This document shows positions 1 to 64,000 of a stretch of 64,000 nt of DNA, in pieces. Origin of the DNA: Novosphingobium barchaimii LL02 (GTDB taxonomy: Bacteria > Pseudomonadota > Alphaproteobacteria > Sphingomonadales > Sphingomonadaceae); contig NZ_KQ130452.1 of the NCBI RefSeq assembly GCF_001046635.1, forward strand, positions 670,668-734,667, in the 5' to 3' direction. Made by a program: the position numbers and the translations under genes. Under the pieces are notes generated by a model. It did not search any database. It was not told where the DNA came from and saw only the letters and a program-made list of their open reading frames with translations. The stretch's first letter is position 1. Every line of letters begins with the position of its first letter.

Positions 1-1
1 C

Positions 2-652
2 GAGATCGCCGACATAGTCGTCGAATTCGGTGCGGGTGCGGCGCGTGCCCGGGCGGCGGGGTTCGACGGGGTCGAGATCCACGGCGCCAATGGCTATCTG
101 CCCGACCAGTTCCTGCAGGACGGCACCAACCACCGCACCGACGACTATGGCGGCCCGATCGAGAATCGCGCGCGCTTCCTACTCGAAGTGACGCAGGCGG
201 CGATCGACGTGTGGGGCGCCGACCGCGTCGGCGTGCGGCTCAGCCCGAGCGGTAGCTATGGTGACATGTCGGACAGCGATCCGCAGGCGACGTTCGGCTA
301 TGCCGCCGCCCGCCTCGACGATCTCGGGATCGCCTGGCTGCACGTCGTCGAGCCGCGCATCAGGGGCACCGAGCTGATCGCCGAGGCCGAACCGGTCGCA
401 GCGCGGCATTTGCGCGCGATCTTTCGCGGCACGCTGATCGCGGCCGGCGGCTTCGACGGCGCCAGCGCGGAAGCGATCCTCGCGAGCGGCGACGCCGATG
501 CGGTGGCGTTCGGGCGCGCGTTCATCGCCAATCCCGACCTGCCCGAGCGGCTGCGGCTCGCCCTGCCGCTCAACGCTTACGACCGCACCACTTTCTACGG
601 CGGCGATGCGCGCGGTTACACCAACTACCCCTTCTATCGCCGCGCCGCCTGA
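2..652 (+). CDS. NADH:flavin oxidoreductase, old yellow enzyme family (3' part only)
   Basis: The reading frame is already open at the window edge, so the N-terminal part lies upstream. The visible 216 codons cover the second half of an OYE TIM barrel. GFDGVEIHGANGYL followed by DQFLQ is the family's FMN/active-site segment, and a later stretch ends in NPDLPERL with a C-terminal YYGG-like FYGGDARGYTNYP motif. Such enzymes use NAD(P)H and FMN to reduce activated C=C bonds or nitro groups in the cytoplasm. It is followed in the same direction by peroxiredoxin, SDR and crotonase genes. A second OYE lies at 13.3-14.5 kb. The substrate cannot be deduced. Confidence 0.88.
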   Translation, partial: EIADIVVEFGAGAARARAAGFDGVEIHGANGYLPDQFLQDGTNHRTDDYGGPIENRARFLLEVTQAAIDVWGADRVGVRLSPSGSYGDMSDSDPQATFGYAAARLDDLGIAWLHVVEPRIRGTELIAEAEPVAARHLRAIFRGTLIAAGGFDGASAEAILASGDADAVAFGRAFIANPDLPERLRLALPLNAYDRTTFYGGDARGYTNYPFYRRAA

Positions 653-763
653 CGCCTTTCCCCGCATTCCGGACGGGAATGACGGTTAGTCGCACCCGCC
701 ATCTGCAGCCTCCGGCCGGAATGCCGCATCTTCCAACCACCCGTTTTATCAAGGAGACCTATC

Positions 764-1438
764 ATGACCCTGCAAGCCAAGCTCGACGCCTTCAAAGCCG
801 ATTTCGAAGCCGGCAAGCCGCCCTACAACGTGCCCCATTCGGTGATCGAGACGATGCACCGCGCCACCGCCGAGCTGATCGCCTCGGGCGCCGCCGGTCG
901 TGCGCTGAAGGCCGGCGACACAGCGCCCGCCTTCACGCTCGACGATCCCGACGGCCGTCCGGTCGCCTCGACCGACCTGCTCGCCAGAGGGCCGCTGGTG
1001 GTGAGCTTCTATCGCGGCGTCTGGTGCCCTTATTGCAACATGGAGTTGCAGGCGCTGCAGGCGGCGGTGCCTGCGTTCGAGGCGCTCGGTGCCGGGCTGG
1101 TCGCGATCTCGCCGCAGACCGCGGTCAACAGCCGCAAGTCGGTGCGCCAGAACGACCTCGGCTTCCCGATCCTGTCGGACACGCATAACGACGTCGCCGC
1201 CGCCTTTGGCCTGCGCTTCGCGATGCCCGACTATTTGATCGAGCTCTACCAGGGCCTCAAGAACGACCTGCCGGCGTTCAACGGCGACCCGAGCTGGACG
1301 CTGCCGATGCCCGGTCGCTTCGTGATCGGGCAGGACGGCACGATCCTCTACGCCGAGGAGAACCCGGACTATACCCGCCGCCCCGAGCCCGAGGACATGC
1401 TCCCTGCGCTGCGCCGCGCCGCCAGCGTCACTGCCTGA
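764..1438 (+). CDS. Peroxiredoxin-like (AhpC/TSA superfamily) protein
   Basis: The 224-residue protein has a thioredoxin fold. The motif GVWCPYC near residues 85-91 puts Cys88 and Cys91 in a CxxC pair. AhpC/TSA family members usually have a single peroxidatic Cys in a PxxxTxxC context, so this belongs to the peroxiredoxin-like subgroup whose reductant is uncertain. The likely role is thiol-dependent reduction of peroxides or quinone-type oxidants in the cytosol. An AAGGAG ribosome site sits about 7 nt before the ATG. It lies between flavin and SDR oxidoreductases, which suggests a redox-stress or electrophile-detoxification cassette. That role is inferred. Confidence 0.85.
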   Translation: MTLQAKLDAFKADFEAGKPPYNVPHSVIETMHRATAELIASGAAGRALKAGDTAPAFTLDDPDGRPVASTDLLARGPLVVSFYRGVWCPYCNMELQALQAAVPAFEALGAGLVAISPQTAVNSRKSVRQNDLGFPILSDTHNDVAAAFGLRFAMPDYLIELYQGLKNDLPAFNGDPSWTLPMPGRFVIGQDGTILYAEENPDYTRRPEPEDMLPALRRAASVTA

Positions 1439-1447
1439 CAGCCAGCG

Positions 1448-1478
1448 CCGGCCGCCATGCGCGGCCGGGGCCTTTTTA
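1448..1478 (+). terminator. Rho-independent terminator between peroxiredoxin and SDR genes
   Basis: An 8-bp perfect stem (CCGGCCGC / GCGGCCGG, loop CATGC) is followed by GGCCTTTTT. It starts 10 nt after the peroxiredoxin stop and its T-run ends about 13 nt before the next ATG. It therefore probably terminates or attenuates transcription between two same-strand genes. Confidence 0.7.
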
Positions 1479-1490
1479 GAGAGGGCCTCC

Positions 1491-2207
1491 ATGTCCCGCA
1501 CTTTCCTCGTCACCGGCGCCAGCAAAGGGATCGGCCTCGCGCTGTCCCACCGTCTCGCGCGCGATGGCCATCACGTCGTCGGCATCGCCCGGCATAAGGT
1601 CGATACCTTCCCCGGTACGCTCGTCCAACTCGACCTGGGCGATACCGACGCCACCCAGGCGCGACTGACAGACCTCGGCCGCGACTTCGCCTTCGACGGC
1701 GTCGTCAACAACGTAGGGCTGGTCCGGCCGCAGCGGCTGGGCGCGGTCGAGCTGTCGGCGCTCGACGACGTGCTGCGCGTCAATCTGCATCCTGCGCTTC
1801 AGGCGGTGCAGGCGTTCCTGCCCGGCATGACCGATCGCGGCTGGGGCCGGATCGTCAACATCTCCAGCCTGACCGTGCTCGGCGCGGTCGAGCGCACCGC
1901 TTATGCCGCGGCCAAGGCCGCGCTGATCAGCTTCACGCGCAGCTGGGCGCTAGAGCTCGCGACCAGCGGCGTGACCGTCAATGGCGTGGCGCCGGGGCCG
2001 ACCGAGACCGAACTGTTCCGCGCCAACAATGCGCCGGGTAGCGACGGCGAGCGGCGCTATCTCGCCGGCGTGCCGATGGGCCGCTTCGGCGCGCCCGACG
2101 AGATCGCCGCGGCGATCGCTTTCCTGTTGTCGGACGATGCCGGCTTCATCACCGGCCAGACGCTGTTCGTCGATGGTGGCGCGTCGGTTGGCAAGTCTGC
2201 CTTCTGA
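1491..2207 (+). CDS. SDR family NAD(P)-dependent oxidoreductase
   Basis: This is a 238-residue classical short-chain dehydrogenase. The Rossmann nucleotide motif TGASKGIG is at residues 8-15, NNVG is at 73-76, a catalytic Ser is in ISS near 125, and the YxxxK pair is Tyr138/Lys142. The C-terminal FITGQTLFVDGGA is typical of FabG-like members. A GAGGG ribosome site precedes the ATG. It should catalyse alcohol/ketone interconversion, with unknown substrate. It sits directly after the terminator of the peroxiredoxin gene and 140 bp before a crotonase gene on the same strand. Confidence 0.9.
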   Translation: MSRTFLVTGASKGIGLALSHRLARDGHHVVGIARHKVDTFPGTLVQLDLGDTDATQARLTDLGRDFAFDGVVNNVGLVRPQRLGAVELSALDDVLRVNLHPALQAVQAFLPGMTDRGWGRIVNISSLTVLGAVERTAYAAAKAALISFTRSWALELATSGVTVNGVAPGPTETELFRANNAPGSDGERRYLAGVPMGRFGAPDEIAAAIAFLLSDDAGFITGQTLFVDGGASVGKSAF

Positions 2208-2347
2208 CCCCCGGGGGGCTTCGGCCGCCGCCCATTCCCGCATGGCATAAGCCTTATCGCCTCGCGCGGCCGTCCGCCCGCCACCGCGCGGGTCTACTTC
2301 ATAGTCATGCCAACCGCTTCCGGTCGGCCCCCACAAGGACATCCATC

Positions 2348-3118
2348 ATGGCCCGCTTTGAAACCTATCGCGACGCTTTCTCCAACGCTCGCTTGACCCG
2401 CAAGGCGAACGGCGTGCTCGAGGTCACGCTCCACACCGACGGCGGCAAGCTCGTTTTCGATGGCCACACGCACGAGCATTTCGTCGGACTGTTCCACGCG
2501 ATCGGCGAGGATCGCGAGAATCGCGTCGTGATCCTGACCGGATCGGGCGACGCCTTCATGGACACGATCAGCCCCGAGGGCTTCGATTTCTTCACGCCCC
2601 AGGGTTATGACAAGATCCTGCGCGAAGGCCGCAAGATCCTGAGCAACCTGCTCGACATCGAAGTGCCGATGATTAGCGCGCTCAACGGACCGGTGCTGCT
2701 CCACAGCGAACATGCGCTGCTCACCGACATCGTGCTGGCTACGCCGGAAACGGTGTTCCAGGACAAGCCGCACTTCGACTTCGGCATCGTGCCCGGCGAC
2801 GGCGTGCACGCGCTGTGGCCGCACGTGATCGGCTCGATCCGCGGGCGCTATTTCCTGCTCACCCGGCAGGTGCTCGACGCCGAAACCGCGAAGGAATGGG
2901 GCGTCGTCAATGAGATCGTCGCGGCGGATCGCCTGCTCGATCGCGCGCACGAGATCGCGGACGGCATTGCGGCACTGCCACCGCTGACCAGCCGCTATAC
3001 CCGGATCGCGCTGACGCAGGGCCTGCGCCGGTTGATCGAGGCGGACGGTGGCTATGGTCTTGCGCTCGAAGGCATCAGCGCCGCCGATGTCGCCCGGACG
3101 ATGGCAGCACAGGCCTGA
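2348..3118 (+). CDS. Enoyl-CoA hydratase/isomerase family protein, 6-oxocamphor-hydrolase-like
   Basis: The 256-residue crotonase-fold protein has the oxyanion-hole strand ISALNGPVLLHSE (about 115-127) and the segment DKPHFDFGIVPGDGVHALWPHV (from about residue 138, two His and two Asp visible). From memory, this segment resembles 6-oxocamphor hydrolase, a CoA-independent crotonase that cleaves cyclic beta-diketones, more than true enoyl-CoA hydratases. A retro-Claisen C-C hydrolase is therefore a plausible alternative to a CoA-dependent hydratase. An AAGGAC ribosome site lies before the ATG. It ends the plus-strand cluster and is followed at once by a strong terminator. Confidence 0.78.
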   Translation: MARFETYRDAFSNARLTRKANGVLEVTLHTDGGKLVFDGHTHEHFVGLFHAIGEDRENRVVILTGSGDAFMDTISPEGFDFFTPQGYDKILREGRKILSNLLDIEVPMISALNGPVLLHSEHALLTDIVLATPETVFQDKPHFDFGIVPGDGVHALWPHVIGSIRGRYFLLTRQVLDAETAKEWGVVNEIVAADRLLDRAHEIADGIAALPPLTSRYTRIALTQGLRRLIEADGGYGLALEGISAADVARTMAAQA

Positions 3119-3126
3119 CTATGAAA

Positions 3127-3160
3127 CGCCGCCCGATCACGATCGGGCGGCGTCGTTTGT
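3127..3160 (+). terminator. Rho-independent terminator after crotonase gene
   Basis: A perfect 11-bp stem (arms 3127-3137 and 3142-3152, CGCCGCCCGAT and its complement, 4-nt loop) is followed by TCGTTTGTTG. It lies 8 nt after the crotonase stop. Confidence 0.8.
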
Positions 3161-3432
3161 TGGTGGCGCCGCGCAGGCCGGGTTCACCGGCGACGAACGA
3201 CTCGCGGTGATTTTTCGGAGGGGGTGAACGGCAAGTATCCGGGCGCCCGCTCGAAACCGTTCAGACCCTAATCGGCCACGTTTGCCCGGTCTGGGGCGGA
3301 TCTCAGACAGGCCTGGAGTGTCTGCCCCTGCCGTGAGCTGACATTGAGCGCTGGGGCAACGAACGACGGCATAGTCCCACGATCCGGAGTTCTGTGCTGG
3401 CGCGACTGTCCGCAAGGGTCTCAAGACCTGGA
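3161..3432. other. Intergenic stretch without recognised gene
   Basis: Between the crotonase terminator and the end of the HxlR gene I see no reading frame with recognisable protein features on either strand, and no repeat beyond the terminator itself. Confidence 0.5.
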
Positions 3433-3855
3433 TCAGCCATGTTTTATTTTCGCCGCGTCGAAGGCCTGTCGGCATTCCTCCATGTGAGGCCAGTTGTCCC
3501 GGATCCAAGACGTAAAGCCTTCGAGGGCGGGTAACATACTGGCGCCCATGGCAGTGAGTTCATATTCGACGCGTGGCGGCACTTCGGGGAAATAATGACG
3601 GTTGAGCAGCCCGTCGCGTTCCAGATTGCGAAGCGTCAGCGTGAGCATGCGTTGGGTGATGCCATCGATTCCGTGCTTCAGCTCAGAGAAGCGAAGGCGA
3701 TGCCCGGTGGCGATGGCCAGATGCGACATCACGAGGATCGTCCATTTGTCGCCAAGCCGGGCAAGGACACCATGCGGTGCGCAAGGCCGAAAACGCGGCC
3801 CGTCGTTCGTCTGCTCGTACGGCCGCCCGTGAATGGCGTGATCCAACGGTATCAT
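3433..3855 (-). CDS. HxlR-family winged-helix transcriptional regulator
   Basis: The 140-residue protein carries the HxlR signature. LGDKWTILVMSHL (about 33-45) begins the DNA-binding domain, RFSELKHGIDGITQRMLT follows as the recognition region, and PRVEYELTAMG is the wing. The first part contains a Cys (CAPHGVLARLGDKW) like redox- or electrophile-sensing HxlR members such as YodB, HypR and QorR. That sensing role is only an inference here. It is divergent from the NmrA-like gene at 3946 and is likely to control it through the 90-bp shared upstream region. Confidence 0.9.
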   Translation of the reverse strand: MIPLDHAIHGRPYEQTNDGPRFRPCAPHGVLARLGDKWTILVMSHLAIATGHRLRFSELKHGIDGITQRMLTLTLRNLERDGLLNRHYFPEVPPRVEYELTAMGASMLPALEGFTSWIRDNWPHMEECRQAFDAAKIKHG

Positions 3856-3945
3856 CCTTGTGCCTGAGGCTGAAAGATGTGCCGTCTTTCAGCAGGGTCG
3901 CATGAGTATATATGAGTAACTCACGTCAAACGCATCGAGGAAAAT
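3856..3945. promoter_or_regulatory. Divergent control region between hxlR-type and nmrA-type genes
   Basis: This is a 90-bp AT-richer gap between divergent genes. It contains ATGAGTATATATGAG and the short palindrome GAGTAACTC (about 3913-3921), a candidate HxlR operator overlapping a possible -10. The assignment rests on position and symmetry only. Confidence 0.4.
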
Positions 3946-4863
3946 ATGTCGCACAGCAAACAGCCGATCGTGGTCTTCGGCGCAACCGGCCAACAGGGCG
4001 GCTCGGTTGCTGCCGCGCTTCTGAAAGCGGGTTGGCCCGTGGTCGCTCTCGTGCGGGACCCGACCTCGGCACGGGCGCTCACGCTGCGTGCTGCCGGCGT
4101 CGAACTCGTCCAGGGCAGCTACGCCGATACCGACGCCATCCGCACGGCCATGCGCGGCGCGTACGGCGTCTTCAGCGTCCAGCAGAGTTCGCCCAGCGGG
4201 GGTGTGACCGATGAGGAAGAAGTGCGCTTTGGCATTTCGATCGCCGACCTCGCCGTCGAGGCCGGAATCGCTCATCTGGTCTATAGTTCTGGCGGGGCGG
4301 TCAGCGAAACGCCGACCGGCATGGGTCATTTCGACAGCAAGATGCGCATCGAGGCGCATATCCGCACGCTGCCGATCCGATCGACGATCATTCGCCCGGT
4401 CGCTTTCGTCGACATGCTCGTTATGCCCGGCTTCGGGCTGGACACCGGCCATTTCAGCTTCTTCATGCACCCCGATCAGTCGATCCAGCTTCTGGCCGTC
4501 GAGGACATCGGCAAGTTCGTCGAACCGATCTTCGCCGACCCGGAGCGATTCGCCGACCAGACTTTTGAAATCGCCAGCGACTCGGTGACCGGCGAGGACT
4601 TGGGGTGCTTGTTCAGTGAGGCTGCAGGACGTCCGATCCGCTATGCGCGTTTCTCGGACGAGGTTCTCCAGGAAAGCCCGTTCCTTGCCGGACTGACGGC
4701 GCTCATCGATCAAGGGCCGCTCGCCGGGAACGCTGACCTGGACGCGCTGCGCAAGATTAATCCGGCGATGCAGTCCGTTCGGGAATGGCTCGCCGGAGCC
4801 GGTCGAGCGCCTTTCCTCAAGGCGTTGGGCGCCTCGGGAACATGGGAGTACGACCGTGGCTGA
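3946..4863 (+). CDS. NmrA family NAD(P)-binding protein
   Basis: This is a 305-residue atypical SDR. The N-terminal GATGQQGG (residues 12-19) is the dinucleotide-binding loop, followed by VVALVRDPTSARA, and no YxxxK catalytic pair is obvious. NmrA/HSCARG relatives act as NAD(P)-redox sensors or quinone/isoflavone reductases. Its partner is probably the divergent HxlR regulator, an arrangement often seen with quinone reductases. The protein is soluble, and family length is usually 290-320, so it looks complete. Confidence 0.87.
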   Translation: MSHSKQPIVVFGATGQQGGSVAAALLKAGWPVVALVRDPTSARALTLRAAGVELVQGSYADTDAIRTAMRGAYGVFSVQQSSPSGGVTDEEEVRFGISIADLAVEAGIAHLVYSSGGAVSETPTGMGHFDSKMRIEAHIRTLPIRSTIIRPVAFVDMLVMPGFGLDTGHFSFFMHPDQSIQLLAVEDIGKFVEPIFADPERFADQTFEIASDSVTGEDLGCLFSEAAGRPIRYARFSDEVLQESPFLAGLTALIDQGPLAGNADLDALRKINPAMQSVREWLAGAGRAPFLKALGASGTWEYDRG

Positions 4864-4959
4864 TGAAACGGCAGCTCTTGATCCGTTCTGATGAAGCCGA
4901 GCGGCCACCCATGATTTCCTCAATCTTATCATCGCGGAATTGGGCTGGGGCTTGTCTAA

Positions 4960-5298
4960 CGCTCCGGCACCGCTTTCTACACGCTGACCAGCCGCGGACA
5001 GAGCCTCACCTTCGTTGGCGACATCATCCACGTGGCTGCGGTCCGGGCGCCGGATACTGGCCTGACGATCGCATAGGACGCCGACACCGCCAAGGCGGCC
5101 GCGGTGCGTCGGGAAGCCTTTGCGCGCTTCGCAGGCGAGCGGACGCTGATTGCGATCCCGCACCTGTCCTTCCCCGGGATCGGGCATATGCAGCACGTCG
5201 GAGCGGGGTTCGCGTGGGTGCCGATACCCTATACGAACCGCGCGCCCGCGAGCGATGCCCCCTTCGCCGATCCGCGCAAGAATGGCGACAAACCGTGA
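4960..5298 (+). pseudogene. MBL-fold metallo-hydrolase, 5'-truncated with in-frame stop
   Basis: The plus-strand frame reads GTAFYTLTSRG, then LTFVGDIIHV, then (after a TAG at 5074-5076) DADTAKAAAVRREAFARFAG, HLSFPGIGHM and GFAWVPIPYTN. This matches the C-terminal half of secreted MBL-fold hydrolases, in which the Asp of GDIIH and the His of HLSFPG bind zinc. The N-terminal half with the HxHxDH motif is missing upstream, where unrelated sequence begins after the NmrA stop. The TAG most simply replaces a Tyr codon. It is a decayed gene remnant. Confidence 0.75.
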
Positions 5299-5342
5299 GA
5301 TGAGGTGAACCGCTTCGGCCGTTTCCTAACGCTGGCTCGGTC

Positions 5343-5408
5343 GTGAAGTTCGTCTGCGTTCAGAACCTCTACACCGTGGGGCATCGCGACGACGATGCAC
5401 TGGTTCCG
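5343..5408 (+). pseudogene. Fragment of an aldo/keto reductase gene
   Basis: A short plus-strand stretch reads VKFVCVQNLYTVGHRDDDAL, the strand and loop of AKR proteins that carries the conserved VQNxYN-like motif and lines the NADPH pocket. Nothing of the catalytic D-Y-K-H set remains, and the flanks do not continue the fold. I read it as a small leftover beside the MBL-fold remnant. With only about 22 residues, chance similarity is possible. Confidence 0.4.
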
Positions 5409-5526
5409 ATCTCTTGCATCGCGACGAGCGGCGGGGGCCGAGAGATCGGAACGGTGTGTCTCCTTCAAGGCTCGTTTGCGGAAAAGAAATCTTGATCGTG
5501 ACGGGCAATGCCCACCGAGCTTTCAA

Positions 5527-6000
5527 TCAGCCCGGATCTGTCGCGAACGGTGCGAACGTGATGATCTTCGAGATTTTGCCGTCGCGACCGACGGTGATCT
5601 GATCTCCGCCCCGTGCGAACTCGGTACCGTCGGCCTGGATGATTACCCACAGCAGCAGCGACACGTTATGGTGGGTGGAGACGCCGCCAATCTCGAAGTG
5701 CCCGCCTGGAAACTTCTCGTGGAATGTAGCCATATCGTCGATGACAAGCGATCTACCTGTCGACCAATCGTGTCGTGCGGTGTGGTATTCGATGTCGTCG
5801 GCGAGAACGTCATGTGCGATCTGTAAGCGAGTCCCAACGTCGGTCGTGTTCCAGGCGCTGAGGTATCGCTTATAGATGGTCCAAGCCTCTTGATTGTTCA
5901 TCGCCGATGATCCTTGCTTTGTCGTATTTGATGTTGCTGGCGCAAGCGCCGAGAGCGACACAGCAGCCAGCCCTGCCAGGGTATATGCTATCCGTATCAT
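5527..6000 (-). CDS. Secreted SnoaL/NTF2-like protein
   Basis: The protein has 157 residues. The first 20 or so form a Sec-type signal (MIRIAYTLAGLAAVSLSALA). The rest has a cone-fold SnoaL-like layout: a first helix with YKRYLSAWNTTDV, a strand around DDIEYHTARHDWSTG, then MATFHEKFPGGHFEIGGVSTHHN, and a final KISKIITFAPF. NTF2-like proteins bind or act on small hydrophobic molecules, but the superfamily is too diverse for a reaction to be named. An internal ATG (MNNQEAW) would give a cytosolic form without the signal. It lies just downstream of the WYL regulator on the same strand. Confidence 0.75.
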   Translation of the reverse strand: MIRIAYTLAGLAAVSLSALAPATSNTTKQGSSAMNNQEAWTIYKRYLSAWNTTDVGTRLQIAHDVLADDIEYHTARHDWSTGRSLVIDDMATFHEKFPGGHFEIGGVSTHHNVSLLLWVIIQADGTEFARGGDQITVGRDGKISKIITFAPFATDPG

Positions 6001-6047
6001 CGCTGCCGCCTTCGCCAGGGCACCAGGAATGGTGCGCCAACCGGGCC

Positions 6048-6767
6048 TTAGCCGAGCGGATTGTCAGAAACCGTCAGGAGCGAGCGCCAATCGCGATCCT
6101 GCTGTCGCCACCGTATTAGCATCGCCTGGCGGCGGCCGGGGTAGCGGTCGTCTAACATCGTTGCATCGTGCACGCGGTCGATGCGGAAATGGCGGAACGC
6201 AGATCGCTGTTCGCACCACGCCGCCAACACCCGCACGTCATCGAAATAAACGATGGCAATCGGCCATATGATGCGCTCCGATACGGCGCCGCGAGCATCG
6301 GCGTAGTGGATGCGAGCCTTGCGCTGCCGGCGTATCGCGTCACGCATTAGGGCGGCCTCTGGAGGGTCCATCCGCTCGGAAAGCGAGGCCGCCGAGGCGA
6401 GCACGGGTGGCCCATCGTTCGTCGCTGAGCCACCGCTCCTTGCGGCCAATATCTTCGCGAGTGCACTTTCGCTGGACTGCGCAAGGGCGGGATCGGCGCG
6501 CTGTTGTACCCATCCCAGACCAAGGGCCAGCGCGTCCAATTCATCGAGAGAAAAGGCGAATTCGGGAAGGAAAAACCCTTTGTTCAGGCAGTAGCCTACA
6601 CCTGCCTCCCCGACGATTGGCGCGCCTAAGCCGCGTAACGTCTCGATGTCGCGGTATATGCTCCTTTGCGAGATACCCACAGCCTCCGCCAGATCGAGCG
6701 CCGTGGCGGGCGTTTTGCGAACACGCAGGATTCCGATCAGCTCAAATAGCCGGTTCGCCCTTGCCAT
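6048..6767 (-). CDS. YafY-type transcriptional regulator (HTH_11 + WYL domain)
   Basis: This 239-residue protein begins with a winged HTH (RLFELIGILRVRKTPATALDLAEAVGIS, then QRSIYRDIETLRGLGAPI, about residues 5-55), the DeoR/YafY start. The C-terminal half has a WYL-like beta barrel, with RKARIHYADARG, RIIWPIAIVYFDD and a FRHFRIDRVHDATML tail. WYL domains bind nucleic acid or small ligands. It probably controls the neighbouring SnoaL-like gene downstream or the tautomerase/SDR pair upstream. Length is normal for YafY proteins, and the ATG start at 6767 gives the complete HTH. Confidence 0.9.
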   Translation of the reverse strand: MARANRLFELIGILRVRKTPATALDLAEAVGISQRSIYRDIETLRGLGAPIVGEAGVGYCLNKGFFLPEFAFSLDELDALALGLGWVQQRADPALAQSSESALAKILAARSGGSATNDGPPVLASAASLSERMDPPEAALMRDAIRRQRKARIHYADARGAVSERIIWPIAIVYFDDVRVLAAWCEQRSAFRHFRIDRVHDATMLDDRYPGRRQAMLIRWRQQDRDWRSLLTVSDNPLG

Positions 6768-6895
6768 CTACTATAGCCTTATCAGCAAGCATGAACGACA
6801 AAGCCTAGCCGACTGCAAGATTCCCACAACCCGTTCCCATTTCGATAGTGCCCCGGCCATCTCGATCGCCGTTCGGTATCGGGAGAACTCCAACG

Positions 6896-7324
6896 TCAGA
6901 TTGCCGGTGCATCGGAGGCGCTTGTGCGCAGTGCGGCGAGATCGGCTTGCCGACCGAAGATACCCCAATCCTCTTCCGCGACCTCGTGAATGACCACATA
7001 TACAGGCGCGACCGACGTTCCGTCCTGGCGTCGATCTAGGATGGCGGTTGCGCCTTCGATGAGCCGGCGCTTGCCGGCTGCATCCAGCCCGCCGACCAGG
7101 GCGTATATCTGGAGCGTGACGACCGGCAGCCGGGCGGATTCATTGCCCATGAACACGGCATCGACCGCATAGTCGGCGAAGTAGGTCCATACCGTGCTGC
7201 GTACCATGGGCGAGGAGGGCAGCCCCTCGCAATCAAGGCCCAGCGCCGTCAGGGCACTAGCGACGCGCTGCCGATCGGCCGCATCGAACGTGCCAGTGGG
7301 TGAATGGATGATGAGCTTCGGCAT
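6896..7324 (-). CDS. Tautomerase family protein
   Basis: The chosen start, MPKLIIHSP, leaves Pro2 as the amino-terminal residue after Met removal, as tautomerase/MIF-fold enzymes require. GGAGG lies about 7 nt upstream of this ATG, which decides the start over a longer in-frame option at 7366. The protein has 142 residues, double the 4-OT size, so it likely holds two beta-alpha-beta units (LIIHSPTGTF and, later, PVYVVIHEVAEEDWGIFG). Tautomerases use Pro1 to shift enol/keto groups or dehalogenate. It lies 54 nt downstream of the SDR on the same strand, probably as one transcript. Confidence 0.85.
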   Translation of the reverse strand: MPKLIIHSPTGTFDAADRQRVASALTALGLDCEGLPSSPMVRSTVWTYFADYAVDAVFMGNESARLPVVTLQIYALVGGLDAAGKRRLIEGATAILDRRQDGTSVAPVYVVIHEVAEEDWGIFGRQADLAALRTSASDAPAI

Positions 7325-7378
7325 GGTGCAGCCTCCAGTATGAGTGCGGGTGCCGCACAGCGGCACCCGCCGATGTCG

Positions 7379-8134
7379 TCAGATGGTCTGGCCGCCCGAC
7401 ACCTCGAGGCGCTGGCCGTTAACCCAGCGGTTGTCAGGGCCGAGCAGGCTTGCGACCATCGGGCCAATATCGTCGGGCAGACCGACGCGGCCGAGTGCGG
7501 TCATGCCGGCGAACGCCGTGTTGTAGTCAGGAATGTCGCGGACCGCGCCGCCCAGGAAGTCGGTCTCGATCGCGCCGGGGGCAACAGTGTTGGCGGTAAT
7601 GCCGCGAGCGCCCAGTTCCTTTGCCAAATAGACGGTCAGAATTTCCACCGCGCCCTTGGCGGCCGAGTAGGCCGAAAAGCCGGGGAACGACACGCGGGTC
7701 AGGCCCGACGAGAAGTTGATGATGCGCCCGCCATCGGCCAGTATCGACAGCAGCGCCTGCGTCAGAAAGAACACGCCCTTGACGTGGACGGCGAACAGCT
7801 TGTCGAACTGCTGCTCCGTCGTGGCGGCGAAGTCCGCCATTTCGCCATGGCCAGCGTTGTTTACCAAATGATCGATCGTGTCGCCGCCGAATGTGGCGCT
7901 CAGCGTGCCGCGCAGGGCGTCGGCAAAGGCGGGGAAGGTGGACACGTCGCCGGTGTCGAGCTGCAGCGCCACGGCCTTGCGGCCCAGCGCCTTGATTTCG
8001 GCCACCACGGAATCGGCATTGGCCTTGCCGCTATGGTAGGTGAGGATCACATCTCCGCCGTGGCGGGCGATGCTGATCGCGGTGTTGCGGCCGAGGCCAC
8101 GGCTGCCGCCGGTTACAAGAGAAATGGTGGTCAT
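7379..8134 (-). CDS. SDR family oxidoreductase
   Basis: This is a 251-residue classical SDR. TGGSRGLG is at residues 8-15, NNAG at 92-95, the catalytic Ser143 in FSSG, Tyr156 and Lys160 in YSAAK, and APGAIETDF follows. GGAGGCATCC lies directly before the ATG. The reaction is NAD(P)-dependent alcohol/carbonyl conversion of unknown substrate. It is divergent from an AraC-type regulator at 8265, across a 130-bp control region, and heads a two-gene unit with the tautomerase. Confidence 0.92.
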   Translation of the reverse strand: MTTISLVTGGSRGLGRNTAISIARHGGDVILTYHSGKANADSVVAEIKALGRKAVALQLDTGDVSTFPAFADALRGTLSATFGGDTIDHLVNNAGHGEMADFAATTEQQFDKLFAVHVKGVFFLTQALLSILADGGRIINFSSGLTRVSFPGFSAYSAAKGAVEILTVYLAKELGARGITANTVAPGAIETDFLGGAVRDIPDYNTAFAGMTALGRVGLPDDIGPMVASLLGPDNRWVNGQRLEVSGGQTI

Positions 8135-8264
8135 GGATGCCTCCGATTGGTGTTGCCAGCCCTATGCATCGAACCGTGGCAACGGTGTTGCGTGATACTC
8201 CGTAAAACTTGCCTGATCGTCCAAACGCGTTGTCGCCTCGTCGCGTCTCCTTTATCAGGCCCCC
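8135..8264. promoter_or_regulatory. Divergent control region, SDR-tautomerase unit vs araC-type gene
   Basis: This 130-bp gap separates the SDR gene (minus) and the AraC-type gene (plus). It must hold both promoters and probably the regulator's binding site. I could not pick an operator by eye. Confidence 0.4.
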
Positions 8265-9158
8265 ATGACCGACCAGCTTCTCGACTATGCCGGACGCTAC
8301 GCCGACGCCCATGCCGACCGGACCGGGGTCGCGGTCACCCCGGTCGACGGACTGGTGGTCCTGCGCGAGACGGCGCCGACCATGCTGCAATATGCGGTCT
8401 CGAAGCCGCTGGTGGCGCTGGTGCTGCAAGGCGGCAAGCGCGTGACGATGGGTAGCAGCACCTTCGACTTCGGCGCGGGCGACTCCCTGCTCATCACCAC
8501 CGACGTGCCGACCGTCAGTCAGATCACGACAGCCAGTCGTGCCTTGCCTTATTATTCGCTCGTTCTCGAACTCGATCCGGCCATCATAGCGGATCTTGTC
8601 GGCGAAATCGGCCCGGTGCCGTTCGAGGCGGACCGGCCGGTCAGGATCGATCCGACCGAGGCGGAGGTCGCTGACGCGGCCTTGCGCCTGCTTCGGTTGC
8701 TCGACCGCCCCGGCACGTTGGCAGTGCTCGGACCGCAACTCAGCCGCGAGCTGCACTATTGGCTGCTCAGCGGACGGCATGGTGGCGCGATCCGGGCGCT
8801 GGGCGTCACCGGCAGCCACGCCCAGCGGGTCGCGCGCGCCGTCGTCATGCTTCGCGCGCACTATGCCGAGGCCATGAAGGTAGAGGCTCTCGCCGAGGCA
8901 GCAGGGATGAGCCTGTCCGCCTTCCACGTCCATTTCCGCAGCATCACGTCGTTGTCGCCGTTGCAGTTCCAGAAGCAGCTCCGACTCATTGAAGCCCGGC
9001 GCCGAATGCTTGCGTTAGGCGAGGCGATCAGCGACGCCGCCTACGGCGTGGGCTATGAAAGCGTTCCGCAGTTCACGCGGGAATATGGTCGTATGTTCGG
9101 GCAGCCTCCGGCGCGCGATATTCGACAGGCGCGAACGCAAATGGGCGCTGCTGCGTAG
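8265..9158 (+). CDS. AraC family transcriptional regulator
   Basis: The 297-residue protein has an N-terminal AraC-type sensing domain (about 1-165; ISKPLVALVLQGGKRVT-like strand pattern and GDSLLITTDVPTVSQI). This domain belongs to the subgroup often found with aldo/keto or alcohol dehydrogenases. The C-terminal double HTH contains KVEALAEAAGMSLSAFHVHF and SDAAYGVGYESVPQFTREYGRMFG. It is encoded divergently from the SDR-tautomerase unit and is likely to be its activator. No clear Shine-Dalgarno is visible before the ATG. Confidence 0.92.
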   Translation: MTDQLLDYAGRYADAHADRTGVAVTPVDGLVVLRETAPTMLQYAVSKPLVALVLQGGKRVTMGSSTFDFGAGDSLLITTDVPTVSQITTASRALPYYSLVLELDPAIIADLVGEIGPVPFEADRPVRIDPTEAEVADAALRLLRLLDRPGTLAVLGPQLSRELHYWLLSGRHGGAIRALGVTGSHAQRVARAVVMLRAHYAEAMKVEALAEAAGMSLSAFHVHFRSITSLSPLQFQKQLRLIEARRRMLALGEAISDAAYGVGYESVPQFTREYGRMFGQPPARDIRQARTQMGAAA

Positions 9159-9189
9159 GCCGACCCAGACTTACCAAAAGCGCTGCTTG

Positions 9190-9210
9190 AGCGGCTTCCA
9201 AGAAGCCGCT
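9190..9210 (+). terminator. Hairpin downstream of araC-type gene
   Basis: A perfect 9-bp stem (AGCGGCTTC / GAAGCCGCT, loop CAA) lies 31 nt after the stop codon. No T-run follows, so factor-independent termination is doubtful. Confidence 0.4.
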
Positions 9211-9630
9211 GCCATTCCCCATCGACCATCGGTTTCGGACGGGCCGGCGAGGCGACTATCCACGGCATCGCTAAGCCTCGTCCGGAATGACGGCTCTCGG
9301 TCGAACTTGCCGTTCGGCGAAATCTTTGCGGATGGCAGGTCTTTCCCAGAAGCCGCCGCGCGGGAACGGCGGGTAAGTCCCATTTTACGGCGATGAATGA
9401 AGGTCGGGAATCAGGCGACCCATTTTGTCTCGGGAACGTCCACTATCAGGGCGAAAATTCTAACCGGGTAGGGGGGTAGAGGCAGGTCGCGACCGGGTTG
9501 AGACGTTCACGCCAGCTGAGCGAAGGTCTCTTTCCGACGAAACCGGCATCTCCCCTAGGGGTCGACCCGCGGCCCGGCTAGCGGGAGACAACTGGTGCGG
9601 TGTTTGAGCGCAGGTCGCTGATCCGCATCA
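9211..9630. other. Non-coding stretch, nothing recognised
   Basis: These 420 bases lie between convergent genes. Both strands have short open frames with no recognisable protein content. A TTCCCAGAAGCCGCC segment here is echoed by TTCCCAGAAGCTGCC near 17365, which may point to a dispersed intergenic repeat. The similarity is too short to define a family. Confidence 0.45.
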
Positions 9631-10755
9631 CTATGCTGCGCCGCCAAAGAGGCCAATCACGCCACTCGGCGTGTCCTCGCCGAAGAAGCGCTCGAGATTG
9701 TCGGCCGAGGCCTGCGCCACAGTTTCCGCGCGCGGAAACAGGTCGCGCTCAAACGTAGCAAGCGCGGCCTCGACGTCTTGTGGACAGCGGACGATCGCCT
9801 CCGCTAGTCTTGCGCCGTCATCCATCGCAAGGTTGGCACCTTCACCGGCGAACGGCGACATGAGATGGGCGGCGTCTCCGATTAGCGTCACACCCTGCAC
9901 ACGGGGCCACGACATGCCGATCGGGAGTGCGAAGATAGGGCGGGGAACAGGATCAATATGGCTGTTGCGAATAAAGGCGGTCAGCGTCTTTGCCCATCCA
10001 TCGAACTCGTTCGCGATTTGTCCAAGCGCGGCCGCGACGTCGGCAAAATCAATAGTGCCGACCCAGTCCTCAGGCTTGTTGAGCGCGGCATATCCGCGGG
10101 CAGTCCCGTCTTGGTTCCGGTGGACCATGATCCCCTTGCCCGGCGCGAACGCCATCAGAGTTCCCCTCCCGATCGCGTCGATCGACGCTGCATTCGTCCC
10201 GGCGTCGAGCAGCGCAATTTCGATGAAGCAGGTGCCAGAGTAACTTGGCTTCGCAGAGGAGAGGAGCGGCCGAACCTTCGACCAGGCGCCATCAGCGCCG
10301 ACTAGCAGATCGACCGTGGCTTTGGTCCCGTCGCTGAAGGCGATAGCGTGCCGTCCCTCGCCGAGGGGAGTCAGTGCAGTCGCTTTTCGATCCCAGCGGA
10401 TCGCACCGCCGGGCAGCGATCCGATCAGCATCGTGCGAAGATCAGTGCGGTCAACTTCCGGTCGCGGCGAAGCCGGATCGCCCGGTTTGTCGAACAAGAG
10501 ACTGCCGTCCGGTTCGACGATACGCTTGGCGTCCTCGCCGGGACGCACAAGGCGCAGAAAGGCGTCGTGCAGGCCTGCCGCCTTCAGCGCGCTCTGGCCG
10601 CTATGCTCGTGGATATCGAGCAGGCCGCCCTGCGTCCGTGCCAGGGCAGATGCCTCCCCCTCGAAGATTGTCGCCTTGATCCCGTGCTGATGGAGCACGC
10701 GCGCGAGCGTCAAGCCGCCGAGGCCTGCGCCGATGATGCCGATGGTATGATTCAC
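9631..10755 (-). CDS. FAD-dependent monooxygenase, TetX-like
   Basis: This 374-residue group A flavoprotein monooxygenase starts at a GTG preceded by GGGAG. GxGxxG is at residues 9-15 ([12 protein letters not shown]), the DG motif is [13 protein letters not shown], and the second FAD motif is [45 protein letters not shown] and the C-terminal half recall the tetracycline-modifying TetX family closely enough, by eye, to be named TetX-like. The family also holds many unrelated aromatic hydroxylases. Antibiotic modification is not shown. It is convergent with the AraC gene and co-oriented with the downstream part of the minus-strand block. Confidence 0.85.
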
Positions 10756-11029
10756 GATAGCGCTCCCGTGGACGCATCGGCCATACCGACACGTATGATG
10801 GTTGGGGACGCTGGTCGGTCTTGCCTGGACATGTCCGACTTATGCGCGACCAAGCAGGGCTTGTTCGCCTCGCTCAGTCGTTTTTCGCGACGGGCGCTAA
10901 ATATTCTTTGCCACTAAGTATAGCAAGAGCCGACCAACTCAAGCCGTTTCCCGGCCCACGCGGAGCCGCTCGTGCCAGAACCCGCCGGCCTGTAATTGAA
11001 CGAGCGACGCACGGAAGCGGTTCTGGCGG

Positions 11030-12025
11030 TCAGCCAGCGAAGACCGGCAGGATATGCTCTGCGATTTCGTCGATCGCCTCGCCATAGGGGCGGCGGAGCG
11101 GCTTCATGTTGAGCGCGACGTGGTTGACGCCTTCGTCGCGCTGGCGCTGCCAATGCTCGATCAGCGCAAGGCGACCGCCGCGCATGCCCGAGCGATTGAT
11201 CTCGAGCGGGGCATGAGGATCAGTCAGAAGATCAAACATCGTACCGTAGCCGTACGGCCGGAACGCCGAGCTGCCGGCGCGCCACTCCTGGAGCACGGCT
11301 GGAAGTCGATTCGGATCGCTGAGGTGCCAAATCCAGCCATCGGTATTGTCACCGATCCAGTTGAAATCCTGACCCGCGCGTCCGATGGCCAAGATCGGCA
11401 AACGCGGTGCGACGGGTTTAGGCAACAGGTCCAGCGTCCCATCCAACGCGCCGTAGAAGCGGGATTGGTGACGCGGAAACGCGGTTTCCGTGGCTGCGCG
11501 AATGACTTCGAGGGCATCGCGGTACCGCTCCACCCGGTTGCTAATGTCGCTGCCGAAGGCGGCGAATTCGGACGGACGGTCTCCCGTGGCGAGACCAAGG
11601 ATAAAGCGCCCGCCGGTCAGACGGTCGAGGCTGGTCGCCTGCTTTGCGACGATCAGCGGATCACGCAGCGGTGACACGATGCCCGCCGTCCCGATCGCGA
11701 TCCGATTGGTCTGCGCGGCGAGCCAGCCAGCATACACGAAGGCATCGATCACCTGGCCGGTATCGCCGAAGCTGGGATCGTAGAAGGGTACGTCGCGAAG
11801 CCAGATCGCCGCGAAGTCGAGCGCGTCGACTTGCCGTGCTGCGGCGACATGGTGTTCGAGCGTGGGCCAAGGCGCATCGGGATAGCCTTCGAGCGGCGCG
11901 ATCAGCCCGAAGGTCAGCCGATCCGGTTGGAACACCCGGGCATAGCCGGGATGGTCTGAGACCGAGTCGAGGCCGGTAGGACCGACAGCGCCGGTCCGAG
12001 ACAGCGTATAGGGCGTGTCGGTCAT
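11030..12025 (-). CDS. LLM class flavin-dependent oxidoreductase
   Basis: The 331-residue luciferase-like monooxygenase fold shows GLIAPLEGYPD at the first strand, RIAIGTAGIVSPLRDPLIVAKQATSLDRLTGGRFILGLATGD across the barrel middle, and LAIGRAGQDFNWIGDNTDGWI later. Members use FMNH2 or F420 supplied by a partner to oxidise small molecules. It is followed by a 274-bp gap to the TetX-like gene. Upstream, its start codon is separated by only 2 nt from the stop of the MFS gene, so MFS and LLM are probably co-transcribed. Confidence 0.88.
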   Translation of the reverse strand: MTDTPYTLSRTGAVGPTGLDSVSDHPGYARVFQPDRLTFGLIAPLEGYPDAPWPTLEHHVAAARQVDALDFAAIWLRDVPFYDPSFGDTGQVIDAFVYAGWLAAQTNRIAIGTAGIVSPLRDPLIVAKQATSLDRLTGGRFILGLATGDRPSEFAAFGSDISNRVERYRDALEVIRAATETAFPRHQSRFYGALDGTLDLLPKPVAPRLPILAIGRAGQDFNWIGDNTDGWIWHLSDPNRLPAVLQEWRAGSSAFRPYGYGTMFDLLTDPHAPLEINRSGMRGGRLALIEHWQRQRDEGVNHVALNMKPLRRPYGEAIDEIAEHILPVFAG

Positions 12026-12027
12026 GA

Positions 12028-13245
12028 TCAGGCCTCCTTGCGCGACAGGCGCGCGACGACCGGAACCAGCAGCATCGCGACCACGGCAATCGCGCTTGCG
12101 ACATAGCCGATGCGAGCTATGCCAATCGTCTCGATCACTGCACCACCGATGATGGCGCCAAGCCCGATGCCGGCGTTAGCCATCGACACGTTGAGCGTGC
12201 CGGCGAGCGCCTGGGCGGCGCCAGCCGCTCGCATCACGCGCACCTGGCAGATCGGGTAGAGTGCGGTGTTCGCGAGGCCCCAGACGCCGAGTGCGATCGC
12301 CAGCCAACCGTGGTTGCCGGCGAGCGGCACGGTCGCGGTCATGCCGACCGCGAGCAGGACGACCGCACCGAACGTGGCAACGAGCGGACTGCGGTCGACC
12401 AGACGTCCGCCTAGCCAGTTGCCGCCGAGACCGATCACGCCGAAGCCCATCAGCCACCAGCCGACCGCGCTCGACGGGATGCCGGCGATCCGCTCGAGCA
12501 GATCGGCGAGATAGGTGTAGGCGGTAAACATCGCGGTGAAGACCGCGACCGACAGCACGAGATTGCCGAGGAAAGCGCGATCCTTCAGCGTACGCAGTTG
12601 GTCGCCTAGCTCGATTTTCACTGGCTTGGCAATCCGCGGCATGACCCAGGCGAGCAGCCCGGCCATCAGCAAAGACAGCGCGGACAGACCCCAGAACGTC
12701 CCGCGCCAACCGAACGCGTCGCCTGCAAGCGTGCCGAGCGGAATGCCGAACACCATCGCGCCGGCAATGCCCATGTAGACGTTGGCGACGGCCTTGGCCG
12801 CCTTTTCGGGGCCAGCGAGCACCCCTGCGGTTTCACTGGCCGTGCCCCAGAAGACCGGAAGCGCCAGCGCAGGCAGCAACCGCCCGAGCCCGAGGATCCA
12901 GATATTGGGTGCAGCCGCCGCGAGCGCGTTAGAACCGGCGAAGACGAGCAAAAGGAAGACGAACAGCCGTTTGCGATTGAAATGCGCAACGAGACCGGTG
13001 AGAACCGGTCCGCACAGCATCACGGTGAAGGCGAACAGCGTCACCAGCCAGCCAGCGGTGCCGATCGATACTCCGAGGTCGCGCGCCAGATTGGGAAGCA
13101 ACCCGACGATGATGAACTCGGTAGTGACGATGATGAACGCCGAGATGGCGAGCAGGATAATCGCAAGCGCACTGCCGGCTGGCGATTGATGTTGCGCCGG
13201 GATCGGGCGCGCGCCAGGGTAGTCGTGGTCATGGGAGACCTCCAA
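12028..13245 (-). CDS. MFS transporter, DHA1/AraJ-NepI type (5' end possibly frameshifted)
   Basis: A frame of 405 residues holds about 12 hydrophobic segments starting at SALAIILLAISAFIIVTTEF. The loop motif NRKRLFVF after TM2 and the GNWLGGRLVDRS repeat at TM8-9 fit drug:H+ antiporter-1 permeases of the inner membrane. The only in-frame start is a TTG at 13243-13245. An ATG at 13230-13232 with an ideal GGAGGT site is in another frame and ends after 63 codons, but its first residues (MTTTTLARAR) could join the transporter by a one-base change in the GGCGCGCGCCCG run. The gene may thus be frameshifted or start atypically. It is co-transcribed with the LLM gene. Confidence 0.82.
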   Translation of the reverse strand: MEVSHDHDYPGARPIPAQHQSPAGSALAIILLAISAFIIVTTEFIIVGLLPNLARDLGVSIGTAGWLVTLFAFTVMLCGPVLTGLVAHFNRKRLFVFLLLVFAGSNALAAAAPNIWILGLGRLLPALALPVFWGTASETAGVLAGPEKAAKAVANVYMGIAGAMVFGIPLGTLAGDAFGWRGTFWGLSALSLLMAGLLAWVMPRIAKPVKIELGDQLRTLKDRAFLGNLVLSVAVFTAMFTAYTYLADLLERIAGIPSSAVGWWLMGFGVIGLGGNWLGGRLVDRSPLVATFGAVVLLAVGMTATVPLAGNHGWLAIALGVWGLANTALYPICQVRVMRAAGAAQALAGTLNVSMANAGIGLGAIIGGAVIETIGIARIGYVASAIAVVAMLLVPVVARLSRKEA

Positions 13246-13306
13246 GGGTCGAGCGACGTCGCGGAGCGACGCCGAAGAGAAGGATTATGCAGCGGGCGCG
13301 TTGTGG

Positions 13307-14452
13307 TCAGTCAGCCGCCGGGCGGTAGGCCGGATAATCGGCAAAGCCCGCAATGCCACCGCCGTAATAGGTATCGCGGTCGGGCATCGCGAGCGGCCAG
13401 TCATGGCGCAGACGCGCGACGAGATCGGGGTTGGCGATGAACGGCTGACCAAAAGCGGCAAGATCGATCGTGCCATCGGCAAGCAATGCCTCGGCACGCG
13501 CCTTGGTCATGCCGCCCGCCAGGATGATCGCGGTTTGCGGAAGATCGCGGCGGAACGCAGCAAGGAGGCGCGTGAGCCGATCGGCCAGGCTATTGGCTTT
13601 CGGCTCTCCCTGCGTGTCGCTCATCGAATAGCCCGACTGGTCCATCACATGGACGTAGGCGATGCCGCGCGTGCCTAGCGTTGCAACCAGGGCGGTATAC
13701 GTTTCGTCCATGTCGGCGTAATGCGGCATGTCGAACAGCTTGCCGTAAGGCGAGATGCGAATACCGACGCGCTCACGCCCGATCCGCGCGACGACCGCGT
13801 CGACCACTTCGAGCGCGAAGCGCAGCCGGTTGTCCATCTTGTCGGCCGCATAGCGGTCGGTGCGATCGTTGACCTCGGGGTTCAGAAACTGCTCGAGCAG
13901 ATAGCCGTTCGCGCCGTGGATCTCGACGCCATCGAAGCCGGCCTCCACCGCGTTGGCGGCTGCCTGGGCGAAATCTCCGACAACGCGCGCTACCTCGTCG
14001 GTCGACAGTGCCCGTGGTTCGTGCGCCTCGACGAAGCCGGGCTTGCCGGCCTCGTCATAGCCGAAGGCGGTCGCGCCCTTGGCGAGCTTCGACGTCCCGC
14101 TGACGGGCGGGCGGCCGTTCTCCTGGATCGACGCATGCGAGACGCGGCCAACGTGCCAGATCTGCGCGAAGATACTGCCGCCGAGTGCGTGTACCGACTC
14201 CGTGGTCAGCCGCCATCCGGCGATCTGCGCAGGCGAGAAGATGCCGGGGTTGAACAGATAGCCCTGACCCTCGCGCGAGATCGGCGTGCCTTCGCTGACG
14301 ATAAGCCCCGCGGTCGCGCGCTGCGCGTAGTAAAGCGCGATCGTCTCATCGGCGATGTCGTGCGGCGCGCGTGACCGCGTCATCGGCGCCATCGCGACGC
14401 GGTTATGCAGGGTGCGGCCAGCAAGGGTGAAAGGCATGAACAAGGTCGACAT
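13307..14452 (-). CDS. Alkene reductase, old yellow enzyme family (NemA-like)
   Basis: This is a complete 381-residue OYE. PFTLAGRTLHNRVAMAPMTRSRA is the N-terminal FMN strand, FAQIWHVGRVSH carries the His of the active site, and GFDGVEIHGANGYLLEQFL and the C-terminal YYGGGIAGFADYPAY end the barrel. It reduces electrophilic alkenes, quinones or nitro compounds with NAD(P)H. It is divergent from a LysR-type regulator at 14556 (103-bp gap), a common arrangement for nemA-like genes. It is paralogous to the partial gene at the left edge of the window. Confidence 0.94.
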   Translation of the reverse strand: MSTLFMPFTLAGRTLHNRVAMAPMTRSRAPHDIADETIALYYAQRATAGLIVSEGTPISREGQGYLFNPGIFSPAQIAGWRLTTESVHALGGSIFAQIWHVGRVSHASIQENGRPPVSGTSKLAKGATAFGYDEAGKPGFVEAHEPRALSTDEVARVVGDFAQAAANAVEAGFDGVEIHGANGYLLEQFLNPEVNDRTDRYAADKMDNRLRFALEVVDAVVARIGRERVGIRISPYGKLFDMPHYADMDETYTALVATLGTRGIAYVHVMDQSGYSMSDTQGEPKANSLADRLTRLLAAFRRDLPQTAIILAGGMTKARAEALLADGTIDLAAFGQPFIANPDLVARLRHDWPLAMPDRDTYYGGGIAGFADYPAYRPAAD

Positions 14453-14555
14453 GGGTGCTCCGATCGCGGCTTCTCGCGCCGCTGAAGCCGCCCAGATAGC
14501 AATTGATCTGCTTTAGGATAAGAAGGCTGGAATTCCGATCATAGCGGAGTAAACG
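14453..14555. promoter_or_regulatory. Divergent control region, OYE gene vs lysR-type gene
   Basis: This 103-bp gap contains AT-rich segments (AGATAGCAATTGATCTGC) with T-N11-A-like spacing as used by LysR regulators. It is a position-based call and no site is proven. Confidence 0.45.
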
Positions 14556-15458
14556 TTGGCAATGACGATCCAGGTCGATAGTTTGAGCGGACTGCAGGCA
14601 TTTGCCGCAGCGGCCGAGGCGCGGAACTTCAGAGTCGCCGGGCAGGCACTCGGTATCTCCTCTTCTGCGGTGGGAAAGGCGATCGCCCGGCTCGAAGAGC
14701 AGCTATCCGTCCAACTCTTTCATCGGACCACCCGCACGATCTCGCTGACCGAGCCGGGCGGCCTTTTCTTGGCGCGGGTGCGGAGCCTCCTCGAAGGGCT
14801 CGAGGAGGCCGAGAACGAGATCGCGCACGCCTCGGCCAAACCACGCGGTCGTTTGCGCTTGAGCTTGCCGCTCACCGGCGCGGTCCACACCCGGCCGCTT
14901 GCCGAATTCATGGCGCTGCATCCGCAAATCGAGCTCGACCTGGATTTCAGCGACCGGCTGGTGGATGTGATCGAGGAAGGGTTTGACGCCGTCATCCGCA
15001 CGGGCGAGCCTGCCGACAGTCGCCTGAAGCATCGCAAGCTCGGGCGCTTCCGCTGGCTGCTGGTCGCCGCGCCAGGCTATCTCGAGCGCTCAGGGACTCC
15101 GAAGACCGCCGACGACCTGCTCGAACACGCCTGCCTAAGGCAAAGACTGTCGACCGGACGCGTTGCACCTTGGCCGATCGCGGGCGCACCGGAGGCCATT
15201 GTTCCTGCTACCCTGGCCGCGAGCATCATCGACCCGCTCCTCGACCTGGCATTGGCGGGGGCTGGCATTGGCGCCTTCCCCGACTTCATGGTGCAATCGC
15301 ATATCGGGGATGGGGTGTTGCAGGTCGTCCTGGAAGGACTTCTCGACCGACGGGGAACATGGAACATTCTATGGCCCTCTGGCCGCTTTCAAGCACCCAA
15401 GACACGCGCTTTTGTCGATTTCATGGTTGGCTGGGCCGAAAACATATTCGACGAATGA
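14556..15458 (+). CDS. LysR family transcriptional regulator
   Basis: A 300-residue LTTR. The N-terminal HTH (GLQAFAAAAEARNFRVAGQALGIS then SAVGKAIARLEEQLSVQLFHRTTRTISLTEPG) is followed by the periplasmic-binding-like effector domain (PRGRLRLSLPLTGAVHTRPLAEF onward). A TTG at 14556 has GGAG 6 nt upstream. The ATG two codons later is also possible. It likely controls the divergent OYE gene. Its last 70 bp overlap the 3' end of the opposite-strand AraC-type gene. Confidence 0.93.
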   Translation: MAMTIQVDSLSGLQAFAAAAEARNFRVAGQALGISSSAVGKAIARLEEQLSVQLFHRTTRTISLTEPGGLFLARVRSLLEGLEEAENEIAHASAKPRGRLRLSLPLTGAVHTRPLAEFMALHPQIELDLDFSDRLVDVIEEGFDAVIRTGEPADSRLKHRKLGRFRWLLVAAPGYLERSGTPKTADDLLEHACLRQRLSTGRVAPWPIAGAPEAIVPATLAASIIDPLLDLALAGAGIGAFPDFMVQSHIGDGVLQVVLEGLLDRRGTWNILWPSGRFQAPKTRAFVDFMVGWAENIFDE

Positions 15459-16351
15459 GGATAACGACGCGGTGAGCAGCCCATCACGCGCCGGAACGCC
15501 GTGTTGAAGGCATTCTCGGATTCGTAGCCAAGCGCATTTGCAATGCTGCCGAGCGGCTCCCGCCCATTTGCCAGCCGGTCGGTTGCGAGCATCATACGCC
15601 ACCGTGTCAGATAGCCGATTGGTGTCTCGCCGACCCTGGCCCGGAACCGCTGCGCGAAGATCGACCGCGACAGCCCGGCCCGGCTTGCCAGTTTTGCCAA
15701 CGTCCAGCGATGGGCGGGCTCTGCGTGCATCGCCTCGATCGCTTCGCCCAGATGCGAGTCCGCGAGCGCATACAGCAGGCCGACGCGGTCGCCGGCCTGC
15801 CGTGACAGATGAAGCCGAAACGCACGCAGCAGCATCAGATGCGCCAGATGCCGCGCGGCGAGCCTGCCGCCCGGCCTTCCGTCGCGCATCTCGATCATCA
15901 GCTGCGTGATGCACCACCGCATGGCGTCGCGATCGTCGGCCTCGTGGAGATGGATGAGCGGCGGCAGCGCTCCGAGCAGCGCACTCGCCTTCAGCCCGTC
16001 GACCTCAAAGCGGGTGCCAAGGAGCGCGAAGCTGCCTCCATCCTTGTGCACGATGACATCCCCGGGACGGGCGTGGCTGAGCACGTCGTGCGCGTCGACC
16101 GGGGCCAACGTCAGGTCGCTCGCCAGCGTGAAGGACCGCCCGCTCGGCAGGATGATGCAATCTCCCGCGACGAGCTGGACGGCGTCGATCCCGTCGACCG
16201 CCAGCCAGCAGGTTCCGGCGGTCACGATGTGGCATTTGATCGTTCCGGGACGATTGCCGAACCGGATCGCCCATGCGCCGCCGGCGTCGAGGCCAGCCGT
16301 GAGGTAGCTTTCGGGTTTGAGGATCGAAAGGATGTCGGACAGGGGATCCAT
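15389..16351 (-). CDS. AraC family transcriptional regulator with cupin domain
   Basis: The 320-residue protein has an N-terminal AraC cupin (cupin_6) domain (about 1-185), seen in GNRPGTIKCHIVTAGTCWLAVDG and VAGDCIILPSGRSFTL. The C-terminal HTH repeats read TLAKLASRAGLSRSIFAQRF and LGSIANALGYESENAFNTAF. These regulators commonly sit beside SDR/NmrA or quinone-reductase genes, and here the gene is divergent from an NmrA-like gene at 16450. The tail after the HTH overlaps the end of the LysR gene by 70 bp on the other strand. Confidence 0.92.
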   Translation of the reverse strand: MDPLSDILSILKPESYLTAGLDAGGAWAIRFGNRPGTIKCHIVTAGTCWLAVDGIDAVQLVAGDCIILPSGRSFTLASDLTLAPVDAHDVLSHARPGDVIVHKDGGSFALLGTRFEVDGLKASALLGALPPLIHLHEADDRDAMRWCITQLMIEMRDGRPGGRLAARHLAHLMLLRAFRLHLSRQAGDRVGLLYALADSHLGEAIEAMHAEPAHRWTLAKLASRAGLSRSIFAQRFRARVGETPIGYLTRWRMMLATDRLANGREPLGSIANALGYESENAFNTAFRRVMGCSPRRYPHSSNMFSAQPTMKSTKARVLGA

Positions 16352-16449
16352 GGCAATTCCGGACGATGGCGAAGGAATGGGCGACGATCGGATATAGCTC
16401 GTTCTGATGCCTCCGACTATCTCGTTAAGCGACCAACTGGAGTGTTGCC
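16352..16449. promoter_or_regulatory. Divergent control region, araC-type vs nmrA-like gene
   Basis: This 98-bp gap between divergent genes must hold both promoters. The NmrA-side ribosome site is GGAG 8 nt before the ATG. Confidence 0.4.
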
Positions 16450-17334
16450 ATGATCGTCGTAACTACGCCCACGGGCAACATCGGCCGCCACGTCGTCCGG
16501 CATCTGCTCGATGCCGGCGAGGCGCTGCGCCTGATTGTCCGTGATTCCTCGAAGCTCGCGCAGGAAGTGCGCGACCAGGTGGAGGTGGTCGAAGGATCGC
16601 ACGGCGATGCCGCCGTGGTCGATCGCGCGTTTCGGGGAGCGGACGCGGTGTTCTGGCTGTGCCCGCCAACGCCAGCGGCGACGCCTGCGGCGGCTACGGT
16701 CGATTTCGCCCGACCGGGCGCAGCGGCGATGCGCCGGCACGGCGTGCGCCACATCGTCGCCGCGACGACGCTGGGGCGCGATACGACGTGGCATGAGCGG
16801 GCCGGCAATGCGACCGGCTCGATCCACATGATCGACCTGTTGCGCACGACGGGCGCCGCCGTGCGGGGGCTCGCTCTGCCGGCCTTCATGGACAATGCGT
16901 TGCGGCAAGCCGGTGCGATCCGTCAGGGCAAAATGTTCGGCCCGATCGATCCCGACAAGAAGCTGCCGCATACGGCCACGCGCGATACGGGCACTGCCGC
17001 GGTCGGCCTGCTGATCGACCGCTCATGGTCCGGACAGGAAGATGTGCCGGTGCTCGGTCCCGAAGAACTGTCCTATGCCGATCTTGCGGCGATCGTGTCG
17101 GACGTCATCGGCCGTGAGGTGCGGTACGAGCATCAGACCTACGACGCGTACAAGGACGCTGCGATGGCACGCGGACTGACCGACGAGTTCGCGCAAGGGT
17201 ATGTCGATATGCTGCGCGCCAAGGAGGAAGGCATGGACAACGTCGCCTCGCGCGCCACCGCCATAATCGGCGCGACGAGCTTCCGACAATGGGCGGAGGA
17301 GGCGTTGAGACCGGCGATCACTAGCGGACCTTGA
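16450..17334 (+). CDS. NmrA/SDR-type NAD(P)H-binding protein
   Basis: The 294-residue atypical SDR begins MIVVTTPTGNIGRHVVRHLL, a Rossmann loop of the TxGNxG type used by NmrA and QOR2-like quinone reductases. ADAVFWLCPPTP follows strand 4, and VLGPEELSYADLAAIVSDVIGREV is the conserved region of the C-terminal domain. It probably binds NAD(P)H and reduces quinones or senses redox state. The divergent AraC-type regulator is the likely controller. Normal length for the family. Confidence 0.87.
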   Translation: MIVVTTPTGNIGRHVVRHLLDAGEALRLIVRDSSKLAQEVRDQVEVVEGSHGDAAVVDRAFRGADAVFWLCPPTPAATPAAATVDFARPGAAAMRRHGVRHIVAATTLGRDTTWHERAGNATGSIHMIDLLRTTGAAVRGLALPAFMDNALRQAGAIRQGKMFGPIDPDKKLPHTATRDTGTAAVGLLIDRSWSGQEDVPVLGPEELSYADLAAIVSDVIGREVRYEHQTYDAYKDAAMARGLTDEFAQGYVDMLRAKEEGMDNVASRATAIIGATSFRQWAEEALRPAITSGP

Positions 17335-17687
17335 GGTGGCCCGCCGCCGACCCCCCGTTTCGCTTCCCAGAAGCTGCCTATCGCGTAGTGGCTAGATTCG
17401 CTCGTTCGACGCCACCACGCGGCGAAGTTCGCGAATGTCGGTTTATATCTGAAGCAGCCGTTTGGGACCCGATCGCGAAATGACCGCAGCGTCCCAAAGC
17501 CGGGCCTTCCCGCAGCTCTGCAGACGCACAAAAAACAGTCGAAGACATCATGGGAGAAGGCATAAGTTCTAAGCCGCCTCGTCCCTGTCGGCACGATCAT
17601 CGGCCGCGGTGCTTTCACTCAACTCGTTGATCGCAGCGAACCAAATGCCTCAGCTAGCCAAAAGACAATAAAAGCCGCTGCAGAGCC
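17335..17687. other. Non-coding stretch left of the IS66 element
   Basis: These 353 bases hold no gene I recognise. A minus-strand open frame crosses most of it, but its composition (many Arg, Cys and Trp) looks like translated intergenic DNA. The segment ends in the left copy of the IS66 target duplication. Confidence 0.5.
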
Positions 17688-17695
17688 AACTGAGG
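17688..17695. repeat. Target-site duplication, left copy (AACTGAGG)
   Basis: This 8-bp direct repeat is identical to 20303-20310 and directly abuts the left inverted repeat of the IS66 element. IS66-family elements make 8-bp duplications. Confidence 0.95.
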
Positions 17696-17717
17696 GTAAG
17701 CGCGCATTTCGTAGCAC
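17696..17717 (+). repeat. IS66 left inverted repeat
   Basis: The repeat starts GTAAGCGCGCATTTC and pairs with the reverse complement of 20281-20302 at 17 of 22 positions, with mismatches clustered at positions 10, 12 and 16-18. Confidence 0.9.
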
Positions 17718-17790
17718 GTTGCTTCCGGAGGCAGTGCGGCCATCATAGTTGACGCTGGACGAGCCAGGCCACCGCAACGACGTCGGCGGG

Positions 17791-19392
17791 TCAGGCGGGT
17801 CTTTCGAAGTTGAATGGCAGCAGGTCGTCGATATCGGCGTCGTGAGGTCGCTGGGGCAGTTCAGTGAGGACATGGCGTAGCCACGCGAGAGGCTCGACGC
17901 CGCAGGCGCGGCAAGTCAGCATCAGGCTGTAGGTGACGGCGCTCGCCCGTGCGCCGTCCACTGTGTCGCAGAAAAGCCAGGATTTTCTTCCTGTTGCAAA
18001 AACCCTGATGTCACGTTCGAGAAGATTGTTATCGATCGGCATCCTGCCGTCTTCGACGTAGCGCGTCAGGTATTCCCACTGGTTGAGGGTGTAGGATACC
18101 GCATCACCAAGCTTGGTTTCGGGCATGACCTTCGGTGCGATCGCATCGAGCCACGCCTTGAGGGCATCCAGGACCGGGACGCTATGTTTCTGGCGGAAGC
18201 GGCGCATGTAGCTGGCCTGCGCTTCCCCCTCATCGGGTATTTCGTCCCGCGCCTGCCTTTCGATCCGGTAGAGCTGGTCGAAGAACTTGAGCGCCTGTGC
18301 GGGCGGCCCGCCTTGTTTCTTCCTCGCCTTGAGGGCGTCGGCAAAGCGCCGTCTGGCGTGGGCCATGCAACCCAGATGCGTGGCGCCTTTCAATGTGCGC
18401 CATGCCGTATAGCCGTCACTCATCAGGATACCGCGATAGTCGCCGAGGAAGGCCTGCGGATGTTCCTGCCCGCGACCGGGTTGATAGTCGAACAGCACGA
18501 TCGGCTGTTTGCTGTCCTCGCTGCTGCGGTAGGCCCACATATACGAGGTGCTGGTAGGGGCCTTGCCCTCTTCCTTCAGCACTTGAACCGTAGTCTCGTC
18601 GCCATGAATGACGTCCTGGGACCGGAGCCGCAGCTTCAGGGCGTCATAGATGCGATACAGATGCCTCTCGCTCGAACCAATCACCCAATGGCCCAGAGCA
18701 CCGCGGCTAACGGGTACACCTGCACGCTCGAAGGTTTGCGCCAGACGATAGAGCGGCGTGCCATCCACGTATTTGTGGACAAGGGCAAAGGCCAGCGTCG
18801 AGGCCGTGGCAATGCTCCCCGGCAAAGGCTGGGCGGGCATTGGCGCAAGGACGATCGGCGTGGCGACCCCGGTGCGGTCGCAATTGCGGCACGCATATTT
18901 GGCGCGGGCATTCTGCAGGACCGTGGCCTTCACCTCGATGTGAAGCTGCTCGGTTACCACTTCCCCCATGCGATGCAGCCGTTCGCTGCAGCACGGGCAG
19001 ACCTTCTGGTCGTGGGCGAGGTCATATTCGACGCGCTGGCGTGGCAGGCCCGCAGGAAGTGCCTTGCGCCCGCGCTTCTTCCCTTCTGGTTTTTTCGCCT
19101 CCGGCAATCCCGTGTCGGGAAGATCGGCAGCGCCCGGCTCGTCGATATCGTCGTGATCTTCGTCTGCATCGTCCTCAAGGGCGGCCTGCTCGGCTTCATT
19201 GAAGACGCGATCCATGTGCTTTTCGCTGCGCGGCGCAAAGCGGTGCAACCGCGCCAGCGCCAGTTCCTCCTCAAGCTTCAGTATGCGCCGGGCAAGGGCG
19301 TCCCTCTCGGCCGCCAATGCCTCGACCTCGGCGGCTTTCGTCGCCAGAAGCGCCATCAATTCCGCAATAGTGGGCACGCCGCCTCGATCCAT
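17791..19392 (-). CDS. tnpC: IS66 family transposase (DDE)
   Basis: A 533-residue transposase. The N-terminal coiled-coil/leucine-zipper region (EVEALAAERDALARRILKLEEELAL, about 18-42) is followed by the TnpC HTH region and a Cys4 zinc-finger-like segment (KVCPCCSERLHRMG, and CRNCDRTG later). The catalytic core has HGDETTVQVL (Asp), ILMSDGYTAWR (Asp) and NNLLERDIRVFATGRKSWLF (Glu). The tail EPLAWLRHVLTELPQRP...LLPFNF is the IS66 C-terminal element. It cuts and joins the IS ends with the help of TnpA and TnpB, and appears intact. Confidence 0.96.
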   Translation of the reverse strand: MDRGGVPTIAELMALLATKAAEVEALAAERDALARRILKLEEELALARLHRFAPRSEKHMDRVFNEAEQAALEDDADEDHDDIDEPGAADLPDTGLPEAKKPEGKKRGRKALPAGLPRQRVEYDLAHDQKVCPCCSERLHRMGEVVTEQLHIEVKATVLQNARAKYACRNCDRTGVATPIVLAPMPAQPLPGSIATASTLAFALVHKYVDGTPLYRLAQTFERAGVPVSRGALGHWVIGSSERHLYRIYDALKLRLRSQDVIHGDETTVQVLKEEGKAPTSTSYMWAYRSSEDSKQPIVLFDYQPGRGQEHPQAFLGDYRGILMSDGYTAWRTLKGATHLGCMAHARRRFADALKARKKQGGPPAQALKFFDQLYRIERQARDEIPDEGEAQASYMRRFRQKHSVPVLDALKAWLDAIAPKVMPETKLGDAVSYTLNQWEYLTRYVEDGRMPIDNNLLERDIRVFATGRKSWLFCDTVDGARASAVTYSLMLTCRACGVEPLAWLRHVLTELPQRPHDADIDDLLPFNFERPA

Positions 19393-19433
19393 CGCAGTCT
19401 TGAATCGAAAGCCCGTTCCCGCGTCAACAGCCT

Positions 19434-19787
19434 TCAGCCGACAAACTGATATTGCCGCACCGGATGAGGGACCATTGCGTCAATATCGATCCCGTCGAGC
19501 AGCCATCGCAATTGCTCGGCGGTGAGCGCCACCACCGTTTCCGCTCGTTTGGGCCATCGGAACTTGTCCTCCGTCAGCGCCTTGAGCACCAATACAAAGC
19601 CCGACCGGTCAAAAAACAGGAGCTTCATCCGGGTCCGGCGCCGGTTGCAGAAGGCGAACGCCGCGCGCTCGAACGGATTGAGGCCCATCGACTGCTCGAC
19701 CAGGATCGCAAGGCTGTTGATCCCACAACGGAAATCGATCGGATCCCGGTGGAGATAGACGCGCAGATCTTCAGCGAGCCGGAACAT
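19434..19787 (-). CDS. tnpB: IS66 accessory protein TnpB
   Basis: The 117-residue protein starts at MFRLAEDLRVYLHRDPIDFR. GLNPFERAAFAFCNRRRTRMK and DRSGFVLVLKALTEDKFRWP are the standard TnpB (Orf2) motifs. Its start overlaps the end of tnpA by 17 nt, a translational coupling usual in IS66. A longer start at 19805 is possible, but MFRL fits the family. It is needed with TnpA for transposition, though its biochemical role is unclear. Confidence 0.95.
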   Translation of the reverse strand: MFRLAEDLRVYLHRDPIDFRCGINSLAILVEQSMGLNPFERAAFAFCNRRRTRMKLLFFDRSGFVLVLKALTEDKFRWPKRAETVVALTAEQLRWLLDGIDIDAMVPHPVRQYQFVG

Positions 19788-20223
19788 TGCAATGCCCCAG
19801 CGCATCGATCATCACCGCCAGTAACTGCGCGTCACACCCCTCCAGCGTCAGCGATACGCCATTTGGCATCGACGCCTGCAGCCGCACTGACGGTACCAAT
19901 CCCGCAGACCGGATCGCGATCCCACCAGTGTGTCGCTCCGCAGGCGCCAGAGACGTCTCCACCCGGATAAACGCCGACGGATCCGGCAACGGCCCCGTGC
20001 TCCGCTGCCCCTTCGCACTCTGCCGCTCCTGATACTTCCTGACCCATTTGCGCAGTTGGTTGGCGTTGACACCATGCTCCAGCGCAAGCCTCGCCACCGA
20101 TATGCCCGGCTCGAGGCACGCCTCGACCAACCGTGACTTCCCCGCCCGACCATAATAGCGCCGGCCGTTACTCGTCACCCTTACAACCTCAAGCCCATAG
20201 GAGCCCATCGGTGCCATCTCCAT
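19771..20223 (-). CDS. tnpA: IS66 accessory protein TnpA (HTH)
   Basis: A 150-residue protein from the ATG at 20223. KSRLVEACLEPGISVARLALEHGVNANQLRKWVRKYQ is the transposase_8 helix-turn-helix of IS66 Orf1. The C-terminal part ends in VSLTLEGCDAQLLAVMIDAL. It is the first gene of the element, read toward tnpB and tnpC. An in-frame start further upstream (20268) is less likely because it would begin close to the element's end. Confidence 0.93.
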   Translation of the reverse strand: MEMAPMGSYGLEVVRVTSNGRRYYGRAGKSRLVEACLEPGISVARLALEHGVNANQLRKWVRKYQERQSAKGQRSTGPLPDPSAFIRVETSLAPAERHTGGIAIRSAGLVPSVRLQASMPNGVSLTLEGCDAQLLAVMIDALGHCNVPAR

Positions 20224-20280
20224 GTGTCCACCTCTTCCTTGGTGGACACATCCTTCACACCGCGTCACTCAACCGAACAG

Positions 20281-20302
20281 GTGCGCGGAATTTCGCGCTT
20301 AC
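20281..20302 (-). repeat. IS66 right inverted repeat
   Basis: Read on the minus strand it begins GTAAGCGCGAAATTCC. The right target duplication starts at the next base. Confidence 0.9.
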
Positions 20303-20310
20303 AACTGAGG
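20303..20310. repeat. Target-site duplication, right copy (AACTGAGG)
   Basis: Identical to 17688-17695. Together the two copies fix the IS boundaries to the base. Confidence 0.95.
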
Positions 20311-20409
20311 CGTGTCACTCAGACCTCGGCAAAAGCTCGCGTCAGGAGCCAGCTACGATATCCGACCTGCGACGGCCACCGCCTTCTTTGCGAATTCCAA
20401 TTGAAGCCG

Positions 20410-20612
20410 GCCATGGATTCCGACGCGATCCGCATGCGTGGCTCGCATACGTCATCGCGACGATCTCCGATCATCCGCAGACCCGCTTGCACGAACTCCT
20501 GCCATGGAATTGGAAAGCGCGTCAGGCCAACCTTCACGCCGACGCTCAGGCAGCCTGACCCACTCTCAGCAAGGCTCAGGCCAAACCTGAAGGGTCTTCA
20601 CCGAACGCATAC
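20410..20612 (+). pseudogene. 3' stump of a second, different IS66-family element
   Basis: The plus-strand frame ending at 20558 reads DPHAWLAYVIATISDHP, then LHELLPWNWKARQ, which is the IS66 TnpC C-terminal element (PF13817 type). About 35 nt downstream the DNA runs CTTCACCGAACGCATAC and ends at 20612. Reverse-complemented this begins GTATGCG, close to an IS66 terminal repeat. The rest of this element (catalytic core, tnpA, tnpB) is absent. It differs in sequence from the intact IS next to it, so it is an older relic in opposite orientation. Confidence 0.6.
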
Positions 20613-21278
20613 GATCATGCTGATCAGGCGATCGGCTTTAACCGACGCCCTTGGGGAGACGGCACCCACCGGCTTTGCTGGTTGCTCGTCCGCAGCAGGG
20701 GCTCCCGTTGCCTGCAGGGCCAAGAACACATTTTAATGAGCGAACTCAGCGCTTCCGGTGCGACGAAGTTGTGGCTGACATGCGCAGCGACGATGTTTGC
20801 GGTCAAAGCGATCAAATTGCCCGTGTCGGCGGCCAATGCAGGCTCCTGATGTAAAATACCGTACCGCCGAATGCCTCGTTGCCGTGACCCTGTCGAACCG
20901 CGACCATTTGGCCTTGGATTACCATTCGCCGAGCGGCGAAACGACCTACGTAGCCCAGTTAAGCGCCGAACCATGGCCGACAACATACGCCATGCCTTGT
21001 TTTTGCACGCCGCTCTGCGACGAGGTAGCGAGACCCCTCGCACGCCCCAACCATCCGGGGATACAAGGTCCGCAACCCGCCTGCAACGCGGATTTGCACT
21101 TTGGAAATGGAGGAAGAACTTGCGGACGAGCGACTTCAAGCGGTATGCTTCGCTACCCACGGATAAACCCCTGCAGCCCACAATCGAGCACCTGCGGGGG
21201 ACAGCCAATGTGGGGCCCGCGAATGAGTTTCTCCGGACGGGCTCAGCCCGCACCATTCCTCCACCGTCATGCAAGGCG
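20613..21278. other. Stretch between IS66 stump and excisionase-like gene
   Basis: These 666 bases lack a gene I can support. A 37-codon plus-strand frame (20735-20848, MSELSASGATKLWL...) is open but has no ribosome site. The frame of the HTH gene is open upstream to 20871, but that part looks like translated non-coding DNA. The stretch may be decayed island DNA. Confidence 0.4.
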
Positions 21279-21512
21279 GTGTCGGTAAGAATTCCAACTG
21301 CCGCCGCGATGCTGGGTATTGGAAAGACCAAGCTGTACGAGCTGATTTCCACCGGTGAAATCGATATGATCAAGATAGGCAAGGTCTCACTCATTGCTGT
21401 GAACGCTTTGGAAGCGTTCGTCGAAAGACAACGGCGTACGAACGATACGCCGCGGTGCCGTCCTGCCAGCCGAGGTCGCCCTCGCAAATCCTTCACCGAA
21501 TTGATCCGCTGA
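21279..21512 (+). CDS. Excisionase-like helix-turn-helix protein
   Basis: From the GTG at 21279 the product is 77 residues. VRIPTAAAMLGIGKTKLYELISTGEIDMIKIG is the winged-helix/MerR-like motif of the excisionase (xis/AlpA) family, followed by SLIAVNALEAFVERQR and a basic tail. Such proteins direct integrase toward excision or regulate it. The frame stays open upstream with no good Shine-Dalgarno, so the start is uncertain. It converges on the integrase gene, 88 bp away, as expected for an integrative element's recombination module. Confidence 0.7.
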   Translation: MSVRIPTAAAMLGIGKTKLYELISTGEIDMIKIGKVSLIAVNALEAFVERQRRTNDTPRCRPASRGRPRKSFTELIR

Positions 21513-21600
21513 GGAGATCGGGCAGATCGCAATCGTCGTTACCGCTGAAGGCGTCAAACCGCTGCGGCAATGAGGATCAATCGCTTTCAGCCCATCGGTG

Positions 21601-22755
21601 TCACGAGCAGCAGTAGTCTGCCCAGTCCTGCATCAGCACCTGCCGCTTTTTGAAGAAATCCGTTCGCAGATAGGCAGCCTTGGTCTTGTCCCCAACGCTG
21701 TGAGCGAGGGATGCCTCCGCCACCGCTTCCGCCACATCCGTCTCTTCCGCCGCCCAGTCGCGAAAACTGGATCGGAACCCATGGACGGTTACCCCGTGGC
21801 CCATGCCGCGAACCAGCTGCAGAAGCGCCATATCCGACAAGGCCTTTCCAGATCTGGAGTTCGGGAAAACGAGGTCATTGCCGTCAATGCGAAGCGCGCG
21901 GGCCCTGCGAAAAACGTCAGCCGCCTGCGCAGAAAGCGGGACGACATGCTCGACCCTCATCTTCATCCGATCTTCCGGGATCGTCCAAAGCGTAAGATCC
22001 TCATCAAACTCGGACCAGGTGGCCAAGCGAAGTTCTCCGGAGCGCACAACTGTCAGGATCACGGCCTCTAGCGCCAGGGTGCTCGCGCAGGCGACTTTTG
22101 CCCTTAGTTCGACAATGAACTGCCTGACCTGTGTATGCGGTAGTGCGGCGAAGTGCCCCTTCTTTCTGGATTGTCGAGGAAGCCCTTTCGAGATCGAGCG
22201 CATGGGCGCTTCGGTCTCGCGAAGTCCGTTGGCATAGGACCAATCCAGCACGGTGCCGATCCTCTGGCGCACTCGGCGCGCCGTCTCCGGAATATCGAGC
22301 CAGATTTCCGCCAGGGCATCGCGAATCAGCGGCCCGTCGATCTTGTCGACCTTCAGCTTGCCGAGCTTCGGGTAGGCGTAAAGCTCAAGGGTCTTGAGCC
22401 ACTGCTTGGTGTGCTTGCGGTTCTTCCAGCTTTTCAACATCTCGGCGTGCACCGACTTGGCTGCCTGCTTGAACGTTGGAATCACCCGCGTGACCTTGCG
22501 GCGCTCTTCGAGAGGGTCGATCCCCGCAGCCGCCAGTTTTTTGGCTGCAGCGGCCTCCAGACGGGCCGTGCGAACGGGAATATGCCTGGCGTCACCAAGG
22601 CCGATGTCGCGCCGGGTCCCGTTCACTTGGATGCGCAGCACCCAGCTCTTGCCGCCGGATGGCGACACTTTGAGATAGAGCCCTTCACCGTCCGGATATC
22701 GGCCGGGATCAGCGAGCTCTTTGATGATCGTAGCGGTGAGCTTTCCCATGGCCAC
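21601..22755 (-). CDS. int: Tyrosine-type site-specific integrase, P4 type
   Basis: The 384-residue protein has an N-terminal DUF4102 arm-binding domain (YPDGEGLYLKVSPSGGKSWVLR, about 20-41), a SAM-like core-binding domain in the middle, and a catalytic domain from about 205. The visible catalytic set is Arg238 (TVVRSGELRL), HxxR at 325-328 (VHGFRSSFRDW), His352 and the nucleophile Tyr362. It starts at GTG 22755 or ATG 22749. Integrases of this group use tRNA 3' ends, and its gene lies 180 bp from the 3' end of tRNA-Ser. It appears intact. Confidence 0.95.
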   Translation of the reverse strand: MAMGKLTATIIKELADPGRYPDGEGLYLKVSPSGGKSWVLRIQVNGTRRDIGLGDARHIPVRTARLEAAAAKKLAAAGIDPLEERRKVTRVIPTFKQAAKSVHAEMLKSWKNRKHTKQWLKTLELYAYPKLGKLKVDKIDGPLIRDALAEIWLDIPETARRVRQRIGTVLDWSYANGLRETEAPMRSISKGLPRQSRKKGHFAALPHTQVRQFIVELRAKVACASTLALEAVILTVVRSGELRLATWSEFDEDLTLWTIPEDRMKMRVEHVVPLSAQAADVFRRARALRIDGNDLVFPNSRSGKALSDMALLQLVRGMGHGVTVHGFRSSFRDWAAEETDVAEAVAEASLAHSVGDKTKAAYLRTDFFKKRQVLMQDWADYCCS

Positions 22756-22935
22756 GAATCTACCACCGAATCGCGATTATCTGAAGCCCCTCGCTCGGCT
22801 CCAGTCCCACACCCAGTCCCACATTTGTTTTTGGACGACGCCGAATGAGGGCGGTCGACGTTGAACAATTGTCGTTGATTATCGGGCGTTTAGGCCAATT
22901 TTCCGGTCAGTGGCGAATGTCAGTGAAGGGGTTTT

Positions 22936-23025
22936 TGGCGGACAGGGTGGGATTCGAACCCACGGTGAGCTTGCACCCACGGCGGTTTTCAAGACCGCTG
23001 CCTTAAACCACTCGGCCACCTGTCC
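22936..23025 (-). tRNA. tRNA-Ser (anticodon UGA)
   Basis: This 90-nt class II tRNA lies on the minus strand. Acceptor arm GGACAGG pairs with CCTGTCC, discriminator G is followed by an encoded CCA, the D-arm is TGGCCGAGTGG, and the anticodon stem GCGGT/ACCGC has loop CTTGAAA (UGA). There is a long variable arm, and the T-arm is GGTTCGAATCC. Its 3' end faces the integrase gene, so it is the probable attachment site of the element on the left. Confidence 0.97.
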
Positions 23026-23182
23026 GCTCGGTTTTGCGCATAGCTCAATGTGGCGCTGGCGCAAGGGGGGCAATGCAAACCTCGTGTTCTTCGGTGAAGG
23101 GCACTGCATATGCGATGGCTGTCCACGGGTGAGCGCGGCGCCCCATTTGCAACCGGTAATCTTTGTGCGAAGTTCCCCTGTA

Positions 23183-24217
23183 ATGACCTTCAGATCCCTT
23201 CTGCGTTCGCTGCGTATTCCATCCATGGCGCTTGGCCTCATCCTGGTGCCGATGCCGGCGATGCAGGTATCCGCCCAATCGGAGAGTTTTCCTGCCTATC
23301 TCCAGCAGGTCGCCTCCCATGCCCGTAGCCAGGGAGTGAGCGAAACCGCGATAACCAGCGTCTTGAGTGGGCTGACGCCGAACGAGCGGGTTATCGCTCT
23401 GGATACCGCACAGCCCGGTCGGCAGACCGCGCCGCCCGCGCTTGCCCCTTACATCTCTCAGCATGTCGGCAGTTCAATCATCGGCCGGGGCCGCGCGCGC
23501 TATACTTCGCTGGCTTCGATCTCTGCACAGATCGAGCGGCGCTACGGGGTGCCTGCGCCGATTCTCTTCGCGATCTGGGGACACGAGACGAATTTCGGCA
23601 GTTATACCGGAGACTTCGACCTTGCCCGCTCGCTTGCGACGCTGGCTTGGGAGGGGCGCCGCCGCGCCCTGTTCGAAGGTGAGTTGATCGCGCTGATGAA
23701 GATGGTCGACCGGGGCGTGCCGCGCTCGCAGCTCAAGGGCAGCTGGGCAGGGGCCTTCGGCTATCCGCAGTTTTTGCCAAGCGTGTACCTTCGCCTTGCA
23801 GCAGACGGCGACGGTGACGGGCGGGCAGACATCTTCAACAGTTCCGCCGATACGCTGGCGTCAATCGCCAACTATTTCCGCGATGCCGGATGGCGGCCTG
23901 GCCAGCCCTGGGGCGTGCGTGCGAGCGTGCCGGGCGGATTCAGCGTCGACAGCTATGCGACCAAACTGGCCGCTCCCAGCTGCGACCGGGTGCATGCCCG
24001 CCATTCCCAGTGGAAGACCGTCTCGCAGTGGCGCGCGCTGGGCGTCTCGCCGCAGGGCGCGATTGGCGGCAATGTTCTTGCCTCCCTGTTCCAGCCTGAT
24101 GGGCCGGGCACACCGGCATATCTGTTAACCGGTAATTATCGGGTTATCCTCCAGTACAATTGCTCGAACTACTACGCCATGTCCGTGGGGTTGCTTGCAG
24201 ATGAGATTTCCCGTTAA
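23183..24217 (+). CDS. Lytic murein transglycosylase, MltB type
   Basis: The 344-residue periplasmic enzyme starts at ATG 23183, because the longer frame would run through the tRNA. Residues 1-31 form a signal peptide (FRSLLRSLRIPSMALGLILV... AQS). Glu135 in IWGHETNFGSYTG is the catalytic acid of the SLT family, and KGSWAGAFGYPQFLPSVY is the classic second motif. It cleaves peptidoglycan glycan strands to 1,6-anhydro ends. The RlpA-like gene overlaps it by 17 nt, so the two are coupled. Confidence 0.93.
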   Translation: MTFRSLLRSLRIPSMALGLILVPMPAMQVSAQSESFPAYLQQVASHARSQGVSETAITSVLSGLTPNERVIALDTAQPGRQTAPPALAPYISQHVGSSIIGRGRARYTSLASISAQIERRYGVPAPILFAIWGHETNFGSYTGDFDLARSLATLAWEGRRRALFEGELIALMKMVDRGVPRSQLKGSWAGAFGYPQFLPSVYLRLAADGDGDGRADIFNSSADTLASIANYFRDAGWRPGQPWGVRASVPGGFSVDSYATKLAAPSCDRVHARHSQWKTVSQWRALGVSPQGAIGGNVLASLFQPDGPGTPAYLLTGNYRVILQYNCSNYYAMSVGLLADEISR

Positions 24218-25277
24218 CCACGCCCTGCCGCTTGCGGCGCTGATCCTGCTGGGAGCCGCTGGCGGCGCCTTTGCCGCAGACCGGAGGCAGCTGCCGCCCG
24301 ATGTGCCGGTAACGGGCCCGGCTGCCGATTATCCCGTTGTGGTGGGCGAGCCTTTCACTATCGGCAGCACTGTTTGGACCCCTGTAGACCAGCTCAATTA
24401 CGACGCGGTCGGCATGGCCATCGCGGGTGAGGGCGCTGGCGTCAGCGGAGCGCACAAGACCCTGCCGCTGCCCTGCTATGTGGAAGTGACCGCGCTCGAT
24501 TCCGGGCGAACGATCCTCGTGCGGCTGGAACGGCGGGGGCCGATGACCAACGATGCACTGGTGGAACTGTCCCCCGATGCGATCGCGCAACTGGGACTGC
24601 CACCGGGCGGGCGCGGATCGGTGCGTGTGCGCCGGGTCAACCCGCCGGAGCAGGAACGTGCGCTGCTGCGCAGAGGCGGGCATGCTCCTGACCGGATGGA
24701 GACGCCGGAAGGGCTGCTCAAGGTATTGCGCCGAAAGTTGGCCGAACAGTCGCCGTTGCTGCCTCCGCCGTCCACCCCGCCAACCCCTCCGTCCTTGCCT
24801 GCCGGGGAGGCGGCCTCGCCGCTCAAGCCCGCGCCGGTGAAGCACGAGCCGGTGAAGCCTGCGCCGGCGATGAGTAAACCGGCGAAGACACCGACTGCCA
24901 AGCCGCCGTTAGCGGCGCCGTCAGTGCAGCCTCCCAAACGACCGGCACCGGCTGAGCCCAAGCTGCCGACAAAGCCCACGGCAAGCAGCACTGCGGCCCT
25001 CAAAGCGCCAGCGCCCAAACCGCCAGTGGCCAAGCCCCAGGCCGCCGGTCCGACCGCTACTGCCGCGAAGGGATCGTTCGTTGTCCAGGTAGCTGCATTC
25101 TCGTCCGAACCTTCTGCGCGCAAGGTTGCCGGGCAGCTTGGCGCAAGTGTCTCACAAGCCGGAAAATTCTGGCGCGTGCGCCTGGGTCCTTACAGCAACC
25201 GTGCACAAGCTGCGCAGGCGCTGGAGAAGGCAAAGGGTGCGGGTTATAGGGACGCACGAATCCAGAGCGCGGAGTGA
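24201..25277 (+). CDS. RlpA-like double-psi barrel protein with SPOR domain
   Basis: The 358-residue protein has a signal peptide (MRFPVNHALPLAALILLGAA). An RlpA-like barrel follows at about 45-145 (HKTLPLPCYVEVTAL, ILVRLERRGPMTNDALVELS), then a Pro/Ala/Lys-rich linker of about 115 residues and a C-terminal SPOR domain (SFVVQVAAFSSEPSARKVA to the end). SPOR binds denuded peptidoglycan at the septum. The barrel segment reads ERRGP where RlpA transglycosylases have NDRGP, so the catalytic Asp is missing and this may be a non-enzymatic relative. Start ATG 24201 lies within the end of the transglycosylase gene. Confidence 0.85.
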   Translation: MRFPVNHALPLAALILLGAAGGAFAADRRQLPPDVPVTGPAADYPVVVGEPFTIGSTVWTPVDQLNYDAVGMAIAGEGAGVSGAHKTLPLPCYVEVTALDSGRTILVRLERRGPMTNDALVELSPDAIAQLGLPPGGRGSVRVRRVNPPEQERALLRRGGHAPDRMETPEGLLKVLRRKLAEQSPLLPPPSTPPTPPSLPAGEAASPLKPAPVKHEPVKPAPAMSKPAKTPTAKPPLAAPSVQPPKRPAPAEPKLPTKPTASSTAALKAPAPKPPVAKPQAAGPTATAAKGSFVVQVAAFSSEPSARKVAGQLGASVSQAGKFWRVRLGPYSNRAQAAQALEKAKGAGYRDARIQSAE

Positions 25278-25340
25278 CCTTCATGGCTCCCGCGCGATAG
25301 AAAGCCAGGCGTCCGGTGGACGCGCGGGAGAATACGGGTC

Positions 25341-26498
25341 TTGAAGTCCAGTCTGAATGCTCTGAAGCTCGTCCTTGCCGCCGCGCTGCCCGCCAGCGCC
25401 GCCGGGGCCGCCGTTCCCACGCCGCCAGCCCAATTGGCACCGATCCCGGTCAGCATCCTTGTTGACCTCGGATCGGGCCAGGTGCTGGAACAGCGACACG
25501 CGGACACGCCTTTCTTGCCCGCCTCGGTGACGAAGGTGATGACCGCCTACGTCGCCTTCGAGGAGATCGGCGCGGGCCGCCTCAGCATGGAGCGCAAATT
25601 CAACGAGCGGCCTGAGACGGAGCGGGAATGGTTCGCGAAAGGTACGAATATGTACCTGACAACGAAAGATTTTCCGACAACGCGCGACTTGCTCCACGGC
25701 ATCATGACCGCATCGGCCAACGATGCAGCAGTCGTGCTGGGCGAAGGCTATGCGGGCAGCGTGGCGGGATGGGCGGCAAAGATGAACGACGCCGCTCGCC
25801 GGCTCGGTATGACGCGCAGCCATTACAATACACCCAATGGCTGGATGGACGGCGGCAACACTTACGTCACCGCCAGCGATCTGGTGCGGCTGGCTGATGC
25901 GATGATCACCCGCTACCCCGACCTTTACCGTGAGTTTTCCGGCCACAAGCGCTGGCTCTGGCGCGATGTCGTCATGCGCAGCCATGACCCGACGGTAGGC
26001 GTGGTGCCCGGCGCGGACGGCATCAAGACCGGCTACACCCGCGAGGCGGGCTACAACTTCCTCGGCACTGCCGAGCGTGGCGGCCGCCGCATCGTCATGG
26101 TGCTGGCCGGTTCACCGTTGCCCAAGGTGCGCGATGATGCTGCGAAGGCGCTCCTCGAATGGGGCTTCGCCGCGTGGGATACGCGCCATCTGTTCGATCA
26201 GGGGCAAACCGTGGCGCAGGCCCGCATCCAGGGCGGAGACGCGCGCACTCTGCCGCTCGTCGCCAATCGCGAGGTTCATGCCACCATCGCGCGCGGTAGC
26301 CGGCCCAAAATCACCCTCGCGGTCCATTATCGCGGTCCGATCGTGGCCCCGGTCCGCAAGGGTGAGCAGGTTGGCGAACTGGAAATCCGGGTCGCTGGCC
26401 TCGCGCCGGGCCGCGTGCCGCTTTACGCCGGGCGCGATGTCGGCAAGGCCGGTACGCTGGACAGGCTGTGGAACGGGTTTATCAACCTCTTCACATGA
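25341..26498 (+). CDS. dacC: D-alanyl-D-alanine carboxypeptidase (PBP5/6 type)
   Basis: The 385-residue serine peptidase S11 has a signal peptide (to about 24). SxxK is Ser62-Val-Thr-Lys65 in LPASVTKVM, the SxN motif is in TASANDAAV, and KTG is in GIKTGYTREAGYN. A PBP5 C-terminal beta domain follows, and an amphipathic tail (GTLDRLWNGFINLFT) anchors it to the inner membrane. It trims pentapeptide stems. The start is a TTG with GGGAG about 10 nt upstream, as no ATG is near. Its stop overlaps the tmk start (ATGA). Confidence 0.94.
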   Translation: MKSSLNALKLVLAAALPASAAGAAVPTPPAQLAPIPVSILVDLGSGQVLEQRHADTPFLPASVTKVMTAYVAFEEIGAGRLSMERKFNERPETEREWFAKGTNMYLTTKDFPTTRDLLHGIMTASANDAAVVLGEGYAGSVAGWAAKMNDAARRLGMTRSHYNTPNGWMDGGNTYVTASDLVRLADAMITRYPDLYREFSGHKRWLWRDVVMRSHDPTVGVVPGADGIKTGYTREAGYNFLGTAERGGRRIVMVLAGSPLPKVRDDAAKALLEWGFAAWDTRHLFDQGQTVAQARIQGGDARTLPLVANREVHATIARGSRPKITLAVHYRGPIVAPVRKGEQVGELEIRVAGLAPGRVPLYAGRDVGKAGTLDRLWNGFINLFT

Positions 26499-27145
26499 TG
26501 CAGGGAAGATTCATCGCGCTCGAAGGCGGGGAGGGGGCTGGCAAGTCCACGCAGGCCCGGCTGTTGGCTGACGCCCTGCGTGAACGGGGGCTGGAAGTCG
26601 TGACCACACGGGAGCCGGGCGGCACGCCGGGGGCTGAGGCGATCCGCGCCCTGCTCCTCAACGGTGTCGAGGGCGATCAGGGCGAAAGCTGGAACCCGCG
26701 CGCAGAGGCGCTGTTGTTCGCCGCTGCCCGTTCGGACCACGTCCACCGCCTGATCCGCCCGGCATTGGCACGCGGCGCCTGGGTTATCTGCGACCGTTAT
26801 CTCGATTCGAGCCGGGCCTACCAGGGCGGCGGTAGCGGATTGTCCGACGCCGATATCGGCCTGCTCCACCAGATCGGAAGCGAGGGCCTCCTGCCCGACC
26901 TTGCCTTGCTGGTCGAAGTGTCTCCCGAAGTCGCGGTCCAACGTCTTTCTTTACGCGACACAGACGGATCGGACCGCATCGGCGGCCGTAACAGCGCTTA
27001 CCACGCCCGCGTCGCCAGCGCCTTTTCGGCTTTTGCGACGTCCGAACCGGAGCGATTCGCCCGCATTGATGGCAACGGCGACCCGGCATCGACCCATGCG
27101 CTCGTGCTTGCCGCGCTCGAAGCATTGCTGACCGGGGACGCATGA
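26495..27145 (+). CDS. tmk: Thymidylate kinase
   Basis: Phosphorylates dTMP to dTDP. The P-loop is EGGEGAGKST (about 9-18), followed by TTREPGGTPGAEAIR and DRYLDSSRAYQGGG, the DR[YF]xxSxxAYQ substrate/lid motif. The 216 residues match bacterial TMPK. Start ATG 26495 overlaps the dacC stop by 4 nt, and its own stop overlaps holB by 4 nt, so translation is coupled. Placement with holB and metG is usual in alphaproteobacteria. Confidence 0.97.
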   Translation: MMQGRFIALEGGEGAGKSTQARLLADALRERGLEVVTTREPGGTPGAEAIRALLLNGVEGDQGESWNPRAEALLFAAARSDHVHRLIRPALARGAWVICDRYLDSSRAYQGGGSGLSDADIGLLHQIGSEGLLPDLALLVEVSPEVAVQRLSLRDTDGSDRIGGRNSAYHARVASAFSAFATSEPERFARIDGNGDPASTHALVLAALEALLTGDA

Positions 27146-28110
27146 ACGCTGCTTTTATCGGCCAGGACGCGGCGTGGCAGGAATGGCTGTCTGCTATCGC
27201 CTCCGTGCGAATGCACCATGCCTGGCTGCTGAGCGGCGCCAAGGGACTGGGCAAGCGCGCCTTCGCCCGCGCTGCTGCCGCTGAGCTGGTTCGGATACCG
27301 GGCCAGTCGGTGCCCGAGGTTGATGGCCATCCCGATATCCTGATCCTCGAACACCTTCCCGCCAATGACGACGAGGCGAAGAAGAAGGCCGAGGGCAAGC
27401 CCTACCAGACCAAGCGCAACATCACAGTCGATCAGGTGCGGGCGATGATCCGCCGTCTCGTCACCAAACCTACGCTGGGCGAGAAGCGAGCGATCATCAT
27501 CGATCCGGCCGACGACATGGAGAAGGGCGCCGTCAACGCTCTGCTTAAAGCGCTGGAAGAGCCGCCGTTCGGCACCTACTTCCTGCTGCTGACGCACCAG
27601 CCCGGGCGCCTGCTGCCGACCGTCCGCTCGCGCTGCCGGGTTTTGCGCTTCGCCGCGCTGGGCGCGGGGGAACTCGACACGATGATTCAGCAGGGCGCGC
27701 CCCATGCGGACGCCGCTGCACGCGCCGCCGCCATCGCCGCATCACACGGCTCGCCCGGCGTCGCGCTTGATTTCGTCGAACATGACCTTGGCGGCATCCA
27801 CCGGCTGATGCTGCGTATTTTGCGCGAGGGCGACGCCCAGTTCCACTTGCGCGGTTTACTTGCCGACGAGATGGGCGCCCGCCCGGCCCGGGACCGCCAG
27901 ATCGCGACGCTCGAACTGGCGCGCTCGGTGCTGGTCCACCAGCTTCGCGATGCTTCCCGCGCCCGGCAGATGAAAATCATCGAAGCGCACGGCGTGCTGA
28001 CGAAGTTGTCGACTCAGGCCTCCACCTACAATTTCGACGCCGGGCTCCTCATAATGGAAATTGGCGGGTTGCTGGCCTCGACCGCGATGCCTAGAGAAGC
28101 GGCTCGCTAG
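27142..28110 (+). CDS. holB: DNA polymerase III subunit delta'
   Basis: The 322-residue clamp-loader subunit has a degenerate P-loop (LSGAKGLGKRAFARA, about 31-45), as is usual for delta', which does not hydrolyse ATP. Sensor-1-like KPTLGEKRAIIIDPADDMEKGAVNALLKALEEPP and the SRC motif (TVRSRCRVLRF) follow. It loads beta clamps with the delta and tau/gamma subunits. The start is coupled to tmk by a 4-nt overlap. Its C-terminal collar is short but complete. Confidence 0.95.
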   Translation: MNAAFIGQDAAWQEWLSAIASVRMHHAWLLSGAKGLGKRAFARAAAAELVRIPGQSVPEVDGHPDILILEHLPANDDEAKKKAEGKPYQTKRNITVDQVRAMIRRLVTKPTLGEKRAIIIDPADDMEKGAVNALLKALEEPPFGTYFLLLTHQPGRLLPTVRSRCRVLRFAALGAGELDTMIQQGAPHADAAARAAAIAASHGSPGVALDFVEHDLGGIHRLMLRILREGDAQFHLRGLLADEMGARPARDRQIATLELARSVLVHQLRDASRARQMKIIEAHGVLTKLSTQASTYNFDAGLLIMEIGGLLASTAMPREAAR

Positions 28111-28203
28111 CGTATTTTTGCGATGGGCCGAATGATGCGGCACCTTCTTCAGAAAATACATGAGCTTTGTACATTAAACATCAGATAGAAAGCGCGACGC
28201 CGC

Positions 28204-29763
28204 ATGGGCGAGCCCTATTACATCACGACCGCGATCAGCTACCCGAACGGTAAGCCGCACATCGGCCACGCCTACGAGGCAATTGCCGCCGACGTCATCG
28301 CCCGCTTCAAGAAGGCGGAAGGTTTCGACGTCCGCTTCCAGACCGGCACGGACGAGCATGGCCTGAAAATGGCCCAAAAAGCGCGCGAACTGGACACGAC
28401 GCCTGCTGACCTCGCGACGGAAATGTCTCAACATTTCCGTGATATGTGCGATACTCTTAACATCGGATACGATGTTTTCATCCGCACCACCGAACCGCGC
28501 CACCACGCTGCAACACAGAAATTGTGGAAGCGTATGGAGGCTGCCGGCGACCTCTATCTCGACCGCTACGAGGGCTGGTACTCGGTGCGGGACGAAGCCT
28601 ACTACGACGAAAGTGAACTCGTCGCAGGCGAGGGCGGCGAAAAGCTGTCCCCCCAAGGCACGCCAGTGGAGTGGACCGTCGAGGAATCGTGGTTCTTCCG
28701 CCTTTCCAAATATCAGGACAAACTGCTCGAACTCTACGGATCGAGCGATTTCATCCGTCCCGACAGCCGCAAGAACGAGATCCTGCGTTTCGTCGAAGGC
28801 GGCCTGCGGGACCTCTCGGTATCGCGCACCAGCTTCGACTGGGGCATCAAGGTGCCCGGCAGCGACAACCATGTGATGTATGTCTGGGTCGATGCCCTGA
28901 CGAACTACATCACTGGCCTCGGCTTCCCCGAGGAGGACGGCGATTACGCGAAATTCTGGCCCGCAGATCTGCATCTGATCGGCAAGGATATCGTACGTTT
29001 CCACACGGTCTATTGGCCGGCCTTCCTGATGAGCGCCGGACTGCCTTTGCCCAAGCAGGTCTTCGGCCACGGTTTCCTGCTGAACCGCGGCCAGAAGGAA
29101 TCGAAGTCCTTGGGCAACGTCACCGATCCCATCGGTTTGGCTGAAACTTTCGGCGTTGACGCGGTGCGTTACTTCCTCCTGCGCGAAGTCGCGTTCGGCC
29201 AGGACGGTTCGTGGTCGCACGAGGCCATCGTGACGCGTGCAAACGCGGAACTGGCCAACAGCTTCGGCAACCTCGCGCAGCGCAGCTTATCCATGATCTT
29301 CAAGAACATGGATGGCGAAGTTAAGGCCGACTTGCCAGAAACCAAAGCCGACGCAGCACTGTTCGCTGCTGTCGACGAGGGCATTGCCGGACTACGCGCC
29401 GCCTTCGATGCACTCGACTTCAGCAACGGCCTGGACGCTTGGATGCGTGCGGTGTTCGCATGTAACCAGTACGTGGACGAACAGGCTCCCTGGACGCTGC
29501 GCAAGACTGATCCGTCCCGCATGGAAGCGGTCCTGATGACGCTTTTTCGCGTCGTGCGCGACCTTGCCATCGCCGTGCGCCCCGTGGTGCCCGCATCAAT
29601 CGACGCCCTGCTCGACCAGATGGGGCTGGTCCCCGAAGCGCGCGATTACGCCGCGCTGGCGGACAAGGGCTGGTTGGCCGCACTGGTCGCCACGGGGTAT
29701 AAGGTCGACAAGCCCGTGGGAGTCTTCCCCCGCCTTGAAATGCCGGAGGTGGCGCCCGTCTGA
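28204..29763 (+). CDS. metG: Methionyl-tRNA synthetase
   Basis: The 519-residue class I aminoacyl-tRNA synthetase charges tRNA-Met. HIGH is in KPHIGHAYEAI (about 17-27). The KMSKS loop reads KESKSLGN (about 299-306), with Glu in place of Met. The zinc knuckle (CxxC pairs) of larger MetRS forms is absent between GWYSVRDEAYYDE and the ESWFFRLS motif, so this is the short form. No C-terminal tRNA-binding EMAP domain is present. The next gene overlaps its TGA by one base. Confidence 0.97.
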   Translation: MGEPYYITTAISYPNGKPHIGHAYEAIAADVIARFKKAEGFDVRFQTGTDEHGLKMAQKARELDTTPADLATEMSQHFRDMCDTLNIGYDVFIRTTEPRHHAATQKLWKRMEAAGDLYLDRYEGWYSVRDEAYYDESELVAGEGGEKLSPQGTPVEWTVEESWFFRLSKYQDKLLELYGSSDFIRPDSRKNEILRFVEGGLRDLSVSRTSFDWGIKVPGSDNHVMYVWVDALTNYITGLGFPEEDGDYAKFWPADLHLIGKDIVRFHTVYWPAFLMSAGLPLPKQVFGHGFLLNRGQKESKSLGNVTDPIGLAETFGVDAVRYFLLREVAFGQDGSWSHEAIVTRANAELANSFGNLAQRSLSMIFKNMDGEVKADLPETKADAALFAAVDEGIAGLRAAFDALDFSNGLDAWMRAVFACNQYVDEQAPWTLRKTDPSRMEAVLMTLFRVVRDLAIAVRPVVPASIDALLDQMGLVPEARDYAALADKGWLAALVATGYKVDKPVGVFPRLEMPEVAPV

Positions 29764-30554
29764 TGCTGATCGATTCGCACTGCCATCTCGAATACGAAGG
29801 CCTCGTTGAGGATCAGCAGTCCGTGCTCGCCCGCGCCCGCGCAGCCGGAATTGCCGGGTTTCTCAACATCTCGACGCGGCAGCGCGAATGGGACCGCGTG
29901 GTCGCCACCGCCGCGCGTGAGCGCGACGTCTGGGCGTCGATCGGCATCCATCCGCATGAAGCCGATCAGCACGCGGATCTGGGCGAGGGCGCTTTGCTTG
30001 AAGCCGCAGCGCACCCCCGGGTGATTGCCATCGGCGAGACAGGGCTCGATTACTATTACGATAAGTCCGACCGTGCCGTGCAGCAGGCGCTGTTTCGCAC
30101 TCACATCGCCGTGGCGCGCGAAACCGGCCTGCCGATCATCATTCACACGCGTGATGCCGAGGACGATACCGCCAGTATCCTCAAGGATGAAATGGGGAAG
30201 GGGGCGTTTCCGGCGCTGATCCACTGCTTCACCGCCAGCGCCGAATTCGGCCACAAGGTGCTCGATCTGGGGCTGACGATCAGCATTTCGGGCATCGTAA
30301 CTTTCAAGAACGCCAAAGATTTGCAGGAGGTCGTGAAGGTGATTCCTGAAGACCGACTGCTGGTGGAAACCGACTCGCCGTTCCTGGCGCCGATCCCGCA
30401 TCGCGGCCGCAAGTGCGAGCCGGCTTTCACCGCCGACACCGCGCGCTTTGTTGCAGACCTGCGCGGCGTGACCCTGGAGCAGCTGGGCGAAACAACCACG
30501 CGCAATTTCTTCGGCCTGTTCACCAAGGCAGCTTACGCGGACAGTCCCGCGTGA
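29763..30554 (+). CDS. TatD family metal-dependent hydrolase
   Basis: The 263-residue TIM-barrel hydrolase has IDSHCHLEY (HxH metal ligands at about 6-8), IGETGLDYYYDKSD (Glu ligand), PIIIHTRDAEDD (His), LIHCFTA (His) and VETDSPFLAP (Asp). TatD proteins are 3'-5' DNases or ssDNA/RNA nucleases in DNA repair and quality control. It sits one base into the metG stop, so it is part of the same operon. Confidence 0.94.
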   Translation: MLIDSHCHLEYEGLVEDQQSVLARARAAGIAGFLNISTRQREWDRVVATAARERDVWASIGIHPHEADQHADLGEGALLEAAAHPRVIAIGETGLDYYYDKSDRAVQQALFRTHIAVARETGLPIIIHTRDAEDDTASILKDEMGKGAFPALIHCFTASAEFGHKVLDLGLTISISGIVTFKNAKDLQEVVKVIPEDRLLVETDSPFLAPIPHRGRKCEPAFTADTARFVADLRGVTLEQLGETTTRNFFGLFTKAAYADSPA

Positions 30555-31333
30555 AACTGACCATCCTCGGAAGCGGTACGTCCACGGGTGTACCGCGTCT
30601 TGGCGGCGAGGACGGCAAGGCCGATTGGGGGCTGTGCGATCCTGAGGAGCCCCGCAACCGCCGCACCCGTGTCGCCATCATGGTCGAAAGCGACGCTGGT
30701 TCGCGGATCCTGGTCGATACCCCGACGGACTTGCGAGCGCAGCTTCTGGCGAACGAATTCCATCGCATCGACGCGGTGTTTTGGACCCACGACCACGCCG
30801 ATCACTGCCACGGAATCGATGACCTTCGTCCCCTGCGCTACGGCCGTGCAGGGCCGATCCCGGGCTTCGCCGCATCGGAAACCGTGCGCAGGCTGCGCCA
30901 GCGTTTCGGCTATGTCTTTGCGGGCCAGTTCGGTTATCCCACATTGGTTTCGCTGGATAATCTTGACACTCTCCGGCTGTGCGAAGGTTTTCGGGTAGGC
31001 CATACCCAGATGCCTCACGGCCCAGCCGAATCCACCGGTTTTCTCTTCGATGCTGACGGAAAATCAATCGGTTACGCAACGGACTTCAGCGAGATCACCA
31101 AAGGCATGGTAGACTTGTTCTACGGCTGCGACGTGCTCGTCATCGACTGCCTGCGCCGCGAACCGCATCCGACCCATTCGCATCTGGCCATGTCGCTCGA
31201 ACTGGCTTCCGTCTGCCGGGTCGGCATGGCGGTGTTGACCCATCTCGACAAGAGCATGGACTATGCAACGCTGAGCGCGCAGGTTCCCGAGAATGTCCAT
31301 ATTGCCTACGACGGGTTGGTGATCACGCCATGA
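30551..31333 (+). CDS. MBL-fold metallo-hydrolase, PhnP-like
   Basis: The 260-residue protein starts at a GTG overlapping the tatD stop (GTGA). KLTILGSGTSTGVPRLGG is the PhnP-type start, and THDHADHCHGIDDLRPL carries the HxHxDH zinc motif. ATDFSEITKG, then DCLRREPHPTHSHL, give further ligands. PhnP is a cyclic phosphodiesterase; in sphingomonads this gene is a stable neighbour of tatD, so it may have a nucleic-acid or cyclic-nucleotide substrate. The reaction itself is inferred. Confidence 0.9.
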   Translation: MKLTILGSGTSTGVPRLGGEDGKADWGLCDPEEPRNRRTRVAIMVESDAGSRILVDTPTDLRAQLLANEFHRIDAVFWTHDHADHCHGIDDLRPLRYGRAGPIPGFAASETVRRLRQRFGYVFAGQFGYPTLVSLDNLDTLRLCEGFRVGHTQMPHGPAESTGFLFDADGKSIGYATDFSEITKGMVDLFYGCDVLVIDCLRREPHPTHSHLAMSLELASVCRVGMAVLTHLDKSMDYATLSAQVPENVHIAYDGLVITP

Positions 31334-31515
31334 GCCAGACAGCCATGTTCATGTCGGCTATCTCATTGATTGGTTGCCTGATCCTGGTGACGCGCAATTC
31401 CCAGCTTCACTCGCTTGGTGCGGGCAAAACAATGCGGCTTGTTGCGATATGGGCGGCGATCATCATCGGGCTTGTGCTGATCATCCAGTTGTCCGGTTTC
31501 CGGATACAGCCTTGA
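31330..31515 (+). CDS. Small two-helix membrane protein, unknown function
   Basis: Sixty-one residues with two predicted membrane helices: MFMSAISLIGCLILV (about 6-20) and LVAIWAAIIIGLVLIIQL (about 37-54). A basic loop (TRNSQLHSLGAGKTMR) lies between them. It overlaps the MBL-fold gene by 4 nt (ATGA) and ends the tmk-holB-metG-tatD operon. I recognise no family. Its coupling to the nuclease/hydrolase genes suggests a conserved function. Confidence 0.8.
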   Translation: MSQTAMFMSAISLIGCLILVTRNSQLHSLGAGKTMRLVAIWAAIIIGLVLIIQLSGFRIQP

Positions 31516-31610
31516 CGGCGCTTCTCGGAACAATCGTGAATTTAACATAAGATATATTATCGGTTTCATCTGAGCCGGCAAGAACAGCGTTTTCTAATGG
31601 GCAGGAACAG

Positions 31611-32390
31611 ATGACTGACAGCCGTCACCAGCAAATCGACCGCCTCCTTGCCATCATGGCTCGTCTGCGTGATCCGCAGACTGGCTGTGAATGGGATCGC
31701 GAGCAGACTTTCGCCACGATCGCCCCTTATACGATCGAGGAAGCCTACGAAGTGGCCGAAGCGATTGCCCAGGCTGATCTTGCATCGCTGCGCGACGAAC
31801 TCGGCGATCTGCTGCTCCAGGTCGTATTCCATGCCCGCATGGCCGAGGAGCTTGGCCATTTCACCTTTGCCGACGTTGCTTCCGCGATTTCGAACAAGCT
31901 GGAAGCCCGTCATCCGCACATCTTCGGTGACGACGTATCCGGCGATGCCCAGACCGAGCGCTGGGAGGCGATCAAGGCTGAGGAACGTGCTGCCAAGGGT
32001 GCGACCAGCGCCATAGACGGCGTGGCGATTTCGCTTCCGGGTCTGATGCGCGCGGAGAAGCTGCAGAAGCGCGCCGCGAGAGTGGGCTTCGATTGGCCTG
32101 ACCCCAGCGGCGCCGCTGACAAGGTCCGCGAAGAGATGGCGGAACTGGATGAAGCTTCGGCGGCGGACAAGCTGGAGGAAGCGGGCGACCTGCTGTTCGC
32201 GGCGGTCAACCTCGTGCGCCTGAACGGTATCGCCCCGGAGGACGCTTTGCGTGCGGCGAACACCAAGTTCGAACGGCGTTTTCGGGGTATGGAGACGTTG
32301 GCAGCAGGCGACGGCGTCGATTTTGCCAGCCTGTCGCTTGAGGAACAGGAAGCCTACTGGCAGGCAGTCAAACGTGCTGAAAAGGCGTGA
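31611..32390 (+). CDS. mazG: Nucleoside triphosphate pyrophosphohydrolase
   Basis: The 259-residue protein has two MazG domains. The first shows CEWDREQTFATIAPYTIEEAYEVAEAI and ELGDLLLQVVFHARMAEE, supplying the EExxE/ExxD Mg2+ ligands. The second has VREEMAELDEASAADKLEEAGDLLFAAVNLVR. It hydrolyses NTPs to NMP and PPi, clearing damaged nucleotides and lowering ppGpp under stress. It is preceded by 95 bp with an AT-rich segment (ATTTAACATAAGATATATTA) that may be its own promoter. Confidence 0.95.
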   Translation: MTDSRHQQIDRLLAIMARLRDPQTGCEWDREQTFATIAPYTIEEAYEVAEAIAQADLASLRDELGDLLLQVVFHARMAEELGHFTFADVASAISNKLEARHPHIFGDDVSGDAQTERWEAIKAEERAAKGATSAIDGVAISLPGLMRAEKLQKRAARVGFDWPDPSGAADKVREEMAELDEASAADKLEEAGDLLFAAVNLVRLNGIAPEDALRAANTKFERRFRGMETLAAGDGVDFASLSLEEQEAYWQAVKRAEKA

Positions 32391-32403
32391 TTTGAAGTGA
32401 GTG

Positions 32404-32437
32404 CCCTCCCCATCGCTTCGCGACAGGGAGGGTTTGG
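32404..32437. terminator. Possible terminator hairpin between convergent mazG and hflX
   Basis: A CCCTCCC / GGGAGGG stem (32404-32410 and 32426-32432) has a 15-nt loop and is followed by TTTGGGG. The stem is short, so the call is weak, but the position between two convergent stops fits. Confidence 0.4.
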
Positions 32438-32440
32438 GGC

Positions 32441-33850
32441 TCAAAGTGACGTAAAACGGCCCAGTTCACGCTCGGAGAGACGCGCCTGGATACGCAGCAG
32501 AGGCCCCTCCTCTCCTTCGCCCGCATCTTCCTCGGCCACGACTTCGCCGCGGGCGTGGAGGAAGGCAAGGCGCTGGCCATCGGCGGCCGGGATCACGAAG
32601 CTGTAGACCTTCGAACCCAGCGTCAGCGTGCGGCTGACGACGGCCAGCATATCGTCACAGCCCTCTCCGGTCAGCGCTGAGACGGGGATGATAGTCTCGC
32701 CGTCACGGTGCGACATCGCTTCGCGCAGCGCTTCGATCTGCTCGGGAGCAAGCAGGTCCCACTTGTTCCAGACCTCGATGATCGGGATCAAGGGAGCGGG
32801 CCCCTCCTCTTCCTCATCGTCGCGGCCCCAGCCTATGACGCGGTCATCCTGTTCCTTGCGGCGCAGGGCCCGTTCGTCGATCTTCGGCTCCATCACGCCA
32901 AGGTCGGCAAGAATGTCGAGAACCTGACGTTTCTGGGCCTCGGTATCGGGATTGGCCATGTCGCGAACGTGGACGATGACGTCAGCGGCGGTCACTTCTT
33001 CCAGGGTAGCGCGAAAAGCGGCGACGAGCTGGGTCGGCAGGTCCGAGATGAACCCCACGGTGTCCGACAGGATCGCCTTTTCGAGACCCGGCAGACGGAC
33101 TGCGCGCATCGTCGGGTCCAGCGTGGCGAAGAGGAGGTCTTCCGCCATGACTTCCGCGCCGGTCAGGCGGTTGAACAGGGTCGATTTACCGGCATTGGTA
33201 TACCCGACCAGGGCGACGATCGGCCAGGGCGCCTTCTCGCGCCTGTCGCGGTGCAGGCCGCGCGTGCGGCGGACCTGTTCCAGTTCGCGGCGGATCTTCG
33301 CCATGCGGTCGCGGATCAGGCGGCGATCCGCCTCGATCTGGGTTTCGCCCGGGCCGCCGAGGAAGCCGAAGCCGCCGCGCTGACGCTCAAGGTGGGTCCA
33401 GCTGCGAACAAGGCGACCAGCCTGGTAATCGAGGTGAGCGAGTTCGACCTGCAGACGGCCTTCCGCCGTCGCCGCGCGTTCGCCGAAGATTTCCAGGATC
33501 AGCCCGGTGCGGTCGATGACCTTACGCTTGAGCTTTTCTTCCAGATTGCGCTGCTGGATCGCGGTGAGCGAGCCATCGACGATGATCAGCTCGGCTTCAT
33601 GCAGCGTGCAGGCGACCGAGATGTTCTGGATCTGGCCTTCGCCGAACAGCGTGGCGGCGCGCGGTTCGCGGATCACGATGGCCATCGCTTCGACCACTTC
33701 CAGCCCGATCGCAAGGGCGAGGCCCTTTGCTTCTTCCAGCCGGGCATCAACATCAAGGTCGGCCATCTGGCCCCGAGGGCCACGCATTTGCGGATAAACG
33801 ACGAGGGCACGCGCACCGCGCGTGACCTCATCCATAAGTTCGTCGTTCAA
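32441..33850 (-). CDS. hflX: GTPase HflX, ribosome-associated
   Basis: The 469-residue TRAFAC GTPase has an N-terminal HflX domain (GLALAIGLEVVEAMAIVIREP), a long coiled coil, and a G domain. The G domain has GYTNAGKSTLFNRLTG (G1), DTVGFISDLP (G3) and NKWD (G4). HflX binds 50S subunits and rescues stalled or dimerised ribosomes after heat stress. The first in-frame start is TTG 33850, with ATG at 33835 as an alternative. It lies 27 bp after hfq in the conserved hfq-hflX order. Confidence 0.94.
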   Translation of the reverse strand: MNDELMDEVTRGARALVVYPQMRGPRGQMADLDVDARLEEAKGLALAIGLEVVEAMAIVIREPRAATLFGEGQIQNISVACTLHEAELIIVDGSLTAIQQRNLEEKLKRKVIDRTGLILEIFGERAATAEGRLQVELAHLDYQAGRLVRSWTHLERQRGGFGFLGGPGETQIEADRRLIRDRMAKIRRELEQVRRTRGLHRDRREKAPWPIVALVGYTNAGKSTLFNRLTGAEVMAEDLLFATLDPTMRAVRLPGLEKAILSDTVGFISDLPTQLVAAFRATLEEVTAADVIVHVRDMANPDTEAQKRQVLDILADLGVMEPKIDERALRRKEQDDRVIGWGRDDEEEEGPAPLIPIIEVWNKWDLLAPEQIEALREAMSHRDGETIIPVSALTGEGCDDMLAVVSRTLTLGSKVYSFVIPAADGQRLAFLHARGEVVAEEDAGEGEEGPLLRIQARLSERELGRFTSL

Positions 33851-33877
33851 ATCAGTTCAGCTTCCAGAGTCGCGACG

Positions 33878-34483
33878 TCAATCGTCGGCTTCCTCATGCG
33901 CCTGAAGGTCGACCGGAGTCACGGGCTGAATCGTCGAAACGGCATGCTTGTAGGCAAGCTGTACGTACCCTTCGCGTTCCAGCAGCATGCAGAACAGGTC
34001 GTATGCTGCGACGCGGCCCTGAAGCATGACGCCGTTGATGAGGAACATCGTCACCTGCACGCCGGCGTTGCGGATGCTGGAAAGGAACACGTCCTGCAGG
34101 ACACGCAGCTTCTTCGCGCTTTCCGAGCCGTTCGAGAACTGGCGCGCATCGACCGGGGTCGACGGCATGATGGTCGAGATCGCATGCTTGTAGACGAGCT
34201 GAGACTGGCCGTCGCGGCGCAGCAGGATCGAGAAATTGTCGAACCAGGTAACGATGCCCTGGAGCTTCACGCCCTTGACCAGAAACATGGTGACCGGGGT
34301 CTTGTTCTTGCGCAGGAGATTGAGGAACTGGTCCTGAAGGTTCTGTCCCTTGCCTGCGGCGGGCGCTGCAGGTGCCGACGTACCGGCGCTTACCGGAACT
34401 GCGGCGTTTACAGCGACTTCAGCCGGCTCAGCGGCAGGTGCCGGAGTGGGCTTGGGGCGCGCCGTGAGAGTTCGACCAGCCAT
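33878..34483 (-). CDS. hfq: RNA chaperone Hfq with two tandem Sm domains
   Basis: Canonical Hfq is about 80-100 residues, but this protein has 201. After a 45-residue Pro/Ala-rich N-terminus, Sm domain 1 spans about 47-111 ([15 protein letters not shown] at 81-84, YKHAIST at 98-104). Sm domain 2 spans about 127-191 ([15 protein letters not shown] at 161-164, YKHAVST at 178-184). The two are spaced exactly 80 residues apart, joined by a 15-residue linker. Both keep the proximal YKH uridine-binding motif, while only domain 1 keeps the FDxF sequence. A ring of three chains is an attractive inference. It acts as sRNA-mRNA matchmaker and lies between ntrX and hflX. Confidence 0.95.
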
Positions 34484-34668
34484 TGTATTCTCCTTCTTTT
34501 TGGCGGCCGCTTATGCGGTCCGCGATCTGGCGCCGGATTCCCGGGCGCCGTTCTCGAATCAGAAACTACCGATTTGCTGCAGTGCAGTAAACGGCATTTT
34601 TGTAGCAAAAATGTTACAGCGCTAAAATTATCGTCCTGAAGGGCGCACTGATTGCAGTTTCCGAATCG
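34484..34668. promoter_or_regulatory. Upstream region of hfq
   Basis: The 185-bp gap before hfq is AT-richer than its surroundings. On the minus strand it holds TGTAACATTTTTGCTACA, an inverted repeat with one mismatch. A separate hfq promoter and an operator here are plausible, but neither is proven. Confidence 0.4.
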
Positions 34669-36072
34669 TCAGAGCGCTTCGTCAACGTCTGTTTCGTCCT
34701 CGCGGCGTTCCGACATGCCAAGTAGCTTGAGCTTGCGATGAAGCGCCGATCGCTCCATCCCGATGAAGGCGGCCGTTTTAGAGATATTCCCTGAAAACCG
34801 CCGGATCTGGACGCGCAGGTATTCGCGTTCGAAGCTTTCGCGGGCTTCACGTAGCGGCGCGCTCATCATCACGGTGGCGCCGGCGTCCGCCCCTCCCCGG
34901 CTGTTGAAAATTTCCGGCGGCAGCATGTCGCCCTCGATCCGCGCCAGCTTTTCGCGCGGGGCCATGATGACGGTGCGTTCCACCACATTGCGCAACTGGC
35001 GCACGTTGCCAGGCCATTCGTAAGCCTGAAGCGCGGTCATCGCCTCGCTGCTGACCTGCGGCGGGGCCACGCCCTGTTCGTTGGCATAGCGGGCGAAGAA
35101 GTGGTCGATCAGTGCGGGAATGTCGTCGCGGCGCTCACGCAGTGCGGGAATGGAAACCGGGACCACATTGAGGCGGTAGAACAGATCTTCGCGGAAGCGG
35201 CGTTCGGCGATCTCTTTCTCGAGGTCGCGCGAGGTGGAGGAGACCACGCGAACGTCGACACGGATCTGGCGGCTGCCGCCAACCCGCACGAAGGCCTGAT
35301 CGGTCAGCACGCGCAGGATGCGCGCCTGGGTGGAGAGCGGCATGTCGGCCACTTCGTCGAAATAGAGCGTACCGCCGTCCGCCGTTTCCAGCAGACCGGG
35401 GCGGATCAGGGCGCCGTCCGCCTCTTCACCGAACAGTTCCTGCTCGAAGCGTTCGGGGGTGATGCGAGCGGAATTAACGCTGACGAAGGCGTTGTCGGCG
35501 CGCGGGCTCCAGGCGTGGAGAAGGCGTGCGGCCACTTCCTTGCCCGAACCTGCGGGGCCGGTGATCAGCAGGCGGCTGCCGGTGTTGGCGATGCGCTTCA
35601 GCGTGGCGCGGACCTGGTTGATCGCGCCGCTGGAGCCGGTGAACTCCTCCGATCCGGTGAAGCCCTGACCCTGCTTGAGCTGCGCGTTCTCCCGGCGCAA
35701 GCGCTCGGTCTCGGTAGCCCGGCCGACGAGGTGGAGCAGTTTCTCGGCTTCGAACGGCTTTTCGATGAAGTCCACCGCGCCGCGGCTGATCGCGGCGACC
35801 GCGGTGTCGATGTTGCCGTGGCCCGAGAAGATGATGACCGGCAGTTCGGGTTCGCGCGATTTGATCGCGTCAAGTACCTCAAGGCCGTCCATCGGGCTGC
35901 CGTGAAGCCATACGTCAAGCAGGACGAGCGACGGGCGGCGCGCGTCGACCGCGGCAAGCGCAGCCTCGCTGTCGCCGGCAGTGCGGCATTCGTAGCCTTC
36001 GTCGCTCAGTACGCCGGCGACCAGTTCGCGGATATCGCGTTCATCGTCGACGATCAGGATTTCGAGTGCCAT
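34669..36072 (-). CDS. ntrX: Nitrogen regulation response regulator NtrX
   Basis: 467 residues. Receiver domain with Asp53 in [13 protein letters not shown]+ domain with Walker A GPAGSGKE (172-179) and Walker B GGTLYFDE (233-240), and a Fis-type HTH at the end ([24 protein letters not shown]). The GAFTGA sigma-54 contact loop expected near 216-226 is absent; the sequence reads [13 protein letters not shown]. It should therefore work without activating sigma-54, perhaps as a repressor or sigma-70 regulator, as proposed for NtrX of other alphaproteobacteria. It is paired with the NtrY kinase directly upstream. Confidence 0.95.
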
Positions 36073-36136
36073 GGGCTTTTCTTCTTCGTCTTGAGGTCGT
36101 TTGTTACGGGGCTGGCAAGTACCGGAGTGCGGGCCG

Positions 36137-38365
36137 TCATTGCGCGGCCTCTGTCTTGCGGCCTTGGTCGAGGGCCATCGGATCGTGGGCGAAGCGCATC
36201 GTCACTGTGGTGCCGCCGCCTTGCGCGGCGGTGAACGTCATTTCGCCGCCGTGTTCCTCGATGATCTTGTTGACGATCGCGAGGCCCAACCCAGTGCCTT
36301 TTTCGCGGGTTGTCACGTAAGGTTCGATCAGGCGCTCCTTGTCCTGCGACAGGCCGATGCCGTTATCGGTGACCCGCACCAGGATCGAGTGGTCGTGATC
36401 GACAACTTCTACCGAGACCGCGCCGCGATAATCGCCCTCAGCCGTTTTCGATTTGGCTTCAATCGCTTCCACGGCATTTTTGAGGACGTTGGTCATCGCC
36501 TGGCCGAACTGGTGGCGGTCGCAGTCGATCGTCCCAATGTCACGGTCGCTGCTGAAAGCGAAATTGATGTCCGGGCGGGCGACTTCTTGCAGGAACAGTG
36601 CCTGGCGGGTGAGCGCGGCCGGGTCCTCGGCGCGGAACACCGGCTTGGGCAGGCGCGCGAAGGACGAGAACTCATCAACCATCTTGCGCAGTTCCCCGAC
36701 CTGCCGGATGATCGTGCGGGTAAGGTCCTGGAACAGCTCGGGATTGTCGGTGATCTGCTTGAGGTATCGGCGGCTCAGGCGCTCTGTCGCAAGCTGGATG
36801 GGGGTGAGCGGGTTCTTGATCTCGTGGGCGATGCGCCGCGCCACGTCGGACCAGGCGGCGGTGCGCTGGTCCAGTAGCTGGCGGGTGATGTCCTCGAAGG
36901 TGATGACATGGCCGGTGGCGTCACGGCTCGTCTTGACCGCGAGCGTGAGCAGGTCGCCGCCGCGATTGTACTGGACGATACCATCCGACGAACCCTGCTC
37001 GACCAGAGCCGCGATCGGGGGCGCCAGTTCGCTGATCGGCATGCCTTCGGGCACTTCGCCGCTGCGGTCGGTCAGAAGCTTCTGCGCGGTGCTGTTCATC
37101 AGCAGTATCCGGCCCTGGTCGTCGAGCGAGACGATGCCCGAAGTGACCGATTCCAGAACCGCTTCGATAAACAGGCGGCGCTCATGAAGCTGGCGGTTTG
37201 CGCCCAGCAGAGCCTGGGTCTGCTTTTCGATCTGGCCGGTCATGCGGTTGAAGGCACGGTTGAGCAGGCCGATCTCGTCGGCGCCGGTGCGCCCCTCGAT
37301 CCGCAGGGCATAATTGCCCGCGCCCACCCGCCGCGCCGCATCGACAAGCTCGTAGAGCGGCGCAACCTGGCGGTCGGCGAAGCGCAGCGCGACCCACACG
37401 GCAAGTCCGACAAGCGCCAGCGAGGCCACGAACAGCGCGACGTTGAAGCGCAGCTGCAGAACGCGGGCGCGACTGGTCAAAACCTCATAGGCCTGCACGA
37501 TGTTTTCGGCCCGCTCGCCCTGGCCAAGCGAGAGCAAGTCGGAACTGCGGATGACGAGAAGGTAAACGCCGGTAGACCGATCAATCGGGCTCGTCGCGAC
37601 GATCCGGTTGTCTTTTGCGTTCGCGACGTAGGGCTCACCCCTGCCCAGCTTGGCGAAATTATCGGCGCTGATGCGGTTGTTTTCGGCTTGGTTGGCGGGA
37701 TCAACGACGATCAGCGTGCGCTGGTTGCCATCGGCATCGATCTGGATCAGCGCTGCAAAGGCCAGATTTCGGCGGACGACCTGCTCGGCAAGGAAAATCT
37801 GGAATTTACGGCTTGCGACCGGGTTGGTTGCCAGCACCTCACGCGAATCCTGTGCCATGGCGACGGATTCATAGCCGACGTCGCGCATGGTCTGTTCGTA
37901 GTACCCACGCGCCAGCTTGTTGGCGTTTTCCAGCAATCCGCGCGAACTGTCGGAGAACCAGAACTCGACGCCGGACTGAAATAGCCATGACGCAAAGACG
38001 ACGACCAGCAATGTCGGCACGGCGGAAATGAGCGAGAAGATGAACACCAGGCGCACGTGCATCTGTCCGGTGCCACCAATGCTTTCGGCTGCGCGGCGCA
38101 GCGCCATGCGGCGGCCCAACAGTACCAGAATCGCCATCGCCGGCACCAGCGTGCCGATGAGCAGACTGGCCGTGAGGTTCGAGGGCAACAGTTCGCCCTT
38201 GTCGCCGCCGTTGTTCAGGGCGACCCATGTCGCCGCAGTCATCGTCAGGAACGCGGCAACCGAAAGCACTTCCATGAAGGCGAAAATGTTCGCCCGGCGC
38301 GCAGCTACCTGCATGCGCCGCCACCAGCGCGGCCAAGTGCGTTTCTGGGGTGAACTATCCGTCAT
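36137..38365 (-). CDS. ntrY: Two-component sensor histidine kinase NtrY
   Basis: The 742-residue membrane kinase has TM segments at about 26-46, 60-85 and 105-125, then a periplasmic sensing region. A fourth TM near 310-330 is followed by HAMP ([20 protein letters not shown]). A PAS domain follows, then the HisKA dimerisation helix with the phospho-acceptor [17 protein letters not shown], and an HATPase_c domain ([30 protein letters not shown]). It signals to NtrX in redox or nitrogen responses. Stop and start are separated from ntrX by 64 bp, within the ntr cluster. Confidence 0.96.
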
Positions 38366-38425
38366 CGTTGCAGCGTTACAACAGCACTGTGGCCGGGCTG
38401 CAAGAGGGAATCCACCAACTCGATA

Positions 38426-39891
<1,466 letters not shown>

Positions 39892-39895
<4 letters not shown>

Positions 39896-41025
39896 GCCGG
39901 GTCCCTTTTGACGCGGGTGCGTGTTTCCCGCGCGAGCGGCAAGTGGATACGAAAATGCGTCAGCCCGGTCTCATCGTCGCGGTCGTGGGTGATGCGGCCG
40001 TTCATGTCTCGCACCAGTTTGCGAACCAGCGGCAGGCCCAGCCCCTGCCCGGACTTCTTGGTGGTGACGAACGGTTCGAAGATGTGATCGCGCATGGCGG
40101 GGTCGATGCCGGCACCATTATCGCTCACCCGCACCTCGATTGGAAGGCGCAGCGGCGCGTCGGAATTGCCGGTCTGTAGCTGAAGGCCGCTGGCGAAACG
40201 GGTGCGGATAGTCACGCGCGGTTCGCCGCCGTCCCGCGCCGCATCCTGACAGGCTTCGGCGGCGTTCGAAAGCAGGTTTATCATGACCTGCACCAGGCCA
40301 TCGGGGCTGCCCAGCACGGAGGGGAGCGACGGGTCGAACTCCTCGATCAGGCGGAACCGGCGCGCCCCCTCCCCATTCGCGGCGTCCAGCACGTCGATCG
40401 CGCGGCGGGCGGCCTCATGGAGGTTGCATGGCTCGACCGGAGGGGTGGTGCGGCCGCTGAGCTTCTGCATACGCTCGATCAGGGCGGCTATGCGGTCCAC
40501 CTCCCCGGTGATGAGGTCGGTCAGCGCGCGGTCGCGTTCATCCAGCTTGCGGGCAAGAAGCTGCGCCGCGCCGCGAATGCCGGCGAGCGGGTTCTTGATC
40601 TCGTGCGCCATGATCTCGGGGCCGCGCAGGACCGCATTGTCGGGGCCGCCGGAATCGTCGCCCAGCGCATCGGCGGCGGTGTTGTCGTGGATGGTCAGCA
40701 GCCGCCAACCGGGTGTGTCCGCCACCGGCGCCACATTGATGTCGACCCGGCGCGCACCCTTGCCCTTGAGTTCGACGACGACTTCGCGTGCGGAAACCGG
40801 TGTTTCGTAATCGTCGAGGCGGTCGACCAGACGGCGGTCGGAAATCGATACGATCTCACGCAGGGGCACGCCGATAAGCCGGCGTGCGGACTGGCCGAAG
40901 AACTGCTCCGCCGCCGGGTTGAGCGCAGCGATTTTCAGACCCGGCTCCAACAGCACGACAGCTTGCGGCAGGCTGGCAAGCAGCCGCTGGGCTTCAGGGA
41001 CGGACGTGCCGAGGTCCAGGCTCAT
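39892..41025 (-). CDS. ntrB: Nitrogen regulation histidine kinase NtrB
   Basis: The 377-residue soluble kinase has an N-terminal PAS domain ([19 protein letters not shown]), a HisKA helix with the phospho-acceptor in [19 protein letters not shown], and an HATPase domain ([32 protein letters not shown]). It phosphorylates or dephosphorylates NtrC according to PII status. It overlaps dusB by 4 nt upstream and ntrC by 4 nt downstream, so the three are translationally coupled. Confidence 0.97.
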
Positions 41026-42065
41026 GCGGCGTGAAGCTGCCCGTTACCGGATGCATCGCCGCCGTCGCGGTACGGCGCGTAGAATTCCGCGAGTTCGCGA
41101 AGGACTTCATCGGGATCGCTGATGAAGTTCACCTTGTTTCTGAACTCGGCAGAGCCGCGCACGCCCTTGATGTACCAGCCAAGGTGCTTGCGGGCCATGC
41201 GCACCCCGGTGTCGGCGCCGTAATGGGCCAGCATGTCCTCGTAATGGGCGCGCATGATCTCATACTGCTCGGCAATGGTGGGGTCGGCGGCGACGTCGGC
41301 GCCGCGCCACCATTGCATCACCTGCGCAAGGAACCACGGGCGGCCATAAGCGCCGCGCCCGATCATGAGGCCATCCGCGCCGGACTGTTCCAGCGCCTTG
41401 GAGGCATCTTCCACCGTGCAGATGTCGCCGTTGACGATGACCGGGATCGAAACCGCGTCCTTCACGCTTCGCACGAAGGCCCAATCGGCCTCGCCCTTGT
41501 ACATCTGGTTGCGGGTGCGGCCGTGGACGGTAATCATCTGCGCGCCCAGATCCTCGGCGATCCGCGCCAGTTCCGGGGCGTTGAGGCTATCATGGCACCA
41601 GCCCATGCGCATCTTCACGGTAACCGGCACCTTCACCGCCTTGACGGTGGCCTCGATCAGCTTGGTCGCCAGCGGCACCTGCCGCATGAGCGCGGAACCG
41701 GCGTCGCCATTGACGACCTTGCGCACCGGGCAGCCCATGTTGATGTCGATGATGGCAGCGCCCTGCCCTTCGACCAGCTTGGCGGCTTCGGCCATCTGCT
41801 CGGGATCGCAGCCGACAAGCTGCATCGCGACGGGTTCCTCGATCACGTCCCACATCGCCTTTTGCAGCGACACCCGCGTCTCGCGGATGGCCGCGGGGCT
41901 GGCGATCATCTCGGTGACGTTGAGGCCCGAGCCGAAGCCGCGCACCATCCGGCGGAACGGCAGGTCCGACACGCCCGTCATCGGCGCGAGCACGACCGGG
42001 CAGTCGATCGTCACGGGACCGACCTGAATGGGCTTTAGTGCCGGGGGATTGGGCAAGTGAGTCAT
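41022..42065 (-). CDS. dusB: tRNA-dihydrouridine synthase DusB (NifR3)
   Basis: 347 residues from ATG 42065. The FMN TIM barrel has [15 protein letters not shown] (first strand), [20 protein letters not shown] (catalytic Cys), [26 protein letters not shown] and [15 protein letters not shown] with the [17 protein letters not shown] phosphate loop. It reduces U17 or U20 in tRNA D-loops. It heads the ntr operon, as nifR3 does in Rhodobacter and Brucella. It is divergent from ispDF across an 80-bp gap. Confidence 0.96.
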
Positions 42066-42145
42066 GGTTCGCGCAATACTGCCTAAAAAACAGGCAGCGC
42101 ATAGTGGATTGCCCTTGTGCGGGCAAGCGATTACCGGCGAGAACA

Positions 42146-43327
42146 ATGTCGCAATTCGTTTCAGAAGCCCCGAAACCTACGGGAGAGCGCGCGGTGGCAG
42201 CCGTTGCCGCGCTGGTCGTCGCCGCCGGGCAAGGCCTCCGCGCCGGTCAGCCGGTGCCCAAGCAGTTCGCCCTGTGGCGCGGCAAGCCGGTGGTCCGCCA
42301 CTCGGTTGAAGCGCTGGCGGCGGCGGGTTGTTCGCCGATCCTGGTGGTCATTCCGCAAGGCGCGGACGCGATCGCGCGTGAGGCTCTGGCGGGGATCGCA
42401 GGGGTACAGTTTACCGCCGGCGGGGCGACGCGGCAGGAATCGGTGCGGCTTGGCCTTGAGGTGCTGGTCGCCGCCGCGCCGGACAGCGTGCTGATCCATG
42501 ACGCCGCCCGGCCGCTCCTGCCCGGCGAGGTCGTCACGCGGCTGGTAGAGGCGCTGAACCATCACAAGGGCGCGATCCCGGTGCTGCCGGTGGTCGACAG
42601 CCTCGCCCACGCAGAACACGGCGATGTCATGGGCGCCCCTGCCCGTCGCGAGGATCTGCGCCGGGTGCAGACTCCGCAGGCGTTCCGTTTCGAGGATATT
42701 CTCGCCGCTCACCGCGAATGGGACGGCGCTGCCGCCGCCGGGGACGATGCGCAAGTGGCGCAGGCCTGGGGCATGGAAATCGCCTTCGTCGAAGGGGACG
42801 AAATCTTGCACAAGCTGACTTACGCCGCCGACTTCGCTCCCTTGCAGCCGCTGGTGCGGGTGGGCACCGGCTATGACGTTCACGCGCTGGAGGAAGGCGA
42901 GGAACTGTGGCTCTGCGGCGTGCGCGTTGCGCATACCCACGGTCTTTCCGGCCACAGCGACGCCGACGTGGCGATCCATGCACTGGTCGATGCGATGCTT
43001 GGCGCGGTGGGGGCGGGCGATATCGGCCAGCACTTCCCGCCCAGCGACCCGCAGTGGAAAGGCGCGGCCTCCGACCGCTTCCTTGGCCATGCCGGGAAGC
43101 TGGTGGCGGAGGCGGGCTATAGCCTGGGCAATGCGGACGTGACGATCATCTGCGAAGCGCCCAAGATCGGGCCGCACCGCGAGGCCATGCGCGCGCGGCT
43201 CGCGCAGGTGCTCGGCGTTGACATCGCCGCCATCAGCGTGAAGGCAACCACCACTGAGAAGCTGGGTTTCACCGGAAGACGCGAAGGCATCGCCGCACAG
43301 GCCGCCGTCAGCCTGATCCGGCTTTAG
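42146..43327 (+). CDS. ispDF: Bifunctional IspD/IspF isoprenoid enzyme
   Basis: 393 residues. The N-terminal IspD part (about 15-230) carries the nucleotide-binding start [19 protein letters not shown] and [10 protein letters not shown]. The C-terminal IspF part (from about 237) has [12 protein letters not shown] (Asp-x-His zinc ligands), [20 protein letters not shown] and [13 protein letters not shown]. It makes CDP-ME from MEP and then the 2,4-cyclodiphosphate, steps three and five of the MEP pathway. The fusion is typical of many alphaproteobacteria. Start ATG 42146 was chosen because the longer frame runs into the dusB side. Confidence 0.96.
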
Positions 43328-43342
43328 AACAGGACCATTTCC

Positions 43343-43870
43343 ATGCACGCATTCGTCAGGACCATCGCCTTCGCGGCCAGCATGACGCCGGGCCTTGCCA
43401 TGGCCGCCGAGCCGGTGTGCATCACCAAGAAGGAGGCGACCGCGCTGATCGCCTATGCCCTGCCGCAGGCCATCAACGGCACCGCCAAGCGCTGCGCCCC
43501 CTCCCTGCCCGCCGATGCCTTCCTGCGCCGTCAGGGGCCGCAGCTGGCCGCGCGCTATTCCGGGCAGAAGGACCGATACTGGGCGCAGGCCCGCCCCGCC
43601 TTCATGAAGACGCTGGGCGCCGAAGGTAATGGTTCGGCCGACATGGTGCGCAATCTTCCCGATGAGACGGTGCGCCAGCTGGCCGACGTATTCGTGGAAG
43701 GGTTCGTTTCGCAGCGCATCGCGCTCAAGTCCTGCACCAAGCTGGACCTCGCGATCGACCTGCTCTCACCGCTGCCGCCCGAGAACACCGCGGGCCTCAT
43801 CGCGCTGAGCCTCGAAGTCGCCAGCGCGGCCGATCCCAAGCTGGGCAAAGTCGCGCTTTGTCGCAGCTAA
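43343..43870 (+). CDS. Secreted hypothetical protein with conserved Cys
   Basis: The 175-residue protein has a signal peptide (FVRTIAFAASMTPGLAMA-A). Four Cys (in PVCITKKEA, KRCAPSLP, LKSCTKLDLA and the C-terminal VALCRS) could form two disulfides in the periplasm. I recognise no domain. It lies 15 bp after ispDF and 32 bp before the cinA-like gene on the same strand, so may be co-transcribed with either. Confidence 0.75.
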   Translation: MHAFVRTIAFAASMTPGLAMAAEPVCITKKEATALIAYALPQAINGTAKRCAPSLPADAFLRRQGPQLAARYSGQKDRYWAQARPAFMKTLGAEGNGSADMVRNLPDETVRQLADVFVEGFVSQRIALKSCTKLDLAIDLLSPLPPENTAGLIALSLEVASAADPKLGKVALCRS

Positions 43871-43902
43871 ATTCTTGGGCCGCAGCTAATTTAAGGACCA
43901 CC

Positions 43903-44403
43903 ATGGCCACCAACCCGTTCTTCCCCGAAGACCTCTTCGCCCTCGCCCAGCGCGTGATCGACGAGAACAAGGCGCTGGGCCGCACCGTGGCGCTGGCGGA
44001 AAGCTGCACCGGCGGACTGGTCTGCGCGGCGCTGACCGAGATTCCTGGCTCTTCCGCCGTGCTCGATCGCGGTTTCGTGACGTATTCCAACGAATCGAAG
44101 ATGGAGATGTTGGGCGTCCATGCGGACATCATCGATTCGTTCGGCGCCGTATCCCCGGCGACGGCCTGGGCGATGGCGCAGGGCGCGATCAAGAAAAGCA
44201 AAGCCGACGTGGCAGTCGCCATCAGCGGTATCGCCGGCCCTGAAGGCGGCAGCGAAATGAAGCCGGTGGGAACGGTCGTCTTCGCCTGCGCACGCCGCGG
44301 CGAGGAAGACGTCAACGCCGAGCAGAAATTGCTCGAAGGAAAGACCCGCGCCGAAATCCGGCATCAGGCGGCGATTATCGCGCTGGAACTGCTGCTGCCC
44401 TGA
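43903..44403 (+). CDS. CinA family nicotinamide-nucleotide amidohydrolase
   Basis: The 166-residue protein equals the stand-alone C-terminal CinA (PncC) domain. ALAESCTGGLVCAALTEIPGSS and VAISGIAGPEGGSEMKPVGTV are the signature motifs. PncC deamidates NMN to NaMN in pyridine-nucleotide recycling. The COG1058 N-terminal domain is absent, as in most PncC forms. The ATG at 43903 has AAGGA upstream and removes a 15-codon extension. Confidence 0.93.
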   Translation: MATNPFFPEDLFALAQRVIDENKALGRTVALAESCTGGLVCAALTEIPGSSAVLDRGFVTYSNESKMEMLGVHADIIDSFGAVSPATAWAMAQGAIKKSKADVAVAISGIAGPEGGSEMKPVGTVVFACARRGEEDVNAEQKLLEGKTRAEIRHQAAIIALELLLP

Positions 44404-44438
44404 GCGGGGACAGCTACCTGCCTGCAACATACTCCAAA

Positions 44439-44512
44439 CCCCGCTCAGCCTGAGCTTGTCGAAGGCCATGCGCCCGGTCTCGGGGTCTTCGACAAGCTCA
44501 CGCTGAGCGGGG
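44439..44512. repeat. REP-like inverted repeat (26-bp arms, one mismatch)
   Basis: Arms 44439-44464 and 44487-44512 are complementary with one mismatch in 26 and a 22-nt loop. The arms contain GAGCTTGTCGAAG, a core of dispersed repeats I recall from sphingomonad genomes. It sits between convergent genes (cinA-like and ratA) and could also act as a bidirectional transcription stop. Confidence 0.75.
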
Positions 44513-44568
44513 CGGAGAGATTGTGGGGGGTATAGAGGATTGTTGCAGACGTGATGCGGGGCGCGCGC

Positions 44569-45015
44569 TCAGCCTTCCTGCGGAACCCCGTAAAGCTCAG
44601 ATGCGCGCGTTTCGAACGCGGCGACCATCTTGCGGAAGGCCTTGTCGAAATATTGCCCCGCCAGTTTCTCGAACAGCGCATTGCGGAACGAGAACTTCAC
44701 GTCGAATTCGATATCGCAGGCGTGATCGCTCACCGGATGGAAGGTCCAGCGGTTATCGAGATCGCGCATCGGGCCGTCGACATAATGGACGCGGATCTCG
44801 CGCGGGCGTTCCTTCTCGACGCGCGAGGTGAACTTTTCGCGCAGCGCCTTGAAGCCGACGAGCATGTCGGCGACCATCTCGGTGCCATCGTCCGATTTCA
44901 CGCGGGTGGCGACAACCCAGGGCAGGAATTCCTGATAACGGCCGACATCGGCCACCAGGTCGAACATCTGCTCGGCGCTGTAGGGAAGGCGGTAGACTTC
45001 ATGAATGCCGGGCAC
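44569..45015 (-). CDS. ratA: RatA/COQ10 START-like protein
   Basis: The 148-residue SRPBCC protein shows YSAEQMFDLVADVGRYQEFLPWV (helix and cavity start), VHYVDGPMRDLDNRWTFHPV and FEKLAGQYFDKAFRKMVAAFE (C-terminal helix). The mitochondrial/bacterial COQ10 group binds coenzyme Q and aids respiration; some relatives are called RatA toxins, which is doubtful here. It lies 4 bp downstream of lipA in a conserved lipA-ratA pair, consistent with a role in quinone or mitochondria-like respiration. Confidence 0.9.
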   Translation of the reverse strand: MPGIHEVYRLPYSAEQMFDLVADVGRYQEFLPWVVATRVKSDDGTEMVADMLVGFKALREKFTSRVEKERPREIRVHYVDGPMRDLDNRWTFHPVSDHACDIEFDVKFSFRNALFEKLAGQYFDKAFRKMVAAFETRASELYGVPQEG

Positions 45016-45019
45016 GGGA

Positions 45020-45973
45020 TCAGGCCTTCACGCCGACCTGCGCCGCTTTTGCCAGCTTCGCTTCACGCGCCGCGCGCATTTCGGCGAAATCGGCACCGGC
45101 GTGATAGCTGGAGCGCGTCAGCGGCGAAGCGGCGACTTGCAGGAAGCCCTTGGCGCGGGCGATGGCGCCGTATGCCTTGAATGCCTGCGGGGTCACGAAT
45201 TCCTTGACCTCGGCGTGCTTGGGCGTCGGGCGCAGGTACTGGCCCATGGTCAGGAAATCGATGTCGGCGCAGCGCATGTCATCCATCACCTGATGGATTT
45301 CGAGCCGCTCCTCACCCAGACCCAGCATCACGCCGGACTTTGTGAAGATCGACGGATCGTGGCGCTTCACTTCTTCCAGCAGTCGCAGCGAAGCGTAGTA
45401 ACGCGCGCCGGGGCGGATCGTCGGGTAAAGGCGCGGCACGGTTTCCAGATTGTGGTTGTAAACGTCCGGGCGCGCCATGACGATCGCTTCGACGGCACGC
45501 TGCATCTTGTTGCGGAAGTCCGGCGTCAGGATCTCGATCGTGGTCGAGGGGGTCGCGGCGCGGATCGCCTCGATCACCTTCACGAACTGCGAGGCGCCGC
45601 CGTCGGGCAGATCGTCGCGGTCGACGGAGGTGATGACGATGTGCTCAAGGCCGGTCTTCAGCGCCAGTTCGGCGACGTTCGCGGGCTCGGCCGGATCGAC
45701 GCGGCCGGGCATGCCGGTCTTCACGTTGCAAAAAGCGCAAGCGCGCGTGCAGGTATCGCCCAGGATCATCACCGTGGCGTGTTTCTTGGTCCAGCACTCC
45801 CCGATATTGGGGCAAGCGGCTTCTTCGCACACGGTGGTCAGCTTGAGGTCGCGCATGAGCTGGCGAGTCTCACCGTAACCTTTGCTGGTCGGCGCTTTCA
45901 CGCGAATCCAGTCCGGCTTGCGCTGGCGCTGCGGTGTTTCTTCGGGGGTCGGCACGGAAGAAAGATCGTTCAT
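45020..45973 (-). CDS. lipA: Lipoyl synthase
   Basis: The 317-residue radical SAM enzyme has both clusters in place: the auxiliary cluster from [13 protein letters not shown] (Cys49, 54, 60) and the SAM cluster CTRACAFC (Cys75, 79, 82). It inserts sulfur into octanoyl groups on lipoyl domains, such as that of the PDH E1 beta subunit encoded at 55.5-56.9 kb and E2 proteins. The C-terminal SSYHAGADF-type tail ([14 protein letters not shown]) is present. It is co-transcribed with ratA. Confidence 0.97.
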
Positions 45974-46069
45974 GCCGTTCAGATAGTCACATGTGCGCGC
46001 GCTTGCCAGTGCGAATATCCGGGGTATGGGAAAGCGTAAAGTGTTCCCGCCCCGCAGGAGGCCCTATCC

Positions 46070-46711
46070 ATGACCGAAGTGCTGAACCATCTTCTCGACG
46101 GCTACCACCGCTTTCGCACCACCGGATGGTCGCACAACCGGGAGCGCTGGGACCAGTTGGGCCAGGGCCAGGCGCCCGAAGTGATGGTGATCGCCTGCTC
46201 CGACAGCCGGGTCGATCCCAGCCAGATCTTTGACGTCGACCCCGGCACCATCTTCGTGGTCCGCAACGTGGCGGCGCTGGTGCCTCCCTTCGAGACGACG
46301 CCCGGCCATCACGGCGTCTCCGCCGCGCTGGAATTCGCGGTGCAGGTGCTCAAGGTGAAGGAAGTGGTGGTGATGGGCCACGGACTTTGCGGCGGCTGCA
46401 AGGCTGCGCTGACGCAGGACCTCAAGGGCGCCGAGGTCGGCCAGGGCGGCTTCGTGGCGGACTGGATCTCGATGCTCGACGACGCGCGCGAGCCGGTCGC
46501 CGAGGCTTACGGCACTACGGGCCGCGAGGCCGAGCGGGCGATGGAGCAGGCGGCGGTGAAGGTGAGCCTCGACAATCTGATGACCTTCCCCTGCGTGAAG
46601 AGCAAAGTGGCCAAGGGTGACCTCAAACTGCGCGGCGCGTTCTTCGCCATCGCCGACGGCGTGCTTCACCTGCTGGACGAAGATAGCGGCAAGTTCGCGC
46701 CGGTGGATTGA
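46070..46711 (+). CDS. Beta-class carbonic anhydrase
   Basis: 213 residues. Zinc ligands are visible as Cys43 in IACSDSRVDP (with the Asp45-Arg47 dyad), His104 and Cys107 in VMGHGLCGGC. It interconverts CO2 and bicarbonate in the cytosol for pH and carboxylase supply. Its length and motif order are normal. An AGGAGG-like ribosome site (CGCAGGAGGCCC) precedes the ATG. Confidence 0.95.
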   Translation: MTEVLNHLLDGYHRFRTTGWSHNRERWDQLGQGQAPEVMVIACSDSRVDPSQIFDVDPGTIFVVRNVAALVPPFETTPGHHGVSAALEFAVQVLKVKEVVVMGHGLCGGCKAALTQDLKGAEVGQGGFVADWISMLDDAREPVAEAYGTTGREAERAMEQAAVKVSLDNLMTFPCVKSKVAKGDLKLRGAFFAIADGVLHLLDEDSGKFAPVD

Positions 46712-46749
46712 GGAGGTAGCTCCGCCCCCTTCACCCTTGCAGGCAAACA

Positions 46750-46779
46750 AAAAGGGCGGCGGTTTCCCGTCGCCCTTTT
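46750..46779. terminator. Bidirectional terminator between carbonic anhydrase and TPR-like gene
   Basis: The stem AAAAGGGCG / CGCCCTTTT carries A- and T-runs on both sides, so it can stop transcription from either direction. It lies 38 nt after the carbonic anhydrase stop. Confidence 0.8.
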
Positions 46780-46798
46780 CGCTGGTGATCGAAGAAGA

Positions 46799-48145
46799 TC
46801 AGTTGGTGGCGGCAGGCGCCGTGGCAGCAGCCGGAGCCGACTTGCTCTTGGCATAGGCCGACCACAGCTTGGCGACGGGCTGGCGGGTGCCGGTGACCTT
46901 CGCGAAGTTGGTCTGCGCATCAGCGTACTTGCCCGAAAGCGTCTGCGACATGCCAAGGCGCAGCGCGACCTTGTTGGCATCCACGCCAGGCATCGAGATC
47001 GCCTTGGCATAGAACGTCTCCGCCTTGGCGGGCTGGTCGTAGCTGAGGAACACGTCGCCGGCCGCAACCACCGTCGCGGCGGTGGCACCGGCCTTGTTGG
47101 CATCGCGCTCGGTGGCGGGCAGCGAGGCCTTGTCACCCGCGACGCGGCCCTGCGAGTTCGTCAGGTCGGCGCCGATTTCAGCCTGGGTCAGCTTGCCCTT
47201 GGCAAGGCCGTCCTGCATCACCTTGACCGCTTCGCCCGGGAAGGCGCGCGGGTCGACGTTCTCGATGTACTCGAAATAGTCGCGCTTTTCAGCCATGCCG
47301 CCGGTGACGAACATCAGGCGCATGAGATCGAGGTTCTGGTCGCGCGGCAGCGATGAAAGCTGGCGGACGACCGAGATCGAGGTGCCCCAGCTCGACGGAT
47401 AGTACTGGCCGAGAAGCGCAGCATACTCGGTCGAGGGCGCAAGCTGCTTGGCGGTGTAGGTCTGCTGCAGCACGTTGCGCAGCGCGGTTTCCGAAGGCGC
47501 GGTGCCCTTGGCCTGAGCTGCGGCCACATCGTCCTTGGCCATCTGCAGCGCGGCTTCGGGGTTGTTGTTGCGCTTGTAGGAATCGGCGAGGACGAGGTCC
47601 AGCTGGCCCGACGTATCGGTATATCCGCCATCCTTGGCAGCCTTGAGGTACTTCGCCGCGTTGGCATAGTCCTTGAGCTGGTAGGCGGTGATGCCCGAAT
47701 CGTAATTGGTGGTGCCCAGAGCGGCCGCATCGAGCTTGCCGCTTTCGAGCAGCATCATGTTGCCCTGCTGCTTGAGCGCGAGGTCCTTCGAAATGATGCC
47801 GAAGTTGCGCATCATCGAGCCAAGCGCGTTCTTGTCGTCCGGCGTGGTTGCGGTGGGGACAGCTGCCTGAAACGCGGCCTTGCCGTCACCGCCCGCGGCG
47901 GTGTCGAACGCCTGCTTGGCAGCAGCCATCGCTTCGGGGGTCTGCTGACCGCCCAGCGCGGCAACCGCAGCTTCCATGGCCTTTTGAAGCGGCTGCGCGA
48001 CCTTTACGAATTCCGGCGAGAACTTGCCGCCTGCGGCTGCCTTCTCTTTCTTTGCAGCCATCGCGGGCGTTGCGGCCATGGCAACCAACCCGCTCGAAAG
48101 GGCGACGGCGAGAGCGACACGGGAAACAAGGAACTTGCGAGCCAT
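46799..48145 (-). CDS. Secreted helical-repeat (TPR-like) protein, unknown function
   Basis: The 448-residue protein has a signal peptide (FLVSRVALAVALSSGLVAMAATPAMA). The rest is Ala-rich and helical, with TPR-like segments such as GITAYQLKDYANAAKYLKAA and LVLADSYKRNNNPEAALQMA, and DVFLSYDQPAKAETFYAKAIS. Periplasmic location is likely. I cannot name a function. AGGAG lies before the ATG. It is divergent from gyrA across 314 bp. Confidence 0.8.
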   Translation of the reverse strand: MARKFLVSRVALAVALSSGLVAMAATPAMAAKKEKAAAGGKFSPEFVKVAQPLQKAMEAAVAALGGQQTPEAMAAAKQAFDTAAGGDGKAAFQAAVPTATTPDDKNALGSMMRNFGIISKDLALKQQGNMMLLESGKLDAAALGTTNYDSGITAYQLKDYANAAKYLKAAKDGGYTDTSGQLDLVLADSYKRNNNPEAALQMAKDDVAAAQAKGTAPSETALRNVLQQTYTAKQLAPSTEYAALLGQYYPSSWGTSISVVRQLSSLPRDQNLDLMRLMFVTGGMAEKRDYFEYIENVDPRAFPGEAVKVMQDGLAKGKLTQAEIGADLTNSQGRVAGDKASLPATERDANKAGATAATVVAAGDVFLSYDQPAKAETFYAKAISMPGVDANKVALRLGMSQTLSGKYADAQTNFAKVTGTRQPVAKLWSAYAKSKSAPAAATAPAATN

Positions 48146-48459
48146 CTAGGCTAACTCCTCTCAAGACAAAACAAATCCTGCGGTAGGCAGGCAATATCCT
48201 GCCCGAAAGCAGGACGAAAACGAGCGCCGCAGGGTTTGGCGGCGAATTGAACGATTGGCAACCTGCCCTGCGAAATAGGTGAGCGCCGTTGAACGCTCCT
48301 TGAATGCAATTCGTCGCACCCGTTCAGGGTTCCCGTGCATATGTGTGGAAAACGCCAGGCTGCCCCGCCCCGGCGGTGTGGTTCAGGTGGCATTCGCTCC
48401 GCGCATGTCCTAGGGCGGTCCATCACCCCTTTCCCATAGCAATCTGGCGACAGCAACGC
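48146..48459. promoter_or_regulatory. Divergent region upstream of gyrA and the TPR-like gene
   Basis: This 314-bp gap must carry promoters for gyrA (plus) and the secreted TPR-like gene (minus). The gyrA frame stays open upstream to 48304, but that stretch lacks GyrA-like content. I saw no hairpin or box that I could call. Confidence 0.4.
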
Positions 48460-51231
48460 GTGAGCGACGAGACCGACATCACCGAGCACACCGGCCCCGA
48501 GGGCGAGTTCACCCGCGTCGACATCGTCGACGAGATGAAGACGAGCTATCTCGATTACGCGATGAGCGTGATCGTGAGCCGCGCGCTTCCCGACGTGCGT
48601 GACGGACTTAAGCCGGTCCACCGCCGCATCCTGTTCGCCAGCCAGGAAGGCGGCTTCGTCGCCGGGCGGCCCTATCGCAAGTCGGCGAAGATCGTCGGCG
48701 ACGTCATGGGTAACTACCACCCCCACGGCGACAGCGCGATCTACGACGCTCTGGCACGCATGACCCAGGACTGGTCGATGCGCCTGCCGCTGATCGACGG
48801 TCAGGGTAACTTCGGTTCGATGGACCCCGATCCGCCGGCCTCGATGCGCTATACCGAAGCGCGTCTGGCCCGGGTCGCCAATTCGCTGCTCGACGATCTC
48901 GACAAGGATACCGTCGATTTCGTCGACAACTACGATGGTTCGCGGCGCGAGCCCTCGGTGTTGCCCGCGAAATATCCCAACCTGCTGGTCAACGGCGCCG
49001 GCGGCATCGCGGTCGGCATGGCCACCAACATCCCGCCCCACAACCTGGGCGAGGTGATCGACGGCTGCTTCGCGATGATGGACAATCCCGCCATCACCGC
49101 GGAGGAACTGTTCCACATCATCCCCGGCCCCGATTTCCCGACCGCGCCGTTGATCCTGGGCCAGCACGGCGCGCGCAACGCGTCGTACACCGGACGCGGC
49201 TCGATCGTGATGCGCTGCCGCCACCACGTCGAAGAAGCACGCGGCGCCAGCCGGGGTGCCCGCTCGATCGTGCTGACCAGCATTCCCTATCAGGTCGGCA
49301 AGTCCAACCTGGTGGAGAAGATCGCCGAAGCCGCCAAGGACAAGCGGATCGAAGGCGTCTCGGACATCCGCGACGAATCGAACCGCGAAGGCATGCGCGT
49401 CGTCGTCGACCTCAAGCGCGATGCCTCGCCTGAAGTGGTGCTCAACCAGATCTGGCGCAGCACCCCGGCGCAGTCCAACTTCGCCGCCAACATGCTGGCG
49501 ATCCGCGGCGGTCGGCCCGAGATCATGTCGCTGCGCGACATTCTCCAGGCTTTCATCCAGTTCCGCGAGCAGGTCATCACCCGCCGCACCAAGTTCGAAC
49601 TGAACAAGGCCCGCGAGCGCGCGCATATCTTGCTCGGCCTGGTGGTCGCGGTCTCGAACATGGACGAGGTCGTGAAGATCATTCGCGGCGCGTCCAACCC
49701 GGCCGACGCGCGTGCCAAGCTGATCGCCAAGGAATGGCCGATCGGCGATATCGCGGCCTACATCCGCCTCGTCGAGGCGATCGAACCCGATGCCGAGCAG
49801 GCCGGCGGGACCTACCGCCTGTCCGAAGCGCAGGTGAAGGCGATCCTCGACCTGCGCCTCCACCGCCTCACCGCGCTGGGCCGCGACGAGATCGGCGACG
49901 AACTCAAGGAACTGGCGGTCGCGATCGCCGGATACCTCGAAATCCTGGCCGACCGCGTCAAACTTTACAATGTGATGCGCGGCGAACTTCAGGCCGTGCG
50001 TGATGCTTACGCCACCCCGCGCATCTCCGAGATCACCGCCGCTTTCGACGGGATCGACGACGAAGACCTGATCGAGCGCGAGGACATGGTGGTGACCGTC
50101 ACCATGGACGGCTACATCAAGCGCACCGCCCTCTCCACCTTCCGCGCCCAGAACCGGGGCGGCAAGGGCCGCGCCGGCATGGCGACGAAGGAAGAGGATG
50201 CCGTGACGACGATGTTCGTCACCTCCACTCACAACCCGGTGCTGTTCTTCTCCACCGCAGGCAAGGTCTACCGCCTCAAGGCTTATCGCCTTCCAGAGGG
50301 CGGACCGACCACGCGCGGCCGGCCGATCGTCAACCTCCTGCCCGCGCTGGACAAGGACGAGACGATCCAGACCGTGCTCGCCCTGCCCGAGGACGAGACC
50401 GAGTGGAGCAAGCTGTCGGTCGTGTTCGCCACGGCCAAGGGCAACGTGCGCCGCAACTCGATGGATTCCTTCGCGAACATCCCCAGCAACGGCAAGTTCG
50501 CGATGCGTTTCGACGAAGGCAGCGACGATCGACTGATCGGCGTCGCCCTGCTCGCGGCGTCGGACGACGTGCTGCTCGCCACCCGCAAGGGCCGGGCGAT
50601 CCGCTTCGCCGGCGATGATGTGCGCGAATTCACGAGCCGCACGTCCACCGGCGTTCGCGGCATGACGCTCAAGGAAGACGACGAGGTCATCTCGCTGTCG
50701 ATCCTGCACCGCGTCGGCACTGACGGCGAGGAGCGCGAACAGTACCTGCGCTTCGCCCCGTGGAAGGGCGAGAAGGAAGGCGAGTCCACCCTCGCGCCCG
50801 AACGCATGGAAGAACTGGCCGCGCGCGAGCAGTTCATCCTCACCGTGTGCGCCAACGGCTATGGCAAGCTGTCCTCGGCCTACGAGTATCGCCGCACCGG
50901 ACGCGGCGGCCAGGGCATCACCAATATCGACAACATCGGCCGTAACGGGCCGGTGGTGGCCAGCTTCCCGGCCACCCGCGCGCAGCAGCTGATGCTGGTC
51001 ACCGACCAGGCCAAGCTGATCCGCCTGCCGCTCGATTCGCTGCGGGTCATCGGACGCGGTTCGGCAGGTGTGCGCCTGTTCACCGTATCGAACGACGAGC
51101 ATGTCGTCAGCGCCGTGCGCCTCGACGAAGAGCCTGAAGTCGACGCCGTCGCCGCGCTTCCCGTGGTAGAGGGTGCGGCCGAAACGGAAACGCCAGACAC
51201 CGAAACCCCCGAAGCCGAGGGCGACGAGTGA
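48460..51231 (+). CDS. gyrA: DNA gyrase subunit A
   Basis: 923 residues from GTG 48460. SYLDYAMSVIVSRALPDVRDGLKPVHRRIL opens the topoisomerase domain. The catalytic Tyr131 is in ASMRYTEARL. The quinolone-determining stretch HPHGDSAIYD has Ser92 and Asp96 (E. coli 83 and 87), the wild-type state. The GyrA-box reads QNRGGKG, which separates it from ParC, and six-blade C-terminal repeats follow with an acidic tail. It introduces negative supercoils with GyrB. The start is the only one fitting, with no strong Shine-Dalgarno. Confidence 0.97.
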   Translation: MSDETDITEHTGPEGEFTRVDIVDEMKTSYLDYAMSVIVSRALPDVRDGLKPVHRRILFASQEGGFVAGRPYRKSAKIVGDVMGNYHPHGDSAIYDALARMTQDWSMRLPLIDGQGNFGSMDPDPPASMRYTEARLARVANSLLDDLDKDTVDFVDNYDGSRREPSVLPAKYPNLLVNGAGGIAVGMATNIPPHNLGEVIDGCFAMMDNPAITAEELFHIIPGPDFPTAPLILGQHGARNASYTGRGSIVMRCRHHVEEARGASRGARSIVLTSIPYQVGKSNLVEKIAEAAKDKRIEGVSDIRDESNREGMRVVVDLKRDASPEVVLNQIWRSTPAQSNFAANMLAIRGGRPEIMSLRDILQAFIQFREQVITRRTKFELNKARERAHILLGLVVAVSNMDEVVKIIRGASNPADARAKLIAKEWPIGDIAAYIRLVEAIEPDAEQAGGTYRLSEAQVKAILDLRLHRLTALGRDEIGDELKELAVAIAGYLEILADRVKLYNVMRGELQAVRDAYATPRISEITAAFDGIDDEDLIEREDMVVTVTMDGYIKRTALSTFRAQNRGGKGRAGMATKEEDAVTTMFVTSTHNPVLFFSTAGKVYRLKAYRLPEGGPTTRGRPIVNLLPALDKDETIQTVLALPEDETEWSKLSVVFATAKGNVRRNSMDSFANIPSNGKFAMRFDEGSDDRLIGVALLAASDDVLLATRKGRAIRFAGDDVREFTSRTSTGVRGMTLKEDDEVISLSILHRVGTDGEEREQYLRFAPWKGEKEGESTLAPERMEELAAREQFILTVCANGYGKLSSAYEYRRTGRGGQGITNIDNIGRNGPVVASFPATRAQQLMLVTDQAKLIRLPLDSLRVIGRGSAGVRLFTVSNDEHVVSAVRLDEEPEVDAVAALPVVEGAAETETPDTETPEAEGDE

Positions 51232-51575
51232 GCGCGGCGGATACCGTCGCCTACAAGATCCTGACCGGCGAGCAGCTTGCAAGGCTGCTCGCCGACGGAA
51301 CGTTCGCCGGCGCTCCGGTGGATATCGCGGACGGGTATATCCACCTGTCCGCCGCACCCCAGGCGCAGGGCACCCTGGACAAGCATTTCGCCGGGCAGGA
51401 CGACCTGCATATCGCCGTGGTCGACCTGACCGCGCTGGGCGATGCGGTGAAGTGGGAAGTCTCGCGCGGGGGCGCGTTGTTCCCGCACATCTATGCAGAC
51501 CTGCCGCTCTCGGCAGTCCTGTCGCACGCCCCGGTATCGCGGGACGATGCCGGAACGCTGCAACTCCCTCATTGA
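51228..51575 (+). CDS. DUF952 domain-containing protein
   Basis: The 115-residue protein starts at a GTG overlapping the gyrA stop (GTGA). AYKILTGEQLARLLADGTFAGAPVDIADGYIHLS and LFPHIYADLPLSAV are the DUF952 landmarks. The family is of unknown biochemical function, possibly ADP-ribosyltransferase-like. Translational coupling with gyrA is notable. Confidence 0.92.
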   Translation: MSAADTVAYKILTGEQLARLLADGTFAGAPVDIADGYIHLSAAPQAQGTLDKHFAGQDDLHIAVVDLTALGDAVKWEVSRGGALFPHIYADLPLSAVLSHAPVSRDDAGTLQLPH

Positions 51576-51578
51576 CAA

Positions 51579-51599
51579 TTATAACCAATTAGGTTATAA
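51579..51599. repeat. AT-rich perfect inverted repeat (8-bp arms)
   Basis: TTATAACC and GGTTATAA flank AATTA, 4 bp after the DUF952 stop. The arms are exact and stand out in GC-rich DNA. It could be an operator-type site or a weak hairpin. No regulator gene is adjacent. Confidence 0.6.
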
Positions 51600-52037
51600 G
51601 CTCCGACATCCGCAGCCCCGACGCGTAAGGGGAAGCGGTGTATCGGGTCGGCGCCGTGGGCCGGACGCGTGCGCAAGCCGTGGACCACGCCACCAGCGTC
51701 TGACCGGATCGGTTCACATACCCAGGTCCCCGCAATCGGCCCGCCTCCCACGAAGAGGGGGCTTCCCGGACGACCTTTTCGAGGCAGCGGCTTTTGCGAG
51801 TCCGCGTCGCCGCTTCGAACCGATCCGCAGGACCGAGCCGGGCTGTAGCAGCCACTAACCGGCCGTTCGCACTAAAGGCTGCCCTCCCTCGCGTCCTTGC
51901 ACAGGACGCCCCGACGCCGACCCGATGATCCCTCTTCGGCATCCGTGTTTTCTTTCGGCGTTACTCCGCGCTCGCCAGCGGACGATCCCCCACGCCCGGT
52001 TGGTCCCCGCGCCTGTGCCGGGGAGGCGGGAAGGCAA
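51600..52037. other. Gene-poor stretch between DUF952 and lysoplasmalogenase-like genes
   Basis: These 438 bases have no protein I can support. Open frames on both strands are Arg/Pro-rich and look like shadows. Local inverted runs (for example CTCCCACGAAGAGGGGGC) suggest possible RNA structure, but I could not match rnpB, tmRNA, SRP or 6S RNA features. Confidence 0.4.
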
Positions 52038-52718
52038 TTACAAGAAATCCTCGCGCATCCGCAACTCGCCGGTAACCCCCGTCGCCAGCACCAGGTTGCC
52101 CAGGTAGAACAGCGGCCACGCCGCCAGCGCCGCGGCCGGCCCCGAACCGCCTGACGCACCGCCAAGCGCGGCGATCCCCAGCACGTTCCCGGCCACGATC
52201 AGCGAAGCCCCCAGGCCTACCCGGGAGCGCGGGAACGTGCTGATCCACGCCGAAGCCGCCATGCCGCCCAGAGCCAGGCCCAGGAACAGCGGCACGCCAA
52301 CCCCGGCCCGTTCCGCCGCGAAGTAGCACAGCAGAGGTGTCCCCAAAGTCAGCGCCAGCGCCGAGGCCTTGCGTCCGCCGTCCATTTCCACCCGGCGATG
52401 GACCAGGAACATTCCCAGGCCGATCAGATAAGCCACCAGCAGCGCATTCAGCGCGATCAGCGGCATATAGTCCATCAGCGCCGAGCCGATCGCCTGCAAC
52501 ACCAGCATGCCCGCCAGCGACCGCGTATCGTTTCCCCGGTGGCGCAGCACCGCATAGACCGCCAGCAACAGCAGCGGCGCTGCCTTGAGCAGCAACAGGT
52601 AAAGCCCCGGCGTCTCGCTGCCTTGCAGCCAGATCCAGGCCAGCGCCAGCACCATGCTACCCAGCAGCCAGGGTCGGCGTTCGATCAGGGCGCGCTTGGG
52701 CATCGTGGTCTTTCTCAT
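52038..52718 (-). CDS. Lysoplasmalogenase-like (YhhN) membrane protein
   Basis: The 226-residue protein has about 8 hydrophobic segments (PWLLGSMVLALAWIWL, LYLLLLKAAPLLLLAVYAVL, YMPLIALNALLVAYLIGLGMF and others). The YhhN/TMEM86 pattern KxxPLLLL and FxxSD-like strings (GNVLGIAALGG) is seen. YhhN proteins hydrolyse vinyl-ether bonds of lysoplasmalogens or have an unknown lipid role in the inner membrane. ATG 52718 (MRKTTM) or 52703 are both possible starts. It is divergent from trmFO. Confidence 0.8.
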   Translation of the reverse strand: MRKTTMPKRALIERRPWLLGSMVLALAWIWLQGSETPGLYLLLLKAAPLLLLAVYAVLRHRGNDTRSLAGMLVLQAIGSALMDYMPLIALNALLVAYLIGLGMFLVHRRVEMDGGRKASALALTLGTPLLCYFAAERAGVGVPLFLGLALGGMAASAWISTFPRSRVGLGASLIVAGNVLGIAALGGASGGSGPAAALAAWPLFYLGNLVLATGVTGELRMREDFL

Positions 52719-52793
52719 CGGTTGGGTTCGCCTGCGGCTATGGCAGGTGAGCGGGGCCTTTTCCATGCCCGCCATACCGGCTAGGCGAGGCCC

Positions 52794-54170
52794 ATGACAA
52801 AAGACTCCGGTACGACTTACGACGTTCACATTATCGGCGGCGGCCTGGCCGGCAGCGAGGCGGCCTGGCAGCTTGGCCGCCGGGGCTACTGCGTGCGCCT
52901 TTCCGAAATGCGCGGCGCCGGTCCAGAATGGCCGGGCGAGCGCAGCCCCGCCCACCAGGGCGACGGGCTGGCCGAACTGGTCTGCTCCAACTCGTTTCGC
53001 TCAGACGACAGCGACAAGAACGCGGTGGGCCTGCTCCACCACGAGATGCGCCTCTGCGATTCGCTCATCATGTCGGCCGCGGCCATTGCCGAGGTTCCCG
53101 CCGGTTCTGCGCTGGCCGTCGACCGCGACGTGTTCTCCGCCGAGGTGGAAGCCCGCCTTGCCGCCCTGCCCAACGTCGACATCGTGCGCGAACGCATCGA
53201 CGCGCTGCCCGAAGGCCGCGTCATCGTCGCCACCGGCCCGCTGACCGCCGAGGCGCTGGCCGGGTCGATCGGTCAGGCGACCGGCGCGGACAGCCTCGCC
53301 TTCTTCGATGCCATCGCCCCGATCGTCTACCACGAATCGATCGATATGGACGTGTGCTGGATGGCCTCGCGCTGGGACAAGGGCGAGACCAAGGATTACA
53401 TCAACTGCCCGATGAACGAGGAGCAGTACCTCGCCTTCCACAAGGGGCTGGTCGAAGGCGAGAAGACCTCGTTCAAGGAATGGGAGGCCAACACTCCCTA
53501 TTTCGACGGCTGCATGCCCATCGAAGTCATGGCCGAACGCGGCGTGGACACCTTGCGCTTCGGCCCGATGAAGCCGGTCGGCCTCGACAATCCGCACTGG
53601 GCAACGCCAGAGCATCCGAACGGACGCTGGCCCTATGCCGTGGTGCAGCTGCGCCAGGACAACAAGCTGGGCACGATCTGGAACATGGTCGGCTTCCAGA
53701 CCAAGCTGAAACATGCCGAGCAAGTGAAGCTGTTCCGCACGATCCCGGGCCTCGAAAATGCCGAGTTCGCGCGGCTTGGCGGCTTGCACCGCAACACGTT
53801 CCTCAACTCGCCGGTGCTGCTCGACCGGACCCTGCGCCTGAAATCCGCGCCGCACGTCCGCTTCGCCGGGCAGATCACCGGCTGCGAAGGCTATGTCGAA
53901 AGCGCGGCAGTCGGCCTCATGGCCGGGCTGATGGCCTGCGCCGAACTCGCCGGCCAGGAGTGGCAGGCGCCGCCGCGCACGACCGCGATGGGCGCCCTGC
54001 TCTCACACATCACCGGCGACGCCGAGGCCGAAACCTATCAGCCGATGAACATCAACTTTGGCCTGTTCCCGCCGCTGCACGATGTGAAGAAGAAGCAGCG
54101 CAAGGAAGCCTACACCGGCCGCGCCAAGGAAGAGATCGCGCCGTGGCTGGAAGGACTGACGCCGGCGTAA
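52794..54170 (+). CDS. trmFO: tRNA (uracil-5-)-methyltransferase TrmFO
   Basis: The 458-residue folate- and FAD-dependent enzyme makes m5U54 in t[19 protein letters not shown] is the FAD loop (about 12-27). [12 protein letters not shown] is the TrmFO signature with a catalytic Cys, and [15 protein letters not shown] near the C-terminus is the second. The ATG is 75 bp from the divergent lysoplasmalogenase-like start. It ends 5 bp before the convergent EF-hand gene. Confidence 0.96.
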
Positions 54171-54174
54171 GCCC

Positions 54175-54630
54175 TCAGCAGCTGCACTTTGCTTTGGGCT
54201 TGGGCGGGGGCGCCGTGCGGCGAAATTCGGCGGGGGTAAGGTACTGGTCGTGGTCGACGTCGGCCTCGGCGAACTTGTCGACCTTGGCGACCGCCCACTC
54301 CTCGAAGGTCAGCAGGTTGTTGCCGTCCTTGTCCAGCTTGCGGAAGGCATCGGCGCGGGTTGAGAGCATTTCATTGCGCGATATCCGCTTGTCGCGGTCA
54401 CGGTCGTAGCGGAAGAAGCGGCGCTGTTCGCGGCTGAGTTCGGTTGCTTGCGGCAATTCCGGACCGACCATGTCGCCTACATCCGCGCTGGGCAAGGGCG
54501 CGGGTCCGATGGACGCGCTGGCGCTGGGCGGAGGGGCGCCGGCTTCCACTTCGGCGCGGCCCTGAAGCCAGAACAGGCCAATCCCCATCATCACGAACAC
54601 GGCAAGGCCGCCAAGCAGGAAACGGTTCAT
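54175..54630 (-). CDS. Membrane-anchored EF-hand protein
   Basis: 151 residues from ATG 54630, preceded by AAGGGG. An N-terminal hydrophobic segment (FLLGGLAVFVMMGIGLFWL) is a signal anchor, and a Pro-rich linker follows. Three EF-hand loops are visible: DRDRDKRISRNE, DKDGNNLLTFEE and DVDHDQYLTPAE, each with acidic residues at positions 1, 3 and 12. It likely binds calcium outside the inner membrane. It ends in a Lys/Cys tail (KPKAKCSC). Confidence 0.88.
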   Translation of the reverse strand: MNRFLLGGLAVFVMMGIGLFWLQGRAEVEAGAPPPSASASIGPAPLPSADVGDMVGPELPQATELSREQRRFFRYDRDRDKRISRNEMLSTRADAFRKLDKDGNNLLTFEEWAVAKVDKFAEADVDHDQYLTPAEFRRTAPPPKPKAKCSC

Positions 54631-54702
54631 AGCAAGCCCCTTCATCAAGGCTCGCAGCCTTAGGGGCAGCGCCCATCCTTCCGGAAATTACAACGCTTTA
54701 AT

Positions 54703-55402
54703 CTATAAGCCGAGCAGGCCAAGGCGCATGGCCTTGAGCACCGCGGCGGGGGATGTCGCCGCTTCCTCACCCTTGTCGAGACGGCGATAAGCGAGCCCAT
54801 GAAGCACCATCAACGGGCGCAAGGGCCGCGAGAGACGCACGCCTTTGGCGCGGTCAGCCAGCGCCAGAGCGCGAGCCGTCTCGCGCTCGTTTTCATGGCC
54901 AAGGCGCATGGCAAGGTCGGCCAGCGCCCAGGAACGGGCCAGTCGCTGCACGGCGCGAAGTTCACCGTCACGGCCCAGCGCCTGCGCCAAAGTGGCGAAA
55001 GCAGCGGACCTTCCCTCAGCCATCAATTCCAGCGCGGATGCGGGAAGCGGCGCGCTTCCGGTCATGGCTTCCCAGCCATTGACGAGGCTGACGAGACCGC
55101 CGTGATGTCCATTCCAGGTGCGCAGAAGGGCAAGCAGCGGTTCGCCGTCTGGCCACTTGTCGGCAGGCTGGGACAGCGACTCGCGCCACCATGCCAGACG
55201 CAGCTGCGCCATCATCGGTTCACGGGAATTGCGCAGCAGACCAGCGAGCCGGGTATCGAGCGCCAGCAGCGCCAGCGTCTGTACCCGCGCGGACTTCGGC
55301 GCATAGGCCAAGGCAAGCCGCGATACCGTGGGCAGCGAGGCGACGAGGATATCCTCGTTCGAGGCGGGTGTCTGGGATGCGGGGGGGCTGGGTTTCGGTC
55401 AC
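54703..55402 (-). pseudogene. Squalene/phytoene synthase family gene, frame broken at a 7-G tract
   Basis: The frame covering LALAYAPKSARVQTLALLALDTRLAGLLRNSREPM and LRLAWWRESL gives a 202-residue helical product if begun at TTG 55311. The conserved ASNEDILVASLPTVSRLALAYAP region upstream is in the same frame but has no start. GTG 55402 (VTETQPP) with a proper start sits in another frame. A seven-G run at 55381-55387 separates them, and one base fewer would fuse the two. It is homologous to squalene/phytoene synthases and the NDUFAF6-like group, which handle isoprenoids or assist complex I. It may be an assembly error or a contingency locus. The aspartate-rich DxxxD motifs are not obvious, so catalysis is doubtful. 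Confidence 0.75.
55381..55387. repeat. Homopolymer tract of seven G
   Basis: The run lies at the 5' end of the squalene/phytoene-synthase-like gene (seven C on the coding strand). Loss of one base restores a continuous frame from GTG 55402. Such tracts change length by slippage. Confidence 0.85.
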
Positions 55403-55505
55403 GCGGCATCCCTAGAGGGTGCGGCGACGGGAATAAACCCATCTTCCGCTCACCGGATCGCCGATAGCGCGGGCGGTGGCATCAACCATCGCCCGCGCCG
55501 TCAGA

Positions 55506-56900
55506 TCAGCGGTAGCAGACCTTCTTGACTGCCTCGACGACGCGCTTTGCGTCGATCAGGGCCAGCTTTTCGAGGTTCGCGGCGTAAGGCAGCGGCACGT
55601 CCTCGTTGCAGACGCGCACGACCGGCGCGTCGAGGTCGTCGAAGCCTTCCTCCATGCAGATCGCCGAGATTTCGGACGCGATCGAGCAGACGGGGAAGCC
55701 TTCTTCCGCAACGACGAGGCGGTTGGTCTTGGCGAGGCTGGCCAGAACCGTTTCCTTGTCGAGCGGACGCAGGGTGCGAAGGTCGATGACTTCGACATCG
55801 AGGCCTTCTTCCGCCAGCGTCTCGGCGGCTTCGAGCGCGAGGCCGACGCCGATCGAGTAGGACACGATGGTCACGTCCTTGCCTTCGCGCATGACCCGCG
55901 CTTTGCCGATCGGCAGGACGTGGTCGTCAAGTTCAGGCAGTTCGAACGAACGGCCATAGATCAGCTCGTTCTCGAGGAACACGACCGGATCGTCACTGCG
56001 GATCGCGGCCTTGAGCAGCCCCTTGGCGTCCGATGCGTCGTAAGGCGCGATGACCACCAGGCCCGGTACGTTGGCGTACCACGGACCGTAGTTCTGCGAG
56101 TGCTGCGCACCCACGCGCGAAGCCGCGCCGTTGGGACCACGGAACACGATCGGGCAGCGCATCTGGCCGCCGGACATGTAGTTGGTCTTGGCGGCCGAGT
56201 TTATGATGTGGTCGATCGCCTGCATGGCGAAGTTGAACGTCATGAACTCGATGACCGGGCGCAGGCCGCCCATCGCCGCGCCGGTGCCGATGCCGGCAAA
56301 GCCGTACTCGGTGATCGGCGTGTCGATGACACGGGTGGGTCCGAATTCGGCGAGCAACCCTTGCGTCACCTTGTAGGCGCCTTGGTACTCGGCGACTTCC
56401 TCACCCATCACGAACACGCGGTCGTCGCGGCGCATTTCCTCGGCCATGGCGTCGCGCAGGGCGTCACGCACGGTCGAGGTCTTCATGTTGGTGCCGTGCG
56501 GCACTTCGGGGCCGCGAGGCGTCTTGATGTCGCTGTGGAGGTTGGCCGTGCCGCTTTCGGCGGGCTTCTTGTCCTCAGCGGGCTTTTCACCGGACTGGGG
56601 CGCTTCGGCAGACTCTTCGGCCTTGGCGGCAGGCGCCTCGACGGAAGATGCGTCTTCGCCTTCGCCGGCCAGAACCGCGATCACGGTGCCGACCTTCACG
56701 CCCTCGGTACCTTCGGCAACGAGAATCTTGCCGACCACGCCTTCGTCGATGGATTCGAATTCCATCGTGGCTTTATCAGTCTCGATTTCGGCGAGAATGT
56801 CGCCGGAGGAGACCTCGTCGCCTTCCTTGACCAGCCACTTGGCCAGCTTGCCCTCTTCCATCGTCGGGGAGAGAGCGGGCATCTTCAGTTCGATCGCCAT
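55506..56900 (-). CDS. pdhB: Pyruvate dehydrogenase E1 component subunit beta with lipoyl domain
   Basis: 464 residues. The N-terminal biotinyl/lipoyl domain ([20 protein letters not shown], about 5-24) has lipoyl-Lys43 in [11 protein letters not shown] linker rich in Ala/Glu follows, then the transketolase-like E1 beta core ([53 protein letters not shown]). It pairs with PdhA to decarboxylate pyruvate. The lipoyl-E1 beta fusion is typical of alphaproteobacteria. Its ATG is 1 nt from the pdhA stop, so the two are coupled. Confidence 0.96.
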
Positions 56901-56901
56901 C

Positions 56902-57984
56902 TCAGTAGCTCTCCACCAGAACGTCGGTATATAGTTCGGAAGCCACCGGCTCCGGCGAATTCTCGGCGAAGTCTGCCGACTGGGCGACCTGCGAGCGCAC
57001 GCGCTTGTCGAGTTCCTTGAGGCTTTCCTCAGTCACGCCCATGCCCATCAGTTCCGCCTTGGCATGCTCGATCGGATCGCGCTTCTCGCGCACGTCCTGA
57101 ACTTCCTCACGGCTGCGGTACTTGGCCGGATCGGACATCGAGTGGCCACGGTAGCGGTAGGTATTCAGTTCCATGAGAACCGGGCCATTGCCGCCGCGCA
57201 CGTATTCGAGGGCGACTTCGGCAGCCTTGCGGACTTCCAGAACGTCCATGCCGTCAACCGACATGCCGGGGATCCGGAACGCGGTGCCGCGGCGGTGGAA
57301 ATGCGTCTCGGCAGAGCCGCGCTTTACCGCGGTGCCCATGGCGTAGCCGTTGTTCTCGATCACGAAGATGATCGGCAGCTTCCACAGGGCAGCCATGTTG
57401 AAGCTCTCGTAGACCTGGCCCTGGTTGGCCGCGCCATCGCCGAAGTAGGCCATCGCGACGCCGCCGTCTTCACGGTACTTGTGCGCGAAGGCGAGGCCTG
57501 CGCCCAGCGAGACCTGCGCACCGACGATGCCGTGCCCGCCGTAGAAGCGATGCTCCACGGAGAACATGTGCATCGAGCCGCCCTTGCCCTTCGAGATACC
57601 GGCTTCACGGCCGGTCAACTCGGCCATGATGACCTTGGGGTCGATGCCGTAGGCGAGCATGTGGCCGTGGTCGCGGTAACCGGTGATGACCGAGTCCTTC
57701 GACCCGTCGAGCGCCGACTGCAGACCAACGGCAACCGCTTCCTGACCGATGTAGAGATGGCAGAAGCCGCCGATCAGGCCCAAGCCGTAAAGCTGGCCGG
57801 CCTTTTCCTCGAAGCGGCGGATCAGCAGCATCTGCTCGTAAAAGTGGAGCAGTTCTTCCTTGGAAGGTTCGTAACGCTTATCAGCGTCCAGAGCGGCCTG
57901 GAGGCTGTGCAGCGCGAAATCCTCGTCAGTTGAGGCGTCTGCGACAGTGGCCGTTTCGGCTACCGGAGTCTTTGCTTTGGGCAA
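56902..57984 (-). CDS. pdhA: Pyruvate dehydrogenase E1 component subunit alpha
   Basis: 360 residues. ThDP-binding motif [31 protein letters not shown] carries the GDG...NN signature, and [11 protein letters not shown] precedes the [22 protein letters not shown] stretch. The phosphorylation-loop region [14 protein letters not shown] is conserved. It decarboxylates pyruvate with ThDP and passes the hydroxyethyl group to lipoyl domains. It forms a two-gene operon with pdhB. E2 and E3 are not in the window. Confidence 0.97.
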
Positions 57985-58154
57985 CGCTTGCTTCCCATCG
58001 TTGGTGCGATCGTTCGGAAGGGCGGTATAGGAACGCCGCTCGAAAAGCGAAAGCGCGGACGATCGAAATTGGCCTGCGAACGTGGACTATTTTGCAACTA
58101 GACTTGCAAAAATCGGCATTGTTACGTGCCAGTCACGACAGCGACACGCGCCCG

Positions 58155-58466
58155 TCAGGGCAGCTGCATCACCATCTCGTCCGGACGCGCGACATTGAGA
58201 TGGCTACGAACAAGCTCACCTGCAAGGTCGGGGTCCATGTTCTGCGGATTGAGCAGCGCGACGCGATTCTTCAGACGGTCGCGCTCGGCCTGAAGTTCAA
58301 CGAGCTTGGCGCGGCGTTCTTCGAGCAGATGTTGATTCTCGCCCCAGGCAAGCAGACCACTGGGCCCGGCGACGCAGTAGAGGCCCATGAGCAACAGCAC
58401 GGCAAGGGCAAGGCCCTGCACGAGTCGCTCTCTGGCAATGTTCGCTTCCTGTCGCACGGTTCGCAT
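58155..58466 (-). CDS. ftsB: Septum formation initiator, FtsB/DivIC-like
   Basis: The 103-residue protein has one membrane helix (GLALAVLLLMGLYCVAGPSGLL, about 18-39) and a coiled coil (QHLLEERRAKLVELQAERDRLKNRVALL, about 45-72). FtsB forms a trimer with FtsQ and FtsL at the division septum. It lies upstream of pdhA in the same direction, 170 bp away, a neighbourhood common in alphaproteobacteria (eno-ftsB-pdhA). Confidence 0.9.
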   Translation of the reverse strand: MRTVRQEANIARERLVQGLALAVLLLMGLYCVAGPSGLLAWGENQHLLEERRAKLVELQAERDRLKNRVALLNPQNMDPDLAGELVRSHLNVARPDEMVMQLP

Positions 58467-58709
58467 GACTTTATAGAATCACATGTGATTCGTCGTTTCA
58501 AGCCCATTTCTTACTGGATTTCCGCCATTTGCGACAGGTGGAGGCGCGATCAGCAGTGCCATGGCCGTGGGTATAGGTGTTGATAAGTTTTTGTGTTCGG
58601 CCAGTGTGCGCTGCGCGGCGTAAATCCATGCCGTTGTCACCTCCAAATGCTGTGCCCGCAGGGAGGAACGCGGTTTCGCTTAACCGCGCGCCCTGCTAGG
58701 CGCAGCGCC

Positions 58710-60590
58710 ATGTTGACCATACGTGACATCACCGTGCGCCTCGGCGGCCGCACCATTATCGACGGCGCGAGCGCGACTCTGCCCCAGAACGGCAAGATCG
58801 GCCTCATCGGCCGCAACGGCGCGGGCAAGTCCACGCTGGTCAAGGCGATCATTGGCGAACTCGAACCTGACGGCGGCTCGGTGGACATGCCCCGCCGTGC
58901 GCGCCTGGGCTATATCGCGCAGGAAGCCCCTACCGGCACCAAGACCCCGTTCGACGCCGTGGTGGAAGCCGATACCGAGCGTACGCAGCTACTCGCCGAA
59001 GCCGAGACCTGCACCGACCCGCACCGCCTGGGCGACCTTCACGAGCGCCTGATAGCGATCGACGCCTATACCGCCCCTGCCCGCGCAGCCCGCATTCTCG
59101 TCGGCCTTGGCTTCGACGAGGAAATGCAGGGCCGTCCGCTGGACAGCTACTCGGGCGGTTGGAAGATGCGCGTGGCGCTGGCCTCGCTGCTGTTCTCCGA
59201 GCCTGACGTCATGCTGCTCGACGAGCCTTCGAACCACCTCGACCTCGAAGCGACGCTGTGGCTGGAGAACTTCCTCAAGGGCTATCCCAAGACGCTGCTG
59301 GTCATCAGCCACGAGCGCGACCTGCTCAACACCGTGGTCGATCACATCCTGCACCTGCAGCAAGGCAAGCTGACGCTCTACCCCGGCGACTACGACAGCT
59401 TCGAGCGCATCCGCGCCGAACGCGCGGCCCAGGCCGAAGCGGCGCGCGCCAGTCAGGACGCCCAGCGCAAGAAGCTGTCGGAATACGTCGCGAAAAATTC
59501 GGCCCGCGCTTCGACCGCCAAGCAGGCGCAATCGCGCGCCAAGATGTTGGCCAAAATGCAGCCCATCGCCTCGATGGCCGAAGATCCCTCGCTCAGCTTC
59601 GACTTTCCCAGCCCCGACGAACTGCGTCCGCCGCTGGTTACGCTGGACCTTGCCGCAGTAGGCTATGAAGAAGACAAGCCGATCCTGCGCCGCCTCAACC
59701 TGCGCATCGATCCCGAGGACCGCATCGCGCTGCTGGGCCGAAACGGCAACGGCAAGACCACGCTGGCGCGCCTGCTGGCCCGCCAGCTTGATCCGATGGA
59801 AGGGTCGCTGACCTTCTCGCCCAAGATCCGCATCGGCTACTTCACGCAGTATCAGGTGGAGGAACTGCCCAGCAATTCCACGCCGCTGGAACTGATGACG
59901 CGGGCGATGGACGGCAAGCCCACGGTCGCCGTGCGCGGCCAGCTTGGCCGTTTCGGCTTCTCGGGCAACCGTGCCACTTCGGTGACCGGTACGCTCTCGG
60001 GCGGTGAGCGCGCAAGGTTGGCGCTGGCGCTGGTGACGCGCGACGCGCCGCACATGCTGATCCTCGACGAACCGACCAACCACCTTGACGTCGACGCCCG
60101 CGAAGCGCTGGTTCAGGCGCTCAACGCGTTCGACGGCGCCGTCATCCTCGTCAGCCACGACCGTCACATGGTCGAACTGGTCGCGGACCGGCTGGTGCTG
60201 GTCGATGGCGGTGTGGCCGAAAACTACGACGGCTCGATGGAGGACTACGTCGACTTCGTGCTGGGCCGCAACCAGCCCAAGTCCGGCGGCGCTGAAGGCA
60301 AGGCCAGTGGCGGCGCCAAGAAGTCCGGCGCCGTCGCGCGTGAGGAACTCAAAGCCCTGCGCAAGAAGGTCACCGCCGCCGAAACGCGCATGAAGCGCCA
60401 GCAGGCGCAGCTTGCCGAGATCGACGCCGCGCTTGCCAATCCGGGTTCGGGCAAGGGCGACCTCAAGGGCGTGGCGATCGGCGAACTGGGCAAGCGCCAT
60501 GCCGCTTGCACCGCCGATCTGGAACAGGCCGAGACCGAGTGGCTTGAGGTCAACGAGGTTCTCGAAACCCTGATGGGCCGCGGCAAGTGA
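58710..60590 (+). CDS. ABC-F family ATP-binding protein
   Basis: 626 residues from ATG 58710, with two ABC domains and no membrane part. Walker A 1 is GRNGAGKST, signature 1 YSGGWKMR, Walker B 1 VMLLDEPSNHLDLE. Walker A 2 is GRNGNGKTT, signature 2 LSGGERARLALAL, Walker B 2 MLILDEPTNHLDVD. The linker helix pair lies between (SEYVAKNSARASTAKQAQSRAK). A coiled coil (LKALRKKVTAAETRMKRQQAQLAEID) ends it, as in Uup/YheS. It acts on ribosomes or DNA repair. The next gene overlaps by 4 nt. Confidence 0.94.
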   Translation: MLTIRDITVRLGGRTIIDGASATLPQNGKIGLIGRNGAGKSTLVKAIIGELEPDGGSVDMPRRARLGYIAQEAPTGTKTPFDAVVEADTERTQLLAEAETCTDPHRLGDLHERLIAIDAYTAPARAARILVGLGFDEEMQGRPLDSYSGGWKMRVALASLLFSEPDVMLLDEPSNHLDLEATLWLENFLKGYPKTLLVISHERDLLNTVVDHILHLQQGKLTLYPGDYDSFERIRAERAAQAEAARASQDAQRKKLSEYVAKNSARASTAKQAQSRAKMLAKMQPIASMAEDPSLSFDFPSPDELRPPLVTLDLAAVGYEEDKPILRRLNLRIDPEDRIALLGRNGNGKTTLARLLARQLDPMEGSLTFSPKIRIGYFTQYQVEELPSNSTPLELMTRAMDGKPTVAVRGQLGRFGFSGNRATSVTGTLSGGERARLALALVTRDAPHMLILDEPTNHLDVDAREALVQALNAFDGAVILVSHDRHMVELVADRLVLVDGGVAENYDGSMEDYVDFVLGRNQPKSGGAEGKASGGAKKSGAVAREELKALRKKVTAAETRMKRQQAQLAEIDAALANPGSGKGDLKGVAIGELGKRHAACTADLEQAETEWLEVNEVLETLMGRGK

Positions 60591-61048
60591 GCGTAGCTTT
60601 CCGCCGTGACGGGGACGAGGAGCACCTCGAGCCCAAGTTCGAAGTGCCCATCCCGCCGGGGCCGAACCTCGTCACGCAGCGCGGCCTTGAGATGATTGGG
60701 TCGCGGATCAGCGAGTTGACGGCCAAAGTTGCCGAGCTTTCGGAAGAAACCGCGCTGAACACCGCCAAGCGCGACTTGCGCTACTGGCGCGCGCGGCGGG
60801 ATACGGCCAAAGTGCAGCCAGAACCTTCTGGCCCAAAAGCGATGTTCGGCTGCCGAGTGCGTTTCGCCCTCGACGGCAAGGCTCGCGAAATCACCATCGT
60901 CGGCCATGACGAGGCCGAACCGGCTGCGGGCCGACTTGCTTTTACTGCGCCGCTGGCCCGCGCGGTGCTGGGAGCGGAAGTCGGCGAATTCGTCGACTTC
61001 AATGGCCGGGAAGAGGCGATCGAAGTGCTGGAGATCGCGGTAGGTTGA
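60587..61048 (+). CDS. GreA/GreB family transcript-cleavage-factor-like protein
   Basis: The 153-residue protein starts at a GTG overlapping the ABC-F stop (GTGA). The coiled-coil N-terminus (LEMIGSRISELTAKVAELSEET) and C-terminal FKBP-like GreA_GreB domain (GCRVRFALDGKAREITIVGHDEAEP, FTAPLARAVLGAEVGEFVDF) fit. The acidic DDE-type tip used for RNA cleavage is not obvious, so it may be a regulator such as Rnk or GreB-like protein. Position after ABC-F is notable. Confidence 0.85.
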   Translation: MSVAFRRDGDEEHLEPKFEVPIPPGPNLVTQRGLEMIGSRISELTAKVAELSEETALNTAKRDLRYWRARRDTAKVQPEPSGPKAMFGCRVRFALDGKAREITIVGHDEAEPAAGRLAFTAPLARAVLGAEVGEFVDFNGREEAIEVLEIAVG

Positions 61049-61098
61049 CCCGACCGTCCCGGACCTGATCCGGCACGACGCGATCTACATCAGACATG

Positions 61099-61134
61099 AA
61101 AAGCCCGGCATCACCAAGGTGATGCCGGGCTTTT
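61099..61134. terminator. Bidirectional terminator between GreA-like and DEAD helicase genes
   Basis: A perfect 17-bp palindromic stem (AAAAGCCCGGCATCACC and its complement, 2-nt loop) carries A- and T-runs at both sides. It serves both convergent genes. Confidence 0.92.
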
Positions 61135-61158
61135 CATTTAACGGGCCTGCCGGCCTGA

Positions 61159-62952
61159 TCAGTCGCGGCCGCCCTTGCGGGGCTTCTTGTGGAACGGCTT
61201 GCCGCCGCCACCGGGTCCACCAGCGGGGCGCGGGCGGAAGGACGACTGACCCTCTCCGCCTTCGCTGCGCGGATAGCCATTGCCCTGCGGACGACGGCCA
61301 CGCCCCTGCGGACCCTCGCGGTCGCGGCTGCGATGTTTGGCAACGTCGCGGGGTGCTTCGGCCGAACGCTCGATCAGGATGGTCGATTCGTATTCGCCGT
61401 CATCATGGCTGGCAGTGCGCTGCACGGATGCGGCGAACTGGTCGGCCAGGGCAACCGGAATCTGGAAGTGCGTCTGATCGGCCGAAATGCGGATCTGGCC
61501 CACGGCGTCACGGGTAACGTGACCACGGCGGCAAAGCACCGGCAGAATCCAGCGCGCTTCGGCGTTCTGCTGACGGCCCACATCCATGCTGAACCATACC
61601 ACGTCGTCGAAACCGGGACGGTGACGCGGCTCGCGGCTTTCCGGCGTATTCCCGATCAGTTCCTCGGGCTGCGGCATGGCGGCGCGGTGCGCGATCACGA
61701 GAGCAGCGGCGAGATCCTCGGCGCTGACCTTTTCCAGCAGCACACGGGCGATCTCGCGATCGTCTTCCTCGGCCTCAACGGGGGCGAGGAGCTTTTCCAT
61801 GAGACGCTCACGGTCCTGCGCACGGATCGATTCCAGCGTCGGCGCTTCGCCCCACTCTGCTTCGATGCGCGCGCCGCGCAGCATCATTTCGACCCGGCGG
61901 CGGCGCGGATACGGAACCAGGATCACGGCAGTACCCTTACGACCCGCGCGGCCGGTACGGCCCGAGCGGTGCTGCAGGGTTTCCGCATCGCGCGGAATTT
62001 CGACGTGAACGACGAGGGTCAGCGTGGGCAGATCGATACCGCGCGCGGCAACATCGGTGGCGACGCAGACGCGGGCACGGCGGTCACGAAGTGCCTGAAG
62101 CGCGTTGTTACGCTCGTTCTGCGAGTGCTCACCCGACAGGGCAACGGCAGAGAAGCCGCGCTCGACCAGGGTCGCGTGCAGGTGCTTCACGTTGTCGCGC
62201 GTGGCGCAGAACAGGATCGCGGTTTCGGCGTCGTGGAAACGCAGCAGGTTGACCACCGCGCGCTCGATGTCGGACGGGGCGACGGTGACGGCCTTGTAGG
62301 CGATGTCGCCGTGACCACGGTTTTCACCAACGGTCGAGATGCGCAGCGCGTTCTTCTGGTAACGCTGGGCCAGCGCCTCGATCGGGCGCGGCATCGTTGC
62401 CGAGAACAGCAGCGTGCGGCGGCCTTCCGGGGTCGCATCGAGGATTTCCTCGAGATCGTCGCGGAAGCCCATGTCGAGCATCTCGTCAGCTTCGTCCAGG
62501 ACGATGGCGCGCAGGCCCGAGAGGTTGAGCTTGCCGCGCTCGAGGTGGTCGCGCAGGCGTCCCGGCGTGCCGACGACGATGGTCGCGCCGCGTTCGAGCG
62601 CACGGCGCTCCTTCACGGGGTCCATGCCGCCAACGCAGGTGACGATGCGCGCGCCGGTCTTGGCGTAGAGCCATTCCAGTTCGCGGCTGACCTGCTGGGC
62701 CAGTTCGCGGGTCGGGGCGATGGCCAGTGCCAGCGGACCTTCCGAGTAGGGAATGCGGCCATCTTCGAGCAATTCGTCGGCAATCGCGAGGCCGAAAGCC
62801 ACGGTCTTGCCCGAGCCGGTCTGCGCGGAGACGACGAGATCGCGGCTGCGTGCTTCGTCCTCGGTCACCGCGGTCTGGACCGGCGTGAGCGTTTCGTAGC
62901 CATGCGCTGCGAGAGCCTCGGCGAGAGGCTGGGGGAGGTTTGTAAATGTCAT
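61159..62952 (-). CDS. DEAD-box RNA helicase with DbpA-type RNA-binding domain
   Basis: 597 residues from ATG 62952. Motif I AQTGSGKT, II DEADEMLD, III SAT, VI HRSGRTGRAG and the Q-motif start (FTNLPQPLAEALAAHGYETLTPVQ) are all present. The DbpA/CsdA-type C-terminal RNA-binding domain covers RRGHVTRDAVGQIRISADQTHFQI, and an Arg/Gly-rich tail ends in KPFHKKPRKGGRD. It unwinds structured RNA in ribosome assembly or cold shock. Its stop is 24 bp from a strong bidirectional terminator. Confidence 0.95.
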   Translation of the reverse strand: MTFTNLPQPLAEALAAHGYETLTPVQTAVTEDEARSRDLVVSAQTGSGKTVAFGLAIADELLEDGRIPYSEGPLALAIAPTRELAQQVSRELEWLYAKTGARIVTCVGGMDPVKERRALERGATIVVGTPGRLRDHLERGKLNLSGLRAIVLDEADEMLDMGFRDDLEEILDATPEGRRTLLFSATMPRPIEALAQRYQKNALRISTVGENRGHGDIAYKAVTVAPSDIERAVVNLLRFHDAETAILFCATRDNVKHLHATLVERGFSAVALSGEHSQNERNNALQALRDRRARVCVATDVAARGIDLPTLTLVVHVEIPRDAETLQHRSGRTGRAGRKGTAVILVPYPRRRRVEMMLRGARIEAEWGEAPTLESIRAQDRERLMEKLLAPVEAEEDDREIARVLLEKVSAEDLAAALVIAHRAAMPQPEELIGNTPESREPRHRPGFDDVVWFSMDVGRQQNAEARWILPVLCRRGHVTRDAVGQIRISADQTHFQIPVALADQFAASVQRTASHDDGEYESTILIERSAEAPRDVAKHRSRDREGPQGRGRRPQGNGYPRSEGGEGQSSFRPRPAGGPGGGGKPFHKKPRKGGRD

Positions 62953-63122
62953 AACGGGCAAATGAATCCTGCCGCAGTAAGCGGCCTAATGGAGCGTAGA
63001 AAGGGCTGCGAGGGCACCTTCATACGGCGCCAGTCGGCCGCCCATAGACGAAACCGCGCGAATTTGCGCGCACCAAATTCACTTTCGCGTGAAATCGTTG
63101 CTCATGCCCGCCGTGCGGAGGC

Positions 63123-63338
63123 TCACTTCCACTCCGGCCAGAGGCGCCGGGAAGGCGGTTTTGCATCCGAATCCTTCTCGGGCAACTGGTCGAAACTAGG
63201 CTGAAATCCGAGCAGGACGTACATTTCCCGCTCAAGGTACGGCGCCGCGTCGCCCGCGCTCATGTCGACCCGGGCGCATTCGCCCAGACCTGGCAGGATC
63301 GTGCGAAAAAGTCCTTTGCGTACAGTGCTTACGCGCAT
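63123..63338 (-). CDS. Hypothetical 71-residue protein
   Basis: The minus-strand frame from ATG 63338 reads MRVSTVRKGLFRTILPGL, then CARVDMSAGDAAPYLEREMYVLLGFQPSFDQLP. Composition looks natural, but I know no family. A plus-strand frame from ATG 63337 (58 residues, Arg-rich, ends 63513) starts on nearly the same bases. Only one is likely to be real. No ribosome site is clear for either. Confidence 0.45.
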   Translation of the reverse strand: MRVSTVRKGLFRTILPGLGECARVDMSAGDAAPYLEREMYVLLGFQPSFDQLPEKDSDAKPPSRRLWPEWK

Positions 63339-63522
63339 GACAGATACACCCCTGGATTTATTGGCCGGCTCATTGTGCGGGCCGCTAACGATCCGGCGAC
63401 CGGCGATCAAGCCGGCCGGAAGACTGTCATATTCCCGCAAGAGAGGCAACAGGATAGGCCAGCGCCCCGCAGCGCCACATCCGCTTGAGATCGCCGCCCG
63501 TTCATGTCCATAAATATCAGGC

Positions 63523-64000
63523 ATGAATCGTAACCCATCCTCAGCCCCGATCGGGGAACTCGTCGCCGCGGACCCCGCCCGCGCGCTTCCCGTGCTGCGA
63601 GATATCCTCCTGCGCGATGGAGATAACGCGCCGGCCTATCGGCTGCTGGGCCGCGCCCTGCGCGCACTGGGCCGGGAAGCGGAGGCTAGGCTGGCGGAAG
63701 CGGAGGCTGTGCGCGCTTCGGCGCATGACCCGGCGCTGATCGCCATTGCCCGTGCCATGATCGTCAATGACCTGCCCGCCGCAGAAGGCCTGCTGCGCCA
63801 GCGGCTGCGCGAACAGCCTACCGATGTCGCCGCGATCCGCATGATGGCCGAACTGGCGGGCAGAATCGGTCGTTACCGCGATGCCGAGGCTCTGCTGCGC
63901 CGCGCGCTGGAACTGGCGCCCGGTTTTGTCGCGGCGCGGGCGAACCTTGCCACCGTGCTCTACAAACAGAACCGCTTCCCCGACGCGGTCAGCGAACTCG
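63523..64000 (+). CDS. Tetratricopeptide-repeat protein, 5' part
   Basis: The frame opens at ATG 63523 and runs off the right edge after 159 codons. Repeats like PAYRLLGRALRALGREAEARLAEAEA and RYRDADALLRRALELAPGFVAARANLATVLYKQNRFPDAV-type segments (last repeat read from 63860 on) are canonical TPR helices with W/L-A-x-P spacing. Proteins that start this way in sphingomonads often carry a C-terminal sulfotransferase domain, but that part is outside the window. No strong ribosome site. Confidence 0.75.
   Translation, partial: MNRNPSSAPIGELVAADPARALPVLRDILLRDGDNAPAYRLLGRALRALGREAEARLAEAEAVRASAHDPALIAIARAMIVNDLPAAEGLLRQRLREQPTDVAAIRMMAELAGRIGRYRDAEALLRRALELAPGFVAARANLATVLYKQNRFPDAVSEL

Follow-up and report, generated by a model that had tools for sequence, protein, structure and literature searches.

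The window, as we call the whole 64,000-nucleotide stretch of DNA analysed here, carries on its minus strand a tandem hfq gene flanked by hflX and ntrX. The features are as follows.

33878..34483, minus strand: tandem hfq gene with profile matches, ATG start, 201 amino acids plus stop
34490..34495, minus strand: ribosome-binding site AAGGAG, just 5′ of the hfq ATG
34346..34483, minus strand: Pro/Ala-rich N-terminal extension, a TLxARP-type motif followed by variable Pro/Ala-rich sequence
34151..34345, minus strand: Sm domain 1 (D1), residues 47–111, of the usual alphaproteobacterial Hfq type, with the full basic rim, K28 and K31 (E. coli numbering)
34106..34150, minus strand: inter-domain linker, residues 112–126, partly predicted as helix
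33911..34105, minus strand: Sm domain 2 (D2), residues 127–191, U-pocket and distal-site residues kept, basic rim patch mostly gone, M31 and Q63
33881..33910, minus strand: short acidic C-terminal tail, residues 192–201
32441..33850, minus strand: hflX (GTPase HflX), directly downstream of hfq
34669..36072, minus strand: ntrX (nitrogen response regulator), directly upstream of hfq

An earlier note on this DNA described two complete Sm domains, each with a YKH motif, in one chain of 201 residues. PF17209 indeed matches the frame at 33878–34483 in two stretches (185.4 bits, E 1.2e-55, cut-off 27), and both Sm domains contain YKHA. The match to TIGR02383 scores 175.8 bits against a cut-off of 61.7. 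By alignment, YKH and the U-pocket residues Q8, F42, K56 and H57 are found in both domains. The NCBIfam tandem Hfq model NF010691 is matched over positions 13–175 of its 176 at 299.5 bits (cut-off 270), and an Rfam scan of the window at gathering scores returned one tRNA and nothing else.

Two smaller peculiarities named in that note fare differently. FDNF in D1 had been read as a departure from canonical FDQF, but N occupies this place in 31 of the 32 single-domain Hfqs of the order and also in Caulobacter, so FDNF is the norm in single-domain relatives and is ruled out as a special feature. The N-terminus is long as described, yet its length is a lineage-specific trait; with the start codon picked by ribosome-site score, it is shorter than 20 residues in 50 of 148 core tandem proteins. 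The TLxARP-type motif lies upstream of D1 in 83 of these 148 and in 48 of the 80 named ones. The linker, counted from P64 of D1 to Q8 of D2, has 22 residues here and 21–23 in 143 of the 148.

The gene is an orthologous Hfq at the ntrX-hfq-hflX locus of a Novosphingobium-like bacterium. The presence of hfq beside hflX is a common rather than a defining arrangement, and an hflX match follows downstream in the same direction at all 80 named tandem loci and all 32 single-domain loci of the order. ntrX precedes hfq at 79 of the 80 tandem loci, and the flank (up to 1.5 kb) gave no ntrX match at 31 of the 32 single-domain loci. ntrX adjoins hfq in the tandem clade, with a spacer at 34484–34668 in the window, and also at the single-domain locus L116. 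The locus may have been rearranged ahead of the duplication.

The tandem form is already in print, as the earlier note had suggested for Novosphingobium. Yang et al. 2010 reported Zymomonas mobilis Hfq with two Sm-like domains, likewise in six other Sphingomonadales, and already posed the question whether three chains suffice for a ring (PMC2877685, in the part consulted). A 2012 paper, referring to earlier work, mentions two hfq-like copies for N. aromaticivorans (PMC3474761, in the part consulted). Functional work, which the earlier note took to be rare, does exist: under stress, hfq mutants of Z. mobilis show changes in growth or expression (passages of PMC2877685 and PMC9797736). We found no work on the structure, oligomeric state or individual domains of a tandem Hfq in the literature searched, which included parts of the Zymomonas papers and few subscription papers.

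The family is recognised as NF010691 / PRK14091 (Z. mobilis ZMO0347) with the same two-domain layout, to which the window protein adds the long Pro/Ala N-terminal extension. All 95 members of our alignment A1, the window protein included, match NF010691 at E ≤ 1e-10. No solved tandem Hfq structure occurs among the 35 and 50 PDB sequence matches listed, none of them matched in more than one stretch, and the best 50 matches listed in the fold search are all single-domain Hfq chains. The best PDB match is Caulobacter crescentus Hfq (6gwk) both by sequence, to D1 at 114.7 bits, and by fold, with a TM score of 0.96 by target length. It shares WFDNF, the basic rim and the acidic tail with tandem Hfq but has one domain per chain and six identical units.

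The earlier note held that an assembly artefact would become more likely if relatives lacked the duplication. The two-motif layout is present in 80 of 80 named relatives, with the YKH motifs 76–81 residues apart and the closest one (Novosphingobium sp. 18050) 96% identical. Of these relatives, 75 are labelled Sphingomonadales and five are not, one of the five being labelled Actinomycetota. The contig L009 bears the label Actinobacteria bacterium 21-64-8 and has an hfq like that of Novosphingobium (79% identity); it is probably a mislabelled bin. In the genomes of two close relatives (L001 and L002), Hfq is matched twice, once by each half of the tandem gene, and nowhere else.

Since the 80 relatives had been retained for likeness to the whole protein, an order-wide sample was drawn too. 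Hfq is found in 190 of its 196 genomes and gives two matches in 109. We viewed 75 of the 109 by locus (60 of them picked from long-frame rows among the matches listed, the remaining 34 genomes lying outside the count), and 74 have both domains in one frame, the exception (G003) having one single-domain gene and, where a contig ends, a fragment. An artefact of assembly, or a duplication limited to a single genome, has virtually no likelihood against the 80 tandem relatives and the 74 one-frame loci, and the artefact is ruled out. The tandem Hfq is real and widespread within one clade.

Beyond the order, the survey covered class and phylum samples of Pseudomonadota and 14 control genomes. Hfq occurs in 319 of 385 class-sample genomes, seven with two matches: five belong to the order sample (G001, G007, G014, G021 and G027), one (G256) has two separate hfq genes and one (G503) has two contig-edge fragments. 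In the phylum sample, 295 of 398 genomes have Hfq and 25 have two matches, of which 18 are in the order sample and the other seven have separate genes. A tandem Hfq was not found outside the order in either sample, within which a too-divergent second domain would escape scoring. Two Hfq domains per genome thus occur in other Pseudomonadota also, but as separate genes in all eight cases checked outside the tandem clade (G256 and the seven). Five genomes of 6–7.8 Mb (L161–L165) hold second, more divergent Hfq genes in open frames of 130–255 amino acids, stop to stop.

The domain tree comprises 55 D1, 55 D2, 36 single domains and E. coli Hfq, with few columns and many inner forks unresolved. D1 forms one group (100/99) and D2 another (99/98), each in 100% of 200 bootstrap trees. 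D1 is placed among the alphaproteobacterial single Hfqs with weak support (85/62), and D2 sits on a long stem. In the HflX tree, 42 tandem-bearing loci make one clade (97/94), and the single-domain locus L116 is its sister (99/98). The simplest account would be a single in-frame duplication in the clade ancestor, after which the domains show no sign of having been homogenised; the tree requires no loss. L116 has the order ntrX-hfq-hflX and the states N28, K31, K17, K19, W38 and M63, and it makes a good pre-duplication comparison for the tandem Hfqs.

For comparing the domains, 154 tandem proteins were divided into 148 core members and six divergent ones treated apart, all in E. coli Hfq numbering. 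The comparison set was 32 single-domain Hfqs of the order, 30 of them the best-scoring of the sample. The roles given here to Hfq positions are in part general background and otherwise come from passages of PMC10628458, PMC11770335, PMC9228748 and PMC6561178.

Most contact residues are alike in the two domains. In the proximal pocket, Q8, Y55, K56 and H57 are present in 148/148 of both D1 and D2, and F42 in 148/148 D1 and 147/148 D2. Position 41 is N in D1 (143/148) and L in D2 (135/148). On the distal side, eight positions were compared with the single-domain consensus, and they match it in 1184 of 1184 D1 cells and 1183 of 1184 D2 cells. Agreement with single-domain Hfqs at 11 ring-interface positions is similar (0.71 for D1 and 0.66 for D2); over positions 6–64, D2 is less conserved (0.62 versus 0.79), and at the rim the values are 0.94 for D1 and 0.43 for D2.

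The rim charge separates the domains. Over positions 16, 17, 19, 46a and 47, whose rim roles come from E. coli and Caulobacter rather than from a sphingomonad, the net charge is +5 in all 148 D1 and all 32 single-domain Hfqs, versus −2 to +4 (mean +0.39) in D2. The mean net charge over Q8–P64 is +4.86 for D1 and −0.93 for D2, and the D2 tails are acidic, with net charges of −2 to −16. RNA annealing is reported to increase with the count of rim arginines (a passage of PMC10628458). In Caulobacter Hfq, E75 in the tail of one protomer forms bonds with R49 and S39 of its neighbour (PMC6561178, section 5). The equivalent of this R49 is E in 116 of the 148 D2.

The distal face differs at two positions. 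D1 has K28 (148/148) and K31 (147/148), D2 has N28 (147/148) and M31 (148/148), and the single-domain Hfqs of the order, 32 of 32, have N28 and K31, as does L116. As far as the alignment reaches, this lysine exchange between D1 and D2 is fixed. One protein (L050, 4067–4573) is the sole tandem Hfq with Q31 in D1 and also the sole one with K28 in D2; this pairing fits an alternation of the domains but comes from one sequence, which has other unusual changes too.

The two Sm domains are therefore non-equivalent, as the earlier note proposed, by their profile stretches, fixed residue differences and separate tree groups. Its further suggestion that the proximal and distal faces are specialised is mostly not borne out, for in the 148 core proteins D1 and D2 alike retain the main contact residues, and it survives for L41 in D2 and the 28/31 exchange. 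Judged by sequence, the clear specialisation of D1 and D2 sits on the lateral rim, plus these two features. The fixed rim asymmetry and the 28/31 exchange are, at this level, the new part; we found no description of either for tandem Hfq in the literature searched, which had few subscription papers in it.

The divergent six (L124, L125 and L127–L130) come from genomes of 2.1–2.3 Mb and are strongly changed in both domains. In D1, W38 is G in all six, F42 is Y in five and H57 is Q in two. In D2, Q33 is lost in all six and Y55 is F in five, so the conservation of the D2 sites is not universal. K28 and R31 in D1 and N28 in D2 are present in all six, and residue 31 of D2 is non-basic in five. Their linker has 16 residues, and their tails are short and hardly acidic. 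For D1 position 42 and D2 position 55, there are 149 F-Y and five Y-F pairs; the exchange is seen in the divergent subclade alone, and 12 of 56 single-domain Hfqs have Y-Y, so we give it no weight.

We then consider how the chains assemble. AlphaFold2 models of the window protein (pTM 0.85, pLDDT 89.3) and of L130, 45% identical to it and with the 16-residue linker (pTM 0.87, pLDDT 92.6), are predicted to set D1 and D2 in one confident mutual placement within the chain, judged from the scores alone rather than from the geometry. A clean D1-D2 covariation signal was not found, the top 30 pairs being 15 within D2, 13 between D1 and D2 and two within D1, mostly at variable positions and at an effective number of ~37. 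Three chains, the number suggested in the earlier note, probably form a ring of alternating D1 and D2 with three armed and three disarmed rim patches.

Alternatively, six chains could assemble as a pair of homohexamers, one ring made of D1 and the other of D2, tethered to each other and each acting as an ordinary Hfq or a modified one. The similar interface agreement of the two domains means that either could self-assemble, and a linker of 16–23 residues could also join stacked rings. However, the D2 ring would set acidic tails beside a rim without a basic patch, the D1 ring would have K28 and K31 in every unit and the D2 ring neither, and the two pTM values argue for one fixed D1-D2 placement per chain. 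These points, all three indirect, make the paired rings rather unlikely.

The distal lysines bear on the same choice. A passage of PMC10628458 draws Q52, Q33 and L32 of the distal site from one subunit and T61, L26, I30 and Y25 from the adjacent one. It puts N28 in the same second A-site without spelling out its subunit, and K31 is not mentioned there. On our own reading of this passage, residue 28 of one unit would face residue 31 of the next. If so, alternation gives one lysine per site, whereas separate rings give two or none.

Another reading has D1 alone making the ring and D2 as a tethered regulatory or autoinhibitory module, an elaborated form of the acidic Hfq tail. The near-neutral D2 with most of its rim patch missing would suit this role, and for Caulobacter and E. 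coli autoinhibition of annealing by acidic tails has been proposed (in the part of PMC6561178 consulted). A dangling module, however, would need none of the Q8, Y55, K56, H57 and distal residues that are near-invariant in the 148 core D2, which renders it distinctly improbable. Linkers crossing between rings, to give six-chain double rings (each ring with three D1 and three D2) or open polymers, are less probable still; such domain-swapped higher assemblies are compatible with everything seen, but the linker length is near-constant and the within-chain placement confident.

For the alternating ring of three chains, we suggest the following course. An in-frame duplication would have fused two Hfq units into one chain, and three such chains would make a closed ring of six units, with D1 and D2 alternating. 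In this ring, the six proximal U-pockets and the six distal A-sites would all be retained, and the complete basic patch of the rim, which speeds the annealing of RNA, would remain on the three D1 units only. Each linker may run along the rim of the D2 in its own chain, where most basic residues are lost, and each acidic D2 tail may reach the basic D1 rim of the next chain, three tails serving three rims. The Caulobacter contact between tail and neighbour suggests both paths, over D2 for the linker and onto the D1 rim for the D2 tail. We infer the alternating ring, these two paths and the number of three rather than six active rims.

A comparable step is known for the eukaryotic Sm/Lsm heteroheptamers, in which a homomeric Sm ring became heteromeric by duplication and divergence, as in Lsm1-7/Lsm2-8 (PMC7480870, in the part consulted). 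These have separate genes, seven units and distant sequences, whereas tandem Hfq has two paralogous units per chain and probably six units per ring. The whole reading, which we hold tentatively as a quite possible one, is a covalent alternating heterohexamer with armed and disarmed rims, D2 rims covered by linkers and distal sites of two alternating kinds that the reciprocal 28/31 lysine exchange would have produced, a cis parallel to the Sm/Lsm passage from homomer to heteromer.

In an ordinary Hfq, the required number of rim patches and the breaking of symmetry are hard to test, since any mutation alters every unit at once. A tandem Hfq occurring in nature has its stoichiometry fixed and permits mutations in one domain at a time. 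Should the rim asymmetry prove functional, the sphingomonads would be a natural experiment in which half of the annealing patches have been disarmed clade-wide.
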